Assembly (NCBI GenBank): GCA_005885405.1
Contig: VAYN01000011.1
Location: 29,195 to 93,194, forward strand
Length of the DNA stretch: 64,000 bases
Direction of reading: 5' to 3'
Source: Actinomycetota bacterium
GTDB taxonomy: Bacteria; Actinomycetota; Thermoleophilia; Solirubrobacterales; 70-9
In this document: piece by piece, positions 1 through 64,000 of the stretch
Position numbering within the stretch: position 1 is the stretch's first letter
How the letters are laid out: every line of letters begins with the position of its first letter
Made by a program: the position numbers and the translations under genes
Notes under the pieces: model-generated
Told to the model about the DNA's origin: nothing
Seen by the model: the letters and a program-made list of their open reading frames with translations, nothing else
Database searches by the model: none

Positions 1-569
1 AGGAGCTCGGCTGCTTCCTCGGCGCTGATCGCCTCGGTCCGCAGCCACCAGCGGGCAAGGCCCTCGGCGGCGCCGAGCAGGGCGGTGGAGAGGGCGGCGA
101 CTTCGACCTCGGCGGCTTCCCGCCGCCGCATCGGCATCTGGGCCAGCAGTGAGGCGGAGACGAGGTCGACGATCTGGCCGCGATAGGAGGCGACGCGGTC
201 GAAGACCTCGCCGCCGTGGGGGAGGGTCTCGTCGAAGAGCACGGCCCAGGCGGAGCGGTCGGTGTCGAGGAAGGAGAAGAAGGCGCGGACGCCGGCGCCG
301 AGCGCATCCCCGGGGTTGGCCGTTTCGCTCACAGCACCGGCGATCGTCTGGATCAGCGAGTCACCAGCCCGCTCCATGCAGGCGATGTAGAGCTGCTCCT
401 TGTTGCCGAAGTAGTTGTAGAGCAGCGGCTTGGTGACGCCGACCGCAGCCGCGATCTCGTCCATCGTCACCGAGGCATAGCCCCGCTCCGCAAAGAGCAG
501 ATGAGCCGCCTCCAGCGTCTGCTCCATACGGTCATCCCGCGAAAGCCGCGTCCTTACCGATGCATCCAT
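1..569 (-). CDS. TetR/AcrR-family transcriptional regulator (C-terminal end beyond window)
   Basis: The reading frame runs from an ATG at 569 leftwards through the window edge, giving about 189 residues without a stop. Residues 15-60 form a TetR N-terminal helix-turn-helix: the frame reads MEQTLEAAHLLFAERGYAS, then TMDEIAAAVGVTKPLLYNYF, the classic recognition helix ending in YNYFGNKEQLY. The rest is the variable ligand-binding helical domain. The ligand cannot be read from sequence. A second in-frame ATG at residue 15 is possible. The start lies inside a 7-bp inverted repeat that could be its own operator. The final residues are missing. Confidence 0.85.
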   Translation of the reverse strand, partial: MDASVRTRLSRDDRMEQTLEAAHLLFAERGYASVTMDEIAAAVGVTKPLLYNYFGNKEQLYIACMERAGDSLIQTIAGAVSETANPGDALGAGVRAFFSFLDTDRSAWAVLFDETLPHGGEVFDRVASYRGQIVDLVSASLLAQMPMRRREAAEVEVAALSTALLGAAEGLARWWLRTEAISAEEAAEL

Positions 570-573
570 CGGT
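556..573. promoter_or_regulatory. Inverted repeat at the TetR gene start, candidate operator
   Basis: ACCGATG (556-562), four spacer bases, then CATCGGT (567-573) form a perfect 7-bp inverted repeat that covers the start codon of the TetR gene. TetR proteins usually bind such palindromes near their own promoter, so autoregulation is a reasonable inference. A second small hairpin, CTGCGT/ACGCAG at 603-620, lies just upstream. No promoter consensus is clear. Confidence 0.4.
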
Positions 574-620
574 GTAGACGTTACCGCAATATAAATTTAT
601 ATCTGCGTAACGTGACGCAG

Positions 621-680
621 CTCACACGATCAAGCTGCCGAGCAGGGGTGATAAGGCCCTGCGCGGCAGCAAGTTGTGAG
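621..680. repeat. Long imperfect inverted repeat between tetR and the tRNA-like gene
   Basis: Seventeen bases at 631-647 pair with 657-673 except for three mismatches, around a 9-base loop. Outside them CTCACA (621-626) pairs with TGTGAG (675-680). It lies just past the 3' end of the minus-strand tRNA-like gene and upstream of tetR. It could act as a tRNA terminator or processing hairpin, but no T-run follows. It resembles the other long palindromes of this window in shape only. Confidence 0.45.
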
Positions 681-767
681 GAGGACGGGGGACTCGAACC
701 CCATCCGAAGTGCTACTCCGGACTCCCGGTTATCAAGCGGTTGCGGCACCTCGCCGCTTCGTCCTCC
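680..767 (-). tRNA. Class II tRNA-like gene, anticodon position reads GAT, unusual arms
   Basis: On the minus strand GGAGGACG pairs with CGTCCTCC (8 bp), followed by a 4-bp GGGG/CCCC T stem with the standard T loop TTCGAGT. A long variable arm of 8 bp with a 3-base loop (one G-U pair) marks class II. The D stem is 5 bp with a 5-base loop containing GG. The anticodon loop TTGATAA keeps T33 and A37 and would read GAT, but its stem has only three good pairs with mismatches at 27-43 and 31-39. No CCA is encoded. An 8/4 acceptor-T layout and short D loop recall Sec-type or 'allo' tRNAs. It may instead be a degenerate tRNA-Ser. Confidence 0.5.
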
Positions 768-843
768 ACCCCTGTAAGGGGCCGCAGCGACGAACTTCTC
801 CCCCTATTGACGAGACGAGGCGCGGGATCTACCCTCGCTCGTA

Positions 844-860
844 CGGTTATCAGGCGGTTC
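844..860. repeat. Second copy of the tRNA-like anticodon-arm segment
   Basis: The 16-base minus-strand segment AACCGCYTGATAACCG from the tRNA-like gene (about 727-742) recurs here with one difference. In both copies it is preceded on that strand by a strong hairpin: 5-bp in the tRNA, and CGGGGG/CCCCCG with an AGCTA loop here. A weaker third resemblance (GTACGGTTA followed by scattered matches) lies at 940-958. Repeats of a tRNA interior next to the tRNA are what site-specific integration leaves behind, so these may be attachment-site remnants. No integrase gene is visible. Confidence 0.45.
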
Positions 861-884
861 GGGGGTAGCTCCCCCGCACGAAAA

Positions 885-904
885 GACCCGCCTTTCGGCG
901 GGTC
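885..904. terminator. Strong hairpin, probable intrinsic terminator
   Basis: GACCCGCC and GGCGGGTC form an 8-bp GC-rich stem around TTTC. On the minus strand it is followed by TTTT, on the plus strand by TTCGTGATT, so it could work in both directions. It is the first terminator-like hairpin downstream of the minus-strand sucC-sucD-ferredoxin operon, although an orphan plus-strand gene (953-1564) now sits between. Confidence 0.6.
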
Positions 905-952
905 TTCGTGATTAGGTCCGGGCTCGGTGGCCACCGTCAGTACGGTTACCTA

Positions 953-1564
953 GTGGCGGAGTGGCAAGAGCAGATCAAGGCGTTGGTAGCGGACGCGGCG
1001 GAGCAACTGCAACTTGTCGATGAGATGTACGAGGAATCTCTCGAGGAGCAGTCTGTTTCCCCCCGTCTCCAGACGCGCATCAAGAACGTGGTTGAGAACC
1101 AGCGGTCGGCCTTGGAATATCTCGCGAATCGGATCTATGAGGCATACGGCGACGGGAAAAGAGCGAAGTCATATTTCCCTGTGGCTGAAAGCCCGGAAGA
1201 CTTTCCTCGGGTGTTCGATCTGAGGCTGCCCGGTGTGGCGGCAGGCGCGGCCGAAGTTCGGGCAGCAATTGAGGAGCGTCAGCCGTACAGGGACGGATAC
1301 GGCTGGCTCCAGGACCTCGTGTATTTGACTAACGAAAACAAGCACCGAAAGCTGACCGCTCAAACCCGAAAAGAACGCTCGGTGTCTCGCTGGAACCGCC
1401 CCGAGGCGACCATAGAGGCCGACGACGCGGGAAACATTCGAATCGGGCCTCCTGCCGGAGACACCAATGTGCGCTTCGAAGGAGATCTTCGGGAGATTCC
1501 CCCTGACGAGGAACTTGCTTATGTCGACTGGCTGTTTACAAGCCGGCACTGTTGCCCTCATTGA
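953..1564 (+). CDS. Hypothetical protein, lower-GC orphan gene
   Basis: I do not recognise this family. The product from the GTG at 953 is about 203 residues, mostly charged and helical at the N-terminus (VAEWQEQIKALVADAAEQ), with a central LTNENKHRKLTAQTRK stretch. There is no signal peptide or membrane segment. A frame extension to an ATG at 908 exists, but it reads into the terminator flank, so the GTG is preferred. The gene has visibly lower GC and more A/T-ending codons than its neighbours, lies beside a tRNA-like gene with repeats, and interrupts the sucCD-ferredoxin operon's path to its terminator. This suggests transfer. Confidence 0.6.
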   Translation: MAEWQEQIKALVADAAEQLQLVDEMYEESLEEQSVSPRLQTRIKNVVENQRSALEYLANRIYEAYGDGKRAKSYFPVAESPEDFPRVFDLRLPGVAAGAAEVRAAIEERQPYRDGYGWLQDLVYLTNENKHRKLTAQTRKERSVSRWNRPEATIEADDAGNIRIGPPAGDTNVRFEGDLREIPPDEELAYVDWLFTSRHCCPH

Positions 1565-1610
1565 GGAGGTGGTTGCCGTGATGGACCAGGTTCCCAGCGA
1601 GGGATAAAGA

Positions 1611-1856
1611 CTAAGCCAGCTCGGTGCCGTCGTAGAGCTTCTTGACGTGCACGGTGCCCGGGGGGCTGGCTTCGATGCAGAGGCGGCAGAGGACGCACTC
1701 GTCGACGTTCTCGTCGACGATCTCGACGGTGCCGCCCGCGTCTTTGAAGATGTCGACGGGGCAGACTTCCTCGAGCTTGGCGGCGATCGCCGGGTCGTTC
1801 CTGATGCTGTCGTCAACCTCGACGTCAATGAAGACCTTGTTCAGCTGCTCGGGCAT
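1611..1856 (-). CDS. Small single-cluster ferredoxin-like protein, coupled to sucCD
   Basis: An 81-residue protein with one probable [4Fe-4S] site: Cys32 in EEVCPVDIF plus Cys54, Cys57 and Cys60 in ECVLCRLCIE. The usual fourth cysteine after CxxCxxC is absent, so this is a one-cluster arrangement similar to FixX-type ferredoxin-like proteins. Its start codon overlaps the sucD stop as ATGA, so it is translated with SucD and is the last gene of sucC-sucD-fdx. Its electron partner is not shown by the sequence; a 2-oxoacid:ferredoxin oxidoreductase or an ETF-linked enzyme would fit. Confidence 0.8.
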   Translation of the reverse strand: MPEQLNKVFIDVEVDDSIRNDPAIAAKLEEVCPVDIFKDAGGTVEIVDENVDECVLCRLCIEASPPGTVHVKKLYDGTELA

Positions 1857-2773
1857 CAGGCGGTCGCTCCCAGTTTCTCCTTGACGACGTCCGGAATCTC
1901 GTCGATGCGCTCGACGACGCGGATGCCCGCCGCTTCGAGGCGGGCGATCTTCTCGGTCGCGGTGTCCTCTTTGCCCTCGACGATGGTGCCGGCGTGGCCG
2001 AAGCTCATGCCTTTCATCTCCTCGTCGTCCATGAATTTGCCAGCCATGAAGGCGACGATCGGGAGGCGGGAGTTGTTGTCCTTGACCCATTCAGCGAGCT
2101 GGGCCTCCATGCGGCCACCGGGCTCGGTGTAGATGACGATCGCCTCGGTCTGCTCGTCGGCCTCGAAGTAGGGCATCAGCTCGGCGTAGGCGGAGCCGAT
2201 GATCGCGTCGCCGCCGATCGAGACGGCGGTGGAGACGCCGAGGCCGGCCTGGGTCAGCGAGGAGGAGATCTCGGTGGTCATCCCGCCCGAGCGGCTCATC
2301 ACGCCGACGCGACCGGGCTGGTAGGCCTTTGCCGCGTCTTTGGCGGGTCCGCCAATGCCGCCCATCTTGCAGACTTCCGGGACGATCAGGCCGAGGCAGT
2401 TGGGGCCGATGATGCGGGCGCCGCGCATCTCCGCCAGCTCGACCATCTGGGCGACGTCGCCGCGGGGGACGCGCTCGGTGACGATGACGATCAGCTTGAT
2501 CCCGTTCTCGATCGCCTCGAGGACGGCGTCCTTGGTGAAGGCGGGGGGGACGGTGACGACGGAGCCGTCGATCGGGCCGCCGTGGTGCTCGACCGCCTGG
2601 GCGACGGTGTCGAAGACCGGGACGCCGTGGACCTCGCGGCCCTTGCGGCCGGGGGTGACGCCGCCGACAACCTTGGAGCCGTAGTCGAGGCACTCCTTGG
2701 TCAGGTTGACCGCCTCGCGGCCGGTGATCCCCTGGACGATGAAGGTGGTGTCTTTGCTGAGCAGGATGCTCAT
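1856..2773 (-). CDS. sucD: Succinate-CoA ligase, alpha subunit
   Basis: The alpha subunit of succinyl-CoA synthetase binds CoA and carries the phosphohistidine in the reversible step succinyl-CoA + NDP + Pi to succinate + NTP + CoA. The 305-residue length is normal. The N-terminus MSILLSKDTTFIVQGITG begins the CoA-binding Rossmann domain. GPNCLGLI and the FGHAGTIVEGKED motif near the C-terminus, which holds the active-site His, are clear. The start at 2773 is chosen because it overlaps the sucC stop as ATGA and leaves the standard N-terminus. In this window it would take succinyl-CoA made from methylmalonyl-CoA, besides its TCA-cycle role. Confidence 0.92.
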   Translation of the reverse strand: MSILLSKDTTFIVQGITGREAVNLTKECLDYGSKVVGGVTPGRKGREVHGVPVFDTVAQAVEHHGGPIDGSVVTVPPAFTKDAVLEAIENGIKLIVIVTERVPRGDVAQMVELAEMRGARIIGPNCLGLIVPEVCKMGGIGGPAKDAAKAYQPGRVGVMSRSGGMTTEISSSLTQAGLGVSTAVSIGGDAIIGSAYAELMPYFEADEQTEAIVIYTEPGGRMEAQLAEWVKDNNSRLPIVAFMAGKFMDDEEMKGMSFGHAGTIVEGKEDTATEKIARLEAAGIRVVERIDEIPDVVKEKLGATA

Positions 2774-3987
2774 GCGGGCGCTCCCTGGATCTTGGAGACG
2801 GCGCGACCGGCGGCCTCCCACATCGAGACCGAGCGGTCGCAGTACTCGACCCCGTACTTCTCGAGGATCTTGAAGCCCTCGTCCTCCCAGGCGCCGGGGA
2901 TGCGGAAGATTGCGATCGTCTCGCCCGGGTCCTTGCCGAGCTCGAGGCAGGCCTTGATGACGCCGCGGGCGACGATGTCGACGCGGGTGTTGGAGACGAT
3001 CGACATCATCACCGCGATCTTCTCGACGCCGTCCTTTTCGAGGACCTCCTTGGCGAGGCCGCAGGCCTTGGCGACCGACGGGTTGCCGCCGATCTCCGAG
3101 TAGTTGGCGGGCTGTCCGCCCTGGTTGCGGACCGCGTCGGTCAGCGTCAGCGAGCCGCCGCCGGCGCCGATCACGAGGCCGAGGTTGCCGGTGAAGCCGT
3201 GGTCCTTGCCCTGGATCACACCGCGGTGGTCGGCGGCGTCGATCGCGCTGACGTTCTTCTCGAAGTCGGAGGGCTCGTAGGTCTCGCGGGTGTCGTCCTC
3301 GGCGATCTGAAGCTCCTTGCGGAGGAGCTTCTTCTGCCGGCCGACCGCCTCGTTCTCCATCTCCATGTGGGCGTCGAGGGCGACGAAGCTGCCGTCGGTC
3401 AGCTCGGCCAGCGGGTTGATCTCGGCCAGCGTCATGTCGTTATCGCGGAAGAGGCGGGCGAGGCGGGCGAGGATCGGGGTGGCGCGGTTCAGCTGCGAGC
3501 CGGTGACGCCGGTCGCGGCGACGACCTGCTTGGCCTCGAAATCGCCGACGGGGAGGAGGTTCGAGATATGGCCTTTGCCGACGTGGTCGGGGTGGGTCTC
3601 GGCGACCTCCTCGATGTCGATCCCGCCCATGTCGCTGAACAGCATCAGCGGCTTCTTCGCGGTCCCGTCCCAGACGACGCTCGCGTAGTACTCCTGCTTG
3701 ACCTCGGCTTTGGGATCGACGAGGACGCCGCGCGGCATGTGGCCGTTGATTTCCAGCTTGAGGATCTCCTCGGCGTGTTGGGCGGCCTCCTCGGGGGTGT
3801 CGGCGAACTTGACTCCGCCGGCCTTCATCCGGCCGCCGGTCAGCACCTGCGACTTGATCACGACCGGGCCTCCGATTTCCTCGGCGACCTTGCGCGCTTC
3901 CTCAGCGCTCGTGCAGAAGCCGTACTTGGTGACGGGTATCCCCGCCAGCTCGACGATCTTCCTTGCCTCGTACTCGTAGAACCGCAT
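2770..3987 (-). CDS. sucC: Succinate-CoA ligase, beta subunit
   Basis: The beta subunit holds the ATP-grasp domain that binds the nucleotide and the succinate site. The protein has 405 residues, slightly longer than usual. It opens with MRFYEYEARKIVELAGIPV, has the ATP-grasp GGPVVIKSQVLTGGRMKAGG, the EINPLAEL metal-binding stretch, and the C-terminal ligase domain with NLGLVIGAGGGSL and SNTRVDIVARG. It heads the sucC-sucD-fdx operon. Nucleotide preference (ATP or GTP) cannot be read safely. The similar MtkA malate-CoA ligase is a weaker alternative. Confidence 0.9.
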   Translation of the reverse strand: MRFYEYEARKIVELAGIPVTKYGFCTSAEEARKVAEEIGGPVVIKSQVLTGGRMKAGGVKFADTPEEAAQHAEEILKLEINGHMPRGVLVDPKAEVKQEYYASVVWDGTAKKPLMLFSDMGGIDIEEVAETHPDHVGKGHISNLLPVGDFEAKQVVAATGVTGSQLNRATPILARLARLFRDNDMTLAEINPLAELTDGSFVALDAHMEMENEAVGRQKKLLRKELQIAEDDTRETYEPSDFEKNVSAIDAADHRGVIQGKDHGFTGNLGLVIGAGGGSLTLTDAVRNQGGQPANYSEIGGNPSVAKACGLAKEVLEKDGVEKIAVMMSIVSNTRVDIVARGVIKACLELGKDPGETIAIFRIPGAWEDEGFKILEKYGVEYCDRSVSMWEAAGRAVSKIQGAPA

Positions 3988-4039
3988 CGCGGCGCGGAAC
4001 CCTATCCAAACGTCAAGCGGCCCTGCTTTACTCCGGCCG

Positions 4040-4366
4040 GTGTTTCCCGCCCCTCAGGGGCCGAATTCCCCATTCGGCTCCCGAATTTTGGCTGTTTTTG
4101 CGCTGCTCGCGACGCTTGTGGCGCTGTACGGATGCGGCACCGTCGTCGACAAGGTGAAGCTTCAAGACACGATCCAAGCGAGCCTCGAAGACTCGATCCA
4201 TGAAAAGATTCAGAAGGTCGATTGCCCTTCCGATCAGTCCGTTGACCCGGGCGCGACCTTCAGCTGCGTCGTTGTTTTTGCCGATGACAGGCGGGAAGTA
4301 GCGACTTTGGAAATCCGCAACAAGGATGCCGACATCTCGATGATCGACATCAAACCCGAGAATTAG
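4040..4366 (+). CDS. DUF4333-type lipoprotein
   Basis: A 108-residue protein with a short N-terminal lead, a hydrophobic signal stretch ([16 protein letters not shown]) and a lipobox ending at Cys32 (LYGC). The mature part contains [20 protein letters not shown], the conserved two-cysteine core of DUF4333 proteins, which are cell-envelope proteins of unknown function common in actinobacteria. The start is a GTG at 4040; a later TTG near 4087 would shorten the signal too much. It ends 10 bases before pckG, so the two may be cotranscribed. A 7-bp inverted repeat (GCCGAAT/ATTCGGC, 4060-4078) lies in the signal-coding part. Confidence 0.75.
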
Positions 4367-4376
4367 AGAGAGGCGA

Positions 4377-6188
4377 ATGAGCGATCTGACCACTGCCCCC
4401 GACGAGCTGACGACCCACTCGAAGCTGCTTGCCTGGGTGGACGAAATCGCCTCGCTCACCGAACCGGACTCGGTCTACTGGTGCGACGGCTCGGCCGAGG
4501 AGTACGACCGTCTCGCCCAGGTCCTGATCGACGCCGGCACCTTCGAGCGCCTCGACGAAGCCAAGCGCCCGAACTCCTACCTCGCCCTCTCCGACCCCGG
4601 CGACGTCGCCCGCGTCGAAGACCGCACCTTCATCTGCTCCGAGAAGGAGGAGGACGCCGGCCCGACCAACAACTGGCGCGACCCGGCTGAGATGCGCTCG
4701 ACCCTGAACGAGCTCTTCAAGGGCTCGATGAAGGGCCGGACGATGTACGTCGTCCCCTTCTCGATGGGCCCGCTCGGCTCCGAGATCTCCGAGATCGGCG
4801 TCCAGTTGACCGACTCCGCCTACGTCGCCACCAACATGCGGATCATGACCCGGATGGGCAAGGGTGCGCTCGACGTGCTCGGCTCCGACGGCGACTTCGT
4901 CCCCTGCGTCCACTCGGTCGGGATGCCGCTGACCGAGGGCGTTGAAGACGTCTCCTGGCCCTGCAACGAGGCCAACAAGTACATCGTCCACTACCCCGAC
5001 TCCCGCGAAATCTGGTCCTTCGGCTCGGGGTATGGCGGCAACGCCCTGCTCGGCAAGAAGTGCTTTGCGCTGCGGATCGCCTCGGCGATGGCGCGCGATG
5101 AGGGCTGGCTCGCCGAGCACATGCTGATCCTCAAGCTGACCTCGCCCGAGGGCAAGGTCAAGTACATCGGCGGCGCCTTCCCCTCGGCCTGCGGCAAGAC
5201 CAACCTGGCGATGCTGGTCCCGACCCTGCCCGACTGGAAGGTCGAGACGGTTGGCGACGACATCGCCTGGATGAAATTCGGCGAAGACGGCCGCCTGCAC
5301 GCGGTCAACCCCGAGGCCGGGTTCTTCGGCGTGGCGCCCAACACCAGCCACAAGACGAACCCGAACGCGATGGACACGATCGAGCGGAACACGATCTTCA
5401 CCAACTGCGCCAAGACCGACGACGGCGACATCTGGTGGGAGGGGATGACCGGCGAGCCGCCGGCGCACGCGATCGACTGGCACGGCAACGACTGGACGCC
5501 CGAGTCCGAGACGCCCGCCGCGCACCCGAACGCGCGCTTCACCACCCCCGCCGCCCAGTGCCCCTCGATCGCGCCCGAGTGGGAGGACCCCGCCGGCGTC
5601 CCGATCGACGCCTTCCTCTTCGGCGGCCGCCGCGCCACCGTGGTGCCGCTGGTCCAGGAAGCCTACGACTGGGAGCACGCCGTCTTTATCGGGGCGACGA
5701 TGTCTTCGGAGACGACCGCTGCCGCCGCCGGCGCCGTCGGCCAGCTCCGCTTCGACCCAATGGCGATGCTGCCCTTCTGCGGCTACAACATGGCCGACTA
5801 CTTCGCCCACTGGCTGAAGATCGGCGAGCGCGAGGGGGCCCAGCTGCCGCGCGTCTTCTACGTCAACTGGTTCCGCAAAGATGCCGACGGCAAGTTCCTC
5901 TGGCCCGGCTTCGGCGAGAACAGCCGCGTCTTGGAGTGGGTCTTCCGCCGCTGCGAGGGCGAAGGCGAGGCAGTCGAGACCCCGGTCGGGCTGCTGCCGG
6001 CAGAGGGCGAGATCAACACCGAGGGCCTCGACATCTCCGACGAGGCGATGAAGGAGCTGCTCACCGTCGACCTCGACCTGGTCAAGGCACAGCTGCCGCA
6101 GGTCAAAGAGCACCTGGCCAAATTCGGCGACCGTTTGCCGGCCGGCGTCAGCGCCCAGCTCGAGGCGCTCGAACAGCGGCTGGCCTAA
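4377..6188 (+). CDS. pckG: Phosphoenolpyruvate carboxykinase (GTP)
   Basis: The enzyme converts oxaloacetate and GTP to PEP, CO2 and GDP, the main exit from C4 acids to gluconeogenesis. The 603-residue size is that of the GTP family and not of the shorter ATP family. Key motifs are the kinase-1a loop [11 protein letters not shown] at about residue 265, the metal-site region [10 protein letters not shown], and [12 protein letters not shown]. The upstream AGAGAGG serves as ribosome site for the ATG at 4377. Its neighbours (sucCD, malyl-CoA lyase) place it at the outflow of the ethylmalonyl-CoA pathway and TCA cycle. Confidence 0.96.
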
Positions 6189-6200
6189 GCCAGCCGCTGT

Positions 6201-6231
6201 CGCAGAGGCCTACGAGTTGTAGGCCTCTGCG
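6201..6231. terminator. Bidirectional terminator between pckG and the malyl-CoA lyase gene
   Basis: A perfect 13-bp stem (6201-6213 with 6219-6231) around the loop GAGTT sits between two convergent genes and overlaps the stop codon of the minus-strand lyase gene at 6210. No long T-run follows on either side, so its efficiency is uncertain, but position and stem strength fit a shared terminator. Confidence 0.65.
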
Positions 6232-7262
6232 AGCTCGGGGTCCTTCTCGGCGAGCATCTCGGCGAGCTCGACCATCACCTTGCACTGCTTCCAGGTGGCG
6301 TCGTCCTGCATCTTGCCGTCGATCATGTGGACGCCGCGGCCGTCCGGGATCGCCTCGATCACTTTCTTCGCGAACTTGACCTCGTCCGGCGGCGGGCTGA
6401 AGACCTTCTTCGCGATCCCGATCTGAACCGGGTGCAGCGACCAGGCGCCGACGCAGCCCATCAGGAAGGCGGCGCGGAACTGGGTCTCGCAGCCGGCCGT
6501 GTCCTTGATGTCGCCGAAGGGGCCGTAGAAGGGCAGGATCCCGGCGGCGGTGCAAGCGTCGACCATGCGGGCGATCGAGTAGTGCCAGAGGTCCTGCTGG
6601 GCTGAGACGCGGTCGGCCTCCGGGTTCTCCGGGTCGACCGGGTCCTCCATCACGCGGTAGCCAGGGTGGCCGCCGCCGACGCGGGTCGTCTTCATCCGGC
6701 GGGCGGCCGCGAGGTCGGCGGGACCGAAGCTCATCCCCTGCATGCGGGGGCTGGCGTTGGCGATCTCCTCGAGGTTGACCACGCCCTGTGGGGTCTCGAG
6801 GATCGCGTGGACGAGGATCGGCCTTGAGAGGTTCGCCTTCGCTTCCAGCTGGGCGAGCAGGCGGTCGACGTAGTGGATGTCATGCGCGCCCTCGACCTTC
6901 GGCACCATGATCACCTCGAGCTGGTCGCCGATCTCGGTCACCAGCTGGGTAAAGTCGTCGAGCACCCAAGGGCTCTCCAAGGCGTTGACGCGGGTCCAGA
7001 GCGAGGTCTGGCCGAAATCGTTCTCCTTCGCTGCCTGGATCAGCCCGGCGCGGGCCGCCTCCTTGCGGTCGACCGGGACCGCGTCCTCGAGGTTGCCGAG
7101 CAGGATGTCGGTTTTTTCGGCGATGGCACCGGCCTTGGCGACCATCTTCTCGTTCGAGAAGTCGAGGAAGTGGATCATCCGCGAGGGCTTGACGGGGATC
7201 TCGCGGAGCGGCTCCGGGGCGCCGATCGCCTGCGGCAGGAAAAAGTCTCTGGGGTGTCTCAA
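6210..7262 (-). CDS. L-malyl-CoA/beta-methylmalyl-CoA lyase (HpcH/HpaI, CitE-like)
   Basis: The 350-residue protein matches the Mcl1 branch of CitE-like lyases and not short citrate-lyase beta subunits: it opens with [17 protein letters not shown] and [10 protein letters not shown]. It has [10 protein letters not shown], the Mg-binding Glu in HAILETPQG and the Asp in SFGPADLAA. Such enzymes split methylmalyl-CoA into glyoxylate and propionyl-CoA and handle malyl-CoA. The start is a TTG at 7262, well supported by GAGGAG four bases upstream. It stands apart from the other ethylmalonyl-CoA pathway genes but fits that pathway. Confidence 0.85.
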
Positions 7263-7292
7263 CGTGCTCCTCGGGTTGTTTCGAAGTTCGGG

Positions 7293-7868
7293 GTGGCTAA
7301 ATCTATTGAGCGTGCGGATTTGCCGCCTCTCCCGCCCCTAAATTGCCTGCTTATCGAAGGGTCGGAGCGCGACACGACGCAGGACTGGCTGGTGCCGCGA
7401 GGCGCTGTGCCGACCGTGAGCCAACTGGAGGCGCGGATTGACGAGGCGGTGGTGGTTGCCCGGGCGTCCGAAGAGGGCGTGCGTGAAGTGGGGGAGATGG
7501 CGATCGATGCGGCTCGGCAGGCGCGGAGGGCTGCGGAGGCTGCGGAGCAGAGTGCGGTTGCAGCTGCGAAGGCGGCTGCCCAGGGCGCTCGACCGGCGGG
7601 TCCTGTCTCCGATACGGCCCCCCCGCAAACTGGCGGGGGCCCCGCATCGTCGCCACCCACCGGAAGAGAGGTGGAGGAGCAGCCGCCGGTTGGCGCGGCG
7701 GAGCGGGTTCAGGGGAAGCCGGCGCCTCAACCTCCGAGGTTCGAGGAGCGGTTTCGCAGGTTCAGTGAGAGAGCTGACTCTGTTTCGGGACGGTTGCGGC
7801 GGCTTTGCGAGCAGCCGGGTCACTCAGGCCCCAGCGTCGGCGCAGCGCGTCGGCGAGGCGACGGCTGA
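7293..7868 (+). CDS. Hypothetical coiled-coil protein, tentative
   Basis: I do not recognise this gene. From the GTG at 7293 the frame gives about 191 residues. A middle helical stretch rich in Ala and Arg (about residues 50-100, for example [20 protein letters not shown]) looks like a coiled coil. It is followed by a Pro/Gly-rich linker and a short basic tail. It overlaps the 3' end of the convergent pabC by 107 bases, and the Ala-rich composition could be a by-product of high GC. A palindrome at 7610-7649 lies in its linker. Confidence 0.4.
7610..7649. repeat. Imperfect palindrome in the hypothetical gene
   Basis: Bases 7610-7626 pair with 7633-7649 apart from three mismatches, around the loop AAACTG. 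It is shorter and less perfect than the other palindromes in the window and GC-only in its core, so it may be chance or a plain hairpin, but it too lies in a low-complexity linker. Confidence 0.35.
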
Positions 7869-8538
7869 TCGGACCGCAGCCTGGCAGCGGGGTGCCGTCG
7901 AGGGCGGTGGCCGGTTCGATCCCGCGGATGGAGTTAGTGAGGAAGACCTCGTCGGCATTGGGGAGGTCTTCGATGTGGATCGGCTGCTCTTGCGCGTCGA
8001 TGCCCGACTCGAGCGCGATGGCGAGAACGGCGGCGCGGGCGGTGCCGGGGAGGATGCGGCCGTCAGCGGGGGGTGTCCAGAGGGTCTCTTCGCGGACGGC
8101 GAAGATGTTCGCCCAGCCGGCCTCGAGCGCTTCGTCGCCGTCGCAGATCAGCTGACCCGCGCCGTCATCGGGGTGCTCCATCCCACGTCGATCGACCCAC
8201 TTGTGGGACCCACGGCCTCCCGGCACCGAGTGAGAGCACAACTCGGCGCCGCGCTCCGGGAAGACCGCCTCCGGCACGACCCCACCTGCAAGTAGGTCGT
8301 GCCGGAGGCGGTCTTCCCCGGGGACGCAGGTGAGGCGGAGCCGGCCGAGGGTGATTCCCTTTGCCGCGGCGAGCAGCTCTTCTCGGGCGCCCGCGGGGAG
8401 GTCGGTCTCGTAGACCTCGTCCAAGGTCCGGCGCAGGCGCGCCAGGTGTGCGTCGAGCTCGACCGGCTCGCCATTGACGACGAGGAGCGTCTCGAAAACG
8501 CCTTTGCTCGGGTTCGGCCGCCAGTCGTTCGTCGCCAC
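7762..8538 (-). CDS. pabC: Class IV aminotransferase, probable aminodeoxychorismate lyase
   Basis: A 258-residue fold-type IV PLP enzyme. Lys113 in GSHKWVDRRGM is the PLP lysine position; EAGWANIFAVREETLWTPP and ILPGTARAAVLA follow, as in PabC and branched-chain aminotransferases. Divergent neighbourhood with pabAB 30 bases away supports release of p-aminobenzoate from aminodeoxychorismate. A D-amino-acid or branched-chain transaminase role remains possible. Residues 74-94 are encoded by a near-perfect palindrome (8258-8318) that looks like an in-frame insertion after the LRLTCVPG strand. The C-terminus overlaps a tentative convergent gene. Confidence 0.8.
   Translation of the reverse strand: MATNDWRPNPSKGVFETLLVVNGEPVELDAHLARLRRTLDEVYETDLPAGAREELLAAAKGITLGRLRLTCVPGEDRLRHDLLAGGVVPEAVFPERGAELCSHSVPGGRGSHKWVDRRGMEHPDDGAGQLICDGDEALEAGWANIFAVREETLWTPPADGRILPGTARAAVLAIALESGIDAQEQPIHIEDLPNADEVFLTNSIRGIEPATALDGTPLPGCGPISRRLADALRRRWGLSDPAARKAAATVPKQSQLSH
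8258..8318. repeat. In-frame palindromic element in pabC (24-bp perfect arms)
   Basis: Arms at 8258-8281 and 8295-8318 are perfect reverse complements over 24 bp. The 13-base loop is CCACCTGCAAGTA. The element encodes PabC residues 74-94 without breaking the frame. The loop shares the last eight bases, as TGCARGTA, with the loop of the palindrome in pabAB at 9705-9763, although the arm sequences differ. This points to one family with a conserved centre. Confidence 0.85.
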
Positions 8539-8567
8539 AGGGGTATCTTGCCTGCGCGGCCCGGTCG

Positions 8568-10646
8568 ATGCGCTCCCTGCTGATCGACAACTACGACTCC
8601 TTCACCTGGAACCTCTTCCAGCTCCTGGCCGAGGTCAACGGCAGTGAGCCCTTGGTCGTGCGGAATGACGAGATGAGCTGGGAGGAGCTGGAGCGCCTCG
8701 GGTTCGACAACGTCGTCATCTCGCCGGGGCCAGGACGGCCGGAGCGGGCGGCGGACTTCGGCGTCTGCGCCGAGGTAATCCGCCGCTGCGAGAAGCCGTT
8801 GCTCGGCGTCTGCCTCGGGTTGCAGGGACTGGGCTGGGTGGAGGGGGGGAGGGTCGAGCGCGCACCGGAGCCGATGCACGGCCGCGTCGTCCCCGTCGAA
8901 CACGACGGCACAGGCCTCTTCGCCGGCATCCCCAGCCCCTTCCAGGCAACCCGCTACCACTCGCTGTCCCTAGCGCACCCCCTCCCCAGCACCCTCCGCG
9001 AGACAGCCACCGCCGACGGCGTCCCCATGGCCGTCGAACACCGCCATCGTCCCCAACACGCCGTCCAGTTCCACCCCGAGTCCGTGGCCACAGAGCACGG
9101 CGCCAAGCTCTTAGCCAACTTCCGCGACCTCACTTCTGACCCGGTCAGAGATCCCAGTGTCGAGTTTGTCGCCCATAGGGAGACAAACCCGACACGGCGA
9201 TCCTTGACCAAGCTGCAGGCCCGGAAGCTCGATGCGCATCCGGACCCTGAGGCCGCCTTTGTCGCTCTTTACGGCGCGAGCACCCATGCGTTCTGGCTCG
9301 ACAGCAGCCGCCCCGGCGCCCGCGGCCGCTTCTCCTTCATGGGCGATGCCTCGGGACCGCTCGCGGAGGTGATCCGCCATGAAGCCGGCGAGGGCGAGCC
9401 GCTCCTCGACCGTCTGCAGCGGCGTCTGGAGGCACTGCGGCCCGCCGAGTCGCCCGATCTCCCCTTCGAGTTCGACTGCGGCTTCGTCGGCTACCTCGGC
9501 TACGAGCTCAAGGCCGAGTGCGGCTACGCAACTCCTCATGACTCACCGCACCCCGACGCCGCTCTCATCTTCAGCGACCGCCTCGTCGCTTTTGACCACG
9601 AGCAGCAGCAGACCTACCTCCTCTGCCTCCACCGCCCAGAGGAAGAGCCCGCCGCCGAAGCCTGGCTCGAGGTTACGTCCGCTCGCCTATCCGCTATCGC
9701 CGCCGGAGGAGAGCCGGTAGTAGGTCCCACATTGCAGGTAGGACCTACTACCGGCTCTCCTCCCAGCGCGCTATCCCTCGCCCGCTCCCGCGACCAGTAC
9801 CTGGAGGACGTAGAGAGTTCGATCGACCACCTGCTCGCGGGCGACAGCTACGAGATCTGCCTCACGAACCAGGTCAGCGGCGAGATCGATGTCGACCCCC
9901 TGGACCTGTACCTGAGCCTTCGTCGTGCGAACCCCGCTCCTTTCGCCTCGTATCTGCGATTCGGCGACCTGGCCGTACTGAGCAGCTCCCCCGAGCGCTT
10001 CCTCCGCGTGAGCCGTGACGGCGAAGCCGAAGCCCGCCCGATCAAGGGCACCAGCCGCCGCGGCTCGACCCCCGACGAGGACGCAGTCCTCGCCGCCGCC
10101 CTCGCCGCCGACGAGAAGAACCGGGCCGAGAACCTGATGATCGTTGACCTGCTCCGCAACAACCTCGGCGCCGTCTGCGAAGTCGGCAGCGTCGAGGTGC
10201 CGGAGATGATGGCCGTTGAGAGCTACGAGACCGTGCACCAGCTCGTCTCCTCGGTCCGCGGCCGCCTGCGCCCCGGCGCCTGTGCGGCCGACGCCGTCCG
10301 CTCCTGCTTCCCGCCGGGCTCGATGACCGGCGCTCCGAAGCTGCGCACGACCGAGATCCTCGACGTGCTCGAGGGCGCCGCTCGCGGCGTCTACTCGGGC
10401 GCGATCGGCTGGTTCGGCCTCGGCGGCGCCGCTGACCTCTCGGTCGCGATCCGCACCATCGTCCTCGCCGAGGGCCGCGCCTCGATCGGCGCCGGCGGCG
10501 CGATCGTCCTCGACTCCGATCCCGAGCGCGAGTACGAGGAGATGCTGCTCAAGGCGGCCGCGGCGCTGCGGGCGATCGACCCCGCCGTCGAGCCGGCGTC
10601 TATATCCTTGGCCTTCCAGAGCGCCGCCGCGATCGCGCCGCGCTAG
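8568..10646 (+). CDS. pabAB: Aminodeoxychorismate synthase, fused PabA-PabB
   Basis: A 692-residue fusion that makes 4-amino-4-deoxychorismate from chorismate and glutamine for folate. Residues 1-187 are the glutamine amidotransferase: NYDSFTWNLF, nucleophile Cys82 in LLGVCLGLQG, and His169/Glu171 in QFHPESV. Residues about 220-680 are the chorismate-binding PabB part with SSPERFL, PIKGTSRRG, and GSMTGAPK near the C-terminus. The PIKGT motif favours PabB over TrpE. Two palindromes encode residues 192-214 (linker between the halves) and 380-399 (linker before the chorismate-binding core), both in frame. It is divergent from pabC. Confidence 0.9.
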   Translation: MRSLLIDNYDSFTWNLFQLLAEVNGSEPLVVRNDEMSWEELERLGFDNVVISPGPGRPERAADFGVCAEVIRRCEKPLLGVCLGLQGLGWVEGGRVERAPEPMHGRVVPVEHDGTGLFAGIPSPFQATRYHSLSLAHPLPSTLRETATADGVPMAVEHRHRPQHAVQFHPESVATEHGAKLLANFRDLTSDPVRDPSVEFVAHRETNPTRRSLTKLQARKLDAHPDPEAAFVALYGASTHAFWLDSSRPGARGRFSFMGDASGPLAEVIRHEAGEGEPLLDRLQRRLEALRPAESPDLPFEFDCGFVGYLGYELKAECGYATPHDSPHPDAALIFSDRLVAFDHEQQQTYLLCLHRPEEEPAAEAWLEVTSARLSAIAAGGEPVVGPTLQVGPTTGSPPSALSLARSRDQYLEDVESSIDHLLAGDSYEICLTNQVSGEIDVDPLDLYLSLRRANPAPFASYLRFGDLAVLSSSPERFLRVSRDGEAEARPIKGTSRRGSTPDEDAVLAAALAADEKNRAENLMIVDLLRNNLGAVCEVGSVEVPEMMAVESYETVHQLVSSVRGRLRPGACAADAVRSCFPPGSMTGAPKLRTTEILDVLEGAARGVYSGAIGWFGLGGAADLSVAIRTIVLAEGRASIGAGGAIVLDSDPEREYEEMLLKAAAALRAIDPAVEPASISLAFQSAAAIAPR
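9143..9209. repeat. Aged palindromic element in the PabA-PabB linker (28-bp arms)
   Basis: Bases 9143-9170 and 9182-9209 are reverse complements at 23 of 28 positions, around the loop GCCCATAGGGA. The frame stays open through it, and it encodes the linker between amidotransferase and synthase domains. The loop core CCATAGG also occurs in the loop of the 81-bp element at 46939-47019 and 52582-52662. The mismatches suggest an older insertion. Confidence 0.7.
9705..9763. repeat. In-frame palindromic element in pabAB (23-bp perfect arms)
   Basis: Arms at 9705-9727 and 9741-9763 are perfect reverse complements. The 13-base loop CACATTGCAGGTA matches the pabC element's loop at its last eight positions apart from one purine change. 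It encodes residues 380-399 of PabAB, a Gly/Pro/Thr-rich stretch not expected in PabB, located between structural parts of the chorismate-binding domain. Confidence 0.85.
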
Positions 10647-10675
10647 CCGACCTTCCCACGACCGAAGCAGGAGCC

Positions 10676-11890
10676 ATGGCCGTAGACACCGCCGCTTACC
10701 GCGAGATGACCGATGAGCAGGAAGCCATCGTCGAAATGGTCCGCCAGTTCGCCGACGAGCAGATCATCCCTAACGCCGAGCATTACGACCACGAGGACTC
10801 CTTCCCGGAGCCGATCGTCGAGCAGATGAAGGAGCTCGGCCTCTTCGGAGTCACCATCCCCGAGGAGTACGGCGGCATGGGCCTCGACCTGACCACCTAC
10901 GCGATGATCGTCGAAGAGCTCTCGCGCGGCTGGATCTCGATCTCCGGCGTCGTCAACACCCACTTCATCGGCTCCTACCTGCTGATGAAGTTCGGCACCG
11001 ACGAGCAGAAGGAGTACTTCCTGCCGAAAATGGCGACCGGTGAGATCCGCGCCGCCTTCTCGCTGTCTGAGCCCGAGGTCGGCTCCGACGTCCAGGGCAT
11101 CAAGGCGACCGCCAAGAAGGGCGAGGACGGCAACTGGGAGCTGAACGGGCAGAAGATGTGGGTCACCAACGGCCTCGGCTCCAGCGTCGTCTTCGTGCTG
11201 ATGAAGAACGACACCAAAGCCGACCCGCCCTACAAGGGGATGACCTGCTTCATCACCGAGAAGGAGGCCTGGAAGGAAACCGGCGAGGGTGACTTCAAGG
11301 GCCTCAACGTTCCGCCCAAGATCAAGAAGATGGGCTACAAGGGCGTCGAGTCGACCGAGCTCGTCTACGACGGCTACAAGTGCCCGCCGGAGCGGATCCT
11401 CGGTGGCGAGGAGGCCGGACTCGGCCAGGGCTTCGTGCAGATGATGGACGCGCTCGAGGTCGGCCGCGTCAATGTCGCCGCCCGCGGCGTCGGCATCGGC
11501 CAGCGCGCCCTCGAGCTCGCCCTCCGCTACAGCCAGGAACGGAAGACCTTCGGCAAGACGATCTCCAACCACCAGGCGATCCAGTTCAAGCTCGCCGACA
11601 TGGCGACCCAGCTCGAGGCGGCCCGCCTCGTCACCCGCAAAGCGGCGCGGATGAAGGACGCCGGCGAGCGCTCCGACCTCGAGGCCGGTATGGCCAAGCT
11701 CCTGGCATCGGAGTGCGGCAAGTACTGCGTCGAAGAAAGCTTCCGCATCCACGGCGGCTACGGCTACTCGAAGGAGTACGAGATCGAGCGCCTCTACCGC
11801 GACGCGCCGCTGCTGCTGATCGGCGAGGGAACCTCGGAGATCCAGCGTATGGTGATCGGCAAGAAGCTGCTGCAGAGGCACAAGATCTGA
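10676..11890 (+). CDS. Acyl-CoA dehydrogenase, candidate methylsuccinyl-CoA dehydrogenase
   Basis: A 404-residue FAD acyl-CoA dehydrogenase: N-terminal helices, the substrate/FAD signature AFSLSEPEVGSDVQG, the RKTFGKTISNHQAIQ stretch, HGGYGYSKEYEIERLYRD, and the catalytic Glu in GEGTSEIQ near residue 384. It oxidises an acyl-CoA to the 2-enoyl-CoA and passes electrons to ETF. The exact substrate is not visible. The presence in the window of four other ethylmalonyl-CoA pathway enzymes makes (2S)-methylsuccinyl-CoA a good candidate. It follows pabAB by 29 bases with a GGAG site. Confidence 0.85.
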   Translation: MAVDTAAYREMTDEQEAIVEMVRQFADEQIIPNAEHYDHEDSFPEPIVEQMKELGLFGVTIPEEYGGMGLDLTTYAMIVEELSRGWISISGVVNTHFIGSYLLMKFGTDEQKEYFLPKMATGEIRAAFSLSEPEVGSDVQGIKATAKKGEDGNWELNGQKMWVTNGLGSSVVFVLMKNDTKADPPYKGMTCFITEKEAWKETGEGDFKGLNVPPKIKKMGYKGVESTELVYDGYKCPPERILGGEEAGLGQGFVQMMDALEVGRVNVAARGVGIGQRALELALRYSQERKTFGKTISNHQAIQFKLADMATQLEAARLVTRKAARMKDAGERSDLEAGMAKLLASECGKYCVEESFRIHGGYGYSKEYEIERLYRDAPLLLIGEGTSEIQRMVIGKKLLQRHKI

Positions 11891-11906
11891 TGGGGCGCGG
11901 CTAGCA

Positions 11907-12269
11907 ATGGCATCGACTTCGGACCTGATCCGCACCGCTGTCGAGCGGTTTCAGGCCGAAGTCCCCGCCCTGGCCAACCTGAAGCTGGTCTTCGGGCTGG
12001 AGCTGCGGGCAAAACACGACGTCCAGCTCTACCGGGTCGAGCTGCCGGGACCGAAAATCTCCAAAGACCTCGCCCAGGACGAGCGGCTGCTGGTTGAAAT
12101 CGACCGACCGCAGTTCAACGAGCTGGCCGAGAAAGGGACGCTGAAGAGCTACCGGCGCGCGGCGGAAACCGGCCACATCAAGACGACGGGCGACTCCAAC
12201 GTCGTCAAGCTGATCTCTCAGGTCGTCGAGAAGCAGGAGGAACGAAACCGCCTCCGCAAAGTGCACTAG
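11907..12269 (+). CDS. Hypothetical protein (120 aa), possibly SCP2-like
   Basis: I do not recognise it with certainty. It starts MASTSDLIRTAVERFQAEVP and contains LVEIDRPQFNELAEKGTLKS and a C-terminal IKTTGDSNVVKLISQVVEKQ helix. The alternating sheet and end-of-domain 'GDxxxVxKL' pattern vaguely recall sterol-carrier-like domains. There is no signal peptide or membrane segment. It follows the acyl-CoA dehydrogenase by 16 bases and is probably cotranscribed with it. Confidence 0.6.
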   Translation: MASTSDLIRTAVERFQAEVPALANLKLVFGLELRAKHDVQLYRVELPGPKISKDLAQDERLLVEIDRPQFNELAEKGTLKSYRRAAETGHIKTTGDSNVVKLISQVVEKQEERNRLRKVH

Positions 12270-12282
12270 AGGCGAGGAGCCC

Positions 12283-13539
12283 CTAGAGGCGGAGGAGGTT
12301 GTCGGCGTCGATCTCCCGGGTGACGCCGCGGAAGTCGATCACCAGCGGCGCCTGGGCGACGATCCGCTCGTAGTCCATGCCGGGATGGGCGGTGACGATC
12401 GCCGCCAGGTCCGTCTCCCGCAGGCCCTCGTCGAGGTCGACGTTGGCGAGGCCGTGGCCCTTCAGCTCTGGGACGAAGGCGTCGTGGTAGGAGACCTCGG
12501 CGCCGAGGTCCTGGAGGCGGCCGATGATCTTCAGCGCCGGCGATTCGCGGGTGTCGCCGACGCCGCCCTTGTAGCTGACGCCGAGGATGAGGACGCGGGA
12601 GCCTTTGACCGGCTTGGCCACCCCGTTCAGGGCGCGCTCGATCCGTTCGACGCAGAAGGAGGGCTGGGCCTGGTTCACCTTCCCCGCCAGCTCAATGAAC
12701 TCGGGGTAGAAGTCGAACTGGCGCGCCTTGTAAGCGAGGTAGAAGGGGTCGATCGGGAGGCAGTGGCCGCCCATCCCCGGCCCCGGCTCGAAGCGCATGA
12801 AGCCGAACGGCTTGCTCGAGGCGGCGTCGATCACCTCCCAGACGTCGATCCCAAGCCGGTCGCAGAGCTGCGCCAGCTCGTTGACGAAGGCGATGTTGAC
12901 GGAGCGGAAGATGTTCTCCAGGAGCTTTGAGAGCTCGGCCGCCTCGGGGCTGCTGAGGACGATCACGGTCTCGCAGATCTGGGCGTAGAGGTCGCGCGCC
13001 TTCTCGGTGCAGGCGGGGGTGATGCCGCCGACCAGCTTCGGCGTCGTCTTCACCGTGTAGTCGGTCCGGCCCGGGTCAATCCGCTCGGGCGAGAAGGCGA
13101 GATGGAAGTCCGTCCCGACCGTCAGCCCCGAACCCTCGAGGATCGGCTGCAGGCGCTCGCGGGTCGTCCCAGGATAGGTCGTCGACTCCAGCACCACTAA
13201 CTGCCCGGCCCTCAGCACCGCCGCTAGCCGCTCGGCCGACTCGACCAGGTAAGTGAGGTCCGGTTCGCGGGCGTCGCTGAGCGGGGTGGGGACGCAGATG
13301 ATCACCGCATCAGCCGCGGCCAGCTCGTCGTAACCGGTCGTGGCGCTGATCCGGCTCGCGATCGGCTCCAAGGCAGAGTCCGGGACATCCTCGATGTAGC
13401 TGCGCCCGGAATTGAGCGCCTCCACCTTCGATTGGTCGACGTCGACGCCGACCACATCGCAGCCGGATTCGGCGAAGGCGACGGCAAGCGGCAGCCCGAC
13501 GTAGCCGAGACCGATGATCCCTATACGCATTGTCGGCAT
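12283..13539 (-). CDS. UDP-N-acetyl-hexosamine 6-dehydrogenase (nucleotide sugar dehydrogenase)
   Basis: A 418-residue UDP-sugar dehydrogenase. IGIIGLGYVGLPLAVAFAE is the NAD Rossmann loop, GVDVDQSKVEALNSG follows, and the catalytic Cys is in GMGGHCLPIDPFYLAYKAR, the form usual for UDP-GlcNAc/ManNAc dehydrogenases of the WbpA/WecC type. The C-terminal domain with LILGVSYKGGVGDTRESPAL is intact. It oxidises the sugar C6 to a uronic acid for polysaccharide. Its start may be Met1 or Met4. The plus-strand PQQ-type dehydrogenase begins on the opposite strand within its first codons. Confidence 0.9.
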   Translation of the reverse strand: MPTMRIGIIGLGYVGLPLAVAFAESGCDVVGVDVDQSKVEALNSGRSYIEDVPDSALEPIASRISATTGYDELAAADAVIICVPTPLSDAREPDLTYLVESAERLAAVLRAGQLVVLESTTYPGTTRERLQPILEGSGLTVGTDFHLAFSPERIDPGRTDYTVKTTPKLVGGITPACTEKARDLYAQICETVIVLSSPEAAELSKLLENIFRSVNIAFVNELAQLCDRLGIDVWEVIDAASSKPFGFMRFEPGPGMGGHCLPIDPFYLAYKARQFDFYPEFIELAGKVNQAQPSFCVERIERALNGVAKPVKGSRVLILGVSYKGGVGDTRESPALKIIGRLQDLGAEVSYHDAFVPELKGHGLANVDLDEGLRETDLAAIVTAHPGMDYERIVAQAPLVIDFRGVTREIDADNLLRL

Positions 13540-16309
13540 AATCCCACGCTTGGCCGACGCGATCCGCCGTGGGCGCCTCCTCTGGCTGCTGATGCCCCTC
13601 CTGCTGGGGGCCCTTGCCGCGCCCGCCTCCGCCTTGACCCTTCCGCCCGGCTTCCAGGTCCGGGTCCTGCCGCTGCCGAAAGCGAGCGGGCCGACCTACA
13701 CCAACGGGCTGCAGAAACCGAGCACGCTGGAGTTCGCCCCTGACGGGACGATGTTCGTCGCCGAGCGCAACGGCCGCGTCCTCGCCTTCGACTCGATCGA
13801 AGACTCGACTCCCACCCTGGTGGCCAACATCATCAACGAGGTCCACGCAGACGGCGACCGCGGGATCCTCGGGATGAAGCTCGCCCCCGGCTATCCCGCG
13901 GACCCCTACATCTACCTCAGCTACACCTATGACGCGCCGATCGGGGGGGACAGCGCCGACTCGCCCCATCCCCATCTCGCCGACGGCAGCGACGGTTGCG
14001 AAACCAGCAGCGACTCGGGATGCCTCGTCAGCGGCCGCCTAGTGCGGATCGAGGTAAACCCGACGACCGACGTCGCGGTCGGCGGCGCGCAGGAGCCGCC
14101 GCAGGAAGTGCTGATCAACAGCTGGTGCCAGCAGAAGCTCAGCCACTCGATCGGCGACATCGAGTTCGACAGCAGCGGGGCGCTGCTGATGACCGGCGGC
14201 GACGGCGCCAGCTGGAGCATCCCTGACTACGGCCAGGAGGAAAACCCCTGCGAAGACCCGCCAAACGAAGGCGGCTCGCTGCGCTCGCAAGACGTGCGCA
14301 CCCCGCAGACGGCGTCTGACCCGACCGACTACAGCGGCTCGCTGATCAGGGTCGACCCCGACACCGCCGCGGCCCTCCCCGACAACCCTTTCAGCGTCAC
14401 GCCGCTGAAAAACGCGCAGAACGAAGTCGACAACAACGCCGCCCGCATTCTTGCCTACGGGATGCGCAACCCGTTCCGCTTCGCGATCAAGCCCGGGACC
14501 GATGACGTCTACATCGGCGACGTCGGCTGGGACCAGTGGGAGGAGATCGACCACGCCACCTCGCCGCCGGCGGCGGGCCAGAAAGCCGTCAACTTCGGTT
14601 GGCCCTGCTACGAGGGCGGTCCCTCGGGCAACCTCGTCAACTCCCGCTGGGACGCGATCGACAAGCCCCTCTGCGAGTCCCTCTACGCCGAACCGAACGC
14701 GGTCCGCGCGCCCGTCTTCGCCTACCCGCACCCCTTCACGCCGGGCTACGACGGCCACCTCTTCCCCGGCGACGCCTGCAACCCCGCCGCCGGCTCCTCG
14801 GTTGCCGGCCTCTTCTTCTACGACCCGACCGGGGTTGACCCCTCGGCGCTCCTGCCGGAGAAGTACCAGGGCGCCCTCTTCTTCACCGACGCCTCGCGCG
14901 GGTGCATCTGGACGATGGAAGAAGGCGCCGACGGCCAGCCCGATCCTTCGACGATCGAAAACTTCATCGTCCACGAGAACGGCGACACCCTCTTCACCCC
15001 GGTCGACATCGTCCAGGGGCCGGACGGGGCTCTCTACGTTCCGAACTTCTACTTCGACGAGATCTGGCAGATCCGTTACTTCCCCGGGAACGCGGCGCCG
15101 ACCCTCGATCTGGACGTCGACAAAACCTACGGCGAACTGCCGCTGCAGGTGCACTTCGATGCCTCTGGGTCCAGCGATCCCGACCCCGGCGACCAGCTCG
15201 AATGGGCCTGGGACCTGAACGGAGACGGCGAGTTCAGCGAATACGGCAGCGCCAGCACCGCCTCACACGAATACAGCGATCCCGTCAATGTGACGGCCGC
15301 GGTGCGGATCCGGGACGAGTTCAGCCACGTCGTGACGAAAACGGTGGACCTCTACCCCGGCGACAAAGGCCCGCCGACCGGAGTGGCGATCGCAAAGCCG
15401 ACCTCGGACCTGAAGTGGATCGTCGGTCAACCGTTCGACTACGAAGGGACCGTCTCCGGACCCGATCCTGACGGCGAGTCGCTTGGCTCCGGTTTGACCC
15501 CGCACTGGGAATTCAGGCTCAAACACTGCCCCGACGCCTGCCACGAACACCCGCTGATCAGCTCGGACACGGCCGCCGGCAGCTTTGCCCCCGAGGAACA
15601 CGAGTTCCCGTCGCACCTGCGTCTGGTCTTCACGGTCACCGACTCGCGGGGGATGAGCGCAAGCGCCGAAGTTGAAGTGGACCCGTTGGTAATCGAAATC
15701 GGCGTCAAATCCGACCCCGCCGGGATTCCGTTGGCGCTGAACGGTTTCACCGATACGGCGTTGATCAGGACGGAAGCCATGGCCGGCGGGAAAGTGAACG
15801 TCGCCGCCCCGGCGACGGTTGAAGTCGATGGCCAGCCCTATGTCTTCGACAGCTGGTCGGACGGTGGGGCGCGGATCCACGACGCGACCAGCCTCGAGAC
15901 GGTCGACCTGGTCGCCCATTTCGTTCCGGAACCGGACGAACCGGACGAAGAACCTGAAGAGCCCGAAGAGCCGAAAGAAGAGCCGAAACCGTCTTCCGGC
16001 GGCGGCAGCGCCTCACCGCCGGTGGAGCCGCCGGCGACGCCGCCGGCGCTGGCTCGCCTCCGCCTCACCTCGCGCCCCCCGGGAGCGCGTCTCCGTCTCG
16101 GAGCCGTCCGCGCCGCCGCGCCTTTCTCGGCCGAGCTCCTTCCCGGGACCGAGAGTTTCCTGCTGGCGCCGCGAGCGATCCGCCGCCACGGGAAGCAATT
16201 CCTCTTCCAGCGCTGGGCGGTCGACGGCAAGAGCCTCGGCAAGAGCCGCCGCCAGGCGCTCACGATCAGCGGCGACGCCCGCTACCTCGCGATCTACGGG
16301 CGACGCTGA
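13514..16309 (+). CDS. Secreted PQQ-type sugar dehydrogenase with PKD and repeat domains
   Basis: About 930 residues. A signal peptide (RRGRLLWLLMPLLLGALAAPASA) leads into a glucose/sorbosone dehydrogenase beta-propeller (about residues 40-530) with RGILGMKLAPGYPA, MRNPFRFAIKPGTDDVYIGD and GPDGALYVPNFYFDEIW. A PKD domain (VHFDASGSSDPDPGDQLEWAWDLNGDGEF is split here by position, 545-625), another Ig-like part, a Glu/Pro-rich linker and a C-terminal basic domain follow. It is probably exported and oxidises sugars or binds polysaccharide; the substrate is unknown. The ATG at 13514 overlaps the divergent gene; the TTG near 13550 would still keep the signal peptide. Confidence 0.82.
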   Translation: MIPIRIVGIIPRLADAIRRGRLLWLLMPLLLGALAAPASALTLPPGFQVRVLPLPKASGPTYTNGLQKPSTLEFAPDGTMFVAERNGRVLAFDSIEDSTPTLVANIINEVHADGDRGILGMKLAPGYPADPYIYLSYTYDAPIGGDSADSPHPHLADGSDGCETSSDSGCLVSGRLVRIEVNPTTDVAVGGAQEPPQEVLINSWCQQKLSHSIGDIEFDSSGALLMTGGDGASWSIPDYGQEENPCEDPPNEGGSLRSQDVRTPQTASDPTDYSGSLIRVDPDTAAALPDNPFSVTPLKNAQNEVDNNAARILAYGMRNPFRFAIKPGTDDVYIGDVGWDQWEEIDHATSPPAAGQKAVNFGWPCYEGGPSGNLVNSRWDAIDKPLCESLYAEPNAVRAPVFAYPHPFTPGYDGHLFPGDACNPAAGSSVAGLFFYDPTGVDPSALLPEKYQGALFFTDASRGCIWTMEEGADGQPDPSTIENFIVHENGDTLFTPVDIVQGPDGALYVPNFYFDEIWQIRYFPGNAAPTLDLDVDKTYGELPLQVHFDASGSSDPDPGDQLEWAWDLNGDGEFSEYGSASTASHEYSDPVNVTAAVRIRDEFSHVVTKTVDLYPGDKGPPTGVAIAKPTSDLKWIVGQPFDYEGTVSGPDPDGESLGSGLTPHWEFRLKHCPDACHEHPLISSDTAAGSFAPEEHEFPSHLRLVFTVTDSRGMSASAEVEVDPLVIEIGVKSDPAGIPLALNGFTDTALIRTEAMAGGKVNVAAPATVEVDGQPYVFDSWSDGGARIHDATSLETVDLVAHFVPEPDEPDEEPEEPEEPKEEPKPSSGGGSASPPVEPPATPPALARLRLTSRPPGARLRLGAVRAAAPFSAELLPGTESFLLAPRAIRRHGKQFLFQRWAVDGKSLGKSRRQALTISGDARYLAIYGRR

Positions 16310-16366
16310 TCGGCGGGCGGCAGATAGCATCTCGCGCCGCCAACACGATAGGAGCGATACCCACCG

Positions 16367-16891
16367 ATGACTGACCAGAAGTACGAGCTGACGACGGACC
16401 AGGCAGAGCGCGAGGCAAGCGGCGCGCACAGCTATGGCCGCTACCTGGAGGAGTTCGAGGTAGGCGCCATCTATAAACACTGGCCCGCGAAGACGGTGAC
16501 CGAGGCCGACGACCACCTCTTCTGCCTGATCACCATGAACCACCACCCGCTGCACATCAACGACATCTACGCCGGCCAGTCGCAGCAGGGCCGCAACGTT
16601 GTCGTCGGCCCGCTCGTCTACTCGCTCGCCTTGGGGATGTCCGTCTCCGACGTCTCGGGCAAGGCGATCGCCAACCTGGCGACCGAAGAACTGAGCCACC
16701 CGAACCCCGTCTTCCACGGCGACACGCTCTTCTGCGAGACCGAGGTCCTCGACGTGAAGCCCTCGAAATCAAAGCTCGACCGGGGCGTCGTCAAGGTCCA
16801 CACCCGCGTCCTCAACCAGGACGGTGTTCTCGTCGCCGAGTTCAAGCGGCTGGTTCTGGTCCCCCGGAAAGAACCGGGAGAGGCCGCCTGA
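16367..16891 (+). CDS. MaoC-family hydratase, probable mesaconyl-CoA hydratase
   Basis: A 174-residue single hot-dog MaoC protein: GRYLEEFEVGAIYKHWPAKT, VTEADDHLFCLITMNHHPLH carrying the Asp and His hydratase residues, and VVVGPLVYSLALGMSVSD. MaoC proteins hydrate 2-enoyl-CoA esters. This subtype with MNHHPLHIND is the kind that accompanies malyl-CoA lyase and ethylmalonyl-CoA mutase in actinobacteria, so hydration of mesaconyl-CoA to methylmalyl-CoA is the best call. The ATG at 16367 has ATAGGAGCG upstream. It is surrounded by polysaccharide genes, away from its pathway partners. Confidence 0.75.
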   Translation: MTDQKYELTTDQAEREASGAHSYGRYLEEFEVGAIYKHWPAKTVTEADDHLFCLITMNHHPLHINDIYAGQSQQGRNVVVGPLVYSLALGMSVSDVSGKAIANLATEELSHPNPVFHGDTLFCETEVLDVKPSKSKLDRGVVKVHTRVLNQDGVLVAEFKRLVLVPRKEPGEAA

Positions 16892-18457
16892 TCACCTCGC
16901 GGTAAAGGCGCGGCAGGCGAGTGAGGCCGGCCGCGCCAGCGGGGTGCCGGCGGTGGTGCCTCGCAACCAGTCCGCGTCGTCAGGCCTGATTGGGCCGGCG
17001 AGCGCCGCGACCGCGGTGAAGCCCGCGGCCGCCGCGGCTGCCCCGACCAGCACCCCCGGCGCCCCACCGAGACCTTCGGCGGCCAGGGACCCGAGGACCC
17101 CCGCCGCGGCCGAGGCGGCCAACGTCGCGAGCAAGGTGCGCGAGTGAATGCCGTGGCGGCCGAGGAGGCGGCCGGCATAGGCGATCGTGATCGCGCCGAC
17201 GAGGACCTGACTACCGAGGTTGGCGAGGGCGGCGCCGCGAGCGTGCATCGGCGGGATCAAAGCGAAGGCAAGGGAGATGTTCGTGAGGGCCGCGATCGCG
17301 GTGATCGCCAGCACCGGCCGCACCTTTCCCAGCCCGTTGAGAAAGGCGTTGGCGAGACCCATCAGCGCCAGCAGGGGAACTCCGAGCGCCATGATCTGCA
17401 GCAGCTCCCCGGTTTCGGAGTATTCGCTGCCGTAGACGAGGGAGAGCAGCTGCGGGCCGAGGGCTATCGCCGCTGCCGTTAAAGGCAGTGCAAAGAGGAT
17501 CAATAGCCGCTGTCCGCGCTCGAAGCCGAGCCCGATGCGGTTGTCGTCGCCGCTGCCGAAGAGGGTGGCAAAGGCCGGCATGACGGTGTTACCCAGCGCT
17601 TCGGTGAGGGCGGTGATCGCGTAGATCGAAGCGAAGGCGATCGAGTAAACGGCGATCGCAGTGTTATCGGCGTAGTGCTCGAGGAAGAAGAACTCGGAGC
17701 GTTTGAAGACGATCGTCGAAAGCACAATCGAGATCGTGGTCAGGCCCGCGAAGCTCAGGGCTCGGCGCTCGAGGCTGCGGTCGTGGCGGACCTCGGATCC
17801 GAGATCGCGCAGGGCGCGGCGGCAGGCCACCTCCGACCAGGCCATGTTGGCGGCGATCATTGCCACCTCGACGGCGAAGAAGCCGGTGATTCCGCCCCCG
17901 GCGGCGAGGACCGCGATCGTGATCGGGACCGCGGCCGCCCCGGTGACGAGGCCGATGATCGAGGTCTCGCGCCAGCGCAGGGTGCCGCTGAGGATCGCGT
18001 TCGGCATCGCCTGCACGATCGCCAGCCCGCAGCCGACCCCGGCTAGCCACCATGCTGCCGTCGGCTCCTGACCCGCCAGGGCAGCGCCGAACAGCACCAT
18101 CGCCCCAAGTACCGCCCCGAGCGCTCCCACTCGGTAGCTGCGGGCGATCAGCCCTCGGGTCGTCGCCGGCCGCCCGGCGCCGATGCCCTCGCCGACGAAA
18201 CGGGTGAGCATCTGCGAAATACCGCCGTTGAAGATCGCCGCGATCGAGAGCGCGACAAAGGCGATGAAACTCTGGCGACCCATCTGGTCGGGGCCGAGGA
18301 AGCGGGCAGCGGCGACCGAGACCGCGAGGACGAAGAGCTGCGGGCCGACGACCCGCGCCGCGCTCCAGGCGCCGCCACGCAGGACGGCGCTACCCGTGGC
18401 GCCTGAGGCAGCATCGCCCGCCTCAGTAGTGGGCAAGCCAGGCTCTGAGCTCATCAT
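16892..18457 (-). CDS. Wzx-like polysaccharide flippase (first of two)
   Basis: About 521 residues with many hydrophobic segments across the whole length, of the MATE/oligosaccharidyl-lipid flippase superfamily. Characteristic stretches are ARFLGPDQMGRQSFIAFVAL near the N-terminus and SEFFFLEHYADNTAIAVYSI in the middle. It would move lipid-linked repeat units across the membrane. The start at 18457 (Met-Met) overlaps the end of the upstream glycosyltransferase by about 35 bases, so the pair is coupled. It is clearly paralogous to the flippase at 40782-42347: both share the YLGPDxMGRQSFI stretch and the C-terminal DDADWxRG motif. Confidence 0.85.
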   Translation of the reverse strand: MMSSEPGLPTTEAGDAASGATGSAVLRGGAWSAARVVGPQLFVLAVSVAAARFLGPDQMGRQSFIAFVALSIAAIFNGGISQMLTRFVGEGIGAGRPATTRGLIARSYRVGALGAVLGAMVLFGAALAGQEPTAAWWLAGVGCGLAIVQAMPNAILSGTLRWRETSIIGLVTGAAAVPITIAVLAAGGGITGFFAVEVAMIAANMAWSEVACRRALRDLGSEVRHDRSLERRALSFAGLTTISIVLSTIVFKRSEFFFLEHYADNTAIAVYSIAFASIYAITALTEALGNTVMPAFATLFGSGDDNRIGLGFERGQRLLILFALPLTAAAIALGPQLLSLVYGSEYSETGELLQIMALGVPLLALMGLANAFLNGLGKVRPVLAITAIAALTNISLAFALIPPMHARGAALANLGSQVLVGAITIAYAGRLLGRHGIHSRTLLATLAASAAAGVLGSLAAEGLGGAPGVLVGAAAAAAGFTAVAALAGPIRPDDADWLRGTTAGTPLARPASLACRAFTAR

Positions 18458-19433
18458 CCTCGTCCCAGAGTCGAAGTCCTTCCTCCACCCAGCGGCGACG
18501 GTCGCGCCAGTGCTTGTAAGCCGCGCGCAGGATCTCGCCTTTGTGGCGGCGGGTGAGGAGGTTTTTGCGGACGGAGGCAAGGGCCTTGCCCCGGTCGCCG
18601 GGCCCGAGGTTGGCGGTGAACGAGCCGCAGAGGGCGACGCCGAGGCGGGCGGGGACGCATGGGGCGAGGCGAGGATCTTCGCGGGCCAGCGCCAGGTATT
18701 CCTCGACTTCTCGCGCCGCCATCGTCGGCGAGTGTCGGTTGCCGGTGTGGACCCGGTAGACGCAGGTGAGCAGGGAGACGAAGACGGGGTCCGCCAGCTG
18801 AGCCAGGCGCAGCCAGAAGTAGTGGTCCTCGGCGAAGGCGGTGTTTTCGGGATAGCCGCCGATCTTCCCCACGGCCTCGGTCCGGGCGACCGAGCCGACC
18901 GAGGGGACGAAGTTACGGGCGAAGAGGGATCGCAGCGGCGCATCCATCTCCTCCGAGTCGACCGTCATCAACCCGGTTGCCCGCCAGCGGCCATTCTCTT
19001 TCAGCGCGGTCAGGCAGCGTCCAAAGGCGAAGGGAGCGGTGGGGTTCTCCTCGAGCGCCCGTTCCAAACGGCCGAGGGTGCCGGGCAGGAGCAGGTCGTC
19101 GGAATCGAGGAAGGCGATGAAATCCGAGCTCGTGCGCTTGAAGCCCTCGTTGCGGCCGCGGGCGGGCCCCCAGCCGCCGCGCTTGTTGCGCAGCACCGAG
19201 ACGTCGACCGACTCGAGGTACTCGATGGTGCCATCGGTGGAGCCGTCGTCGACGACGATTACCTCGCACGGCGCCGGCTGCTGCGCGAAGACGCTGGAGA
19301 GCGTCTGGGCCAGCAGCTCGGCCCGGTTGTAGGTCGGGATGACGACCGTTACCCGGCTTGCCTGCGGGCGCTCACTTGCGGAGGAGCTTTGGGAGGGGTG
19401 GGCGGTCGCCAGGATGCGGAAGACTCTAGGCAA
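18423..19433 (-). CDS. Family 2 glycosyltransferase
   Basis: 336 residues with a GT-A fold: VTVVIPTYNRAELLAQTLSS, VIVVDDGSTDGTIEYL, and the DxD-type motif in IAFLDSDDLLLPG. C-terminal part contains FAEDHYFWLRLAQLADP, as in many exopolysaccharide transferases. The donor sugar cannot be told. The frame begins at a TTG (19433) on the reverse side of the ATG of the divergent GT4 gene, so the two genes share their start region; a slightly later start before VTVVIPTY is possible. It is coupled to the downstream flippase. Confidence 0.85.
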   Translation of the reverse strand: MPRVFRILATAHPSQSSSASERPQASRVTVVIPTYNRAELLAQTLSSVFAQQPAPCEVIVVDDGSTDGTIEYLESVDVSVLRNKRGGWGPARGRNEGFKRTSSDFIAFLDSDDLLLPGTLGRLERALEENPTAPFAFGRCLTALKENGRWRATGLMTVDSEEMDAPLRSLFARNFVPSVGSVARTEAVGKIGGYPENTAFAEDHYFWLRLAQLADPVFVSLLTCVYRVHTGNRHSPTMAAREVEEYLALAREDPRLAPCVPARLGVALCGSFTANLGPGDRGKALASVRKNLLTRRHKGEILRAAYKHWRDRRRWVEEGLRLWDEDDELRAWLAHY

Positions 19434-20644
19434 TGCCCTCGGACCGACTCCTCGTCGTCTGCCCGGTCCTGCCTTTTCCGCCGATCGACGGAGGTCGCAA
19501 GCGGACCTTGCGCCTGCTCGAGGCGGCGGCGGCCGCCGGCTTCATCCCGCACATCCTCACCACCGATGGCGAGGACCCGACCCTGGTCGCGGCGCTGCGG
19601 GAGCGAGGCTGGACCGTGGAGGTACTGGCGCCGCCGCCGACCACCCTTCGCCATCGCCTCCACCAGCACCTGAAGCGGCTGCCGAGCCCCTTCATCCCCA
19701 GCGTCGACGCGCGCCTGCGCGAACTGGTCCACGAGCCCCGGACCGTGGTGCAGATCGAGCACACCCAGAGTGCCTACTACGACCAGGCTCTGGCTGGTAT
19801 TCCCTGGGTGCTCTCACTCCACAACGTCGACTCGGAGTTGCTGCGGACGATCGCCCAGACCAAGCGCCCGGGGACTGCCGCCTGGTTGCGGGCGTGGAGC
19901 CAGTGGCAGGCGATGCGCACGGTCGAGCGGCGCGAGGTGCGGCGCGCGACCGCGACCCTTTGCGTCTCGGAGTCCGATGGCCGGCAGCTGGAAGCCCCGG
20001 GCGCGGAGCTGATCGTCTCGCCCAACGGAATCGACGATGACTTCTTCGAGATTCCGCTCGAGGGTGCCGAGGCAGACCGGGTTCTCTTCTTCGGCCGCCA
20101 CGACTACCCGCCGAACGAGCACGGCTTGGCCCGCTTCCTGCGGGAGGCTTGGCCGCTGGTGAGCGCCGCCCGCCCGGGGGCGCGGCTGCGGATCGCCGGC
20201 AGCGGCGCCACCGAGGAAGTGCGCGAGCTCTCGGCGGCGACGCCGGGGGTCGAGTTCATCGGCTTCGTCGACGATCTCAGCGCCGAGATCGCGGCCTCCT
20301 CGCTTACGGTCGTCCCGCTCTGGGCGGGCGGGGGCACCCGGCTCAAGGTGGTCGAGGGGATGGCCTCTTCGCGCCCGATCGTCGGCACCGGCCTCGGGGT
20401 CGAAGGGGTCGGCTTCGAGTCCGGCCGCCACGGCATCGTTGCCGAGTCCCCGCCTGATCTGGCGACCGGCGTCACCGAGCTCTTAGCTGACCCAGGCCGG
20501 GCGCGTGAGCTCGGCGTGGCCGCCCGCGCTCACGCAGACCGGTTCCGCTGGAAATACACGACCGCTCCTGCTGTCGATCTCTACCGACGCCTGGCGGCAA
20601 GGGTGCCGAATCCGCCGCGCAATAAGACTTTCAGCACTTCCTGA
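19433..20644 (+). CDS. Family 4 glycosyltransferase
   Basis: 403 residues, GT-B fold. N-terminal half: PVLPFPPIDGGRKRTLRLLE, the usual glycine-rich acceptor side. C-terminal half: VLFFGRHDYPPNEHGLARFL, LRIAGSGATEEV, and VPLWAGGGTRLKVVEGMASS, the donor site typical of PqqE-like 'GGGTRLK' GT4 enzymes. It adds a sugar to a lipid-linked intermediate; specificity unknown. It is divergent from the GT2/flippase pair. Confidence 0.85.
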   Translation: MPSDRLLVVCPVLPFPPIDGGRKRTLRLLEAAAAAGFIPHILTTDGEDPTLVAALRERGWTVEVLAPPPTTLRHRLHQHLKRLPSPFIPSVDARLRELVHEPRTVVQIEHTQSAYYDQALAGIPWVLSLHNVDSELLRTIAQTKRPGTAAWLRAWSQWQAMRTVERREVRRATATLCVSESDGRQLEAPGAELIVSPNGIDDDFFEIPLEGAEADRVLFFGRHDYPPNEHGLARFLREAWPLVSAARPGARLRIAGSGATEEVRELSAATPGVEFIGFVDDLSAEIAASSLTVVPLWAGGGTRLKVVEGMASSRPIVGTGLGVEGVGFESGRHGIVAESPPDLATGVTELLADPGRARELGVAARAHADRFRWKYTTAPAVDLYRRLAARVPNPPRNKTFSTS

Positions 20645-20722
20645 ATTACTAGGACAGGCGTCCAAACCTCCCTCAGGCCCTCGGTAATTCCTCGCCAGGG
20701 ACCGATCTAACTTGCATCAAGA

Positions 20723-20823
20723 GGCCGCACCAATAGCGGCCCCCTCGAAAAAGGCAAACCCGTCGCGAGGCGGGGGCGCAAAGCCAGGGATCTCCCCGAG
20801 ATCGCCCAGCTACCGAAAGGAGG
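20723..20823 (+). ncRNA. Probable cyclic-di-GMP-I (GEMM-like) riboswitch
   Basis: The leader of the next gene contains GGCAAACC (20753-20760), a 6-bp stem closed by the GNRA tetraloop GCGA, and then GCGCAAAGCC (20776-20785), which matches the GEMM core GGCAAACC-stem-GNRA-stem-GGACGCAAAGCC. A second hairpin (GGGATCT/AGATCGCCC, about 20787-20808) and GCTACCGA follow. One deviation: the usually conserved A in GGACGC is G here. The ribosome site AAAGGAGG lies in the final loop between ACCG and CGGT, so ligand folding could control translation. A separate GGCCGC/GCGGCC hairpin precedes it at 20723-20741. Confidence 0.6.
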
Positions 20824-20832
20824 CGGTGCCCT

Positions 20833-22317
20833 GTGGGCGTCGCGCGTCTCAAGAACGTCATTGCGATCTTCGTTGCGACTGCGGCTTTGACGCTGACGAT
20901 GCTCGGCGTCGCCCAGGCAAGCCCCGTCTCCTACACCCGCGCCGCCTATGACAGCGCCGCTGCGAGCGCGGACTGGTCCCAGACCCCGAGCCGGCAGTCC
21001 TACGTCGTGCTCCAGTCCTGGGAAACCGGGCGGATGCAGGAACTGAAGTCAAAGAACCCGTCGCTCAAGGTCCTCGTCTACAAGAACTTCAGCTTTGCGG
21101 CCGAAAAGAAGACGACCTCCACCTCCACCGGTGTCTCTAAGCAGGAAGCCGAAGCCAACCCCGACTGGTTCCTGAAGAACTTCGCCGGCGAACCGATCTC
21201 CTCGGATGGCTACAAGTGGCTCTGGGCGATGGACGTCGGCAACCCCACCTATCAGCAGCGCTGGGCTGACAACGTGATCGCCGAAGTCACCGCCCGCGGC
21301 TGGGACGGCGTCTTCCTCGACGACGTCAACCCGACGATGAAATACGCCACTGACGAGTCGCAGGTCGCGAAGTACCCGAACGACGCCGCCTACTCCGCGG
21401 CGACGGAGTCGGCGCTCGCCTACATCGGACCGCGGATTCAGGCCAGTGGCAAGCTCGCGATCGCCAACTTCGCCACCTGGGTCGAGTACAGCTCCACCCA
21501 GAACAACTGGCTCAAGTACGTGAACGGCGCCCTCGACGAGATGTTCGTCAAGTGGGGCCGCAACAGCGGCGAAGGCTACCGCTCGGAAAGCCAGTGGACG
21601 CGGCAGCTGGAAGAGGTCAAGTACGCCGCCTCCCAGGGCAAGCAGTTCATCGGCTTCACCCAGGGCAGCAGCGGCGAGACGCAGGCCGCCCGGTTCGGCT
21701 ACGGCACCGTGCTGCTGGGTACGAACGGCACCGCCTCCTACGCCTTCACGCCGAACTACACCAGCGAAACCTGGATGCCTGAATTCGAATACGAACTCGG
21801 GGCGCCGACCGCCGCGGAGACGCGCGACAGCAACGGCGTCCACCGCCGCACCTTCGGCAACGGCCTCGTCCTCGTCAACCCGACCGGCTCCAACCAGACC
21901 GTCAACTTCGGCGGGACCTACTCCGGCTCGGGTCTGACGAACGCGACCAGCGCGACGATGCCGGCGCACAGCGCCCTGATCCTCACCGGCACCCAGCAGG
22001 TGCGGGAATCGACGAAGAAGCCGAAAAAACGGACCGTCGCGATCAAGGTCAAGGGCACCGTCACCGCCGAGAAGGTAGCGCTGAAGTGGACCCCGATCGG
22101 CGACAAGCAGAGCGCCGTCGACGTCAGCGTCTACAAGGTCGTCCGCGACAGCCGCCCGCTTGCCCGCACCGCCCGCAAGCACCGGGTCGACCACCGGGTC
22201 AACAAAGGTCACGCCTACCGCTACCGCATCATTGGCCTTGACCGCAAGGGCAAGGTCGTCGCCCGCTCCCGCGCGATCAAGGTCCGCCCGGGCAAGCACC
22301 CGCGGAAGATCCGCTAG
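20833..22317 (+). CDS. Secreted putative glycoside hydrolase (GHL15-like TIM barrel)
   Basis: 494 residues starting at GTG 20833, with AAAGGAGG nine bases upstream. A signal peptide (VIAIFVATAALTLTMLGVAQA) is followed by a TIM-barrel glycosidase-like domain: VLVYKNFSFAAE, WLWAMDVGNPTYQQRWADNV, and WDGVFLDDVNPTMKY, whose paired Asp is at a likely catalytic position. Residues about 300-390 resemble the C-terminal sheet of these proteins; the last 110 are a basic domain like a fibronectin-type fold. The family is a predicted, poorly characterised glycosidase. The cyclic-di-GMP riboswitch and surrounding EPS genes suggest exopolysaccharide trimming. Confidence 0.78.
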   Translation: MGVARLKNVIAIFVATAALTLTMLGVAQASPVSYTRAAYDSAAASADWSQTPSRQSYVVLQSWETGRMQELKSKNPSLKVLVYKNFSFAAEKKTTSTSTGVSKQEAEANPDWFLKNFAGEPISSDGYKWLWAMDVGNPTYQQRWADNVIAEVTARGWDGVFLDDVNPTMKYATDESQVAKYPNDAAYSAATESALAYIGPRIQASGKLAIANFATWVEYSSTQNNWLKYVNGALDEMFVKWGRNSGEGYRSESQWTRQLEEVKYAASQGKQFIGFTQGSSGETQAARFGYGTVLLGTNGTASYAFTPNYTSETWMPEFEYELGAPTAAETRDSNGVHRRTFGNGLVLVNPTGSNQTVNFGGTYSGSGLTNATSATMPAHSALILTGTQQVRESTKKPKKRTVAIKVKGTVTAEKVALKWTPIGDKQSAVDVSVYKVVRDSRPLARTARKHRVDHRVNKGHAYRYRIIGLDRKGKVVARSRAIKVRPGKHPRKIR

Positions 22318-23405
22318 CGGCTCAGCAGCTGCTCGTAGAGCTCGCGGTAGCCTTGGTTCATCCGGGCTACCGAGAAGCGCTCGGAGTGCAGGCGCCGGCC
22401 CTCGGCGCCCATCCGCTCGCGAGCGGCCGGGTCGCCGAGGGCGTCTGAGATCGCGGCCGCGAGGGCGTCGGCCTCGTGCGGGACGATGGCGCCGGCCCCG
22501 CTGGTGAGCAGCTCCCTCGCGCCGGCGACGTCGGTCGAGACGACGGGTACGCCGCGGGCCAGAGCCTCGAGGGCAGCGATCGAGAGGCCCTCCCAGACGG
22601 AGGAGAAGACGAGTAGGTCGGAGCGGGCGATGACGTCGGCGGCGTCGGAGCGGATGCCGGTGAAAAGTACGGTCTGATCGAGATCGAGCTTGGACGCCAG
22701 GCCTTCCAGCTCGCCTCGCCGCTCGCCGTCGCCGACGACGAGGAACTTCGCCTTCGGCCGCTTCTCCTTCACCGCGGCGGCGGCCTGGAGGAAGCGCTCG
22801 TGCGCCTTCTGCGGGACCAGGCGGCCGACAATCGAGACCACCTCAGCCTCGGTGTCGAGGCCGAGCTCGGCGTCGATCTCCGCCCGCCGGACGGCAGACA
22901 GCGGCGTCGGGTCCGGGACCCCGTTCGGGATCACCGCGAGCTTCTGGGGCGGAAAGCCCTTCTCTTCCAGGTGCCCTTTGAGGTCTTCGGAAACGCAGAC
23001 CACGAGGTCAGCTAGGCGCAGCAACTTGACGGCTTGGTCCTCCTCCTCCAGCGGCACCCCGTGGAAGGTCGTCAGCAGCGGCGGGCGCGCGAACGGCGCC
23101 GCCAGCTGGGTGCCGAAGCGGGCGACGGCGGTGACCTTGACGTTGTGGGAGTGGACGAGGTCGGGGCGAAAGCCGCGGGTGACGCGGGTGACGATCCCGA
23201 GGGAGCGCAGCAGGGCGGGGGCGGAGCGGCTCGTCGGCAATCCGCGGCGGCGGATCGGCAGCCCCCGCAACCCCTCGTCAAGCTGTCCGGGTGCTCCGAG
23301 CAGCGCCAGCTCGTCTCCACGGGCGGCGCCGTCGCGCAGGCACTCGACGACCATCTTCTCGGCCCCGCCGACGCCCATCTCGGAGATCACGACCTGCAGC
23401 CTCAT
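22314..23405 (-). CDS. Family 4 glycosyltransferase
   Basis: 363 residues, GT-B: VVISEMGVGGAEKMVVECLR at the N-terminus, DLVHSHNVKVTAVARFG, and the donor site LVFSSVWEGLSIAALEALAR with the EGLS and E-x7-E pattern. It is translated after the neighbouring GT4 at 23402 with a 4-base overlap and is the last gene of a minus-strand operon starting at 29768. It ends convergent to the GHL15-like gene, sharing its last bases. Confidence 0.86.
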   Translation of the reverse strand: MRLQVVISEMGVGGAEKMVVECLRDGAARGDELALLGAPGQLDEGLRGLPIRRRGLPTSRSAPALLRSLGIVTRVTRGFRPDLVHSHNVKVTAVARFGTQLAAPFARPPLLTTFHGVPLEEEDQAVKLLRLADLVVCVSEDLKGHLEEKGFPPQKLAVIPNGVPDPTPLSAVRRAEIDAELGLDTEAEVVSIVGRLVPQKAHERFLQAAAAVKEKRPKAKFLVVGDGERRGELEGLASKLDLDQTVLFTGIRSDAADVIARSDLLVFSSVWEGLSIAALEALARGVPVVSTDVAGARELLTSGAGAIVPHEADALAAAISDALGDPAARERMGAEGRRLHSERFSVARMNQGYRELYEQLLSR

Positions 23406-24475
23406 CGCCGCCGCAGTCTTTCGTAGAGGGCCAGCATCTGCTCCGCGTTGGCGGCTGCGGTGAACTTCGAGCTCACCCGCTCCTGACCGCGAGCGCCGAC
23501 TTCGGCGCTGAGCTCGGGGCTCTCCAGCAGGCGGAGGACCGCCGCTGCGAGCGCGTCCGGATCGCGCGGCGGCACCAGCGGCACCGCCTCGCCGGCGATC
23601 TCAGGCACGCCGCCGACAGCGGTGGCGACGCTGGGACGTCCCGCGGCCATCGCCTCCAGCAGGGACATCGGGCAGTTCTCCAGGAGCGAGCAGAGGACGT
23701 AGAGGCCAAGCTCGGCCAGCGCCTCGTCCACCGGAAGGTGGCCGGGGAACGAGAGCGACTCGTCGAGGTCAAGCTCGTGGGCCAGCTCCTCCAGGTGGTC
23801 CTGCATGGTGCCCGTTCCGTAGACCGCGAAGCGGGTCTGCGGACGCCGGCGGCGAACCAGCGCCGCCGCGCGGAGGAAGGTGTCGAGGTCCTTCACCGGT
23901 TCCAGTAGGGAGATCGTCCCCACCAGATCCCCGGGGGGCAGGGGCGGCGGCGGCTCCACCCCGTTGGCGATCACCTCGATCTGATCAGCCGGATAGCCGA
24001 GCCTGGCGACCAGCTGCTCGGCGAGGAAACGCGAGGGGGAGACGACGGCATCGCAGCGGCGGGCGAGGAAGGCATCGAGGCCGCGGTAGGCGACCCGGTC
24101 TCGGAGGCTAGGTTGCTCGCTGCCGACCGGAGGGGGAAGGTAGGGGTCGGGGAGGCCGTGCACGGTGTAGACGCGTGCCTGGCCGCGCTGGCGGGGCCAG
24201 AGGCGCGTCCAGAGCCCGCTGCGGCGGTCCTGGGCATGGACCACGTCAAAGCCGGAGGCGAGGCTGCGCAGGCGTCTGCCGCCGCTCAGGTCAGCCGGGC
24301 TTTTCAGGGCCAGCACGTGGACCGGGATCCCGGCGGCCGCGAAGCGCTCGGCGGCCCGCCCCTCGGCGCAAACCGCCTCCACCGTGGCCCCGGCCTCCGC
24401 CAGGGCCCGGCTCAGCACCAGCGCATGCTCCAGGGGGCCGCCGCTTAGCAGCGACGTCACCTGCAGGACCTTCAT
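23402..24475 (-). CDS. Family 4 glycosyltransferase
   Basis: 357 residues. Start at 24475, where ATGA overlaps the stop of the upstream polymerase; MKVLQVTSLLSGGPLEHALV is a normal GT4 start. The acceptor half contains VVHAQDRRSGLW and VYTVHGLPDPYLPPP; the donor half has YVLCSLLENCPMSLLEAMAA and GGVPEIAGE. It is the sixth enzyme in reading order of the EPS operon. Sugar specificity is not visible. Confidence 0.86.
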   Translation of the reverse strand: MKVLQVTSLLSGGPLEHALVLSRALAEAGATVEAVCAEGRAAERFAAAGIPVHVLALKSPADLSGGRRLRSLASGFDVVHAQDRRSGLWTRLWPRQRGQARVYTVHGLPDPYLPPPVGSEQPSLRDRVAYRGLDAFLARRCDAVVSPSRFLAEQLVARLGYPADQIEVIANGVEPPPPLPPGDLVGTISLLEPVKDLDTFLRAAALVRRRRPQTRFAVYGTGTMQDHLEELAHELDLDESLSFPGHLPVDEALAELGLYVLCSLLENCPMSLLEAMAAGRPSVATAVGGVPEIAGEAVPLVPPRDPDALAAAVLRLLESPELSAEVGARGQERVSSKFTAAANAEQMLALYERLRRR

Positions 24476-25818
24476 GCGGCTGCTCGTACCAGCTCGGTCC
24501 GGGCAGCCTGCGGCTCTGCCCGCAGCACCGCCCCGGAGGAAGCGAGGGCGCAGGCGAGCCAGATCGGCACAGTCACCTGCTCGCTGAGGAAGATCGCCGA
24601 GACGGCAGCGACAAGCAGCGATCCCTTGATCGCGGCGGCGAAGCGCAGGGACTCGTAGTCGCCACGCCGTCGCGCCTCGCGTTCGGCTTGGGTCAAGGCG
24701 CTCCAGGCGGCGCCCATCATCGCCAGGAAGAGGGCCAGGGCGAACGGGCCGTTCTCGGCGAGGATCTCCAGATAAGCGTTGTGGACGACCGGGTCCTGCA
24801 GGGCGATCGGGTTGCTGCGGACATATTCGGGGGCTTCGACGCCGAAGCGGTCGGGGCCCACCCCGAGCACCGGTGAGCTCATCCACATCTGGGTTGCCGC
24901 CGACCAGAACGCTTCTCGCGATTCGACGTTCTTGTCGGCGATCCGTTCCTTTTCTTCGAGCCGGTCGCTGATCAGCGGCGACCAGAGCGTCAGCGCGAGC
25001 AGGGCGGCGAGGAAAGCGGCGGCCGCCGCGGTGACGATCGCCTTCGCCCCGATGCGGCCGGTAAAGAGCCCCCAGAGCACCAGCGCCGCGAGCCCGACCC
25101 CGGCCCCGCGGGAGAGGGTTGCGGCCGTCGCGGCCAGCAACAAGATCATCGCCCCGCCCCAGAGCAGGCGCAGGCGGCGGTCTTCGCGGTAGAGGTAGAC
25201 CGCCATCGGCACCGCGGTCGCCATCAGGTAGCCGAAGTCATTCGGGTCCTCGATCGGCCCCGAGGCCCGTGCCTCGGCGCCGCTGAGGAAGGCCATCAGC
25301 CCGACCAGGCTGGCCAGGGCGGCCGAGGCGACGTAGACCTGGAGCAGCCGCTTGCCGCTGGCGCGGTCGTTGACGAGCTGGGCGACGAGGAAGAGAAAGA
25401 GGACGAAGAAGGCGTAACGGAAGGCCTTCTCGAGCCCGACCGAGGGTTCCGGCGAGACGATCAGCGAGAGGCCGACGACGAAGGCGAAGACCACGCCGAG
25501 GCCGATCACCGGCGAGGTGCGGATCTTGGTTCCCTGGCTGACCACCCGCAGCGCATAGGCGCCGACCAGAGCCACGCCGAGAAGCTTTACGGTCGAGAGG
25601 GTGGCCGTCGGGTAGTGCAGCATCGCCTCCCAGGGCACGGCGGCGATCATCGCCAGGAGGACCAGTTCGGCCCGCCCGATCACCCAGGTGAGGAAGACGA
25701 TGCCGACAAAGGCCGCGAGGGCCAGCAGCGGATGGGTGGCGGCGAGGAAGCCGGTGATCAGCGCGGCGAAGAGACCGGCGATGGCGAAGTCGCGTCCGCC
25801 GAGCGGACGCGTGCTCAT
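24472..25818 (-). CDS. O-antigen ligase/polymerase family membrane protein (Wzy-like)
   Basis: 448 residues with 10-12 hydrophobic segments and the Wzy_C/O-antigen-ligase core: a long periplasmic loop with SREAFWSAATQMWMSSPVLG, VGPDRFGVEAPEYVRSN and VHNAYLEILAENGPFALALF. Such proteins polymerise or ligate lipid-linked repeat units. It starts with ATGA overlapping the upstream Wzc-like gene, so it is firmly in the operon. A second protein of this family lies at 33422-35350. Confidence 0.86.
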   Translation of the reverse strand: MSTRPLGGRDFAIAGLFAALITGFLAATHPLLALAAFVGIVFLTWVIGRAELVLLAMIAAVPWEAMLHYPTATLSTVKLLGVALVGAYALRVVSQGTKIRTSPVIGLGVVFAFVVGLSLIVSPEPSVGLEKAFRYAFFVLFLFLVAQLVNDRASGKRLLQVYVASAALASLVGLMAFLSGAEARASGPIEDPNDFGYLMATAVPMAVYLYREDRRLRLLWGGAMILLLAATAATLSRGAGVGLAALVLWGLFTGRIGAKAIVTAAAAAFLAALLALTLWSPLISDRLEEKERIADKNVESREAFWSAATQMWMSSPVLGVGPDRFGVEAPEYVRSNPIALQDPVVHNAYLEILAENGPFALALFLAMMGAAWSALTQAEREARRRGDYESLRFAAAIKGSLLVAAVSAIFLSEQVTVPIWLACALASSGAVLRAEPQAARTELVRAAA

Positions 25819-27143
25819 TTCGTCGCCACCTGTTTCTGCGCCCGCCGCCGCGGTGCCGACTCCGGTTGGTAGCCCTCGCTCCCGCCCAGTGAGTCATCGG
25901 CGAAATTGAGGACGATCCCGGAGATCGAGGCGCCGGCCAGCTGCAGGGTCTCGACGGCGCTGCGGAGGGTGCTCGGCTTCTCTTTGCCGGTCGCCACCGT
26001 CAACAGGACCCCGTCGGCGTGCCTGGCGACGATCCGAGCGTCGCTCACCGGTAGCACCGGAGGCGTGTCGATCAGGACCATCGCGTCGGCTTTGCGCAGG
26101 GTCTCGAAGAGCGACGCCGCGCGGACGTGGAGCATCTCGGTCGAGTTGGCCGCGATGGGCCCGCCAGGGACGATCGAGAGCCGTGGGAACTCCGTTTTGA
26201 CGCGCCGAAGTTTGGAGTCGACTTTGCCGTGCAGGGCATTGGAGAGGCCGGTCTCATTGGCCACGTCGAAAATCTGGTGTTGCCGCGGCCGCCGCAGGTC
26301 AGCGTCGACGATCAGCGTCTCGATTCCGAGCTGGGAGAGAGCGACTCCGAGGTTGGCGACGAGCACCGACTTCCCCTCGCCGGCAAGGGGACTGGTGACC
26401 TGAATGATGCCTTGGCGGTCGTCAAGCTGGAACTCGAGATTGGTCCGCAGAGCGCGGATCGCCTCCTGTAGGGGCGCCGAGCCCTGCTCTTGCCAGATCA
26501 AGCGCGGCCCCCGGGAGAGACGCCGATCGGTGGGAAGGGCGCCGATCAGCGGCACCGAGGTGACCTCGCCGACGTCGCTCGCCGACTCGATCCGGCCGCG
26601 CAGCTGCTCGACGAAGTACGCGAGCAGGATGCCGCCCAGCAGTCCGAGGATGATGCCGATGGCGATGATCAGCGGCGGTCGCGGCTGCACCGGCGAGTCC
26701 GGGGCGGTCGCGGGGTCGACGATTTCTGGCTGCACGAACTTGTTGTTCGAGAGGTAGCGGATAAAGGCCGTGGAAACGGTTTTCGCCACGATCGCCGCGT
26801 CGTCTCCCGATTCGGCGGTGCCGATGATCTGCATGATCCCGGTGCCGGGGGAGGTGCCGGTTTCAACCGAGCCGGGCAGGGGTTCGCCGAGCTTGTCTTC
26901 GGCCTTGTTCTTGATCAGGCTCGACTTTGCCGTCCGCGCGTAGGTGCCGAGCACCGCGTCGAGCTGTTCGGGGGTGATGAAGCCGCCTTCGCTACTCGGG
27001 GTGAGGGCGAGGGTCGAGACCGATTCGTACTTCGGCGCCCGGCTGAGGGCGAAGAGGACCGCGAAGAGGGTGGTGACGGCGACGAAGATCACGACCAGCA
27101 GCCGTCGCCTCCAGATCGCGCGCAGGACGTCATTGAATTCCAT
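25815..27143 (-). CDS. Wzc/CpsCD-type polysaccharide copolymerase and tyrosine kinase
   Basis: 442 residues. The Wzz chain-length domain is flanked by two membrane segments (residues about 13-35 and 180-200). The cytoplasmic BY-kinase half has the Walker A SPLAGEGKSVLVANLG, the A' motif TLIVDADLRRPRQH and the B motif VLIDTPPVLPVSDA. Instead of a tyrosine cluster the C-terminus has a single GYQPES and a basic tail, so autophosphorylation may be reduced or use that Tyr. It controls chain length in Wzy-dependent export. The start at 27143 follows a 14-base overlap with the preceding GT4. Confidence 0.88.
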   Translation of the reverse strand: MEFNDVLRAIWRRRLLVVIFVAVTTLFAVLFALSRAPKYESVSTLALTPSSEGGFITPEQLDAVLGTYARTAKSSLIKNKAEDKLGEPLPGSVETGTSPGTGIMQIIGTAESGDDAAIVAKTVSTAFIRYLSNNKFVQPEIVDPATAPDSPVQPRPPLIIAIGIILGLLGGILLAYFVEQLRGRIESASDVGEVTSVPLIGALPTDRRLSRGPRLIWQEQGSAPLQEAIRALRTNLEFQLDDRQGIIQVTSPLAGEGKSVLVANLGVALSQLGIETLIVDADLRRPRQHQIFDVANETGLSNALHGKVDSKLRRVKTEFPRLSIVPGGPIAANSTEMLHVRAASLFETLRKADAMVLIDTPPVLPVSDARIVARHADGVLLTVATGKEKPSTLRSAVETLQLAGASISGIVLNFADDSLGGSEGYQPESAPRRRAQKQVATK

Positions 27144-28293
27144 CAGTTGTCTCTTTCTCGGCTTGGTAGGTCGGCGCCCCCAGCGCTGCAGGCCGCGGTG
27201 CAGCAAGGCGTTCGTACACACTTCGCCACTCCTGGGCCATCCTCCTTGCGCCGAAGAGGATGCTGCGCTCGCGCTGTGAGGCGAGCAGATCTTCGCGGAA
27301 CCCGCGGTCGGAGAGGATGCGGCGGATCAGCGCGCTCGCCTCCGCCTCGTCGGCGCAGACCTGGCGGGGGCCGAGGATCTCCCGGCAGGGCTCGATGTCG
27401 CTGGCGACCACGACCACGTCCTCGGCCATCGCCTCGAGGATCGAGAGCGGCTGGCCGTCCCATGCGGTCCAGTGCAGGTAAACGGTCGCCCGCGAGAGCT
27501 CGGAGAGAACCCCGGATCGGCTGAGCCAGCCGGTGACGGGCACGCCCTCGGCGCTGACGGCACTCTCGGGGATGCCGCCGCGCCCGGCACCGCCGACCCA
27601 GGAAACGTCCGCGATGTCGGCAACCGAGGCAAGGATGCGGGCGGCTGAGGCCGGCTGGCGCTGTTCGGTGATGCGGCCGACCGCGATCGCCCGTTGGCGT
27701 CCTGGCCGTTCGGGTGGCGCGCCCGCAGGCGGGTCGTCGAGCTCGGGAATGCCGTTTCGGACCACCACGACCTTCTCCGCCGGCACCACCTGGCGGGCGT
27801 CCCGCGCCTCCGCCTCAGAGACGGCGCCGATCTCGTCGACGCCCCGGGCCGTGGTCCACTCGATCGCCTTGAAGATGCGCTTCTGCGAGGCGCTCCGGCT
27901 CTGCATCGTGAACGAGTAGCCGTGGGGGGTGTAGACCTTCGGCGTCGACCGCGGCAGCGCCAGCGAGCCGACCACCCCGGCAAAGGAGGAGTGCAGGTGG
28001 ACGACGTCGTGCTCCCAGCTCGCCGCAAGCCGCCGCAGCGCCCTGGCTGCGGCGATTTGCTCGCGCGGCGCCCGGCGGTCCCAGGGGAGGGGAAAGAGCT
28101 CAACCTCCGGCGCGATCTTCGCCCGCACGTCCTCAGGGGTCTCTGAACGGCGACCGTAGGCGATCGCGACCGGGTGCCCATCGGCGGCGAGGTACTCCGA
28201 GAGCAAGCGGACGACCTCGAAGACGCCCCCTCCGAAAGCCTCGACTACATGGAGGACGCGGGGGAACCGCGGATCCTGGGCAGTCGTCGTCAA
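27130..28293 (-). CDS. Family 4 glycosyltransferase
   Basis: 387 residues. N-terminal VLHVVEAFGGGVFEVVRLLS, then VVHLHSSFAGVVGSLALPRS and KVYTPHGYSFTMQS; donor half with AIAVGRITEQRQP and TAWDGQPLSILEAMAEDVVV. The best start is the TTG at 28293, because TTGA overlaps the stop of the phosphoglycosyltransferase gene in the same way as the other junctions here; an in-frame start further up would put about 24 residues of implausible Arg/Pro-rich lead before the domain. It probably adds the second sugar. Confidence 0.85.
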   Translation of the reverse strand: MTTTAQDPRFPRVLHVVEAFGGGVFEVVRLLSEYLAADGHPVAIAYGRRSETPEDVRAKIAPEVELFPLPWDRRAPREQIAAARALRRLAASWEHDVVHLHSSFAGVVGSLALPRSTPKVYTPHGYSFTMQSRSASQKRIFKAIEWTTARGVDEIGAVSEAEARDARQVVPAEKVVVVRNGIPELDDPPAGAPPERPGRQRAIAVGRITEQRQPASAARILASVADIADVSWVGGAGRGGIPESAVSAEGVPVTGWLSRSGVLSELSRATVYLHWTAWDGQPLSILEAMAEDVVVVASDIEPCREILGPRQVCADEAEASALIRRILSDRGFREDLLASQRERSILFGARRMAQEWRSVYERLAAPRPAALGAPTYQAEKETTDGIQ

Positions 28294-29768
28294 TACGCGC
28301 CGCGGCCCGAGACGACCGCCGGCAGGGTGGCGAGCAAGATCTCGATATCGCGGGCGAGGGACCATCCGGCAACGTACTGGTAGTCGAACCGGACCATCTC
28401 CTGGAAGGGGCTCTGGGAGCGGCCGTAAACCTGCCAGGGGCCAGTGATCCCCGGGCGCAGCTCGAGACGGCGCAGGTGCCAGTGCTCTTCCAAGGCAGCG
28501 GTCTCGGGGAAGATCAGCGGGCGTGGGCCGACCAGGCTCATCTCGCCCTTGAGGACGTTGAAGAGCTGCGGCAGCTCGTCGATCGAGAAGCGGCGGATGA
28601 AGCGGCCCACCCGGGTTACACGGGGGTCTTCGCGGATCTTGAACATGACGCCGTCGTTGGACTCGTTCATTTCGTCGAGGTCCCGCTTGCGCTGCTCGGC
28701 GTCGACGTACATCGAGCGGAACTTGATCAGGTTGAAGCTCCTGTTGCCGCGGCCGGCGCGCGGCTGGCGGAAGAAGATCGGGCCCGGGGACTCGAGCTTG
28801 ATCGCGATCGCGGTGGCGATCATCACCGGCATGAAGAGGATGATCAGCGCCAGCGAGCCGACGATGTCGAGCAGGCGCTTGGCGGCGACCGAGGTCGAGG
28901 CGAAGGTCGGGACGCCGATCGAGAGCAGCGGCAGGCCGCCGATCTGGTCGAGCGAACGGACGCCATCGAGGAACTCGAACAGGCGCGGGACGACGTCGAC
29001 GGCGACGGCGGCGTCGCGGGAGGCGCGGATCGCCTCGAGCAGATCCTCGTGGCTGACCCGCGAGAAGGCGATGATGACGCGGTCAATGTTCTGCAGCTCG
29101 ATGATCTTCGAGAGGTCGGAGAAGCGGCCCAGCCAGGGCAGGTCCGGGGTGCCGACGTTGTGGACCTCGTCGTCGACGATCCCGACCGGGATCAGCCCGA
29201 ACTGAGGGTTGTTGCGGATCTTCTCGACGACCTGACCGGCGACCAGCCCGGAGCCGAGGATCAGCGTCCGCTGACGCAGGTCGGGGACTCGGTGGAGCCC
29301 GGCCCGGGCAACGCTGCGGGATACCCCCCCGAGGACGAAGAGGGTGGAGATCGTGGCGAAGGTGACGGCGACGGGGGCAGAGAAGCCGGCCAGATCGGCC
29401 GCCCCATAGATGGGCCAGGTCATCAGCATCATCGCGACGAAACCGCGGGGCAGGTCGGAGATGGTGGAGGCCCAGGTGGCGAGCTGTTCGCTGCGGTAGA
29501 GGCCGATGCTGAAAGCGATCAGCGGCCAGAGCAGGGCAACGACGCCGACGAAGATGAGACTGCCGTTGAGGGCGCCACCAAAGACGATTGCCGCGGTGGT
29601 GGCGGCAAGACCGGCGGCGATCAGGTCCCCGGCGAACAGCATCCGGCCGAGGACGACGCCGCGATGGCGCGGCCGCGAGCGCTCGCTTGAGGGGGTCCGG
29701 CGTCGCGCCAGCTCCTCATGCTCAGCGAGCGCGTGCTCCTGGGTCTGTCCTACGGTCGAAGACTCCAC
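28290..29768 (-). CDS. Undecaprenyl-phosphate phosphoglycosyltransferase (initiating enzyme)
   Basis: 492 residues, polyprenyl glycosylphosphotransferase type. N-terminal about 170 residues hold four membrane helices; a Rossmann-like CoA-binding segment follows with LILGSGLVAGQVVEKIR. The catalytic C-terminal part has VAAKRLLDIVGSLALIILF, KLESPGPIFFRQPRAGRG, KFRSM, RRFSIDELPQLFNVLKGEMS and LVGPRP. It loads the first sugar-phosphate on undecaprenyl phosphate. The start is GTG 29768. It heads the six-gene EPS operon down to 22314. Confidence 0.92.
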   Translation of the reverse strand: MESSTVGQTQEHALAEHEELARRRTPSSERSRPRHRGVVLGRMLFAGDLIAAGLAATTAAIVFGGALNGSLIFVGVVALLWPLIAFSIGLYRSEQLATWASTISDLPRGFVAMMLMTWPIYGAADLAGFSAPVAVTFATISTLFVLGGVSRSVARAGLHRVPDLRQRTLILGSGLVAGQVVEKIRNNPQFGLIPVGIVDDEVHNVGTPDLPWLGRFSDLSKIIELQNIDRVIIAFSRVSHEDLLEAIRASRDAAVAVDVVPRLFEFLDGVRSLDQIGGLPLLSIGVPTFASTSVAAKRLLDIVGSLALIILFMPVMIATAIAIKLESPGPIFFRQPRAGRGNRSFNLIKFRSMYVDAEQRKRDLDEMNESNDGVMFKIREDPRVTRVGRFIRRFSIDELPQLFNVLKGEMSLVGPRPLIFPETAALEEHWHLRRLELRPGITGPWQVYGRSQSPFQEMVRFDYQYVAGWSLARDIEILLATLPAVVSGRGAY

Positions 29769-29879
29769 GTTGACACTTTCAAATAAACAGCCGGGATAGG
29801 TCTCGAGGCGGGGGAATTCTCAGAACCCGGGACGGGTCCGACTGGCTGGGGGAGCCTCGTGGTGTTTGCGCATTTTCCC

Positions 29880-29904
29880 ATACCCTTGAACACGTCGACA
29901 AAGC
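29880..29904 (-). promoter_or_regulatory. Candidate alternative-sigma (SigB/F-like) promoter of the EPS operon
   Basis: On the minus strand GCTTT (29904-29900), 14 bases, then GGGTAT (29885-29880) resembles the stress-sigma pattern GTTT-N12-15-GGGTAT. It would leave a leader of about 105 bases before the GTG at 29768. The 29769-29999 stretch also holds a GCAAC/GTTGC hairpin at 29925-29938 and CTGGAC/GTCCAG at 29964-29979, the latter just past the 3' end of the upstream gene. No housekeeping promoter is obvious. Confidence 0.3.
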
Positions 29905-29999
29905 AGACGCTGCGGTCTTAATCGGCAACAAAGGTTGCAGCAGATCACTACCGATGCGAGGCTCTGGACGAATGTCCAGCGTTTCGGGCGGTTTCTCGC

Positions 30000-30563
30000 C
30001 TAATGCGCCTCGCCGGAAGCATGCGCCGGCGGGCGGGACTCCTCAGCCAGGGAGGTGATCTCCAGCCGTCCCTGGGCGGCCTCTTCTAGAACCTCGGTTG
30101 CCTCCTGGGCCGAGCGGGCGTAGAGCTCGACCAGGAGGTGGACGACGATCTGGTCCTCGTCGTGCTTGTGGAAGCGGACGTGGGTGAAGAACTCGCGCAC
30201 CCCGGCGTCGCCGAAGGCGCCGTAGGTGAGGAACTCGATCGCCTCCGGGCCCGAGCAGCTCTCGACCCGGTCCTGGTCGACGGTGACGGTGCAGGAGGCG
30301 ACCCAGGGGGTGCCGGCGACCATCCGCTCCCAGCGTTCGGTCGGGACGACGCGGTCGCCTTCGAAGCTGAGGTGGGGTTGGTCGTGCATGCAGTCGAGGC
30401 ACTGGACGACCGATTCCTGCACCTCGTCGACGCCGTCAGCCAGCGCTCCCGACTCCGGGTCGACGCGGCGGATCGCGTCGTAGTGGATCTGGATCTCGAG
30501 GTTCTGGGACCAGCAGCGGTAGCACCGCAGCCAGGCGCTCCGGTCGCCGTTCAGCTCGCTCAT
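30000..30563 (-). CDS. Hypothetical protein with two CxxC pairs, possible zinc ribbon
   Basis: I do not recognise the family. The 187-residue soluble protein has CYRC at residues 14-17 and CLDC at 55-58, a spacing that fits a zinc ribbon. The middle portion (VASCTVTVDQDRVESCSGPE, AIEFLTYGAFGDAGVREFF) and VRFHKHDEDQIVVHLLVELY form a mixed domain. It lies between the EPS operon and ethylmalonyl-CoA mutase on the same strand, 58 bases after the mutase stop. Confidence 0.65.
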   Translation of the reverse strand: MSELNGDRSAWLRCYRCWSQNLEIQIHYDAIRRVDPESGALADGVDEVQESVVQCLDCMHDQPHLSFEGDRVVPTERWERMVAGTPWVASCTVTVDQDRVESCSGPEAIEFLTYGAFGDAGVREFFTHVRFHKHDEDQIVVHLLVELYARSAQEATEVLEEAAQGRLEITSLAEESRPPAHASGEAH

Positions 30564-30621
30564 CGCTCCATTGTTGCGAGAGCGGAGGGCGGACGCGAGG
30601 TTGGGGCCGATATGGAGCCGC

Positions 30622-32616
30622 TCAGGCGGCGGCGCCGGCCCCGGCGCGCTGGCCGACGAGGTCGACGATCTCGCCCATGATCAGATTGACGTCGAAGTCC
30701 TTCGGCGTGTAGACGCCGGCGACGCCGGCCTCGCGCAGGCGCTCGGCGTCGGCCACCGGGATGATCCCGCCAACAACCACCGGCACCTCGAGGCCTTCTG
30801 CCCGTAGCAGCCGCACAACCTCGGGAATCAGCTCCAGATGGGAGCCGGAGAGGATCGAGAGGCCGACCACGTCGACGTCCTCTTGCACGGCGGACTCGGC
30901 GATCTCCTCGGGGGTGAGTCGGATCCCCTGGTAGATCACCTCCATGCCGACGTCGCGGGCTCGCAGCGCCACCTGCTCGGCGCCGTTGGAGTGGCCGTCG
31001 AGCCCTGGCTTGCCGACCAGGATCTTGATCCGGTGGCCGATCTTCTCCGAGGTCTCCTCGACGCGACGGCGGATCTCCTCCATCTGCTCCCGCTCGCCGG
31101 GGGCAGAGGCGCCGTCGACGCCAGTCGGGGCGCGGTAGGGGCCGAAGACCTCGCGCATCGTGTGGGCCCACTCGCCGGTAGTCGCACCCGCTTTGGCGGC
31201 GGCGATCGTCGCCGGCATGATGTTGACGCTGTCATCGGCCGCGGCCTTGGCCAGGTCCTCGAGGGCGGCCTTGACCGCATCCTCGTCGCGCCCCGCCTTC
31301 CACTCGGCCAGCGCCTCGACCCGTTCGCGCTCGACCTCGGGGTCGGGGGTGAGGATGCCGCCGTCGGCGCCCGCCGTCAGCGGCGAGTCCTCGGTCTCTT
31401 TGAAGCTGTTCTGGCCGATCACCTTCTGCTCGCCGGCCTCGATTCGCGCCACCCGCTCGCGGTGGCTCTCGACCAGGCGCGCCTTCATGTAGGGGACGGC
31501 GTTGACGGCGCCGCCGTGCTCCTCGACCACGGCCATCTCCGCCCTCGCCCCCTCAGTCAGCTCGGCGACTAGGCCGTCCATCACGACCGAGCCCTCAAAG
31601 ATGTCGGGGTACTCGAGCAGGTCGGTCTCGTTCGCCAGCACCTGCTGGATCCGCAGGCTCCACTGCTGGTCCCAGGGGCGGGGGAGCCCCATCGCCTCGT
31701 TCCAGGCCGGCAGCTGGATCGCTCGGGCGCGGGCGTCGCGGCTGAGGGTCACCGCCAGCGCCTCGAGCACGATTCGCTGGATGTTGTTCTCCGGCTGTGC
31801 CTCGGTCAGGCCAAGGCTGTTGACCTGGACGCCGTAGCGGAAGCGCAGCATCTTCTCGTCGCTGACGCCGTAGCGCTCGCGCCCGATCTGCTGCCAGAGC
31901 GCGCTCATCGTCCGCAGCTTCGCGATCTCCTCGACCAGGCGGATGCCGGCGTTGACGAAGAAGGAGATGCGGCCGAAGACCTTGGGGAAGTCGGAGTCGG
32001 CGACCTGGCCCCGCGCTTTCACCTCGTCGAGGACGGCGATCCCGGTCGAGAGCGCGTAGGCGATCTCCTGCACCGGCGTCGCCCCGGCCTCCTGCAGGTG
32101 GTAGCTGCAGATGTTGGTCGGGTTCCAGCTCGGGACCTCGTTGACGCTGAAGGCGACCATGTCGGCGATCAGCCGCATCGAGGGCTCCGGCGGGAAGGCG
32201 TAGGTCCCGCGCGAGAGGTACTCCTTGATGATGTCGTTCTGCGTCGTCCCTTTCAGCTGGGAGCGGTCGACCCCGTTCTCCTCGGCGACGGTGACGTAGA
32301 GGCCGAGCAGCCAGGCCGCGGTCGCGTTGATCGTCATCGAGGTGTTCATCTCGTCGAGCGGAATGCCGTCGAAAAGCTGGTGCATGTCGCCTTTGTGGGC
32401 GACCGAGACGCCGACCTTGCCGACCTCGCCGCGGGCGAGGACGTGGTCGGGGTCATAGCCGGTCTGGGTCGGCAGGTCGAAGGCCACCGAGAGCCCCGTT
32501 TGGCCCTTGGCCAGGTTCTTGCGGTAGAGCTCGTTGGAGCGGCGGGCGTCGGAATGGCCGGCGTAGGTGCGCATCACCCACGGGCGATCGGGCTGGGGAA
32601 GTCGGTGGTCGCTCAT
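30622..32616 (-). CDS. ecm: Ethylmalonyl-CoA mutase, B12-dependent
   Basis: 664 residues in one chain: a substrate-binding TIM barrel (about 1-500) and a C-terminal B12 domain with HRIKILVGKPGLDGHSNGAE and the GLSILSGSHLELIPEV stretch. The N-terminus RPWVMRTYAGHSDARRSNEL and NLAKGQTGLSVAFDLPTQTG are of the ethylmalonyl-CoA mutase (MeaA) type; in methylmalonyl-CoA mutase the B12-site DGHDRG is longer. It turns ethylmalonyl-CoA into methylsuccinyl-CoA. Gene context (ccr, malyl-CoA lyase, MaoC in the same window) agrees. Confidence 0.9.
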   Translation of the reverse strand: MSDHRLPQPDRPWVMRTYAGHSDARRSNELYRKNLAKGQTGLSVAFDLPTQTGYDPDHVLARGEVGKVGVSVAHKGDMHQLFDGIPLDEMNTSMTINATAAWLLGLYVTVAEENGVDRSQLKGTTQNDIIKEYLSRGTYAFPPEPSMRLIADMVAFSVNEVPSWNPTNICSYHLQEAGATPVQEIAYALSTGIAVLDEVKARGQVADSDFPKVFGRISFFVNAGIRLVEEIAKLRTMSALWQQIGRERYGVSDEKMLRFRYGVQVNSLGLTEAQPENNIQRIVLEALAVTLSRDARARAIQLPAWNEAMGLPRPWDQQWSLRIQQVLANETDLLEYPDIFEGSVVMDGLVAELTEGARAEMAVVEEHGGAVNAVPYMKARLVESHRERVARIEAGEQKVIGQNSFKETEDSPLTAGADGGILTPDPEVERERVEALAEWKAGRDEDAVKAALEDLAKAAADDSVNIMPATIAAAKAGATTGEWAHTMREVFGPYRAPTGVDGASAPGEREQMEEIRRRVEETSEKIGHRIKILVGKPGLDGHSNGAEQVALRARDVGMEVIYQGIRLTPEEIAESAVQEDVDVVGLSILSGSHLELIPEVVRLLRAEGLEVPVVVGGIIPVADAERLREAGVAGVYTPKDFDVNLIMGEIVDLVGQRAGAGAAA

Positions 32617-32692
32617 TCGCTGAATGATATTTGGCGTTCAAAGCCCGCGCACCCGCATCTTTCGGCTGGACCTGTGTTTAGGCTGGCGACTC

Positions 32693-33385
32693 GTGAAGGG
32701 CAGATTTGCAGCCACCTTCCTCGCCGCGCTTGCCGTCGGCGTGCTCGCCTGCGCGGTCGCCGGGGCGGCGATGATCGGGATCTACCGCAACAGCATGGAG
32801 TCGCTCGCGCAGCGCAGCCAGCTGGTCAAGCTCTCCGGCGCCAACTGCGCCCGGGCTGGCGCCAACGGCGCGATGCGGATCACGCTAGGCAAAAAAACCG
32901 CGGCTTGCTCCTTCCGCACCCCGGTGCTCGGGCGCGACCTCGAGATCGCCGCCACCGAGCGCCTGCTCAGCGGCACCCCATCCGATCTCCAGCGCAAGGC
33001 CTTCCTCGGCCTCGAGCTGCGGGCCGGCGGCGGTTTCAAGTACCAGCTCCTCGTCTTCCCGCGCCAGAAAAAGGCGCAGCTGATCAAGATTGGCGGGGAA
33101 GACCCGAACTACCTGGCGATCGCCAAGAACGAGAAAGCGATCAAGGGGATCAACGAAGCGAACGTCCTGCGGCTGCGCGCCGTCAACGTCACCAGCGGCC
33201 GGGAAAAGGGACAGGCGCGCCTCTTCGCCTACGTCGGCAAGACCCTCGTCGGCGAAGCTGTCGACGACGGGGCCGGCGACCTGACTGGGCGCAACTCAAG
33301 CGTGATCGTCGGCACGATCAAGAACGGCAACGGCGTCGTCGCCAGCGTCGACGACGTCGTCGTCCGCGTGCCGAGCCCGTTCTAG
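32693..33385 (+). CDS. Hypothetical secreted or membrane-anchored protein
   Basis: Unrecognised family. From the GTG at 32693 the product has 230 residues with a strong N-terminal hydrophobic segment (TFLAALAVGVLACAVAGAAM) that can be a signal anchor. The rest is a basic, Lys/Gly-rich beta domain: SFRTPVLGRDLEIAATERL, FKYQLLVFPRQKKAQLIKIG, LFAYVGKTLVGEAVDD. Two cysteines (near residues 44 and 64) may form a disulfide. An upstream in-frame ATG at 32624 is unlikely because it overlaps the divergent mutase promoter region. Confidence 0.6.
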   Translation: MKGRFAATFLAALAVGVLACAVAGAAMIGIYRNSMESLAQRSQLVKLSGANCARAGANGAMRITLGKKTAACSFRTPVLGRDLEIAATERLLSGTPSDLQRKAFLGLELRAGGGFKYQLLVFPRQKKAQLIKIGGEDPNYLAIAKNEKAIKGINEANVLRLRAVNVTSGREKGQARLFAYVGKTLVGEAVDDGAGDLTGRNSSVIVGTIKNGNGVVASVDDVVVRVPSPF

Positions 33386-33421
33386 CCTCGACCTAGCGCC
33401 GGAACAGCTCCGAGCGCGGGT

Positions 33422-35350
33422 TCAGCGACCGCGCCTTGCGATAGGCGACGACCGCCGGAACCGCCCGGCCGCGGCGCGCTTCAATCCGCGAGAGCACGAC
33501 CCAGGTGCGCCAGTTGGTCGACTCCCGTTCGGTCGCGGCACGGGCAGCGGCCGCTCCTGCAGGCGCGGGGTTGCCGCGAAGGGCTCGACGTTCTGGGCCG
33601 AGCGTGCGTCGGAGAGGGCTGCCGCGACGTCGCCTTCGTTTGCCTCGTCCTGGCTCTGGCGCACCAGCGAGGTGGCGGCGAGCGGGATCGCGATGACCGC
33701 CATCAAGGCCAGCGCGGCGACCACGACGGCGGCACGGGGCAGGGGCCGCAGCGGCGCCCCCTCGGGGGTGTCGTCGTAGTCGCGGAAGTCGGTTGCCACC
33801 AAGGTGCCCGCCAGCAGCAGCACCGCGATCGGGAGGACCGGGATCTGCCAGACCCAGTCGACGGAAGCCTGGACGAAGAAGGCGACGCAGGCGGCGAGGG
33901 CGGCGGCAAGCGCTGGGCGGCGCCAGGGCGCCGCTCTGGAGGAGACGACCGCGCCGGTCAGCAGGACCATGAGGACGAAGCTGAGGACGATGAGGAAGCC
34001 GACCACACCGAGCTCCCCCAGCACCTGCAGGTACATCGAGTGGGCGTCGACCACGGTTTCGTCGTCGCTGCCATCGCGGTTCCACCAGTATTCGTAGGTG
34101 CCGGCGCCGGTTCCGTCGAGGGGGCTCGAGCGCATCTCGCGGACAGCGGAGCTCCAGAGCGCGTAGCGGCTCTCGCCGGCGACGGTCCCGAGGCGGTCGG
34201 AGCCCCCGACCGGGGTGTCGCTCTCTTTGAATTCGCTCCAGGCGTCGGAGGCACGGCCCGGCGCTCCGGCTGCGAGGCCGATGACAAGGAGGAGGCAGAT
34301 CGAAACGGCTAGCGCCGCCAGCGAGAAACCCCGCGAGGGGACCGACCAGCCCGGTCGCTCGACGTCGCGGGTGGCGAGGGTGAGGAGGGTGACCATCACC
34401 CCGATCACCGCGCAGACGACGACGGCGAGGAGAAGGATGTCGCCGCCCTGGTCACGCAGGGCGCCGTTGGCGACGCCGTGGACCAGGGCGTCCTTGGAGG
34501 AGGCGGCGGCAATCAGGATCGCGCCGCCGGCGCCGGCAATGGCTGCGACCACAAGCTTCGGCAGGCGGTCTGAGGTGAAGGCGAAGAAAGCGACAACGCC
34601 GATCACCGCGGCGCCGATGCCGCCGCGCGAGAGGGTGAAGTAGATCGTCAGCATCAGCGCCGGCAGCGCCGCCGCGGCGAGGCCGCGGACAAGGGGGAAC
34701 CTTGCGTCGGTCGCCAGCTGCAGGAGGAGGGGGAGGCCGATCGCGATCAGGCAGGCAAGCCCGTTCCAGTAGTCAAGGGGGTAGGAGAGCCGTTCTGCGG
34801 AGCCCGGGAGGAAGGCCGCGGTCTGGTAGATCTCGTCGCCGAACCAGCTTGGGTGCAGGCGTGAGAGCAGGGCGACCAGGGCCACCACGCCGATCCCCGC
34901 TCCGACCGCCGCGACCATCCGCCGAGCGCTGTCCTGGTGTCGGGCGAGGATCGCCAGGGCGAAGAAGCCGAGATAGCTGCTGAGGCGAGCGACCTCGGTG
35001 AAGCTCCTCTCCGAGCTCTCGGTCCAGTTCAGGCTGAGGGCGGTCCAGGCGAGAAAGCCGGCGAAGATCGCGATCGCTGCCAGGGCGGTGGCGGAGGGGC
35101 GGCGGCGCGGCAAGGCGCCGACGAGGACGGTCCCGAGCAGGACCCACCAGGCGACAATCCCCACCTGGCTGTAGACAAGAGCGTCGTAGCCGCCCCCTTC
35201 GAGGCCGAGGTAGACGACGGCGACGAAGCCGAGCAGCCAGGTGAGAGCGATGTCCCAGGAAAGGCGCGGAGCCGCGCTACCATCCGCCGCCCCTGATTCC
35301 TTTCCTGGCGCCGCATCGCTGAGTGGAATCTTGTGTTCGGAGATAGACAT
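33422..35350 (-). CDS. O-antigen ligase-like polymerase with frameshifted C-terminus
   Basis: 642 residues, 10 or more membrane segments, Wzy_C-type core: FTLSRGGIGAAVIGVVAFFA, GTGAGTYEYWWNRDGSDD and VDAHSMYLQVLGELGVVGFL. After SDARSAQNVEPFAATPRLQ the frame turns into an Arg/Pro-rich tail ending at 33422. The expected continuation, a TPR-like helix pair (AARAATERESTNWRTWVVLS, ending LNPRSELFRR), is encoded in another frame down to 33393. A deletion of some 40 bases that is not a multiple of three near 33550-33565 explains this. The start ATG overlaps the divergent ATG at 35349. Confidence 0.8.
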   Translation of the reverse strand: MSISEHKIPLSDAAPGKESGAADGSAAPRLSWDIALTWLLGFVAVVYLGLEGGGYDALVYSQVGIVAWWVLLGTVLVGALPRRRPSATALAAIAIFAGFLAWTALSLNWTESSERSFTEVARLSSYLGFFALAILARHQDSARRMVAAVGAGIGVVALVALLSRLHPSWFGDEIYQTAAFLPGSAERLSYPLDYWNGLACLIAIGLPLLLQLATDARFPLVRGLAAAALPALMLTIYFTLSRGGIGAAVIGVVAFFAFTSDRLPKLVVAAIAGAGGAILIAAASSKDALVHGVANGALRDQGGDILLLAVVVCAVIGVMVTLLTLATRDVERPGWSVPSRGFSLAALAVSICLLLVIGLAAGAPGRASDAWSEFKESDTPVGGSDRLGTVAGESRYALWSSAVREMRSSPLDGTGAGTYEYWWNRDGSDDETVVDAHSMYLQVLGELGVVGFLIVLSFVLMVLLTGAVVSSRAAPWRRPALAAALAACVAFFVQASVDWVWQIPVLPIAVLLLAGTLVATDFRDYDDTPEGAPLRPLPRAAVVVAALALMAVIAIPLAATSLVRQSQDEANEGDVAAALSDARSAQNVEPFAATPRLQERPLPVPRPNGSRPTGAPGSCSRGLKRAAAGRFRRSSPIARRGR

Positions 35351-35933
35351 GGATGATTCGAGAAATTTCTTGGTTTTGGTGATGGTCCTGGCGGCGGCGC
35401 TAATGGCGCCCGCGGCGGCGACCGCTGCCGCGATCGTGCCACCGGGCAACTCGGCAGTTAACCAGTACACCCAGACCATTCCCACGTCGAAGGGGAACAA
35501 AGAGGTTCGACAGGAGGGCCACGGCTCCCCCTCTAAGACCCTCGGTCACTCGGCTACGAAGAAGCTTCAGAAGCAGGGCAAGGATGGCAATGCCACGGCT
35601 GAGCTGGCTGCGGCCGGCGCCCCCGCGAGCGCCGGAGCGGCCAGCGGGTCCGGCTCAGGCAGCAGCGGCGGTGAAAACGGCGGCGGCTCGACCGCAGGCG
35701 GCGGCTCCGCAACTGGGCCCGGCGGCTCCGGCACCCAGGGCTCGAGCGGCCTCGACGGCTCGAAAGCCGTCGCCAGCGCCGACGAGGGCAAATCCGGGGT
35801 CGGGCAGGTTCTGGGCGAGGTGACCGGCACTTCATCGTCGGGAGACCTCGGGCTGTGGCTGCCGCTGGCGATCATTGCGGCCTGCGCTTGGTGCGCCGCT
35901 TACTTCTGGCGCCATCGACGGACTGCTGCCTGA
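35349..35933 (+). CDS. Secreted Gly/Ser-rich protein with C-terminal membrane anchor
   Basis: 194 residues: N-terminal signal (FLVLVMVLAAALMAPAAATA), a polar region containing SVNQYTQTIPTSKGN-like sequence, a Gly/Ser-rich low-complexity stretch (about residues 95-150), and a C-terminal hydrophobic helix LWLPLAIIAACAWCAAYFW followed by RHRR. The design is that of a surface protein anchored by a C-terminal helix. Its ATG shares bases with the divergent polymerase start. It runs directly into the glycosidase-like gene five bases on. Confidence 0.65.
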   Translation: MDDSRNFLVLVMVLAAALMAPAAATAAAIVPPGNSAVNQYTQTIPTSKGNKEVRQEGHGSPSKTLGHSATKKLQKQGKDGNATAELAAAGAPASAGAASGSGSGSSGGENGGGSTAGGGSATGPGGSGTQGSSGLDGSKAVASADEGKSGVGQVLGEVTGTSSSGDLGLWLPLAIIAACAWCAAYFWRHRRTAA

Positions 35934-35937
35934 GAGC

Positions 35938-37410
35938 TTGAAGAACGCGAATCCATCCCGCGCCCGGCGCTTGCGCAAGCGGTCGCTGCTACTGGTCCTG
36001 ACGACCGTCGTCGCTCTGGCCAGCCTGGCGGGTTCGGCCTCGGCCGGCCCGAAGACGATGCTCACCGGCATCTCCGGCCTCTACAACTTCGGCCCCGAGG
36101 CGATGACCCAGTCCAGCTCGGCAGGCGCCCAGTTCCTGCGGATCGTGATCCCGTGGCGAGCGGTTGCGCCGAAGAACAAGCCGGACAGCTGGAACCCGAG
36201 CGACCCCGCCGACCCCGCTTATAACTGGCGGGAAACCGACGAACGCTTCAGCAAAGCGGTGGCTGCCGGCTTCATCCCCTTCGGCCTTGTCACCGAATCG
36301 CCCGCCTGGGCCGAACGCTGCAAGCCGGAAACATCGGTCTCCACTTGCAACCCCGACCCCGACGCGTTCGCCGAGTTCGCCCACGCCGCGGCGGTGCGCT
36401 ACAGCGGCAACTTCCGTGGCCTGCCCCGGGTCCAGTACTGGCAGCCGATCAACGAGCCCAACCTCAGCCTCTTCTTCAACCCGCAGTACGGCGAGAACGG
36501 CAAGCCAGTCTCCGCAGACCTCTACCGGGTGCTGCTGAACCGGTTCTCGGCGGCGGTCAAGGCCGTCGACCCCTCCAACCTCGTCGTCGGCGGCGGGCTC
36601 GGGCCCGTGGCCGTAAGGCCGTTCACGGTCGGCCCGATGCAGTTCACCCGGCAGCTGCTCTGCATGGAAGGGACGAGCAAGCCGAAAAAGACGAAAGGGA
36701 GCTGCGAAGGCGGGGTTCACTTCGACGTCTTCGACATCCACCCGTACACGACCGGGGGTCCCAACCACAAGGGACGCGGCAACGACGTCCAGATGGGCGA
36801 TCTCGGCAAGCTGCAGACGCTGCTGAAGGCGGCGAAGAAGGCCGGGCGGATCGTCAACTCGGGTCGCTCGGTGCCACTCTGGATCACCGAGTTCTCCTGG
36901 GACACCAAGCCTCCGGACCCGGGCGGCCTGGCGATGAAGATCACCAGCCGCTGGATCCCAGAAGCGATGTACCGCGCTTGGCAGGCGGGGGTGAGCGCCT
37001 TCTTCTGGTACAGCCTCTACGACGACCCACCGCACCCGTCGTTCAAAGCCTCGATCCAGTCGGGCCTGTACTTCGCCGGCCCCACCGTCGCCGAGAACAC
37101 GCCGAAGGAAATCCTCTTCGCCTACCGCTTCCCGTTTGTCGCCTACCCCGAAAAGAAGGGCCTCAGCTTCTGGGGTCGGACCTTCGGCGGCAGGCCCGGG
37201 ACCGTCTCGATCCAGACCTTCGAGAAAGGCAAGTGGCACAAGGTCGCGACCGCCAAGGCCCCCCCCGGCGGCATCTTCAAGGGGATCGTTAAAGGGAGCG
37301 CCTACGGCGCCGACAAAAAGGGCGCGGTGCGGGCGGTGTTTGCAGGCGAACCCTCCCTGGCGTTCAAGATGAAGCCGGTCAAAGAATTCATCCACCCGCC
37401 GTTCGGGTAG
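35938..37410 (+). CDS. Secreted glycoside hydrolase, clan GH-A type (GH5/GH39-like)
   Basis: 490 residues from the TTG at 35938. Signal peptide: RKRSLLLVLTTVVALASLAGSASA. TIM-barrel signatures: YWQPINEPNLSLFFNP with the acid/base Glu after Asn, VFDIHPYTTGG, and VPLWITEFSWDTKPP with the nucleophile Glu. The last 80 residues form a sheet domain. An earlier in-frame start (35875) lies inside the preceding gene, so the TTG five bases past its stop is preferred. Likely role: hydrolysis of exopolysaccharide or a plant or cell-wall glycan; substrate not predictable. Confidence 0.82.
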   Translation: MKNANPSRARRLRKRSLLLVLTTVVALASLAGSASAGPKTMLTGISGLYNFGPEAMTQSSSAGAQFLRIVIPWRAVAPKNKPDSWNPSDPADPAYNWRETDERFSKAVAAGFIPFGLVTESPAWAERCKPETSVSTCNPDPDAFAEFAHAAAVRYSGNFRGLPRVQYWQPINEPNLSLFFNPQYGENGKPVSADLYRVLLNRFSAAVKAVDPSNLVVGGGLGPVAVRPFTVGPMQFTRQLLCMEGTSKPKKTKGSCEGGVHFDVFDIHPYTTGGPNHKGRGNDVQMGDLGKLQTLLKAAKKAGRIVNSGRSVPLWITEFSWDTKPPDPGGLAMKITSRWIPEAMYRAWQAGVSAFFWYSLYDDPPHPSFKASIQSGLYFAGPTVAENTPKEILFAYRFPFVAYPEKKGLSFWGRTFGGRPGTVSIQTFEKGKWHKVATAKAPPGGIFKGIVKGSAYGADKKGAVRAVFAGEPSLAFKMKPVKEFIHPPFG

Positions 37411-38518
37411 GGGACGCGGCCGCCAGGGCTGGCGTCAGCGTCTCAAGGAGCTGGGTGTAGATCGGGCGGCGCGGGGTGACGCCGAAGGCGGCGATGCTGC
37501 GCTGCTCGTGGGCAGCCCACTTGACCAGCAGGATGAGGATGGTGTCGTCGAGGGCCTGACCCTCGAGGCCGAGCTCGGCGAGTGGGCCGAGAACGTCGCC
37601 GAAGGAGGGGTTCTCGCCCCGCAGCAGCGCCTCGATCACGCCCGCGTCGGGCTCCTCTCCGGCGTGGGTGACGGCGAGGAAGAGTAGGTCGAGGCCGCGT
37701 AAGCTCGCCTCGCTGCACCACTCCCAGTCGATCGCGGCGATCCCGCTTTCCGTCTCCACCAGGTTCTTCGGCTGCAGGTCGCCGTGGCAGGGACCGGAGG
37801 GCTGGGTCGCCAACCGCTCCAGCGCCTCGTCAAGGAGGCCTCGCAGCGCACTCGGAGCGGCCTCGACGAAGTCGGCGTCCTCGCGCCATTCGGCCGTCGC
37901 TTCCAAGGGCGGAGCCTCCTGCCGCGAGTAGGAGACGACGTAGTCGGCTGCCTGCTTCCACCACTGGGCGGCTGAACCGGTCAGCGGCGTTCCCTCGACC
38001 TTGCCCTCGAGCACCCAGAGGGTGTCGCGCTCCCGCGCGTGGGCGAGGACCGGTGGGATCCTGCCCACACCCGGGGCGGCGAGGATCCGTTCGCGGGCAG
38101 CCGGCGCCGCCAGTTGGGCCTCGGAGGGGCCGATGTAGGCGTGGAGGACGGCATCGCCGCAGTCCCAGATGTAGTGCGGCCGGGTCCCCCACGAGACGGG
38201 CAGCGGCTTGGCGTTCCTGTCCTTCAGCGCCTCGGCGATCGGGCCCGGGGGATGGGCCGAGGTGACCTCGGGGGAGACCCATTGCAGGCGGCGGGTGAAG
38301 CCCTGGAGCAGACCGACCGCGAAGTCCCAGGACTCGCGCCAGGCGCGCCGGTCCCGTTTGCGCAGGGCCGTGAAGTGGGCATGGAGGATCGCGTGTCCGT
38401 AGGCGGCGATCAGGCGCGGCGAGCGCGAGCGGCGCAGCATTCGGCCGGCGCCGAAGCCGTAGGGGTGGCGGGAGGCGGCGATCTCCTCGTCGCTCTTGGT
38501 CGGGTGGTAGACGATCAT
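37388..38518 (-). CDS. Glycosyltransferase C-terminal segment fused to an APH-type kinase domain
   Basis: 376 residues. The first 75 or so (MIVYHPTKSDEEIAASRHPY, GFGAGRMLRRSRSPRLI) are the C-terminal tail normally found on the GT2 protein encoded just upstream. The rest is an aminoglycoside/choline-kinase-like phosphotransferase with the Brenner motif CHGDLQPKNLVET and the metal-binding Asp in IAAIDWEWCSEASLRGLD. The ATG at 38518 overlaps the stop of the upstream gene as ATGA. Either a GT2-kinase fusion was split by a frameshift, or the tail moved to the kinase. The kinase may phosphorylate a sugar of the polysaccharide. Confidence 0.75.
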   Translation of the reverse strand: MIVYHPTKSDEEIAASRHPYGFGAGRMLRRSRSPRLIAAYGHAILHAHFTALRKRDRRAWRESWDFAVGLLQGFTRRLQWVSPEVTSAHPPGPIAEALKDRNAKPLPVSWGTRPHYIWDCGDAVLHAYIGPSEAQLAAPAARERILAAPGVGRIPPVLAHARERDTLWVLEGKVEGTPLTGSAAQWWKQAADYVVSYSRQEAPPLEATAEWREDADFVEAAPSALRGLLDEALERLATQPSGPCHGDLQPKNLVETESGIAAIDWEWCSEASLRGLDLLFLAVTHAGEEPDAGVIEALLRGENPSFGDVLGPLAELGLEGQALDDTILILLVKWAAHEQRSIAAFGVTPRRPIYTQLLETLTPALAAASPTRTAGG

Positions 38519-39087
38519 CTCGGCCGGTCGAGGAGGCGCCAAATCAGGTCGGTCTCCTCGCCGGCGACGCCGATCGCCCCGGGGCCGGTGCGCAGGTCGA
38601 AGCCGCCCATCTCGGCCAGCGCCTGGCGTTGGAAGGCCATGTTCCCGCCCGAGCCAACCACCCAGGGAAGGGCATCCGGCTCGAAGACCCGGGTCTCACC
38701 GAAGTCGGTGGGGCAGTGCGGCCGCCCGTCCTCCCCGAACGGTTCGATCGGGCCGAAGGCGGCGTCGACCTCGGCCAGCCCCTCGACCACCTTGCCGATC
38801 CAGGTCGGGTCGACCACCTCGTCGTCATCGATGTAGGCGACGATCGGCGCCGTTGCCCTCTCGGCGCCGCGGTTCCGCGCGTAGGAGACGCCGACCGGCC
38901 GGATCGCCTCGACGATCACCCCGGGCGGAACCTCGGGCAGCTCTTCGCCCTGCCAGACGAGGATCACCTCGGCCGCGGTGGCGCAGGAGCGGGCGGACTC
39001 GAGGACAGAATCGACGGCGGCGCGCCAGTCGGGGCGGTCGCCGAGGGAGGGGATCACCACGCTGACGTTTGCCATCGGACTTTTCAT
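38515..39087 (-). CDS. Family 2 glycosyltransferase lacking its C-terminal tail
   Basis: 190 residues: MANVSVVIPSLGDRPDW at the N-terminus, GVSYARNRGAERATAPIVAY, the IDDDEVVDPTW DxD-type motif, GGNMAFQRQALAEMGGFDLR and EETDLIWRLLDR, where it stops. In related proteins the chain continues as a tail with a VYHPTKS motif, which here begins the next gene in another frame. Start at Met of MKSPMANVS (39087) or at 39075. Divergent from the GT2 gene at 39138. Confidence 0.8.
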   Translation of the reverse strand: MKSPMANVSVVIPSLGDRPDWRAAVDSVLESARSCATAAEVILVWQGEELPEVPPGVIVEAIRPVGVSYARNRGAERATAPIVAYIDDDEVVDPTWIGKVVEGLAEVDAAFGPIEPFGEDGRPHCPTDFGETRVFEPDALPWVVGSGGNMAFQRQALAEMGGFDLRTGPGAIGVAGEETDLIWRLLDRPR

Positions 39088-39137
39088 CGGCAGAAACGGC
39101 GTGGAATCCGCGCCCTGCAACGCTACTGTACCTGCCC

Positions 39138-40130
39138 GTGAACGCCGCCCCGCTGCCGTCGATGACGGTCGTCGTACCCACCTATCGCCGCCGGGACGCC
39201 GTGGTCCGGTTGCTGCAGACGTTGATCGACGAGCTGCGCGACGAGCAGGTCGCCGCCGGCGTCGACCTGCTGGTGATGGTCGACGGATCCCACGACGGCA
39301 CCTTGGAGGCGGTCCAAGCGCTGGAGAGCCCGGTGCCGCTGCGGGCGCTCTTCCACGAGAACGCGGGCCGGGCCGCCACCCGCAACCGCGGGCTCGACGA
39401 GGCCGGTGGGGAGATCGTCTGGTTCGTCGACGACGACATGGTGCCGACCGATGGGCTGTTGGCCCGCCACCGGCGCGGTCATTCTGGGCCGGAGGCGCGC
39501 TTCATGATGGGCCCCTGCCTGCACCCGCCCGACGGGGCCGAGATCACGGGCCCGATCCGCGAGTACGCGGAGCAGTGGTTCGGGGCGCTCGCCGAGGCCG
39601 GCGAGGTGACCAAAGCCTTCGACTTCTCCGTCGCCAACACCAGCGGGCCGCGCTCGCTCTGGATCGAGGTCGGCGGCTTCGACGAGCGGCTCAGCGGCTG
39701 GGGCGGCGAGGACTATGAGATCGGCCTGCGGATCATCGATCGCGGCATCCCGGTCCTCTTCGATCCCGAGGCGATCGCCTGGCACCACCAGTTGCGGACT
39801 GTGCGCGAATTCTGCGCCGACCGCTACGAGCAGGGTCGCAACTTCGTCCGCATCGCCCGCCTCCACCCCGATTCGGTCGAGGAGATGATCCCGGAGATGC
39901 GGAGCGGCCGCGCCCTGCGGTTGCTGCACCGTTTCAGCGCCGGCCGGCCGCGCCGCTACGCGGTCGGGGCAAAAGCGCTGACGCTGGGGGCGGAGGCCGA
40001 GGCGCGGGTGGCTCGCGACGGGGGAGGGCGCCTGCTCGACCTCGCCCAGATGGCCAGCCAGATCGCCGGCGTTGCCGAGCTCGATCCCGACGGCGCCTTG
40101 GTCGAGCGCTACTTCGCCGGAACCAGCTGA
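39138..40130 (+). CDS. Family 2 glycosyltransferase
   Basis: 330 residues from the GTG at 39138. MTVVVPTYRRRDAVVRLLQT, NAGRAATRNRGLDEAGGEIV, WFVDDDMVPTD (DxD), and the conserved GGFDERLSGWGGEDYEIGLR that binds acceptor. C-terminal helices about 230-330. The gene is followed two bases later by the deacetylase, so GT2-deacetylase-flippase form a plus-strand operon. Confidence 0.86.
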   Translation: MNAAPLPSMTVVVPTYRRRDAVVRLLQTLIDELRDEQVAAGVDLLVMVDGSHDGTLEAVQALESPVPLRALFHENAGRAATRNRGLDEAGGEIVWFVDDDMVPTDGLLARHRRGHSGPEARFMMGPCLHPPDGAEITGPIREYAEQWFGALAEAGEVTKAFDFSVANTSGPRSLWIEVGGFDERLSGWGGEDYEIGLRIIDRGIPVLFDPEAIAWHHQLRTVREFCADRYEQGRNFVRIARLHPDSVEEMIPEMRSGRALRLLHRFSAGRPRRYAVGAKALTLGAEAEARVARDGGGRLLDLAQMASQIAGVAELDPDGALVERYFAGTS

Positions 40131-40131
40131 G

Positions 40132-40785
40132 TTGCTGCGGTCCCCGATCCGAACCCTGCTGATGCGGCGGGCGCAGCCGCGCCACCAGGTACCCGAGCCC
40201 GGGACCTTCGCCCTCACCTTCGACGACGGCCCCGACGAGCGCTTCACTCCGCAGGTGCTCGACCTGCTCGCCGAGCGCGGGGTGCCTGCCACCTTCTTCG
40301 TCGTCGGTCGCAGCGTCGAGAAGCACCCGGAGCTGGTGCGGCGGATCGTCGCCGAGGGTCACGGCCTCGGCTCCCACACCTGGTCCCATCCCGAGCTGCT
40401 CGGCCTGTCCTTCGCTCAGCTGCTGCGCGAGTGCCGCCGCGGCCGGCGGGCGGTCGAGCGCGCCGCCGGCCGTCCAGTTCCCGACTATCGGCCCCCGAAA
40501 GGTCACTGGGATGGGCGCGGGGCGACCGCTGCGACCGCGCTGGGGCTCCGCCCCTGGGTCTGGACGCAGGACCCGCGGGACTGGGAGCCGGGGGCGAGCG
40601 CGGAGGGGATCGTCGCCGCGCTCGAGGGCCTGGGCTCAGGCGACGTGGTCCTCCTCCACGATGGCATCCAGTCGGCCCCGGACCCGGCATCGGCCGACCG
40701 CTCGGCGACCGTTGCCGCCCTCGGGCCGCTGCTGGACCTGGCGGCGGCCCGCGACCTGCGACCGGTCCGGCTGGAGGCGCCTTGA
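40132..40785 (+). CDS. Polysaccharide deacetylase (NodB homology, CE4)
   Basis: 217 residues. The five NodB motifs are present: FALTFDDGPDERFTPQ (catalytic Asp and metal Asp), GSHTWSHPELLGLS (metal His pair), RPPKGHWDGR, WTQDPRDWEPG and VVLLHDG. It removes N- or O-acetyl groups from a glycan. No signal peptide is seen, so it may act on the cytoplasmic side on lipid-linked precursors, or the N-terminal LLRSPIRTLLMRR may weakly tether it. Start TTG 40132; ATG 40162 would also keep all motifs. Confidence 0.86.
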   Translation: MLRSPIRTLLMRRAQPRHQVPEPGTFALTFDDGPDERFTPQVLDLLAERGVPATFFVVGRSVEKHPELVRRIVAEGHGLGSHTWSHPELLGLSFAQLLRECRRGRRAVERAAGRPVPDYRPPKGHWDGRGATAATALGLRPWVWTQDPRDWEPGASAEGIVAALEGLGSGDVVLLHDGIQSAPDPASADRSATVAALGPLLDLAAARDLRPVRLEAP

Positions 40786-42347
40786 ACTACGTGCCCGGCG
40801 AGCGCCAGGAGGTCGAGTCCGAGATCGGCGATGCCGCTGCCGCGACCACCGGCCGCTCGGTAGCCCGCGGCGGCGCCTGGCTGCTCTTCGCCCGCTTCGT
40901 CCCCCAGATCCAGATCCTGGTCATCTCCGTCGTCGCGGCCCACTACCTGGGCCCGGACCTGATGGGGCGGCAGAGCTTCATCTCCTTCGTCGTCAGCTCC
41001 GTTGTCATCCTCGCCACCGCCGGCCTGCCCGGGGGCCTCAACCGCTTCGTCGCCGAGCTGCAGGGGGCGCGCCTGGGTGGGGTCGCCCGCTCTCTCTTCT
41101 GGTGGACCTGGCGGATCGAGGCAGTGATGGCGGTGCTCGCGGCGGTCGGCATCGGCGCCGCGGCTGCGGCCGGAGCCGAGCCGCAGGCGGCCTGGATCTT
41201 CGCCGCCCTCGCCTGCGCCTTCTCGGTGATGCAGACGGTGCCGGCGGCGCTCCTGGTTGGGATGCAGCGCTGGCGCAACGCCACCATCGCCGGCCTCACC
41301 ACCGGCGTCCTCAGCATCCCGGCGACGATCGGGGTGCTGGCCGCCGGCGGGGGGGTGACCGGGTTCTTTGTCGTCGAGGCGGTAATGGTCCTCTTCAACC
41401 TCGTCTGGATCGGGATCCTCGGCCGCAACGCGCTGGTTGACCTGCCGCCGCGGGAAGCCGTCCCCGGAAAATACCGCCGGGACTTCTTCCGCTTCGCGGG
41501 CGCGACGACGCTCTTCAGCGTGATCGAGCTGGTGGTCTGGAAACGGTCGGAGTTCGTCTTCCTCGCCGCCTACTCGACCGACGCCCAGATCGCCATCTAC
41601 TCGATCGCTTTCGCAGCCGCCAACGCGCTGACGCGGATGCCGGAGGTGATCACCGCGGTGACGATGCCGGCCGTGGCGACGCTGGCCGGCGCCGGCCAGC
41701 ACGACCGCATCAGGTCCGGCTACTGGCGCGGGATGCGGATGCTGATCCTGGTCACCCCGGTGGTCGCGATCGGCGCCGCGGCGCTCGGCCCGGAAGTGCT
41801 GGAAGCCGTCTACGGCAGCGACTACTCCGGCGTGCGGCCGGTCTTCCTGATCCTGATGGCGCCGCTGATGGTGATGCCGCTGCTCTCGATGACCCAGGCG
41901 GTCCTCTACGCCCTCGGCAAGCTGCGCTTCCTGATCGTCGTCGGCATCGCGGCTACCTTCGTCAACATCGGCCTCGACCTGCTGCTGATCCCGTCCTACG
42001 ACGCCGTCGGCGCCGGTCTGGCCAACGCCGGCGCCCAGCTTGCGGCGGGTGTGCCCGGGCTGATCTTCGTTGGTCGGATGCTTGGCCCCGTCGGGATGTC
42101 AGCCGGGGTCGTCATCCGTAGCCTCGCGACGGCCGGCTTGATGGGTGCGGCCGCCTACGGTGCGCTGGTCGCGGTTGGGGGGATGATCGGCGTCCTGGTC
42201 GGGCTGGTGGCGGGGGGCCTCGTCCTCTTTGCCGCCGGTAGGCTGCTGAAGCCCCTTTCCGCCGATGACGCCGATTGGGTCAGGGGACTGGGCGAGCACC
42301 GGCTCCTAGATCTGGGCGCTCGCTGGTTCTCCCCGGCAAAGTCGTAG
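40782..42347 (+). CDS. Wzx-like polysaccharide flippase (second of two)
   Basis: 521 residues with 12-14 hydrophobic segments, MATE/flippase superfamily: HYLGPDLMGRQSFISFVVSS, RSEFVFLAAYSTDAQIAIYS. The TTG at 40782 overlaps the deacetylase stop as TTGA; GTG 40791 is an alternative. It is a paralogue of the protein at 16892-18457, with which it shares domain order, the RQSFI segment and a C-terminal SADDADWVRG. Having two flippases and two polymerases suggests two repeat-unit systems in one region. Confidence 0.86.
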   Translation: MNYVPGERQEVESEIGDAAAATTGRSVARGGAWLLFARFVPQIQILVISVVAAHYLGPDLMGRQSFISFVVSSVVILATAGLPGGLNRFVAELQGARLGGVARSLFWWTWRIEAVMAVLAAVGIGAAAAAGAEPQAAWIFAALACAFSVMQTVPAALLVGMQRWRNATIAGLTTGVLSIPATIGVLAAGGGVTGFFVVEAVMVLFNLVWIGILGRNALVDLPPREAVPGKYRRDFFRFAGATTLFSVIELVVWKRSEFVFLAAYSTDAQIAIYSIAFAAANALTRMPEVITAVTMPAVATLAGAGQHDRIRSGYWRGMRMLILVTPVVAIGAAALGPEVLEAVYGSDYSGVRPVFLILMAPLMVMPLLSMTQAVLYALGKLRFLIVVGIAATFVNIGLDLLLIPSYDAVGAGLANAGAQLAAGVPGLIFVGRMLGPVGMSAGVVIRSLATAGLMGAAAYGALVAVGGMIGVLVGLVAGGLVLFAAGRLLKPLSADDADWVRGLGEHRLLDLGARWFSPAKS

Positions 42348-42381
42348 CGAGACCCGCAGCGTTGTCGAGGGCGACTGCATA

Positions 42382-42681
42382 ATGGGGGCGATGTCGACCG
42401 GCACCATCGAGCGTCCCCGTTCCGCCGGGCCGGATTCCGGCCTCGGGGGCAACTGGCGGGTGATCGTCCGCAACGACAACCACAACACCTTCGACCACGT
42501 CGCCCAGACGCTGGCGCGGGTGATCCCCGGCGTCTCTCTCGACCAGGGCTACCGGATCGCCGAGACGATCCACAACGGCGGCCAGGCGATCGTCTGGTCG
42601 GGGCCGCGCGAGCCCGCCGAGCACTACTGGGAGCAGCTGGAGGGGGCGGGGTTGACGATGGCCCCGCTGGAGCGGGCGTAA
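42382..42681 (+). CDS. clpS: ATP-dependent Clp protease adaptor ClpS
   Basis: 99 residues. The ClpS core WRVIVRNDNHNTFDHVAQTL and ETIHNGGQAIVWSGPREPAE is clear, with the Asn-Asp binding pocket for N-degron substrates and the conserved His. A 25-residue flexible N-terminus precedes it. ClpS delivers N-end-rule proteins to ClpAP/ClpCP. It faces the ccr operon tail to tail with a short hairpin between. Confidence 0.9.
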   Translation: MGAMSTGTIERPRSAGPDSGLGGNWRVIVRNDNHNTFDHVAQTLARVIPGVSLDQGYRIAETIHNGGQAIVWSGPREPAEHYWEQLEGAGLTMAPLERA

Positions 42682-42684
42682 AAC

Positions 42685-42699
42685 GCCGGCGTCGCCGGC
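42685..42699. terminator. Hairpin between clpS and the ccr operon
   Basis: GCCGGC-GTC-GCCGGC is a perfect 6-bp stem with a 3-base loop lying between the clpS stop and the end of the convergent small gene after ccr. It lacks a T-run, so it is a weak terminator candidate supported mainly by position. Confidence 0.4.
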
Positions 42700-42701
42700 A
42701 G

Positions 42702-42900
42702 CTACTCGGCGGCGACGAGGATGTGCCAGGCCGGCAGCAGCGGGATGTCGTAGAGGTCGATGATCGCCGCCCGGGCCTGCTCGATCTCCTCCGAGTACCA
42801 GTAGCGTTCGAAGTCCGAGCGCTTCTCCCAGACCATCGTCTGGCGGAAGGCGAGCGGGTCGTCGGTCGAAGATGTGCCAGTCGAGGGTGCAGACCTCCAT
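42702..42900 (-). pseudogene. Small gene coupled to ccr, interrupted by a one-base frameshift
   Basis: Its ATG overlaps the ccr stop (ATGA). The first frame gives MEVCTLDWHIFDR, then a shift of one base near 42855-42870 is needed to reach DDPLAFRQTMVWEKRSDFE, RYWYSEEIEQARAAIIDLYD and IPLLPAWHILVAAE before a TAG. The total length (199 bases) is one more than a multiple of three. I do not recognise the family; it would be about 65 residues, acidic and rich in aromatics. Strong coupling suggests it works with Ccr. Confidence 0.6.
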
Positions 42901-44162
42901 CAGGCACCCACCTCCGCCCGGATCGCGCCGGGGCCGTCCTCGTACTTGCCCTCGTCCTCGGACTCGGCGCCGACGAGGATCGCGATCTTGCCCATGTGCT
43001 TGTTTTCATGCATCAGCTGGTGGGCGTGGGGGACGCCCTCGAAGCCCATCGTTTCCGAGAGCACCGGTCGCACCTTGCCCTCGGCCATCAGCTGGTTCGC
43101 CCGCATGCACTCATACGCGTTGGCGAAGTGGGAGCCGATGATCTGCTTCTGCTTCATCCACAGGTAGCGGACGTCGAAATCGAGCTGGTAGCCGGAGGTG
43201 GCGCCGCAGATGACGACTTTGCCGAACGGCTTGACGGTGAGGACCGAGGTTGGGAAGGTCGCCCGGCCGACGTGCTCGAAGACGATGTCGGGAGCGTCGC
43301 CGAGAATCTCCTTGACCCGGTTGGAGAAGGCGCGGGAGCCCTTGAAGCGCGCCTTGTCAGCGGCGGGGTCAGTGAGGTTGTCGTCGGTCCGCATCATCTC
43401 GCGGAACTCGTTGCGGTTGACGTAGTCGACGGCGCCGAGCTTCTTGATCAGCTCGCCCTTCTCGTCGGAGGAGACGACGCCGACAGCGTTGGCGCCGGCG
43501 GCTTTGCAGAGCTGGACGGCGAAGACGCCGAGGCCGCCGGCCGCGCCCCAGATGAGGACGTTGTCACCGGCCTGCATGTTGCACTGGTCCATCAGCATCC
43601 GGTAGGCGGTGAAGTAGGTGAGGCCGTAGGAGGATGAGTCGACCCAGGAGAGGTTGCGCGGCTTCGGCAGCAGCTGCTGCGCCTGCACCTTGGTGAACTG
43701 GGCGAAGGAGCCCCAGGTCGTCTCGTAGCCCCAGATCCGCTGGCTCGGAGCCGCCATTGGGTCGAGCCCGTGGACCTCGACGTCCTCGTAGGAGGCCTGG
43801 TTGCAGTGGATCACGACCTCGTCGCCGACTTTCCAGCGGGTGACGCCCTCGCCGACTTTCCAAACGACGCCGGAAGCGTCGGAGCCGCCGATGTGGTGGC
43901 CGAACTCGGGATGGTCGCCGTACCCGAAGACCGACACCGGCTCGCCCAGCGAGGCCCAGACGTTGTTGAAGTTGACGCCGGCGGCCATCACCCGCACGAT
44001 CACCTCGAAGGCGCCGGGCTCGGGGACTTCGATCTGCTCGAGCTGGAACGCGTCTTTGGGTTCGCCCTCACGCTCCTGGCGGATAACCCACGCCGCCATC
44101 GTCTCCGGCAGCGTGCCGGGCTCGACGTCCAACTTCGCAACTGCACTCGTGTCAACGGCCAA
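42900..44162 (-). CDS. ccr: Crotonyl-CoA carboxylase/reductase
   Basis: 420 residues, the key enzyme of the ethylmalonyl-CoA pathway: crotonyl-CoA + CO2 + NADPH to (2S)-ethylmalonyl-CoA. It is an MDR-type reductase with the Ccr-specific long form: GVNFNNVWASLGEPVSVF, HIGGSDASGVVWKVGEG, GYETTWGSFAQFTKVQAQQL, the cofactor loop IWGAAGGLGVFAVQL, FEHVGRATFPTSVL and SHFANAYECMRANQL. The last three contain residues that bind CO2 in this family (Asn, Phe, Glu, His). Ordinary quinone reductases lack them. Translation is coupled to a small downstream gene. Confidence 0.93.
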   Translation of the reverse strand: MAVDTSAVAKLDVEPGTLPETMAAWVIRQEREGEPKDAFQLEQIEVPEPGAFEVIVRVMAAGVNFNNVWASLGEPVSVFGYGDHPEFGHHIGGSDASGVVWKVGEGVTRWKVGDEVVIHCNQASYEDVEVHGLDPMAAPSQRIWGYETTWGSFAQFTKVQAQQLLPKPRNLSWVDSSSYGLTYFTAYRMLMDQCNMQAGDNVLIWGAAGGLGVFAVQLCKAAGANAVGVVSSDEKGELIKKLGAVDYVNRNEFREMMRTDDNLTDPAADKARFKGSRAFSNRVKEILGDAPDIVFEHVGRATFPTSVLTVKPFGKVVICGATSGYQLDFDVRYLWMKQKQIIGSHFANAYECMRANQLMAEGKVRPVLSETMGFEGVPHAHQLMHENKHMGKIAILVGAESEDEGKYEDGPGAIRAEVGA

Positions 44163-44213
44163 GACTCGGCTCCTCCGCGGGTCGTCTACAGGAGCCGCGA
44201 ATCCTAGATGAGA

Positions 44214-45455
44214 CTAGGCGGCTTCGGCTTCGGGGAGCTCTGGGTCGCGTTCGCGAAGCTCGGGAGCAGTGATCTCACGCACCGTCGCCTCGACCGGCGT
44301 CGGGGCCTCGATCTCCTTGCCGGGAGCGACGCCGAGGCCCTCGACTTTGCGCAGTTGCGGCAGCAGGCGCCGTTCCATCGAGCCGACGGCGGTGTCGTAG
44401 GCGCCGGTGGCGGTGCGCAGGCCGCGGCCGATCTTGTCGAAGTCGCCGAGGAATTTGCCGAAGCGGGCGTGCAGGGTTTTCGCTGCCTCGGCGACCTCGG
44501 CCGCCTCGGCGACCATCCGCTCCTGTCGCCAGCCCAGCTCCATCGTCCGCAGCAGGCCGATCAATGAGGTCGGGCTGACGAGGAGGACGTTGCGCTCCAG
44601 GGCGTAGTCGAAGAGGGCGGGGTCGGCGGCGAAGGCCGCGTGCAGGGCCGGCTCGTTGGGGATGAAGCAGACGACCAGGTCCGGCATCTCGCCGGCGTTG
44701 AACTGGCCCTGGTAGTCCTTGGAGCTGAGGCTGCGCACGTGCTCTCGCGCCTGCCGCGCGTGGCGCTCGAGGTGGACCCGGCGCTCGGATTCGACCTCGC
44801 TCTCCTGCGCGTCGAGGAAGGCATCGAGCGGCACCTTCGAGTCGGCGACGAAGCTGCGGCCCTCCGGCAGCAGGAAGCGGGCGTCCGGGCGCAGGTTGCC
44901 GTCTTCGGTGCGAAGCGTCTGCTGCAGCTCAAAGTCGACGTGCTCGGTCATGCCGGCGATCTCGACGCAGCGGCGCAGCTGCAGCTCGCCCCACTGGCCG
45001 CGGGTCTGTGGCTGGCGCAGCGCCTTCTTCAGGCCCGCGGTCTCGCTGTTGAGGTTGCCGATCGTCTGCCCCATCTGCTCGAGCATGGCCTGCGTACGGA
45101 GGTCGGTCTCGCCGCGACGCTGCACCTGCTCTTCGATCTTCTTCTGCCCTTCGGCGATCCGCTCGGTCAGGCTCTTGATCTCCGCCTGGCGCTTGTCGAG
45201 CGCCGCCTCGGCGCTCTTGACGTCGACCTCGCGCGCCTCCTTGTGCGCTTGCACGAACCCGGGCAGCGCCTCGGTCAGCGCTCGGGCGGTGGCCTGCGAG
45301 GCGGCTTCCTGGATCGCGGGGGCGAGATCGGGCTGCTCCGCGGGCTGCGGGCGCCGGTCGACGAGGAGGTAGATCAGGCCCCCGGCGAGGAGGACGACGG
45401 CGATGGCGAGAACGATGGTCATGACAGCGATGCTGACAACCCGTTCAGACGCCAA
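44214..45455 (-). CDS. rmuC: DNA recombination protein RmuC
   Basis: 413 residues: an N-terminal membrane helix (TIVLAIAVVLLAGGLIYLLV), a coiled coil (about 50-130, SLTERIAEGQKKIEEQVQRR), and the RmuC PD-(D/E)XK-like core with TRGQWGELQLRRCVEIAGM, LRPDARFLLPEGRSFVADSK and CFIPNEPALHAAFAADPALF. RmuC limits inversions between short repeats and is thought to be a nuclease. That role is interesting next to the palindromes described here, but no direct link is shown. Confidence 0.9.
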   Translation of the reverse strand: MASERVVSIAVMTIVLAIAVVLLAGGLIYLLVDRRPQPAEQPDLAPAIQEAASQATARALTEALPGFVQAHKEAREVDVKSAEAALDKRQAEIKSLTERIAEGQKKIEEQVQRRGETDLRTQAMLEQMGQTIGNLNSETAGLKKALRQPQTRGQWGELQLRRCVEIAGMTEHVDFELQQTLRTEDGNLRPDARFLLPEGRSFVADSKVPLDAFLDAQESEVESERRVHLERHARQAREHVRSLSSKDYQGQFNAGEMPDLVVCFIPNEPALHAAFAADPALFDYALERNVLLVSPTSLIGLLRTMELGWRQERMVAEAAEVAEAAKTLHARFGKFLGDFDKIGRGLRTATGAYDTAVGSMERRLLPQLRKVEGLGVAPGKEIEAPTPVEATVREITAPELRERDPELPEAEAA

Positions 45456-45503
45456 CCGCGATCTGAAACGCCGCTTGCAGCGGCTTCGCGGAGGTGCTCT
45501 TCG

Positions 45504-45989
45504 CTAGGGCAGCAGAACGTCGTTCTGCGAGGAGGCGCGGTACTTGCCGACCTTCAGGTGGGCGGGGCGCGCTTTCGGTAGTCCCACCGCGCTGATCGTG
45601 TAGGAACCGGCGGAGAGGTCGACCTGGAAGCTGCCCGGGCTGCGGGCGAAGACGGTGTCGGTTTCCTCTTCCTTCGCGCCCTGGAGCTTCAGTTTCGCGT
45701 CGGTCGGGGTCTGGTTGGCGACGACGATGGTGACGTCGAGCGGCTTCTTCGTCTTGATCGGCGGCTCGGGGTCGTTTTCGTTCTGCGGGATCTCCTGCGT
45801 CGCTTCGGCGCGGACCCCGATCTGCAGCGGCTGCACGATCACCTCTTTCGGGCTGATCGTGACGCTGATTCGGGTCGAGACGTTTGGCCGCTGCTCGTTG
45901 GCGTGGCGGTCTTCGCCACACCCCACCAACAACGCGGTCGTGCCGATCAGCCCGATGATCGCCACCGCTCTCGCTCTCCCTCGGCCCAT
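45504..45989 (-). CDS. Hypothetical lipoprotein
   Basis: 161 residues. A signal ending in the lipobox LLVGCGED marks it as a lipoprotein. The mature part has two beta-rich stretches, ISVTISPKEVIVQPLQIGVR and LDVTIVVANQTPTDAKLKLQ, followed by SPGSFQVDLSAGSYTISAVG, the pattern of an Ig-like fold. Family not recognised. It ends 48 bases before the rmuC start on the same strand. Confidence 0.7.
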   Translation of the reverse strand: MGRGRARAVAIIGLIGTTALLVGCGEDRHANEQRPNVSTRISVTISPKEVIVQPLQIGVRAEATQEIPQNENDPEPPIKTKKPLDVTIVVANQTPTDAKLKLQGAKEEETDTVFARSPGSFQVDLSAGSYTISAVGLPKARPAHLKVGKYRASSQNDVLLP

Positions 45990-46001
45990 GCGGGCCTGAA
46001 T

Positions 46002-46910
46002 TTAACCGAAGGGGAGGGCGGTGACTTCGGCCGTAACGCCATCTTCACCTACGGCGAGCGTCGTTCCCGGCTCCGCCTCGCGGCGCAGGATCGCCAGCCC
46101 GATCGGCCCGAAGGCGGGGGAGACGGCGGCGCTGCCGACAGTGCCGACCTCTTTCTCGCCCAGCCGCAGCACCTCGCCGCCCTGCGCCGGGGCGCTGAGC
46201 CGCAGCCCCCGCAAGTGCCGGTTCGGCTTGCCCTTGTAATGGAGGCGGGCGACCGTCTCCTGGCCGATGTAACAGCCCTTGGTGAAGCTGACCGTCTGCT
46301 CGACGATGCCGGCCTCGGCGGGCATCGTCTCCGTTCCCATCTCGGCCCCGAAGCGCGGCTGCCCGGCCTCGATGCGGAGGATCTCCGCCGCCTCGGGGGA
46401 GACCTCGACGGCGCCGGCGCCGGTGAGGGTGGCATGAACGCGATCGCGGTCCGCGGCGGGAACGATCAAGTCGACGCCCCCGTCGGTGCGGAGCCTGGTG
46501 GCCTCGACCGCGCGGGCGATCTCGGTCGCGCGCGGACCGATCAGGGAGAGGAGGACGTATTCGTCGCTTGCGTCAGAGACCTCGACCTCGCGCCCGATCT
46601 TGTACATCTGCAGATGCCGCCGCGCCGCCTCGAACCCGGCCGGCTCGAGATCGAGCCAAAGCTCCGACCCCTCACTAGGCCGCAGGACCCGCAAGTCCGC
46701 CTGCATATGCCCCTTGCGATCCAGCAGCGCCGCATAGACCCAAGCACCCGGCTCCACCGCCTCGACGTCCTGGGTCAGCTGCCCCTGCAGGTACTCAGCA
46801 GCCTCCGACCCGCTGACGATCAGCAACCCACGCCCGGGCCACTCAACCAGCCCGCATTCCTCACGAAGCTGCCGGTACTGCGCATCAAGCTCGATCAAAG
46901 CCTCACTCAT
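46002..46910 (-). CDS. ygfZ: YgfZ/GcvT-like folate-binding protein
   Basis: 302 residues. The YgfZ signature K-G-C-Y-x-G-Q-E appears as TKGCYIGQETVARLHYKG at about residues 205-222, and the GcvT-like fold starts with EYLQGQLTQDVEAVEPG. YgfZ proteins bind tetrahydrofolate and help maintain Fe-S enzymes. The start ATG at 46910 is preferred; the frame extends further to 46967 but that extension is encoded by the palindromic repeat that lies upstream. Confidence 0.88.
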   Translation of the reverse strand: MSEALIELDAQYRQLREECGLVEWPGRGLLIVSGSEAAEYLQGQLTQDVEAVEPGAWVYAALLDRKGHMQADLRVLRPSEGSELWLDLEPAGFEAARRHLQMYKIGREVEVSDASDEYVLLSLIGPRATEIARAVEATRLRTDGGVDLIVPAADRDRVHATLTGAGAVEVSPEAAEILRIEAGQPRFGAEMGTETMPAEAGIVEQTVSFTKGCYIGQETVARLHYKGKPNRHLRGLRLSAPAQGGEVLRLGEKEVGTVGSAAVSPAFGPIGLAILRREAEPGTTLAVGEDGVTAEVTALPFG

Positions 46911-46918
46911 CCCCAAGA

Positions 46919-47041
46919 GTCTAGAAAGACGGATCAATGGGAGGGCGGGGGTGCCTCCTCCAGACACTCAGCATGAGCCATAGGCGAGCTGCGTCTGGAG
47001 GAGGAACCCCCGCCCTCCCACAACCCATCCGTCTTTTAGAC
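46919..47041. repeat. 81-bp palindromic element with extended outer arms, ygfZ-mntR intergenic copy
   Basis: The core (46939-47019) has 27-bp arms (46939-46965 and 46993-47019, one pair mismatched) around a 27-base loop. It is the reverse complement of the element in fbiC (52582-52662) at 79 of 81 positions, including the whole loop. Outside the core, 46925-46934 pairs with 47027-47036, and with a one-base bulge pairing reaches GTCTA at 46919 and TAGAC at 47041, which is part of a DtxR-type operator. The divergent ygfZ and mntR promoters must be within or beside it. Confidence 0.9.
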
Positions 47042-47071
47042 GTGTCAAACTCTTTTAGACGTGTCTAACTC
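47034..47071 (+). promoter_or_regulatory. Tandem DtxR/MntR-type operators at the mntR start
   Basis: Two adjacent 19-base direct repeats, TTTTAGACGTGTCWAACTC (47034-47052 and 47053-47071). Each contains a palindrome: TTAGAC-GT-GTCTAA is perfect in the second copy and has one change in the first. The form matches DtxR/MntR-family boxes, so autoregulation by the adjacent mntR product with Mn2+ is a sound inference. The second box covers the GTG start codon at 47061, which leaves little or no untranslated leader. Confidence 0.7.
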
Positions 47072-47498
47072 CCAAGCAATAGAGGACTACGCAAAGACGA
47101 TCTACTCGCTCTCCTGCGAGCGCGACGGCCTCGTCCTCAACGGCGAGGTCGCAGACCGCCTTGACGTAACTCCGGCGACGGCGACCTCGATGCTGAAACG
47201 ACTCGCCGACCTCGGCCTGGTCGAGTACTTCCCCTACAAGGGGGTCAGCCTCACCCCGGCGGGGGAGAAGGTCGCGCTCGAGGTGATCCGCCACCACCGC
47301 CTGATCGAGGCCTACCTCTCCGAGGCCCTGGGGATGCCCGAGGACCGCGTCCACGAGGAGGCTGAGGTGCTCGAGCACTACATCTCCGAGGAGCTCGAGG
47401 CGCTGATCGCCGCCAAGCTCGGCGAACCGCGCCACGACCCCCACGGCACGCCGATCCCGGGCCCCGACCTCGTCCCGCCCACGTGGGGGGCGCGGTGA
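47061..47498 (+). CDS. mntR: DtxR-family metal-dependent regulator, probable MntR
   Basis: 145 residues: QAIEDYAKTIYSL and the winged-helix recognition region VADRLDVTPATATSMLKRLA, DLGLVEYFPYKGVSLTPAGE, then the metal/dimer domain HHRLIEAYLSEALGMPEDRV with HEEAEVLEHYISEELEAL. The short form without an SH3-like domain fits MntR/TroR better than IdeR. The next gene is an Nramp transporter, translated with a GTGA overlap. It probably represses mntH when Mn is plentiful. The GTG start inside the operator suggests a leaderless mRNA. Confidence 0.85.
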   Translation: MSNSQAIEDYAKTIYSLSCERDGLVLNGEVADRLDVTPATATSMLKRLADLGLVEYFPYKGVSLTPAGEKVALEVIRHHRLIEAYLSEALGMPEDRVHEEAEVLEHYISEELEALIAAKLGEPRHDPHGTPIPGPDLVPPTWGAR

Positions 47499-48835
47499 AA
47501 CCGCTGCCCGGCCCGTCAGTCGTCGAGGAGGTCAGCGCCCGGCATGAGGCGGACGTCGAAGACGTCCTTCCCGGCGAGGCCGCGGTCGCCGAAGCCGCCC
47601 GCCGCTCGCTCGATGGCCACCGCCACGGCGTCCGCCGCGTCTGGCCCTTCCTCGGCCCCGCCTTCGTCGCCGCCGTCGCCTACATCGACCCCGGCAACTT
47701 CGCCACCAACATCTCCGGCGGCGCCCAGTACGGCTACCTGCTGCTCTGGGTCGTGCTGGCCGCCAACCTGATCGCGATGCTGGTCCAGACCCAGTCGGCG
47801 AAGCTGGGGATCGCGACCGGCAAGAACCTGGCCGAGCTCTGCCGCGAGCGCTTCTCGCGCCGTACCTCGATCGGCCTTTGGCTGCAGGCCGAGCTGGTGG
47901 CGATGGCGACCGACATCGCCGAGGTCGTCGGCGCCGCGCTCGGGCTCAACCTGCTCTTCGGGATCCCGCTCTTCCCGGCCGGGATCATCGCCGGCATCGG
48001 CGCCTTCACGATCCTCGGCCTGCAACGGATGGGCTTCCGCCGCCTCGAGGCCGGGATCTCGGTCTTGGTCGGAGTGGTCGTCGCCTCCTTCGTTTACGAG
48101 CTCTTCGACGCTGGCCCCGACGGCGGCGAAATCGCCAAGCACCTGGTCACGCCCGGCTTCGCCGGTACCGAGAGCATCCTGCTCGCCACCGGGATCATCG
48201 GCGCGACGGTGATGCCGCACGTCGTCTACCTGCACTCGGCGCTGACCCAGCGGCGGATCGTCGGCCGCAACCCGGCGGAGCGCAAGCGCATCCTCGGCTT
48301 CGAGAAAGTCGACGTCGTCATCGCCCTCTCGTTGGCGGGCCTGGTCAACCTCTCGATGATGATCGTCGCCGCGGCCCTCTTCCACACCAGCGGGCTGACC
48401 GGGGTCGACTCGATCGATGGCGCTTACGAAGCGCTGCAGACGCTCGTCTCCGACCGGGCGGCGACGGTCTTCGGCATCGCCCTGCTCGCCTCCGGCTTTG
48501 CCTCCTCCTCGGTCGGGACGATGGCCGGCCAGGTCGTGATGCAGGGCTTCATCCGCCGCCGCATCCCCCTCTTCCTGCGCCGCGCGATCACCCTGGCGCC
48601 GGCGCTCTTCGTCCTCGCGATCGGCCTCGACCCGACCGACGCCCTCGTCGGCAGCCAGGTCGTCCTCTCCTTCGGCATCCCCTTCGCCCTCGTCCCGCTC
48701 CTCCTCATCGCCGCCGACCGCGAGGTGATGGGAGACCTCGTCAACCCGAGGTGGCTGAGCGCGCTGGCGGGCGTCCTCGCCGCTCTGATCATCGGCCTCA
48801 ACGCCTTCCTGCTCTTCGACCTGGCAACCGGTTGA
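47495..48835 (+). CDS. mntH: Nramp-family divalent metal transporter, probable manganese importer
   Basis: 446 residues with 10-11 membrane helices. AYIDPGNFATNISGGAQYGY carries the metal-binding DPGN (residues 65-68) and GATVMPHVVYLHSAL the MPH motif on helix 6. The family imports Mn2+ or Fe2+ with protons. Start chosen at GTG 47495 because GTGA overlaps the mntR stop; a GTG at 47483 adds only four residues. About 40 N-terminal residues precede the first helix. Genetic coupling to mntR supports Mn2+. Confidence 0.9.
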   Translation: MKPLPGPSVVEEVSARHEADVEDVLPGEAAVAEAARRSLDGHRHGVRRVWPFLGPAFVAAVAYIDPGNFATNISGGAQYGYLLLWVVLAANLIAMLVQTQSAKLGIATGKNLAELCRERFSRRTSIGLWLQAELVAMATDIAEVVGAALGLNLLFGIPLFPAGIIAGIGAFTILGLQRMGFRRLEAGISVLVGVVVASFVYELFDAGPDGGEIAKHLVTPGFAGTESILLATGIIGATVMPHVVYLHSALTQRRIVGRNPAERKRILGFEKVDVVIALSLAGLVNLSMMIVAAALFHTSGLTGVDSIDGAYEALQTLVSDRAATVFGIALLASGFASSSVGTMAGQVVMQGFIRRRIPLFLRRAITLAPALFVLAIGLDPTDALVGSQVVLSFGIPFALVPLLLIAADREVMGDLVNPRWLSALAGVLAALIIGLNAFLLFDLATG

Positions 48836-49308
48836 CGAAGAGGCGGGCGGAGATCGCCGTCAGCTCGGAGCTGTCTGCCGAGCCGGAGAAGGTCTGGGCG
48901 CGGGCGATCGATCCCAGCGGGATCAACGACGAGCTGCGGCCGTTGATGCGGATGACCGTTCCGCGTGGTCTTCCCGACTTCGGGCTCGCGGATCCCGAGC
49001 CCGGCAACATCGGCCGCAGCTGGCTGCTCCTCTTCGGCTTCCTCCCCTTCGACTACGACGACCTCAACATCGTCCGCCTCGAACCCGGCCGCAGCTTCCT
49101 CGAGCGCTCCTCGATGCTCTCGATGCGCCTCTGGGAACACGAGCGCACGCTCGACCCGCTCGGCTCCGATCGCTGCCGGCTAACCGACCGCGTCGCCTGG
49201 GAGCCACGCCTACCGCTGCCGGGGCGACTCTTCCGCCCGCTGGTCAGAGCCATCTTCAAACACCGCCACCGGCGCCTGCGACGTGCCCGATACGCTTCGA
49301 ACAGATGA
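48832..49308 (+). CDS. SRPBCC-fold (polyketide cyclase/dehydrase-like) protein
   Basis: 158 residues from the TTG at 48832, whose TTGA overlaps the mntH stop. SSELSAEPEKVWARAIDPSG at the start, GRSWLLLFGFLPFDYDDLNI in the middle and RVAWEPRLPLPGRLFRPLVR towards the end give the START-like helix-grip pattern of SRPBCC proteins, which bind hydrophobic ligands. The function in a manganese operon is unknown. Confidence 0.7.
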   Translation: MTKRRAEIAVSSELSAEPEKVWARAIDPSGINDELRPLMRMTVPRGLPDFGLADPEPGNIGRSWLLLFGFLPFDYDDLNIVRLEPGRSFLERSSMLSMRLWEHERTLDPLGSDRCRLTDRVAWEPRLPLPGRLFRPLVRAIFKHRHRRLRRARYASNR

Positions 49309-49676
49309 GTCTCGCCACCGACTTCCAGCGCATCCTCCAGACGCTGCCGCCGGACTGGACCGACCTCGAGGTCGACATGCGGATCGAGGACATGTCCAAT
49401 TACGTCGACACCGCCGTCGCGGTGAGCCAGGTCAACGCGCAGGTCTACCAGCACCCCGAGTCCGAGGGCTGGCACTGGCGCCTCCTGATCGCACACAGCT
49501 TCGGCCACGCCGCCGCAGCGGAGACCGTCTCCGGCGTGCTGGCGAAACTCGACGGCGAAGGCGTCGCGGGCGAGCTGCGGGTCGCCGAGGTGCGCGAGGG
49601 TCGCTCCGAGGTCGTGCAGATGTGGGGCCGGCCGGAGAGCGTGCGGGAAGAGTTCCGCGAGCGCCGGTCGCTGTAG
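49305..49676 (+). CDS. Hypothetical protein (123 aa)
   Basis: Not recognised. ATGA overlaps the SRPBCC stop. It begins MSLATDFQRILQTLPPDWTD and has MRIEDMSNYVDTAVAVSQVN, HWRLLIAHSFGHAAAAETVS and a charged C-terminus. It looks like a small soluble alpha-beta domain. Operon position after mntR-mntH-SRPBCC suggests cotranscription. Confidence 0.65.
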   Translation: MSLATDFQRILQTLPPDWTDLEVDMRIEDMSNYVDTAVAVSQVNAQVYQHPESEGWHWRLLIAHSFGHAAAAETVSGVLAKLDGEGVAGELRVAEVREGRSEVVQMWGRPESVREEFRERRSL

Positions 49677-49679
49677 CCG

Positions 49680-50003
49680 GTGGCGCGCGTCCTCAGCATC
49701 GCCGTCGACCTGATGCTCGGCAGCAAGGTCCAGGAGACCCTGACCGCGGCCGGGTACGAAGTCGTCGCCTCGCCCTCGATCGAGGAGACCACCTGGGACG
49801 GCGTCGAGCTGATCGTCGCCGACCTCGACGTCGAGAACCCCGAGGCGCTGGTCGGCCTGGGGATGCCGGTCCTCGGCTACTACTCCCACGTCGACGTGGA
49901 GACCAAGGAAGCGGCCGAGGCGGCCGGCGTCGACAAGGTCGTGCCGCGCTCGCGGATGGCGCGGGAACTACCCGACCTGGTGAAAGGCCTGCTCGACGTC
50001 TAG
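49680..50003 (+). CDS. Receiver-like (CheY-fold) domain protein
   Basis: 107 residues, start GTG 49680. The layout is that of a response-regulator receiver domain: VLSIAVDLMLGSKVQETLTA (the usual acidic pair is reduced to one Asp), VELIVADLDVENPE with a possible phospho-acceptor Asp, MPVLGYYSHVD in place of the Thr strand, and DKVVPRSRM with the conserved Lys. Without the acidic pair phosphorylation is doubtful; a pseudo-receiver is likely. Its last 36 bases overlap the convergent ABC binding-protein gene. Confidence 0.65.
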   Translation: MARVLSIAVDLMLGSKVQETLTAAGYEVVASPSIEETTWDGVELIVADLDVENPEALVGLGMPVLGYYSHVDVETKEAAEAAGVDKVVPRSRMARELPDLVKGLLDV

Positions 50004-50951
50004 GGGCTTTTCGAGCAGCCCGTGCTCGAGGTCCCATTCAGCCCATTCGTCGAGGACCGCCTGGTCGAACGGATACGGGCGGAGGATCGGTAGTAGCGCC
50101 GAGAGCTGCGCTTCCTGATCGGCGCGATCGAGGCTGGAGTCGGCGGTGAGGAGGTCGTCGAGGGCCTGATCCGGGTTGACGACCGCGAAGAGGTAGCCGC
50201 GGCGGGTGGCGCGGACCACCGCCTCGACCAGGTCGGGGTCGTCCTCGAGGGTCTCCCGCGAGGTGGTCAGGACCAGCTCGGGGTAGGGGGGAGCGCCGAA
50301 GCGGTCGACCTTGAAGAGGCGAATCGGCACGCCCTGCTGGCGCAGCGCGACCCCCTCGGCGTTCCAGAAGCCGGTCGCCGCGTCGACCTTGCCGGCGGCG
50401 AGGGAGGGGACGGCGGTGAAGCCGATCGTCACCCTCTCGACCTCGGCGGGGTCGCCGCTGTCGGCTTCGACCTCGGAGTCGACGACCGCTTCGTCGGAGG
50501 GCAGGCCGGAGACCCCGACGCGATGCCCCTGCAGGTCCCGCGGCCGTCGCACCGGGCCGTCGCCACGGGCGATCACCGCTGCCAGCGGGCGGGAGACGAT
50601 CGGGGCGACGCCAACGAGGTCGATACCGCGCTCGCGGGCGATCCCGAGGTCGTGGATGTCGAGGATCGCGAACTCGACCCGGCCGGCGCCAAGCAGCTTT
50701 GGCGCGTCGGTCGATTCGCCCGGCGGCTGCACCTTGAGGTCGACCCCGTCCTCGCGGTAGTAGCCGCGGGCGAGGGCCGAGTAGATGCCGCTGTGGACCG
50801 CGTTGGGGATGAAATCGAGGACGAGGGTCGCCGCTTCGGGTGCAGCAGACGTCGCGCCTCTCGGCACGCCCGGTTCTGCGCCGTCCCCTCCGCAGCCGGG
50901 GGCACCGGCAAGCAGGAAGACGGCCGCCAGCAGCGCGACAGCCCGTCTCAT
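49968..50951 (-). CDS. ABC-transporter substrate-binding lipoprotein (NMT1/THI5-like)
   Basis: 327 residues, signal with lipobox GAPGCGGD. The periplasmic-binding fold of the NMT1/ThiY family is shown by LVLDFIPNAVHSGIYSALAR, GYYREDGVDLKVQPPGESTD, FAILDIHDLGIARERGIDLV and GKVDAATGFWNAEGVALRQQ. Family members bind pyrimidine or thiamine precursors, taurine or nitrate. No permease or ATPase gene is adjacent in the window, so its transporter partners are elsewhere. Ligand uncertain. Confidence 0.8.
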   Translation of the reverse strand: MRRAVALLAAVFLLAGAPGCGGDGAEPGVPRGATSAAPEAATLVLDFIPNAVHSGIYSALARGYYREDGVDLKVQPPGESTDAPKLLGAGRVEFAILDIHDLGIARERGIDLVGVAPIVSRPLAAVIARGDGPVRRPRDLQGHRVGVSGLPSDEAVVDSEVEADSGDPAEVERVTIGFTAVPSLAAGKVDAATGFWNAEGVALRQQGVPIRLFKVDRFGAPPYPELVLTTSRETLEDDPDLVEAVVRATRRGYLFAVVNPDQALDDLLTADSSLDRADQEAQLSALLPILRPYPFDQAVLDEWAEWDLEHGLLEKPLDVEQAFHQVG

Positions 50952-51033
50952 CTGGCGCGGGAACCTATTTCATCGAGAAAATCTGGGTAGACTGCCGCCG
51001 CTTACCTGATCACGGGAAATCGAGGAGGAAAGA

Positions 51034-51807
51034 GTGCAGGAGAGAGGTCTAGCCGCATATCTAGCTGAGCTGATCGGCACGTTGCTGCTGGTCTTCTTCA
51101 TCACCAGCGTCGTTGTCCTGTTTGTTTCGACCGGCGGCCAGGCGCAGTTCGGGTCTGACTTCGCCGTCATCGGACTCGTCCACGCTTTCCTGCTCTTCGG
51201 GCTGATCGTGATGTTTGGGGTGGTCAGCGGAGGCCACTTCAACCCTGTGGTCACGCTGGCGGCGATGGTGATCCGCCGCATCCGCCCGCTCGACGGGGTC
51301 ATCTACATGCTGGCCCAGCTCTCCGGCGGTGTCCTCGGCGCGCTGCTGACGAAGGCGTTGCTGGAGGACGAGGGTCGCGCCACCAACTACGGCGCCCTCG
51401 AAGTAAGCGGTCTCCTCGCTGGCAATACCGCCGGCGCGATTGTCGAGATGATCGGAACCTTCGTCCTCGTCCTCGTCATCCTCACCGCCGTCTACTCGGA
51501 GAAGAGCTTCAAGGAGTGGGCGCCGCTGGCGATTGGTACCACCCTCGGCTTCCTGGTCATGGTCATCGGCCCGCTCGACGGCGCCGGCTTCAACCCGGCC
51601 CGCTGGTTCGGCCCCGCCCTCGTCGGCAGCAGCTGGGGCGACGTCTGGCCCTTCCTCGTCGGCCCGATCGTCGGCTCGCTGCTGGCGGCCGGCGTCTACC
51701 GCTTCATCCTTGAGCCGGGCGGTCTGCCCCCGACCGAACCGCCGGAGCACGTGCGGCCGCCGGTCCCGAAACGGGCGACCCCGACCAGCGACAAGCCCGC
51801 CGACTAA
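51034..51807 (+). CDS. Aquaporin/MIP-family channel
   Basis: 257 residues with six membrane helices. The first NPA box is NPV (GGHFNPVVTLAAMVIRR) and the second is intact (GAGFNPARWFGPALVG) with the selectivity Arg. The start GTG 51034 has GAGGAGGAAAGA upstream. A Pro-rich cytosolic tail of 40 residues follows the sixth helix. Water is the likely substrate; NPV in the first loop is seen in some bacterial members. Followed by a clear terminator. Confidence 0.88.
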   Translation: MQERGLAAYLAELIGTLLLVFFITSVVVLFVSTGGQAQFGSDFAVIGLVHAFLLFGLIVMFGVVSGGHFNPVVTLAAMVIRRIRPLDGVIYMLAQLSGGVLGALLTKALLEDEGRATNYGALEVSGLLAGNTAGAIVEMIGTFVLVLVILTAVYSEKSFKEWAPLAIGTTLGFLVMVIGPLDGAGFNPARWFGPALVGSSWGDVWPFLVGPIVGSLLAAGVYRFILEPGGLPPTEPPEHVRPPVPKRATPTSDKPAD

Positions 51808-51834
51808 GCATCGGCGAGGCAAAGCAGCTTCCAA

Positions 51835-51866
51835 GGCGCCACCCGAGAGGGTGGCGCCTTTTCTTT
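51835..51866 (+). terminator. Rho-independent terminator after the aquaporin gene
   Basis: GGCGCCACCC, loop GAGA, GGGTGGCGCC (10-bp perfect stem) followed by TTTTCTTT at 51859-51866. It ends the aquaporin transcript and leaves about 40 bases before fbiC. Confidence 0.9.
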
Positions 51867-51905
51867 GGGCGCCTGCCGGCCCGGCGGGTGCAGTAGCTTG
51901 GCGCT

Positions 51906-54191
51906 GTGCGTCGGGTCACCTTCTCCCGCAACTTCACGCTCTCGCTGTCACGCACGTGCCAGTGCTACTGCAAGTACTGCGCCTTCGCCACGCACCAGGC
52001 GCATATCCACGCGCCGGAGGAGGTTGAACGGCAGCTTGATGAGGCGCTGAAACGGAATGCCAAGGAGCTCCTGGTTCTGACCGGGGAGCGACCTGAGGTG
52101 AACCCTGTGGTCGCCGAGCGCTTGAAGCTCTGGGGGCATGAGGACTTCACGTCCTACGTCGTCTGGGCCTGCGAACGGGCTCTGGAGCGGGGGATGCTGC
52201 CGCACACGAACCTCGGCGTGCTGGACAAGCGGGACCTGGCGCGGTTGCGAGAGGTGACGGCATCCCAGGGGCTGATGCTTGAGAGCACTGCCGAGCGGCT
52301 GATGGACACCGTCCACGCCGGTTCTCCCACCAAGCACCCTTCAGCCCGCCTCGCCACGATAGAAGCTGCGGGCGAACTGAAGATCCCGTTTACGACTGGG
52401 ATCCTCGTTGGTATCGGGGAGACGCCTGGGGAGCGGGTTGAGGCCCTGGAAGCGCTTGCCGCTAGCGACGCTCGGCACGGGCATATCCAGGAGGTGATCC
52501 TTCAGAACTTTGTGCCGCACCCGCGGTATTACGGGGCTGAGGTGGCTGAGATCGCGGATGAGGCTTCGCGTGAGCGTTGGGGGGAGGGCGGGGGTACCTC
52601 CTCCAGACGCAGCTCGCCTATGGCTCATGCTGAGTGTCTGGAGGAGGTACCCCCGCCCTCCCTGCCAGACTGGGCGAATCCTGTGGGTATCGACGAGATT
52701 GAGCTACTGATTTCGGAGTGCAAGCGCTTGATGCCCGACGTTGGGGTGCAGGTGCCGCCGAATCTCTCTGACTTCTGGCCTCAGTTGGTTGAGGCTGGCG
52801 CCACGGATCTGGGTGGGCTCAGTGCCAATGGGGATCACATCAGCCCTGAGGAGCCTTTTCCGTCGCCGCATCAGGTGCGGAAGGAGTTGGCCCCGAAGGG
52901 GTTTGCGCTGACGGAGCGCCTCTGCGTCTATCCGCAATACATGGACCCCGAGTGGATGGAGCAGGGGGTCCTGGATGTGATCAAGCTGAAGTACTGGAGC
53001 TTCATTCCGCGGAAGGGGTCTGGGCGCAAGTCCGAAGAGGTCATTGCTCCTGATCTTGCTCCGAAGGCGATTGCCAAGGGACGCGAGGGGCAGGAGCTCT
53101 CTGAGGATGAGTTGACTGCTCTCTTCGCCGAGACGCGGCCTGAGGTGATTGAGGAAATGCGGGTTGCTGCTGATGAGCTGCGGGCGGAGTTGGCTGGCGA
53201 CACCGTGACCTTCGTTGTCAACCGCAACATCAACTTCACCAACGTCTGTGTTGTCGGTTGCGCCTTCTGTGGGTTCGGCCAGGGGAAGCGGTCGCCTGAC
53301 GCTTATGAAGTGAGCGAGGCGGACTTCGCGGCGCGGATCGAAGACGCGGTTTCCTTCGGCGCGACCGAGCTCTGCATGCAGGGCGGCATCCATCCGGATC
53401 TCTCGCTTGAGGAGTACGGGCGTTGGTTGAGGCTGGCTAAGCAGACGGCGCCGCAGCTGCACCTGCACGCCTACTCGCCGATGGAGATCAACTGGGCCTG
53501 CGAGCGGTCGGGGAAGGAGCCGCGGGAGGTCTTTGAGTACCTGCTCGAGTGCGGGTTGGGGTCGACGCCGGGGACCGCGGCCGAGGTGCTGGACGACGGG
53601 GTCCGTCAGCGGATCTCGCCGAACAAGCTTCCCGCCGACCGCTGGGTGGAGATCATCGAGGCCTCCCACCGCGCCGGCCTGCGCTCGACCTCGACGGTGA
53701 TGTTCGGCCACATCGAGGAGCCGCGCGAGCTCGCCCGCCACATGAGGGTGATCCGCGCCCTGCAGGAACGGACCGGTGGCATCACTGAGTTCGTCCCGCT
53801 CAGCTTCATCCCCTTCAACACGATGCTGGGGCGGACCCACGGGATCGAGGAGATCTCGATGGGGGAGAACCTCAAGCACACCGCCGCCTTCCGCCTTGCC
53901 CTCGGGCGGACGATCCCGAACCTGCAGGCGAGCTGGGTGAAGATGGGCCTGGAGGGGGCAACGGAGGCGCTGCGCTGGGGCGTCAACGACCTCGGCGGCA
54001 CCCTGATGGAGGAGAACATCTCCCGCATGGCCGGCTCCCAGCACGGGGTCCGGCTCGAGCCCGAGCAGTTGGTCGCCGCCGCCCGGGCCGCCGGGCGGAA
54101 ACCGGCGCAGCGGACGACTCTGTACGAGATCATCGAGACGTATGCGAGCGATGGTCCTCGAGAGGCAGCGGCAGCCGCTCCGGCCGGCTGA
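51906..54191 (+). CDS. fbiC: FO synthase, fused CofG-CofH, with a 27-residue repeat insertion
   Basis: 761 residues with two radical-SAM domains. The first (CofG) has CX3CX2C as C18/C22/C25 in RTCQCYCKYCAF; the second (CofH) has C448/C452/C455 in TNVCVVGCAFCGF, followed by MQGGIHPDLSLEEYGRWL. Together they make the deazaflavin FO from tyrosine and a riboflavin precursor, the first step to F420. Residues 226-252 are encoded by the 81-bp palindromic element and sit at the end of the CofG barrel. Codon use in 51950-53300 is less GC-biased than in the last third. Start GTG 51906. Confidence 0.92.
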   Translation: MRRVTFSRNFTLSLSRTCQCYCKYCAFATHQAHIHAPEEVERQLDEALKRNAKELLVLTGERPEVNPVVAERLKLWGHEDFTSYVVWACERALERGMLPHTNLGVLDKRDLARLREVTASQGLMLESTAERLMDTVHAGSPTKHPSARLATIEAAGELKIPFTTGILVGIGETPGERVEALEALAASDARHGHIQEVILQNFVPHPRYYGAEVAEIADEASRERWGEGGGTSSRRSSPMAHAECLEEVPPPSLPDWANPVGIDEIELLISECKRLMPDVGVQVPPNLSDFWPQLVEAGATDLGGLSANGDHISPEEPFPSPHQVRKELAPKGFALTERLCVYPQYMDPEWMEQGVLDVIKLKYWSFIPRKGSGRKSEEVIAPDLAPKAIAKGREGQELSEDELTALFAETRPEVIEEMRVAADELRAELAGDTVTFVVNRNINFTNVCVVGCAFCGFGQGKRSPDAYEVSEADFAARIEDAVSFGATELCMQGGIHPDLSLEEYGRWLRLAKQTAPQLHLHAYSPMEINWACERSGKEPREVFEYLLECGLGSTPGTAAEVLDDGVRQRISPNKLPADRWVEIIEASHRAGLRSTSTVMFGHIEEPRELARHMRVIRALQERTGGITEFVPLSFIPFNTMLGRTHGIEEISMGENLKHTAAFRLALGRTIPNLQASWVKMGLEGATEALRWGVNDLGGTLMEENISRMAGSQHGVRLEPEQLVAAARAAGRKPAQRTTLYEIIETYASDGPREAAAAAPAG
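52582..52662. repeat. 81-bp palindromic element inserted in frame in fbiC
   Basis: Arms 52582-52608 and 52636-52662 are perfect 27-bp reverse complements; the 27-base loop (52609-52635) is the exact reverse complement of the loop of the intergenic element at 46966-46992. The full 81 bp equals 27 codons and encodes residues 226-252, beginning EGGGTSSRRSSP. In related FO synthases this position is a short connection, so I infer an insertion. Confidence 0.93.
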
Positions 54192-55140
54192 GCTGCCCGA
54201 GCCCGAGCCAGCAACCGGCCAGGTCCAGATCGCGGTCCACGCCTGCGGCGTCTGCCGCACCGATCTCCACATCCTCGACGGCGAGCTCGCCGAGCCGAAG
54301 CTGCCACTGGTGATGGGGCACCAGATCGTCGGCACGGTGCGCGAGGTGGGGGACGGGGTCGAGCGGCTCGCGCCCGGCGACCGCGTCGGCGTTCCCTGGC
54401 TGGGCTGGACCTGCGGCGTGTGCCGCTACTGCCGCAGCGGCCGCGAGAATCTCTGCGACCGCGCCAGGTTCACCGGCTACGACATCGACGGCGGCTACGC
54501 CGAGGTGGCGGTCGCCGACGCACGCTTCTGCTTCCCGATCCCCGAGGGCTATCCCGACGCGCAGGCGGCGCCGCTCCTCTGCGCGGGGTTGATCGGCTAC
54601 CGGGCGCTGCGGCTGGTGGGCGAGGCGGAGCGGATCGGGTTCTACGGGTTCGGCGCCGCCGCCCACATCCTCTGCCAGGTCGCGGTGCACCAGGGGCGGC
54701 GAGTCTTCGCCTTCACCCGCGAGGGCGACGAGGAGACGCAGGCGTTCGCGCGCCGGCTCGGGGCCGAGTGGGCGGGCGGATCAGAGGAGACGCCGCCGGA
54801 GGAGCTTGACGGCGCGATCGTCTTCGCCCCGGTCGGGGCGCTGATGACGGCGGCGCTGCGGGTCAGCGCCAAGGGGGCGCGGATCATCAGCGCCGGCATC
54901 CACATGAGCGACATCCCCTCTTTTCCCTACGCCGAGCTCTGGGAGGAGCGAACGCTGGGGTCAGTAGCCAACCTGACCCGCCGCGACGGCGAGGAGTTCA
55001 TCGCCCTGGCGCCGGAGGTTCCGGTCGCCACCGAGGTCGAGGTCTACCCGCTCGGGAAGGCAAATCGGGCCCTCGACGACCTCCGCGCCGGCCGCTTCCG
55101 AGGCGCCGCGGTTCTATCCGTCGCCTCTTCGGGTAGCTGA
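54142..55140 (+). CDS. Zinc-dependent alcohol dehydrogenase family protein
   Basis: 332 residues of the MDR family. Catalytic zinc: Cys in HACGVCRTDLHILDG, His in MGHQIVGTV; structural zinc: the four-Cys lobe in GWTCGVCRYCRSGRENLCD. Cofactor region FYGFGAAAHILCQVAVHQGR deviates from GxGxxG. It resembles AdhA-like alcohol dehydrogenases. The first 50 bases overlap the end of fbiC, and a second ATG lies three codons on. Substrate unknown. Confidence 0.82.
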   Translation: MRAMVLERQRQPLRPAELPEPEPATGQVQIAVHACGVCRTDLHILDGELAEPKLPLVMGHQIVGTVREVGDGVERLAPGDRVGVPWLGWTCGVCRYCRSGRENLCDRARFTGYDIDGGYAEVAVADARFCFPIPEGYPDAQAAPLLCAGLIGYRALRLVGEAERIGFYGFGAAAHILCQVAVHQGRRVFAFTREGDEETQAFARRLGAEWAGGSEETPPEELDGAIVFAPVGALMTAALRVSAKGARIISAGIHMSDIPSFPYAELWEERTLGSVANLTRRDGEEFIALAPEVPVATEVEVYPLGKANRALDDLRAGRFRGAAVLSVASSGS

Positions 55141-55166
55141 ATCGCATCCATTTAAGCCAGGAAGGG

Positions 55167-55364
55167 ATGCAGATGAGCGACGAGATCCGCAACAAGGACG
55201 ACGCCAAGGGACGCGTGAAGGAGGCCGCCGGCAGTCTCACCGGCGATGACGACCTCAAGCGCGAAGGCAAGGTCGACAGGGCCTCGGGCGCCGTCAAGGA
55301 CGGTCTCGACAAGGCGTCCGACAAGGTGAAGGACACGCTCGGCAAAGACCGGGATCGGGGCTAG
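55167..55364 (+). CDS. CsbD-family small stress protein
   Basis: 65 residues, very hydrophilic: KDDAKGRVKEAAGSLTGDDD and KREGKVDRASGAVKDGLDKA are the CsbD signature. The gene has AGGAAGG upstream; the second Met (55173) may be the true start. CsbD proteins accumulate in general stress in other bacteria; molecular role unknown. Confidence 0.85.
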   Translation: MQMSDEIRNKDDAKGRVKEAAGSLTGDDDLKREGKVDRASGAVKDGLDKASDKVKDTLGKDRDRG

Positions 55365-55368
55365 TTCC

Positions 55369-56172
55369 TTAGCGGAATAAGTCCTCGCCGGGGGGGCGAT
55401 GGAGGGCGGCGGCGCCGGGGCCGTCCTCCGCTTTCACGTACTGGCCGAGGCCGCGGACGATCGCGGCGGGGGTGTTCGACGTCTTGGTCCTGACGAGGTC
55501 GGCGGCGGCTGCGACCTCGTCGGCGATCGCGATCACGGTCGCCTGTAGCTCGCGGCCGCTCGAGTCCTCGCGGCCGCGCCAGTCATCCAGTGGTACGAGA
55601 CCGGCGCAGCCGACCGCCACCTCGGCCTGGCCTAGCCGCCACGCTCGACCGAAGCTGTCGGAGATCACGACCGCTGGGTGGGACAAGGGGTGGGGGTCGG
55701 CGGACAACAGCGGGGAGGGTCCGGCGACCCCCACCCCTTGTCCCTCGATCGCGGTTCGGAGTTCGGCGCGGATGGTTCGGGCGGAGTTGTCGGGGTCGGC
55801 TGGGAGTAGGCAGACGGTTCCGGCTTCGGGGAGATTTGAGCTGTCGATGCCGGCGTTGGCGCAGACGAAGCCGTGGTGGGTTTCGGTGATCAGGACCCGG
55901 TCCTCACGCAGCACCTCGCGGCTCTCGGAGAGGATCAGCTCCACGAGCTCAGCCTCCTTACCCAGCTTCTTTGCCAGCTCGATCGCCCTCTCGGATGGCT
56001 CTACGTCCTGTAGCCGCCGCACCTGTCCCTCGGCCTTGGAGACGATCTTCTGGGAGATTACGACGATGTCGTCGGGTTCCAGCTCGGCGCTCTCGGCGAT
56101 CAGCTCGCCGATCTTCATTCCCTTCGTGACCTCAGGCAGTCCCTCGACGGGGAGGACCCGGAGGTCGGTCAT
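55369..56172 (-). CDS. cofE: Coenzyme F420-0:L-glutamate ligase, with palindromic insertion
   Basis: 267 residues; only the CofE half is present, no FbiB C-terminal nitroreductase domain. VLPVEGLPEVTKGMKIGELI, DDIVVISQKIVSKAEGQVRR, ITETHHGFVCANAGIDSSNL and VVISDSFGRAWRLGQAEVAV are the usual ligase motifs binding GTP and metal. It adds glutamates to F420-0. ATGA overlap with cofC gives the start at 56172. Residues 143-165 (starting QGVGVAGPSPLL) are encoded by a palindrome and precede VVISDSFGR, where other CofE proteins are shorter. Confidence 0.88.
   Translation of the reverse strand: MTDLRVLPVEGLPEVTKGMKIGELIAESAELEPDDIVVISQKIVSKAEGQVRRLQDVEPSERAIELAKKLGKEAELVELILSESREVLREDRVLITETHHGFVCANAGIDSSNLPEAGTVCLLPADPDNSARTIRAELRTAIEGQGVGVAGPSPLLSADPHPLSHPAVVISDSFGRAWRLGQAEVAVGCAGLVPLDDWRGREDSSGRELQATVIAIADEVAAAADLVRTKTSNTPAAIVRGLGQYVKAEDGPGAAALHRPPGEDLFR
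55680..55744. repeat. In-frame palindromic element in cofE (25-bp arms)
   Basis: Arms 55680-55704 and 55720-55744 are reverse complements at 24 of 25 positions; loop CAACAGCGGGGAGGG (15 bases). It encodes CofE residues 143-165 without disturbing the frame. Arm and loop sequences differ from the other elements in the window, so kinship rests on architecture and position. Confidence 0.8.
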
Positions 56173-56755
56173 ATTCCGAGCGCCTTGGCGGTGCGGCGGG
56201 CGCGCTTGGGGTTCTTTGCCAGCTCGCGGGTGAGGGCGATGGCGTCGGCTGGGGTGTCGAGGTCGAGTTCGATCGAGGGGAGGTTCTCGATCGCGAACGG
56301 GATGCCGGTCGCGCGGGCGGACTCGACGTGGCGGTCGCGGCTGCCCTCGCCGAAGGAAGGGACGATTGCGTTGGGGGGGCTGAGCAGGAGGGCGTTGGTG
56401 CCGGTGCCGTGGCGGTCGGGGACGATGCCGACGTAGCGGTCGGGGACGCCGGTGAGGAGGCGGTCGAGCTCGCGGGGGTCGAGCAGCGGGCAATCGCCGG
56501 CGAGGAGGACCACCTGCTCGGCACCCTCGACTTCGGCGCGGGCGATGCCGGCCAGGGCGGCCTCCACGTGCCCGGCGTCTTCGGGGTCACTGACCACCTC
56601 GGCTCCGGCCTTGTTCGCCAGCTCCTGATCGCCTCCAGCACGTCGGCAACCATCGCCGCGGCCAGCTCGCGCCGGCGCTCGGCGTCGAGCCCGGTGGCAA
56701 GGCGCTGCTTCGCCGCGCCGAGGCGCTTGACGGGGAGGACGGCGGTGGCGTTCAA
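56169..56755 (-). pseudogene. cofC: 2-phospholactate/PEP guanylyltransferase with internal deletion and frameshift
   Basis: The N-terminal part (TTG 56755; NATAVLPVKRLGAAKQRLAT, then LAAAMVADVLEAI) is in one frame. The rest (ELANKAGAEVVSDPEDAGHV, VVLLAGDCPLLDPRELDRLL, PDRHGTGTNALLLSPPNAIV, LDLDTPADAIALT) is in another. The switch is near 56620-56632, and compared with the known layout of CofC/FbiD about 18-20 residues (the second beta strand) are missing between them. So a deletion not divisible by three is present. It would activate phospholactate or PEP for F420. If the deletion is real the enzyme is inactive. Confidence 0.75.
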
Positions 56756-57678
56756 GGTGAAGCGAGCGTAGCGGCGTAGTCGAGCACCGTACGGGCGACG
56801 CGCACGCGTCCAGGGGCGTCCTCCATCAGCGTCGGCGCCGCGAGCGTCTCGATCTCCGCCGGCGGCGGGTCGGGATCGGCCTCGTCGACGACCATCGCGT
56901 CGATCAGGCCGGCGTAGAGGGAGGCGACGCCGGCGGCGGTGGTCGGGCGCCCGATCCCTTCCATGAAGCGATCGGTCGGTCCCTTGACGACGGCGCCGGC
57001 GACGTAGGGGCTGACGGCGATGACGGGGGCGTGGGAGCCCGCGATCGCCTCCCGCATCCCCGGGATCGCGAGGATCGGGCCGATGCTGATCACCGGGTTC
57101 GAGGGTCCGAGGACGATCGCCTCGGCTGCGGCGATCGCCTCCAGGACCTCAGGCGTCGGCTTCGCTGCCTCGATCCCCTCCAGCTGCACGCCCTCGACCG
57201 GCGGCTGGCCGCCGTCGAGGATCAGGTACTCCTGCAGGGCGCGCGTTCCGGCGGGGGTGATCACCTGGGTGCGGACGGGGGTGTCGGCCATCGGCAGCAC
57301 CCGCGCCTCGACCCCGAGGCCGCGGGCGATCTGCGCCTGCGCGTCGGTGGGGCGACCGCCGTCGTCGAGGAACTGGCGCCGGTAGAGGCAGGCGGCGAGG
57401 TCCCGGTCGGAGAGGCCGAACCAGCTGGGGGCGCCGAGTTGCTTGAGGCGCTCGAAGGTGGTGAAGGTGTCGTCGCGGATGCCCCAGCCCCGCTCGGCGT
57501 CGATTTCGCCGCTGAGCCAGTAGGTGACGAGGTCGGGGTCGGGGGATACGTGGACGCCGAGCGTCTCGATGTCGTCACCGGTGTTGGCGATCACCGCCAG
57601 GTCGGAGCCCAGCTCCTCCTGCATCCCGGCGGCGAGTTTGGCGCCGCCGGTGCCGCCGGCAAGGAGGGCGACGCGCAT
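56752..57678 (-). CDS. cofD: 2-phospho-L-lactate (or PEP) transferase of F420 synthesis
   Basis: 308 residues, CofD/FbiA family. VALLAGGTGGAKLAAGMQEE binds the nucleotide; VIANTGDDIETLGVHVSPDP and the WGIRDDTFTTFERLKQLGAP stretch form the FO site; IVLGPSNPVISIGPILAIPG is conserved. It moves the phospholactyl or PEP group to FO. TTGA overlaps its stop with the cofC start; the order is npdG-cofD-cofC-cofE on the minus strand. Actinobacterial FbiA uses PEP to give dehydro-F420. Confidence 0.92.
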   Translation of the reverse strand: MRVALLAGGTGGAKLAAGMQEELGSDLAVIANTGDDIETLGVHVSPDPDLVTYWLSGEIDAERGWGIRDDTFTTFERLKQLGAPSWFGLSDRDLAACLYRRQFLDDGGRPTDAQAQIARGLGVEARVLPMADTPVRTQVITPAGTRALQEYLILDGGQPPVEGVQLEGIEAAKPTPEVLEAIAAAEAIVLGPSNPVISIGPILAIPGMREAIAGSHAPVIAVSPYVAGAVVKGPTDRFMEGIGRPTTAAGVASLYAGLIDAMVVDEADPDPPPAEIETLAAPTLMEDAPGRVRVARTVLDYAATLASP

Positions 57679-57683
57679 CGGCG

Positions 57684-58358
57684 CTAGGCCCAGTGGTCGG
57701 CGTCGGGGAGGCCGGTGAGGCGGATCCCGGCGTGCACCTTGTAGCGGGTGTTGACCGAGATCAGCATCGGCGTCAGCTGCTCGACGATCCGCGCCATCTC
57801 GAGGGCGCCGGCGTTGACGGCGCGGAGGCCGGGAATCAGCTCGATCAGCCGGGCGACGCGGGCCTTGTGGACCTTCTTGTCGCCGCAGACGAGGATGTCC
57901 TCGCCGAGCTCGGCGTCGAGGTCGGCGAGGGTGGGGGCGCCGACCGTGTGCAGGGCGGAGACGACGGTCACGCCCTCGGGGACCATCTCCTGCGCCTGCT
58001 GCGCGGCCGAGCCCTGCCAGACGCCGAGCGAGCGGGTCGCTTTGCCGCTGACGGCGGCGGCGAGGGGGACGGTGCAGTCGACCAGGATCTGGCCCGACTG
58101 CAGCGCCTCGCGCAGGTTGTTGAGGTTCTCCGACTGGGCGCGGAAGGGGACGGTGAGGAAGACAACCTCGCCCTTGGTCGCCGCCTCGGCGTTCTCCAAG
58201 CCGGTGACGTCGGCGTCGGGGACGTCAGCACGGATCTTCGCCGCTGCCTCCTCGGCCCGCTCGGCCGAGCGAGAACCAAGCACAACAGGCACCCCAGCCT
58301 TAGCCCAGCGCCGAGCCAACCCAGCGCCAAGGGCGCCAGTGCCGCCAATGATCGGAAT
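57684..58358 (-). CDS. npdG: F420H2:NADP+ oxidoreductase with non-standard start codon
   Basis: 224 residues if begun at the ATT at 58358. The N-terminal dinucleotide-binding segment PIIGGTGALGAGLARRWAKA is essential and lies upstream of the first usual start (TTG 58319). In that frame a TAG stands a few codons further up and no ATG, GTG or TTG lies between. Further motifs: LGSRSAERAEEAAAKIRADV, LDAELGEDILVCGDKKVHKA and IPGLRAVNAGALEMARIVEQ, as in archaeal Fno. It exchanges hydride between F420 and NADP. Six bases separate it from cofD. Confidence 0.82.
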   Translation of the reverse strand: MPIIGGTGALGAGLARRWAKAGVPVVLGSRSAERAEEAAAKIRADVPDADVTGLENAEAATKGEVVFLTVPFRAQSENLNNLREALQSGQILVDCTVPLAAAVSGKATRSLGVWQGSAAQQAQEMVPEGVTVVSALHTVGAPTLADLDAELGEDILVCGDKKVHKARVARLIELIPGLRAVNAGALEMARIVEQLTPMLISVNTRYKVHAGIRLTGLPDADHWA

Positions 58359-58409
58359 CGGTTCCGCTGGATCGAAGGGCTAGGGCGGGCAGTCTATGCT
58401 CCCCGCCTC

Positions 58410-59144
58410 ATGAGACTTGAGGGACGCAAGGCGCTGGTGACGGGGGGAGCGAGCGGCATCGGCGCCGCCATCGCCGCCCGCCTCTCGGCCGAGGGCGCCG
58501 AGGTCTGGATAGGCGACCTCAACCTCGAAGGCGCGGAGAAGGTCGCAGCCGAGATCGCCGGCCACGCCGTCGAACTCGACGTCACCGACCTCGAGGCAGC
58601 CCGTGCCGCCGTCGCCGCGGTCGGCGAGCTGGACGTCCTCATCAACAATGCCGGCATGGACAACTTCGGCTTCTTCGTCTACGTCACCCAGGAGCAGTGG
58701 CAGCAGGTGCTGGACATCAACCTCGGCGGGGTTATGAACTGCACCCACGCGGCGCTGCCGGGGATGCAGGAGCGCGGCTACGGCCGCATCGTCAACATCT
58801 CCTCCGAGGCGGGCCGCGTCGGCTCCAAGGGCTCGGCCGCCTACAGCGCCGCCAAGGCCGGCGTCATCGGCTTCACCAAGGCGATAGCCCGCGAGGCCGC
58901 CCGCTACGGCGTCACCGCCAACGCAATCGCTCCCGGCCTGATCGAGACCCCCCTCCTGATGGGCGCCAAGGAGTTCGGCGAGATCGGCGAAAAAGTCATC
59001 GAGACGATGAAGTCGTCCACTCAGATGGGGCGTCTGGGGCAACCCGAGGAGGTAGCGGCAGCCGCGGCGTTCCTAGCCTCGGACGACGCTTCGTACGTGA
59101 CCGGGGAGACGCTAGGCGTCTCTGGCGGCCTCGGCATGGTCTAA
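58410..59144 (+). CDS. Short-chain dehydrogenase/reductase (FabG-like)
   Basis: 244 residues. ALVTGGASGIGAAIAARLSA is the NADP(H) loop, VLINNAGMDNFGFF the NNAG motif, RIVNISSEAGRVGSKGSAAYSAAKAG holds the catalytic Ser, Tyr and Lys (positions 140, 153, 157 approx). Closely related to 3-oxoacyl-ACP or acetoacetyl-CoA reductases. Since acetoacetate-CoA ligase and Ccr are in the window, acetoacetyl-CoA reduction is one attractive role but not proven. Divergent from npdG. Confidence 0.85.
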   Translation: MRLEGRKALVTGGASGIGAAIAARLSAEGAEVWIGDLNLEGAEKVAAEIAGHAVELDVTDLEAARAAVAAVGELDVLINNAGMDNFGFFVYVTQEQWQQVLDINLGGVMNCTHAALPGMQERGYGRIVNISSEAGRVGSKGSAAYSAAKAGVIGFTKAIAREAARYGVTANAIAPGLIETPLLMGAKEFGEIGEKVIETMKSSTQMGRLGQPEEVAAAAAFLASDDASYVTGETLGVSGGLGMV

Positions 59145-59215
59145 GCGCCGCAAGCTGCACGAACAGCAGCGGGGTAAGGGGGAGGGAGTCGGACGGTTGG
59201 TGACTTGTAGGGGCT

Positions 59216-60129
59216 ATGACCCCCAAAACCCACCAATCGAGGGATGCCTGGACACTCGCGAAGCGGCAGCACGGGGTCATCACTCGTGTCCAGCTGCTCG
59301 AACTGGGCTTTAGCTCTGAAGCAATTCGGCACCGGCTTGGGAACGGCCGCCTATATCGAGTTCGGCGCGGGGTCTATGCGGTCGGACGCCCCTTCCTCAC
59401 TCCCTACGGCCGTTGGATGGCCGCTGTGCTCGCCTGTGGCGATGGCGCCGTCCTCAGTCACTCCAGCGCCGCAGCTCTCTGGCGCATCGGGTTTGAGGAG
59501 CGTTCCGGCATTGAGCTTTCCCTACCCAGCCCTTCTCGCCGGCGTCGCCCAGGGATTCGGATTCACCGTCGGCCTTCGCTGCAGGAACGCGACATCACTG
59601 CCGAGTACGGCATCCCGGTTACGACTCCCGTCCAGACCCTTCTCGACCTCACGCTCAGGCTCGACCGCCTTGGCGTCGAGCGGATGATCAACGAGGCCGA
59701 CAGATACAACCTCGTCAATCCGCCGCAACTGCGCCGTGCACTAGATCAGCGGCCTGGCCAGAAGGGAGTCGCCCTCCTCCGCCACATTCTCGACCGCCGC
59801 ACCTTTCGGCTCACCAAAGAGGAGTTGGAACGGCGCTTTCTTCCGCTCGCCGCACAGGCTGGCCTGCCCGTCCTCTCACCGGGCAGTGGGTGAACGAATT
59901 CGAAGTCGACTTCTACTGGCCGGACCTCGGCCTGGTCGTCGAGACGGACGGCCTCCGCTACCACCGCACGCCGGCCGAGCAGGCTCGGGACCGGCTCCGC
60001 GACCAGGCGCACACCGCCGCCGGCCTCACCCAGCTCCGCTTCACCCACGAGCAGGTGCGCTACGAACCGGAGTACGTGCGCGGAATCCTCGCTCAGACGG
60101 CGAGCCGCTTGGCCATCTCGACGAAGTAG
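59216..60129 (+). pseudogene. AbiEi-like antitoxin domain/DUF559 endonuclease-fold protein, frameshifted
   Basis: The first frame (59216-59893) has the AbiEi-type winged helix KRQHGVITRVQLLELGFSSE, IRHRLGNGRLYRVRRGVYAV and SHSSAAALWRIG. It ends after AAQAGLPVLSPGSG. The second frame (59890-60129) carries the DUF559/Vsr-like catalytic end: NEFEVDFYWPDLGLVVETDG, LRYHRTPAEQARDRLRDQAH. A single-base shift near 59871-59885 would join them through TGQWVNEFEVDF. Such orphan genes are common in actinobacteria; function unknown. Confidence 0.7.
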
Positions 60130-62021
60130 TCGAGTGCGGCCGGGTTTGCCAGCGAGTCGCGGCTCGCTGCCTTCTCCACCGGCGTCCCCATCAGGATCTT
60201 CTTCACCGGCACCTCGAGCACCTTGCCGCTGAGGGTGCGCGGCACCTCATCGATCTGGAAGACCTCGTCGGGAACGTGCCGCGGCGAGCACCGCTCGCGC
60301 ACCCGCCGCGCGATCTCCCGCGGCAGCCCCTCGTCGATCTCCGCGCCCTCGCGCATCACCACGAAGAGCGGCATCCAGCCGTCGGTCCCCGGCCGTGGCA
60401 CATCGACGACGAGGGCGTCGACGATCTCCTCGATTCCCAGAACCGCCCGGTAGATCTCCGCCGTGCCCATGCGGATGCCGCCGCGGTTGATCGTCGAGTC
60501 CGAGCGGCCGTAGATGACCGCCGTCCCGCGCCGGGTCATTTCCAACCAGTCGCCGTGGCGCCAGGTGCCGGGGAACATCTCGAAATAGCTCTCGCGGTAG
60601 CGGCTGCCGTCCTCGTCGCCGACCTCCCCGACCACCGGTTCGCCCTCTTCGTTCCAAGCCTCGACCGCCGCCCCCAGCGCCCGCGCCTGTAGCTCACCGC
60701 GGTACACCGGCAGCGTCGCCACCCCGCCGACGAAGGCGGTGCAGAGGTCGGTGCCGCCGCTGGTCGAGAAGAGCCAGGTGTCTGCGCCGACGTGCTCGTA
60801 GATCCAGTCGAAGCCCTCGGGCGAGAGGGGGGACCCGGTCGAGCCGACCGCCTTCAGCGCGCCGAGGTCCCGCCCCGACCCCGGCTCGATCCCCGCCTTC
60901 ATGCAGGCGCCGATGTAAGCGGCGCTGGTCCCGAACATCGTCACCCCGGCCTGCTCCGCCAGATCCCAGAGCACGGTCATGTCGGGATGCCCCGGGTTGC
61001 CGTCGTAGAGGACGATCGCGGCTTTGGTCAGCAGCCCGGAGACGAGGAAGTTCCACATCATCCAGCCGGTCGTCGTGAACCAGAAGAGGCGATCGCCGGG
61101 ATGGGCGTCGACGTGGAGGTTCAGCTTCTTCAGGTGCTCGAGCAGGATCCCGCCCTGCCCCTGGACGATCGCCTTCGGCAGCCCGGTGGTGCCGGAGGAG
61201 TAGAGGACCCAGAGCGGGTGGTCGAAGGGGACGCGATCGAACTCCAGCGCCGCGCCCTCGCCGCCGGCCAGCAGGTCCTCCCACCGGCTCGCGTCGGTCA
61301 GCGCGCCCAGGTCGGGATCAGCGTTGAGGTACGGGAGGACGACCGTCCGCCGCAGGCTCGGCATCGCCTCCTTTAGCTGGGCGACGACGTCGCGCCGGTC
61401 GAAGTCCTTGCCGCCGTAGCGGTAGCCGTCGACCGCGAAGAGGACCTTCGGCTCGATCTGGGCGAAGCGATCGATGACGCTGGCCGGGCCGAAGTCCGGC
61501 GAGCAGCTCGACCAGACGGCGCCGATCGAGACGGCGGCGAGGAAGGCGACGATCGCCTCCGGGATGTTCGGCAGGTAGGCGACGACCCGGTCGCCGCGCT
61601 CGACCCCGAGCGCCCGCAGCCCTGCCGCTGCCGCGGCAACCTGCTGCCGCAGCTCGCCCCAGGTCAGCTCATCGAGCTCGCGCAACTCCGAGGCGTGGAG
61701 AATCGCCACCTCCTCGTCGTCTTTGCCGGCGAAGACGTGCTCGGCGTAGTTCAGTCGCGTGCCGGGGAACCAGCGCGCCCCCGGCATCTCCCGGCTCGCC
61801 AGCACGGCACCGCGCTCGCCGTCCGCCTGAAGCCCGAAGAAGTCCCAGATCGCATCCCAGAATGCATCGAGGTCGTCGACCGACCACTGCCAGAGCTCCG
61901 CATACCCGCCGAACGAGAGCCCGCGCTCAGCCTCCAGCCAGCGCATGAACTCGACCAGCCGCGAGCGCTCGACCAGCTCGGCCGACGGCTCCCACAGCAG
62001 CTCCCCGTTGGCCGCGTTCAC
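60093..62021 (-). CDS. Acetoacetate-CoA ligase
   Basis: 642 residues of the AMP-forming family: P-loop VLYSSGTTGLPKAIVQGQGG, FTTTGWMMWNFLVSGLLTKA, GSTGSPLSPEGFDWIYEHVG, GRSDSTINRGGIRMGTAEIY and the acceptor Lys in RTLSGKVLEVPVKKIL. WFPGTRLNYAEHVF and the length separate it from plain acetyl-CoA synthetase. It makes acetoacetyl-CoA, which after reduction and dehydration yields crotonyl-CoA for Ccr. Start GTG 62021, four bases from the tRNA-Leu gene. Its last 37 bases overlap the broken DUF559 gene. Confidence 0.9.
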   Translation of the reverse strand: MNAANGELLWEPSAELVERSRLVEFMRWLEAERGLSFGGYAELWQWSVDDLDAFWDAIWDFFGLQADGERGAVLASREMPGARWFPGTRLNYAEHVFAGKDDEEVAILHASELRELDELTWGELRQQVAAAAAGLRALGVERGDRVVAYLPNIPEAIVAFLAAVSIGAVWSSCSPDFGPASVIDRFAQIEPKVLFAVDGYRYGGKDFDRRDVVAQLKEAMPSLRRTVVLPYLNADPDLGALTDASRWEDLLAGGEGAALEFDRVPFDHPLWVLYSSGTTGLPKAIVQGQGGILLEHLKKLNLHVDAHPGDRLFWFTTTGWMMWNFLVSGLLTKAAIVLYDGNPGHPDMTVLWDLAEQAGVTMFGTSAAYIGACMKAGIEPGSGRDLGALKAVGSTGSPLSPEGFDWIYEHVGADTWLFSTSGGTDLCTAFVGGVATLPVYRGELQARALGAAVEAWNEEGEPVVGEVGDEDGSRYRESYFEMFPGTWRHGDWLEMTRRGTAVIYGRSDSTINRGGIRMGTAEIYRAVLGIEEIVDALVVDVPRPGTDGWMPLFVVMREGAEIDEGLPREIARRVRERCSPRHVPDEVFQIDEVPRTLSGKVLEVPVKKILMGTPVEKAASRDSLANPAALDYFVEMAKRLAV

Positions 62022-62025
62022 TTAT

Positions 62026-62108
62026 GCCGGAGGTGGGATTCGAACCCACAAGCCCGCAAGGGCAATCGATTTTGAGTCGATCGCGTATGCCAATTCCGCC
62101 ACTCCGGC
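62026..62108 (-). tRNA. tRNA-Leu (anticodon CAA)
   Basis: Acceptor GCCGGAG/CTCCGGC, D arm with GGCGGAATTGGCATACGC, anticodon arm ATCGA-CTCAAAA-TCGAT reading CAA, a long variable arm (GCCCTTGCGGGC), and T loop GGGTTCGAATCCC. CCA is not encoded. Decodes TTG. Confidence 0.95.
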
Positions 62109-62131
62109 GCCGTCAGAACGATAAAGCCGGA

Positions 62132-62653
62132 TCAGGCCGGCTGCGGATGGCCCGAGGCGCCGGCGCCGTAGTCCTCACCGGATCCGATCGGCCGCTCCTC
62201 CTCGACGTGCCACTCCTGGTTGAAGGCGTAAAGCGAGGCGGCGATCAAGGCGATCTGCAGGAGACCGAGGATGATCACCAGCAAGCCGATCAGCGAGGAG
62301 GGGAGGAGGGCCTCGTCGAAACCGGCGCGGTCGCGGTTAAACCAGCTTTCGGCGCCGACCGCGCAGAAGATCGCGAGGATCATCGAGAGCGCCGCCACCA
62401 CCGGCAGGATGCCGCGGTTCCAGCGCGCGACCAGGAAGGCGAAGAAGGCGTAGAGGAGCGCGTAGATCGCGCAGACGATTCCCATCCCGCCACCGCCCTT
62501 GAGCAGCGACCAGCCGCCGATCGTCACCAAGGCCGCGACCACCGCCGTCGCAACCAGCAAAAGCACGACGACGAACTTGGTCGTGACCGATCCGGCCTTT
62601 TCCCGATTCGGGCGCCAAAGTTCGTATCCCGGCCTCACCTCTCCAACAGCCAC
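62132..62653 (-). CDS. Hypothetical membrane protein, four or five helices
   Basis: 173 residues, start GTG 62653. Hydrophobic segments: FVVVLLLVATAVVAALVTIG, MGIVCAIYALLYAFFAFLVA, GILPVVAALSMILAIFCAVG and LIGLLVIILGLLQIALIAAS. N- and C-termini are hydrophilic. I do not recognise the family. Placed between two tRNA-Leu genes. Confidence 0.7.
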   Translation of the reverse strand: MAVGEVRPGYELWRPNREKAGSVTTKFVVVLLLVATAVVAALVTIGGWSLLKGGGGMGIVCAIYALLYAFFAFLVARWNRGILPVVAALSMILAIFCAVGAESWFNRDRAGFDEALLPSSLIGLLVIILGLLQIALIAASLYAFNQEWHVEEERPIGSGEDYGAGASGHPQPA

Positions 62654-62724
62654 GGCCCGATCATAGAATCTGTCAGCGACGCGCCGCCGTTGGCCGCGCG
62701 TTAAGGCCCTCCGGGGCTGGCCAC

Positions 62725-62809
62725 GCGGGCGTGGCGGAATTTGGCAGACGCGCCAGGTTTAGGTCCTGGTGATCGAAAGATCGTGGGGGTTCAAGTCCCT
62801 CCGCCCGCA
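62725..62809 (+). tRNA. tRNA-Leu (anticodon TAG)
   Basis: Acceptor GCGGGCG/CGCCCGC (62725-62731, 62802-62808), anticodon arm CCAGG-TTTAGGT-CCTGG reading TAG, variable arm GATCGAAAGATC, T loop GGGTTCAAGTCCC, discriminator A. CCA is not encoded. Decodes CTA and, by wobble, other CTN codons. Confidence 0.95.
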
Positions 62810-62849
62810 TGAGAGGATGGCGCGCAAGCCATCGAACCGAGGAGCCTTC

Positions 62850-64000
62850 GTGTCTCGTCTGCGCCATCCCGCCAAGCCCCTGATCCTCCTGCTCGCCTTC
62901 GCGGGCCTCGCCGCTGCGCTGAGCGGCTGCGTCTACTTCAAGGCGCAGAGTCTCAGTTTGTCGCAGCCCGGCGGAATCGGATCAGTGCGTGTCCACTTCG
63001 TCTTCTGCACGGAACCCGAAGTCGAAAAAGCAACCTGCGAACCGCCGGAAGAAAACACCGAAGTCCAGCTGCTCCTCGGCATTGCGGTGCCTCCGGGCTC
63101 GGTGGCTCCGACGACGATCACGGCTTCGCCGGCAAGCGGCGGCACCCCGATCGTCTTCACCCGGAACGACGAAGTCGCAACTGAACTCGCGGCGTCCTCC
63201 GGGAATCTGGAACAGGTTGCTAAAGAAGCTGAAGAAGAGATCGAAGGGACCCAGGCCTGGCCACCGGCTGGGCTCCAGGGCGTCGGCTATCTCTCAGATG
63301 CGGTCCGCGAAACCGATGGACTGACCCAGGAATGGACGGTTGACGCGGACTTCGGTCTGCCCACCGCCGCGGGCGGCGGAGCCTTCGCGGGACCCTTCGC
63401 GACCGCGCTCGCGGGAGGGGAGAGGGTTGTGAGCCCGTCCCAGTCCGCGAGTCGCCCCGTTCGCTGCTTCCGGTTCAAAGAACCGCCGCAGGAAAGCGAA
63501 GCATTCTGCGCCGGTACCTCGCAGCGCCGCGAAATCGGGACCTCTGACCTGCGGATCGCCGCTCCCGCTGTGGCCAACGTCTTCGTCGGTGGCCAGGTCC
63601 CGGTCGCCTTCGGCGTCAGCTTCGCCAGCTCGGCGCCGACGCCAGCGGCTATCGCCTACACCGCCACCTCGACCCTGAAAGGGGCGAAAGTGGCGGCCGC
63701 CAGCAACGGCAAAGTCACCGTGACCGTCCCGAAAAACGCGAAACCGGGCACCTACGAAGTCACCCTCACCGGCACCGCCCAGGTGCCGAACGGAGCCTCC
63801 TCCTCGGCCGTGGCCAAGATCAAGGTGACGAAGCCGAAGATCAAGCTTGGCGCCGTCAAGCTGAACAAGGCCAAAGGGACGGCGACCCTCTCGGTCAAGG
63901 TTCCCTCGGCAGGAACCCTCACCGCTACCGGCAAGGGCATCGTCAAGGCGAAGAAGAAGGCCAAGAAGGCCAAGAAGCTGACGATCACAATCAAGGCCAA
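62850..64000 (+). CDS. Secreted lipoprotein, C-terminus beyond window
   Basis: An open frame from GTG 62850 (GAGGAG seven bases upstream) through the window end, 383 residues seen. The N-terminus PLILLLAFAGLAAALSGCVY is a lipoprotein signal with Cys33. The body contains a Glu-rich helix (NLEQVAKEAEEEIEGTQ), four Cys, and from about residue 250 repeated Ig-like sheets ending in a Lys-rich segment (KAKKKAKKAKKLTITIKA). Family unknown; a cell-surface adhesin-like or cell-wall binding role is guessable from the basic repeats. Confidence 0.75.
   Translation, partial: MSRLRHPAKPLILLLAFAGLAAALSGCVYFKAQSLSLSQPGGIGSVRVHFVFCTEPEVEKATCEPPEENTEVQLLLGIAVPPGSVAPTTITASPASGGTPIVFTRNDEVATELAASSGNLEQVAKEAEEEIEGTQAWPPAGLQGVGYLSDAVRETDGLTQEWTVDADFGLPTAAGGGAFAGPFATALAGGERVVSPSQSASRPVRCFRFKEPPQESEAFCAGTSQRREIGTSDLRIAAPAVANVFVGGQVPVAFGVSFASSAPTPAAIAYTATSTLKGAKVAAASNGKVTVTVPKNAKPGTYEVTLTGTAQVPNGASSSAVAKIKVTKPKIKLGAVKLNKAKGTATLSVKVPSAGTLTATGKGIVKAKKKAKKAKKLTITIKA

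What the first reader, a model, noticed from the sequence alone, without database searches (positions are those of the whole stretch)
8258..9763. Two palindromes with different arms but a shared loop TGCARGTA in adjacent folate genes
The pabC element (24-bp arms) and the pabAB element (23-bp arms) both have 13-base loops ending TGCARGTA, yet their arms are unrelated. A conserved centre with arms that differ suggests an element whose arms are built from or copied with local sequence, or that a protein recognises the loop. Both preserve the reading frame.
Basis: partly seen in the sequence, partly recalled or inferred. Interest (0 to 1): 0.8.

Follow-up and report, generated by a model that had tools for sequence, protein, structure and literature searches.

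The report
Shared-centre DNA hairpins with co-changing arms
In a little-known group of soil bacteria, dozens of long, nearly perfect DNA hairpins sit in the genome, many inside working genes; those of one family share the same tip, while their two arms change together, which offers a natural test of how such palindromes are made and kept.

Summary
pabC and pabAB each hold a perfect hairpin (24- and 23-bp arms) with a 13-base loop ending TGCARGTA and unrelated arms. They are not alone. In 57% of this genome I found 32 hairpins scoring 18 or more; 3 Mb of simulated sequence gave none. Loops fall into shared families: GCARGTA occurs in 6 of 72 loops against 0.23 expected. A second family, loop AACAGCGGGGAGG, has 31 tabulated copies in five species of the genus; the loop is nearly invariant and the arms covary strongly.

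Both folate-gene hairpins lie at the same codons in the nearest relative, with arms changed on both sides together. Mismatches on the gene strand show no G-U preference, so pairing looks DNA-driven, most likely by template-switch homogenisation, not selected in mRNA. The pabC hairpin occupies native codons and is not an insertion.

No Y1 transposase occurs in the genus, so these are not RAYT-driven REPs. They resemble Rickettsia palindromic elements and nematomorph coding palindromes. Arms copied from local DNA is not supported for the well-sampled family and stays open for the finding's own. How the loop motifs spread is unknown.

The parts
8258..8318 (-). GCARGTA-family hairpin inside pabC: 24-bp perfect arms, loop 8282-8294 (CCACCTGCAAGTA on +). 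Encodes GEDRLRHDLLAGGVVPEAVFP on native codons.
   Evidence: RNA fold -68 kcal/mol, z -9.4
9705..9763 (+). GCARGTA-family hairpin inside pabAB: 23-bp perfect arms, loop 9728-9740 (CACATTGCAGGTA). In the linker between Anth_synt_I_N and Chorismate_bind; encodes GGEPVVGPTLQVGPTTGSPP.
   Evidence: 6 of 23 pairs changed on both sides in G009
9157..9195 (+). Third, imperfect hairpin in pabAB (GTGTCGAGTTTGTC..GACAAACCCGACAC) in the linker after the GATase domain; orthologue in G009 is GTGTCGCTTTTGT..ACAAAAGCGACAC.
7762..8538 (-). pabC, aminodeoxychorismate lyase (Aminotran_4), host gene of the first hairpin
8568..10646 (+). pabAB, fused aminodeoxychorismate synthase, host gene of the second and third hairpins
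55680..55744 (+). Hairpin of the AACAGCGGGGAGG-loop family (26-bp arms, one G.G mismatch)
46938..47020 (-). Hairpin with 27-base loop GCAGCTCGCCTATGGCTCATGCTGAGT (28-bp arms)
52582..52662 (+). Second hairpin with the same 27-base loop, in frame inside a radical-SAM (CofH-like) gene

Best explanation
The two palindromes belong to a population of long, near-perfect hairpins in a Solirubrobacterales genus, falling into several families that each share a loop or core. Shown: loops are shared far above chance, arms are unrelated or strongly diverged between copies yet stay complementary, and arms at the same site in two species change on both sides together. Inferred: arm pairing is kept at the DNA level, mainly by template-switch copying of one arm from the other (quasi-palindrome correction), not by selection for mRNA structure. 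The loop or core is the inherited or recognised part, spread by a mechanism not yet identified. Inside genes the hairpins are tolerated in linkers or in stretches whose codons can serve both arms.
For: Excess of hairpins over simulation. Shared loop motifs. AACAGCGGGGAGG family: 31 aligned copies in five species, 677 of 713 pairs Watson-Crick outside one mismatch position, against mean 508 and maximum 540 when 3' arm letters are shuffled within species, with up to four pair types per position. Eight orthologous hairpins: 23 pairs changed on both sides and still paired, 13 changed on one side, of 185. On the gene strand G-T and A-C mismatches are about equal, 62:77 and 64:66; in the AACAGCGGGGAGG family 5:8. 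Both orientations and several reading frames are used by that family. Template switching is known to homogenise arms in coding DNA (PMC8604942) and to create paired changes in stems (PMC8794818). SbcD, the hairpin nuclease, has no match over cut-off in 12 of 12 genus genomes.
Against: A G.G mismatch at stem position 6 or 7 persists in 21 of 31 AACAGCGGGGAGG copies, which indiscriminate homogenisation should erase. GCARGTA loops diverge between species at the same site (4/13 in pabAB, 7/13 in pabC), so loop constraint there is weak. SbcD is also missing from most of the order (over cut-off in 4 of 61), so its loss cannot by itself explain this genus. No mobilising enzyme was found. Coding assignments rest on codon-position G+C, and only 57% of the genome was scanned.
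Confidence: 0.52

Rival explanations
1. There is no element in pabC and pabAB at all: native quasi-palindromes were perfected by template switching, and the shared TGCARGTA loop is coincidence or a by-product of sites that favour fold-back.
For: The pabC hairpin aligns without gap to pabC of relatives, and both arms encode native-like residues (LRHD and P..VFP). G009 pabC has the hairpin but a different loop. Coding palindromes kept this way are described in Nematomorpha (PMC6649704).
Against: GCARGTA is in 6 of 72 loops against 0.23 expected; AC-N3-GCARGTA occurs 9 times in 2.6 Mb and 4 of these are hairpin centres.
Confidence: 0.2
2. REP- or MITE-like mobile elements moved in trans by a transposase that recognises the folded hairpin.
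For: Dispersed copies, presence or absence at orthologous sites (L028 vs L166, L159 vs L025, L178 vs L082), identical hairpin in two unrelated genes, in-frame copies as in Rickettsia palindromic elements (PMC3733652).
Against: No Y1_Tnp (PF01797) in 12 genus genomes, while the control search finds it in E. coli and others. No target duplication and no constant terminal motif seen. Arms vary among copies.
Confidence: 0.13
3. Structured mRNA elements (attenuators, stability or terminator hairpins) kept by selection on RNA pairing.
For: Very stable predicted RNA folds, z about -7 to -10; compensatory changes; some copies lie between genes.
Against: No G-U preference on the gene strand and very few G-U pairs; loop orientation varies relative to the gene; no Rfam match.
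Confidence: 0.1
4. One reading: a common loop is inserted and the arms are made anew from local sequence at each site.
For: GCARGTA-family arms are unrelated between sites but similar between species at one site, and pabC arms are native codons.
Against: AACAGCGGGGAGG arms are homologous among copies; identical arms travel with one hairpin into two genes; no empty site showed one pre-existing arm.
Confidence: 0.07

Closest known systems
Coding palindromes of nematomorph mitochondria (PMC6649704)
   Same: Long perfect inverted repeats inside functional genes, near-absence of imperfect ones, gain and loss between species, template switching proposed.
   Different: No shared loop motif or dispersed families were reported in the parts read; here a bacterial chromosome, both genes and intergenic DNA, and families defined by loops.
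Rickettsia palindromic elements, RPE (described in PMC3733652)
   Same: Short palindromic repeats found in frame within protein genes as well as between genes.
   Different: RPEs lose arm identity with time according to PMC6649704; here arms stay complementary while diverging. Homology to RPE sequences was not tested.
GTAG- and CGTC-tagged REPs with RAYT transposases (PMC3733652)
   Same: Dispersed hairpins in several families per genome.
   Different: Stems here are mostly 20-30 bp, not 6-13; no GTAG or CGTC tag at the foot seen; no Y1 transposase in the genus.
Template-switch homogenisation of inverted repeats in yeast genes (PMC8604942) and RNA stems (PMC8794818)
   Same: Clustered changes copied from one arm to the other, in coding DNA.
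   Different: Those are mutation events at scattered sites; here a genome-wide set of hairpins with shared centres.

Membership tests
REP/RAYT elements | Y1 (IS200/IS605-type) tyrosine transposase in the genome | tested here: not met
   PF01797: 0 of 12 genus genomes, found in 5 of 14 controls
REP/RAYT elements | GTAG or CGTC tag at one end of the stem | tested here: not met
   Flanks of 31 AACAGCGGGGAGG copies show no constant tetranucleotide; in the finding's hairpins GTAG straddles the loop, not the foot
Rickettsia palindromic elements | Palindromic repeats inserted in frame in protein genes | tested here: inconclusive
   In-frame hairpins in many genes, but pabC shows no insertion
Rickettsia palindromic elements | Sequence homology to RPE families | not tested
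   No RPE sequences compared
Coding palindromes kept by template switching | Near-perfect arms in coding DNA with paired changes between species | tested here: met
   23 two-sided against 13 one-sided changes in 185 pairs
Coding palindromes kept by template switching | Indifference to stem sequence (no lasting mismatch) | tested here: inconclusive
   True for most hairpins; a G.G mismatch persists in 21 of 31 AACAGCGGGGAGG copies
Known structured RNA families | Rfam match above gathering score | tested here: not met
   No hairpin matched in window, L012, L024, L028
Classical MITEs | Target-site duplication at empty-site junctions | tested here: inconclusive
   None visible in nine compared sites, but flanks diverged 10-20%

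The most novel reading that the evidence does not exclude
A class of bacterial hairpin elements in which only the tip is the hereditary unit: a short loop or core, recognised as a folded DNA strand by an unknown enzyme, spreads and seeds palindromes, while the arms are free to change because one is always recopied from the other.
Probability: 0.22. Interest if true: 0.85.

Novelty: new variant of a known kind. Interest (0 to 1): 0.64.

Why it matters
How long perfect palindromes arise and persist, and whether paired changes in stems come from selection or from DNA copying, is hard to test. Here one genus offers dozens of hairpins, in genes and between them, with orthologues in sister species and families defined by their loops. 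That makes it possible to separate mutation-driven from selected pairing, and to ask what spreads the loop motifs. It also warns that covariation alone does not prove a functional RNA.

Tried and rejected
Hairpin length mod 3 (13:11:11) and codon register of the arms (16:13:6) in 35 in-gene cases gave no clear pattern. A covariance model of the GCARGTA family was dropped because the aligner misplaced the variable arms. A terminal motif outside the AACAGCGGGGAGG stem was sought and not found. SbcD loss as the sole cause was rejected because most of the order lacks it; exonuclease VII (xseA) is present in 11 of 12 genus genomes. The hairpin-free control from other Solirubrobacterales is only 75 kb, too little at this genome's density. 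Assembly artefact is unlikely: the same families occur in independently assembled genomes. Phage origin: no match of the AACAGCGGGGAGG motif in viral contigs.

Full report
What was checked. The window lies in a 2.6-Mb, 30-contig genome; the window is 68% G+C. The genus includes Solirubrobacterales bacterium 70-9 (Thermoleophilia). The pabC and pabAB hairpins are exactly as described: perfect 24- and 23-bp arms, 13-base loops CCACCTGCAAGTA and CACATTGCAGGTA, arms unrelated. A third, imperfect hairpin lies upstream in pabAB at 9157-9195.

They are part of a population. A scan of 1.50 Mb of this genome gave 60 hairpins of score 14 or more, 32 of them 18 or more; 1.10 Mb of the closest relative, G009 (GZL_HYHR_2_bin.66), gave 58 and 29. 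Two order-5 Markov simulations of 1.5 Mb each gave none of 18 or more.

Loops come in families. Over 72 loops in both genomes, the most shared 7-mer is in 17 loops, against at most 5 in 200 shuffles; GCARGTA is in 6 against 0.23. Besides the finding's own family (also L074:11343 here, and L124, L126, L160 and pabAB in G009), there are families with loops AACAGCGGGGAGG, GCAGCTCGCCTATGGCTCATGCTGAGT (core matched 7 times in this genome and in none of 100 related genomes searched), and in sister species one around ACAGCCTGCC.

Arms vary but stay paired. For the AACAGCGGGGAGG family I aligned 31 copies from five species outward from the loop. The loop is nearly invariant and the stem takes up to four pair types per position. 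Outside one mismatch position 677 of 713 pairs are Watson-Crick; within-species shuffles give 508 on average and 540 at most. The arms are alignable among copies, so they descend from common ancestors and are not built from each site's own DNA. A G.G mismatch at position 6 or 7 persists in 21 of 31 copies.

Same sites in two species. Both folate hairpins occur at the same codons in G009 with the same segment length. Over eight orthologous hairpins, 23 pairs changed on both sides and remain paired and 13 changed on one side, of 185. The pabAB hairpin accounts for six. Its loop keeps TTGCARGTA; the pabC loop does not.

DNA or RNA. If pairing were selected in mRNA, G-U should outnumber A-C on the gene strand. 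It does not: 62 against 77 here, 64 against 66 in G009. The AACAGCGGGGAGG family appears in either orientation and in more than one reading frame. No hairpin matches Rfam. This favours a DNA-level process. Template switching between arms is documented in yeast genes (PMC8604942) and RNA stems (PMC8794818) and was proposed for nematomorph coding palindromes (PMC6649704).

Insertion or native. Against relatives without the hairpin, the pabC segment aligns without a gap in several of them, so there the palindrome occupies native codons; the pabAB one lies in a variable inter-domain linker a few residues longer than in relatives. Others are present in one species and absent in the other, and one 35-base hairpin sits in frame in both an FAD-oxidoreductase gene and a SpoU methylase gene. 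So both routes, perfecting of native quasi-palindromes and dispersal, seem to operate.

Possible agents. The genus lacks the Y1 transposase of REP systems. It also lacks SbcD above cut-off, but so does most of the order, so this is at most permissive. No mobilising or loop-binding protein was identified.

Limits. Genes were assigned by codon-position G+C and open frames, with Pfam for ten proteins. The scan favours perfect arms. The relatives named are metagenome assemblies. The comparison with other genera is small. The family groupings are mine, by loop motif, and the orthologous alignments behind one search were cut by hand.

Noticed in passing
L049:4561-4595 and L061:11741-11779: An identical 35-base hairpin (ACGCATTTGTCCCCG gtatg CGGGGACAAATGCGT) lies in frame in two unrelated genes; at the first site G009 has a hairpin of different sequence at the same codons.
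   Followed up: partly
L124:15649, L131:771, L162:328, L167:7837, L167:17360: A G009 family of hairpins whose long loop contains a second GC-rich palindrome (such as GGCGGCCTAATTAGGCCGCC) flanked by A/T runs, like a terminator nested in an outer stem.
   Followed up: no
L092:722-1210, L095:1354, L179, L183, L192, L202: In sister species a further loop family around ACAGCCTGCC with differing arms.
   Followed up: no
window 20744-20818: Rfam match to a c-di-GMP-I-GGC riboswitch (70 bits, + strand).
   Followed up: no
L015:15038-16717: A tRNA 2-thiouridylase (MnmA) reading frame with an N-terminal NifU-like domain; a hairpin lies at the domain junction.
   Followed up: no
L074:9644-11677: One 678-residue reading frame without Pfam match carries three different hairpins.
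   Followed up: partly

What the first reader, a model, noticed from the sequence alone, without database searches (positions are those of the whole stretch)
52582..52662. 81-bp palindromic element inserted in frame inside fbiC, second copy between ygfZ and mntR
Seen directly: perfect 27-bp arms, 27-base loop; the same unit lies inverted at 46939-47019 with 79 of 81 identities. It adds exactly 27 codons to the F420 enzyme FbiC at a junction after the CofG barrel. Mobile palindromes that live inside coding genes are known mainly as Rickettsia palindromic elements; I know of no such element described in this group. The 27-27-27 design keeps the reading frame in either orientation.
Basis: partly seen in the sequence, partly recalled or inferred. 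Interest (0 to 1): 0.93.

Follow-up and report, generated by a model that had tools for sequence, protein, structure and literature searches.

The report
Hairpin repeats living inside bacterial genes
An uncultured actinobacterial lineage carries dozens of DNA hairpins per genome, many sitting in frame inside ordinary protein genes, whose two arms mutate quickly yet stay mirror images while the hairpin tips are shared across each genome, so they offer a natural test of how DNA palindromes spread and repair themselves.

Summary
The 27-27-27 hairpin lies at 52582-52662 in fbiC, with an inverted 79/81-identical copy at 46939-47019. It is one member of a large superfamily. The window alone has five long hairpins: four in frame inside protein genes (pabC, pabB, fbiC, cofE) and one intergenic. 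A 464-kb sample of the genome holds 19 long hairpins (Markov control: 0). Every searched genome of the genus has copies; outside the family hits are few and marginal. Other in-frame hosts include NuoG, an Lhr-type helicase and probably cysteinyl-tRNA synthetase.

The novel part is how they evolve. Stems are near-perfect (98% of pairs) but hypervariable; 24 of 25 aligned pairs covary. At orthologous loci both arms change by the same amount, mostly faster than flanking DNA. Tips (loops) tend to be genome-specific: the same site can keep its arms and swap its loop (fbiC, NuoG, pabC). Intergenic copies sit just after stop codons in one preferred orientation.

No Y1 transposase (RAYT) occurs in 12 genus genomes, no reverse transcriptase in 10. 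REP/RPE end tags are absent. Mechanism (spread plus arm correction by template switching) is inferred.

The parts
52582..52662 (+). Type A hairpin element in fbiC: 5' arm 52582-52608, loop GCAGCTCGCCTATGGCTCATGCTGAGT 52609-52635, 3' arm 52636-52662; TGAGT strand is the coding strand
   Evidence: CM hit 83.2 bits with R2
51906..54191 (+). fbiC (761 aa, CofG-CofH fusion), host of the element; hairpin covers residues 226-252
   Evidence: Radical_SAM twice, CofH_C
46938..47020 (-). Second type A copy, between ygfZ-like gene and mntR; site empty in relative L125 (net difference about 85 bp)
46002..46910 (-). ygfZ-like (GCV_T) gene left of the intergenic copy
47061..47498 (+). mntR-like gene right of the intergenic copy
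55680..55744 (-). Type B hairpin element (arms 26 nt, loop AACAGCGGGGAGG on + strand) in frame inside cofE; absent at this site in L122, L124, L125, L126, L127 and L129 (net +60 against L125)
55369..56172 (-). cofE (F420-0:gamma-glutamyl ligase), host; the Pfam match is split in two stretches
8258..8318 (-). Type G hairpin (arms 24 nt, loop 13 nt) in frame inside pabC-like aminotransferase class IV gene; G009 orthologue keeps the arms (one compensated change) but has another loop
7762..8538 (-). pabC-like gene, host; Aminotran_4 match split in two stretches
9705..9763 (+). Type G hairpin (arms 23 nt, loop CACATTGCAGGTA) in frame between Anth_synt_I_N and Chorismate_bind domains
8568..10646 (+). 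Fused GATase/anthranilate-synthase-like (pabA-pabB) gene, host

Best explanation
The 81-bp unit is one copy of a lineage-specific superfamily of dispersed long-stem hairpin elements (one family of Solirubrobacterales-type actinobacteria). SHOWN: a 20-33 bp near-perfect stem, in the main class a TGAGT bulge on one side, and a tip that is often a small hairpin; many copies per genome; copies in frame in protein genes, and otherwise often just past stop codons; arms differ between copies and between orthologous loci but change together; loops are more alike within a genome than between genomes. INFERRED: new copies arise when the whole hairpin is copied to a new place (fbiC and mntR copies, with the mntR site empty in a relative). 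GC-rich, stop-free arms encode Gly/Pro/Ser-rich linkers, so in-frame insertions at permissive loops and domain joints survive. Inside an established hairpin, replication template switching (quasi-palindrome correction) copies one arm onto the other, so changes appear on both sides at once and outer arms drift quickly without losing pairing. Tips are homogenised within a genome by conversion or re-insertion between copies. The enzyme that moves them is not identified and is not a RAYT.
For: Copies: 8 with the same tip class in the own genome, 10 of type B in the own genome including the Lhr copy, 12 of 12 genus genomes and 22 genomes of family f1 with covariance-model hits, only 2 marginal ones elsewhere in the order and 2 among 397 phylum-sampled genomes. 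Covariation: 18 of 27 pairs with double changes and no one-sided standard change in 8 own copies; 24 of 25 pairs, 232 double-changed cells, 98.1% paired in 31 copies, slid controls at about 50%. Concerted arms at orthologous loci: outer arms 36-86% identical, the two arms usually equally, against near flanks of mostly 75-88% and inner stem+loop of mostly 80-98%. Loop swap: fbiC own/G009 share the stem CGGGGGTACCTCCTCCAGAC but not the loop; NuoG G003 and G009 share stem GCCTGGGTCGGCGGAC but have 59- and 14-nt loops; pabC likewise, with a compensated change; loop identity 0.70 within versus 0.48 between genomes. Mobility: fbiC and mntR copies 79/81 identical, mntR site empty in L125. Hosts: CofE, PabC, PabB, Lhr, GlcD/GlcF-like, NuoG, PHP-glycosyltransferase, probable CysS. 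Template switching creating and maintaining perfect hairpins is a published mechanism (PMC8794818).
Against: No transposase or other mover was found; no target-site duplication could be read; net insert lengths (48, 60, about 85 nt for 81-, 65- and 81-nt hairpins) are not clean. Mismatch types are strand-asymmetric (G.T 57 against A.C 18 on the ACTCA strand), which plain template switching does not predict and which suggests that folding of one strand matters. The orientation bias after stop codons (41 to 11) suggests a host-side role not covered by this account. Hairpins were collected partly by a stem-seeking search, which inflates the paired percentage (though not the covariation). Within-genome loop similarity is partly shared ancestry of recent copies.
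Confidence: 0.6

Rival explanations
1. Structured-RNA rival: the hairpins are terminator-like or 3'-end stabilising RNA structures of this lineage, kept perfect by selection on RNA folding; intragenic copies are strays.
For: Intergenic copies lie mostly 0-30 nt after a stop codon, TGAGT strand sense in 41 of 52; convergent gene pairs are common; CTTCGG-type tips on the TGAGT strand.
Against: No T-run follows the stem. Mismatches show that the ACTCA strand, antisense to the upstream gene, is the better-folding one. Several copies are in frame inside genes. Purifying selection on structure should slow the arms, but they are mostly faster than the flanks. No Rfam family reaches its threshold for these hairpins.
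Confidence: 0.2
2. They are REP/REPIN-type elements moved by a RAYT (Y1 HUH transposase).
For: Palindromic, dispersed, extragenic bias, inverted pairs, genome-specific sequences.
Against: No PF01797 match in any of the 12 genus genomes although the control genomes ring; GTAG tag in 5 of 62 and CGTC in 2 of 62 at either foot; much longer stems and variable, not conserved, outer stems.
Confidence: 0.06
3. They are MITEs of a DDE or other transposon whose terminal inverted repeats are the arms.
For: Inverted termini, short size, dispersed; paired A'+E and A'+D hairpins flank about 600- or 100-bp segments, one carrying a GrpB-like ORF.
Against: The outermost bases vary most and the centre least, the reverse of what a TIR-recognising transposase needs; no target-site duplication seen.
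Confidence: 0.08
4. Assembly artefact or chance palindromes of GC-rich DNA.
For: Some copies in G004 sit at contig ends.
Against: 0 in Markov controls, orthologous positions in independent MAGs, covariance models, oriented location.
Confidence: 0.01

Closest known systems
Rickettsia palindromic elements (RPEs)
   Same: Palindromic repeats in frame inside unrelated protein genes and between genes, without an encoded transposase (PMC10969869, PMC6649704).
   Different: Another phylum; no CGTC end tag, which PMC3733652 reports for R. conorii RPEs; RPEs are reported to lose repeat identity with time (PMC6649704), whereas here the arms keep pairing while they diverge; loops rather than stems are shared within a genome.
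REP/REPIN repeats with RAYT transposases (GTAG and CGTC superfamilies)
   Same: Extragenic bias, inverted pairs, genome-specific families, some intragenic copies (PMC3733652).
   Different: Stems 20-33 bp instead of 20-40 bp whole elements; no GTAG/CGTC tag; no RAYT in the genus.
Coding palindromes in Nematomorpha mitochondrial genes
   Same: Perfect inverted repeats inside working protein genes with concerted arms; template switching proposed (PMC6649704).
   Different: There the arms are the host's own conserved coding sequence and may be up to 284 bp; here they are dispersed repeats with a shared tip.
Mitochondrial repetitive hairpin elements (RHE) and double-hairpin elements
   Same: Small GC-rich mobile hairpins without a known enzyme (PMC2800124).
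   Different: Sponge RHEs have conserved stems and variable loops, the reverse of the pattern here.
Template-switch-maintained hairpins
   Same: Instantaneous compensatory changes that keep stems perfect (PMC8794818).
   Different: That work treats RNA genes and short stems; here a dispersed element shows the same pattern also inside coding DNA.

Membership tests
Rickettsia palindromic elements | palindromic, in frame in unrelated protein genes | tested here: met
Rickettsia palindromic elements | CGTC tetranucleotide at one end (PMC3733652) | tested here: not met
   about 2 of 62 at either foot
Rickettsia palindromic elements | sequence similarity to RPE families | not tested
   no RPE consensus was held; host phylum differs
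REP/RAYT | GTAG tag at hairpin foot | tested here: not met
   5 of 62
REP/RAYT | RAYT (Y1_Tnp, PF01797) in the genome | tested here: not met
   0 of 12 genus genomes; MAGs 78-100% complete
REP/RAYT | extragenic location near gene ends, inverted pairs | tested here: met
MITE | conserved terminal inverted repeats | tested here: not met
   outer arms are the most variable part
MITE | target-site duplication | tested here: inconclusive
   empty sites in L125 and others too diverged to read the junction
Intrinsic terminator | stem followed by a T-run on the sense strand | tested here: not met
   one T at 56%, then no T excess
Intrinsic terminator | position just after stop codon, fixed orientation | tested here: met
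   41 against 11, p 4e-5
Known Rfam RNA family | match at or above gathering score | tested here: not met
   only sub-threshold miRNA-like hits on the hairpins

The most novel reading that the evidence does not exclude
The mobile unit is the hairpin tip, not the whole palindrome. A short tip (inner stem plus loop, 13-77 nt) homes into or is converted between hairpin ends across a genome, while the stem below it is rebuilt from local DNA by fold-back copying of one strand (the ACTCA strand). Each locus then keeps its own mirrored, fast-drifting stem and each genome its own tip. This would be a tip-homing, self-rebuilding hairpin element with no counterpart known to me.
Probability: 0.25. Interest if true: 0.93.

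Novelty: new variant of a known kind. Interest (0 to 1): 0.78.

Why it matters
Protein-inserted palindromes in bacteria are known mainly from Rickettsia, where they are reported to decay. Here a GC-rich actinobacterial lineage carries an estimated several dozen or more per genome, some still being copied or replaced, in genes such as NuoG and a probable CysS. Orthologous copies in at least ten related genomes record arm changes directly, so the proposal that DNA template switching, rather than slow compensatory mutation, keeps hairpins perfect becomes testable in coding DNA with known flanks as clocks. The loop-swap pattern and the strand-asymmetric mismatches are features I know of in no described element.

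Tried and rejected
Rfam on the hairpins (only sub-threshold miRNA hits, chance from a long stem). RAYT/Y1 transposase (absent in the genus). Reverse transcriptase PF00078 as mover (absent in own genome, in 2 of 12 only). Viral contigs with two exact tip patterns (0 hits). Clean insertion with target duplication (not readable). GTAG/CGTC foot tags. The idea that arms are simply inverted copies of the target: not supported as a general rule because arms of unrelated loci share a G-rich pattern, but not excluded for outer parts. Papers on Thermoleophilia or Solirubrobacter palindromes: nothing relevant in the held library.

Full report
What was claimed and what is there. The hairpin at 52582-52662 is real: perfect 27-nt arms, 27-nt loop, in frame in a 761-residue FbiC. 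The copy at 46939-47019 is inverted and differs at two positions, both in one base pair. The 23-nt arm is expected 0.01 times by chance in the window at up to three mismatches.

It is one of a superfamily. The own genome (2.6 Mb, 30 contigs) has eight copies with this tip or a variant of it; six have the 27-nt loop letter for letter, with five clearly different arm sequences among them. A covariance model from these finds further hairpins with other tips in the own genome, and hits in 16 of 121 genomes of the relatives search. A second model from 31 copies of several genomes finds hits in all 12 genus genomes, in 22 genomes of the family in all, in two marginal cases elsewhere in the order and in two genomes outside the family among 397 drawn from the phylum. 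In 464 kb of own sequence 19 hairpins with a score of at least 16 occur and none in fourth-order Markov sequences. Scaled by hand, this is several dozen to about a hundred per genome; not all 19 belong to the superfamily.

They live in genes. The window itself has four in-frame hairpins: pabC (8258-8318), pabB-like (9705-9763), fbiC and cofE (55680-55744), and one intergenic copy. In cofE and pabC the Pfam domain match is split in two stretches, and in an Lhr-type helicase the insert lies inside the DEAD match just before IQRIGLSATQ. Others sit in NuoG, a GlcD/GlcF-like protein, a PHP-glycosyltransferase and a protein with the DDFNTP motif of cysteinyl-tRNA synthetase (family by inspection only). 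The inserts read as Gly/Pro/Ser-rich peptides. Genic hairpins are 59, 61, 65, 69, 70, 81 and 113 nt long, so 81 nt is not a frame-keeping design.

The FbiC gap is not clean. Hairpin-less relatives have a 14-residue linker where the query has 30, a net gain of 16 codons. Relatives L125, L127 and L131 carry other hairpins at this very place; the L125 and L127 loops contain the type B tip in opposite orientations. The mntR site is empty in L125 (about 85 bp shorter) and the cofE site is empty in six relatives (+60 nt against L125). Junctions are too diverged to show a target duplication.

Arms evolve together. In the eight own copies 18 of 27 pairs have double changes and none a one-sided standard change. 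In 31 copies from several genomes 24 of 25 pairs covary, with 232 double-changed cells and 98.1% paired, against about 50% when the partner is slid by one to three bases. The copies were collected with the help of a stem-seeking search, which inflates the paired fraction but cannot create covariation. At orthologous loci, identified by flanks of roughly 75-93% identity, the outer 14 bases of the two arms are usually equally diverged (36-86% identity), mostly below the flanks and below the inner stem plus loop.

Loops behave differently. Loop identity is 0.70 within and 0.48 between genomes, arm identity 0.60 and 0.54 (not corrected for recent shared ancestry). At single loci the stem can stay while the loop changes: fbiC in own and G009; NuoG in G003 (59-nt loop) and G009 (14-nt loop) with a shared stem, and yet other loops at the same NuoG site in G001, G002, G004, G006 and G011; pabC in own and G009. 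This is the most unusual finding. Recombination between copies or replacement of tips are both possible; I did not build trees.

Orientation and strand. Copies with a TGAGT bulge can be oriented. Of 52 intergenic copies within 60 nt of a stop codon, 41 have the TGAGT strand as the sense strand of the nearest gene (p 4e-5). Gene calls are from a simple codon-usage script trained on ten window genes. Yet mismatches in 2386 stem pairs are G.T 57, A.C 18, G.G 19, G.A 13, C.C 4 and C.T 1 when read on the ACTCA strand; 43 hairpins lean to the G-type and 6 to the C-type. The bias was seen first in one set and again in a second set of mostly new loci. So the strand that folds best is the antisense strand of the gene the element follows. 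I cannot explain this; a single-stranded DNA stage, an antisense transcript or fold-back copying of one nascent strand would fit. Copies are partly related, so the p values are optimistic.

Mover. No Y1 transposase in the genus and no reverse transcriptase in the own genome. Paired hairpins flank short segments, one with a GrpB-like ORF, but no transposase was recognised between them by inspection.

Reading. What is shown: a lineage-bound, dispersed, gene-inserted hairpin superfamily with concerted arms and genome-typed tips. What is inferred: spread by copying, and arm identity kept by replication template switching, a published mechanism (PMC8794818). It works like RPEs and REPs in its effects on genomes but fails their tested tags and the RAYT test, so I do not file it in either. 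The closest parallel for concerted coding palindromes is the Nematomorpha case, whose authors note that RPEs lose identity with time (PMC6649704).

Noticed in passing
L225:3983-4811 and L233:5998-6850 (own genome C6 and C30): Hairpin pairs of two different tip classes (A' and E) flank about 600 bp each, one segment holding a GrpB-like ORF and the other an ORF of unknown family, like small gene cassettes.
   Followed up: partly
L069:1506-1809, L071:1282-1624, L075:1503-1847: About 350-bp composite repeats: A' hairpin, about 70-110 bp spacer (in two of them itself a hairpin), D hairpin; 79-88% identical to each other.
   Followed up: partly
L093, L096, L099, L101 (genome G004): Hairpin plus a repeated, structured segment of about 250 bp (TTGTCCCCGCATAGCGGGGACAA etc.), in L099 closed by a second, inverted hairpin: a longer composite element.
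   Followed up: no
own genome C6:36588-36639 (L215) and C30:79585-79637 (L233:19585-19637): Two hairpins sharing GGCGTTCGTCCTTTC arms with unrelated loops, seemingly another repeat family.
   Followed up: no
L331-L339 (genus g11: G036, G042): A sister hairpin family with more conserved stems (GCCGTGGGGTCGGGTRGGCGTCTCCGGGAC) and a GGCTGAATGCC tip, also with the ACTCA bulge and mostly just after stop codons.
   Followed up: partly
46921-47045: The intergenic copy sits inside a further 10-bp inverted repeat (AAAGACGGAT ... ATCCGTCTTT) next to the mntR start.
   Followed up: no
20744-20818: c-di-GMP-I-GGC riboswitch above the Rfam gathering score on the + strand.
   Followed up: no
L004:2178-2321: c-di-AMP (ydaO/yuaA) riboswitch near an intergenic type A copy.
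   Followed up: no
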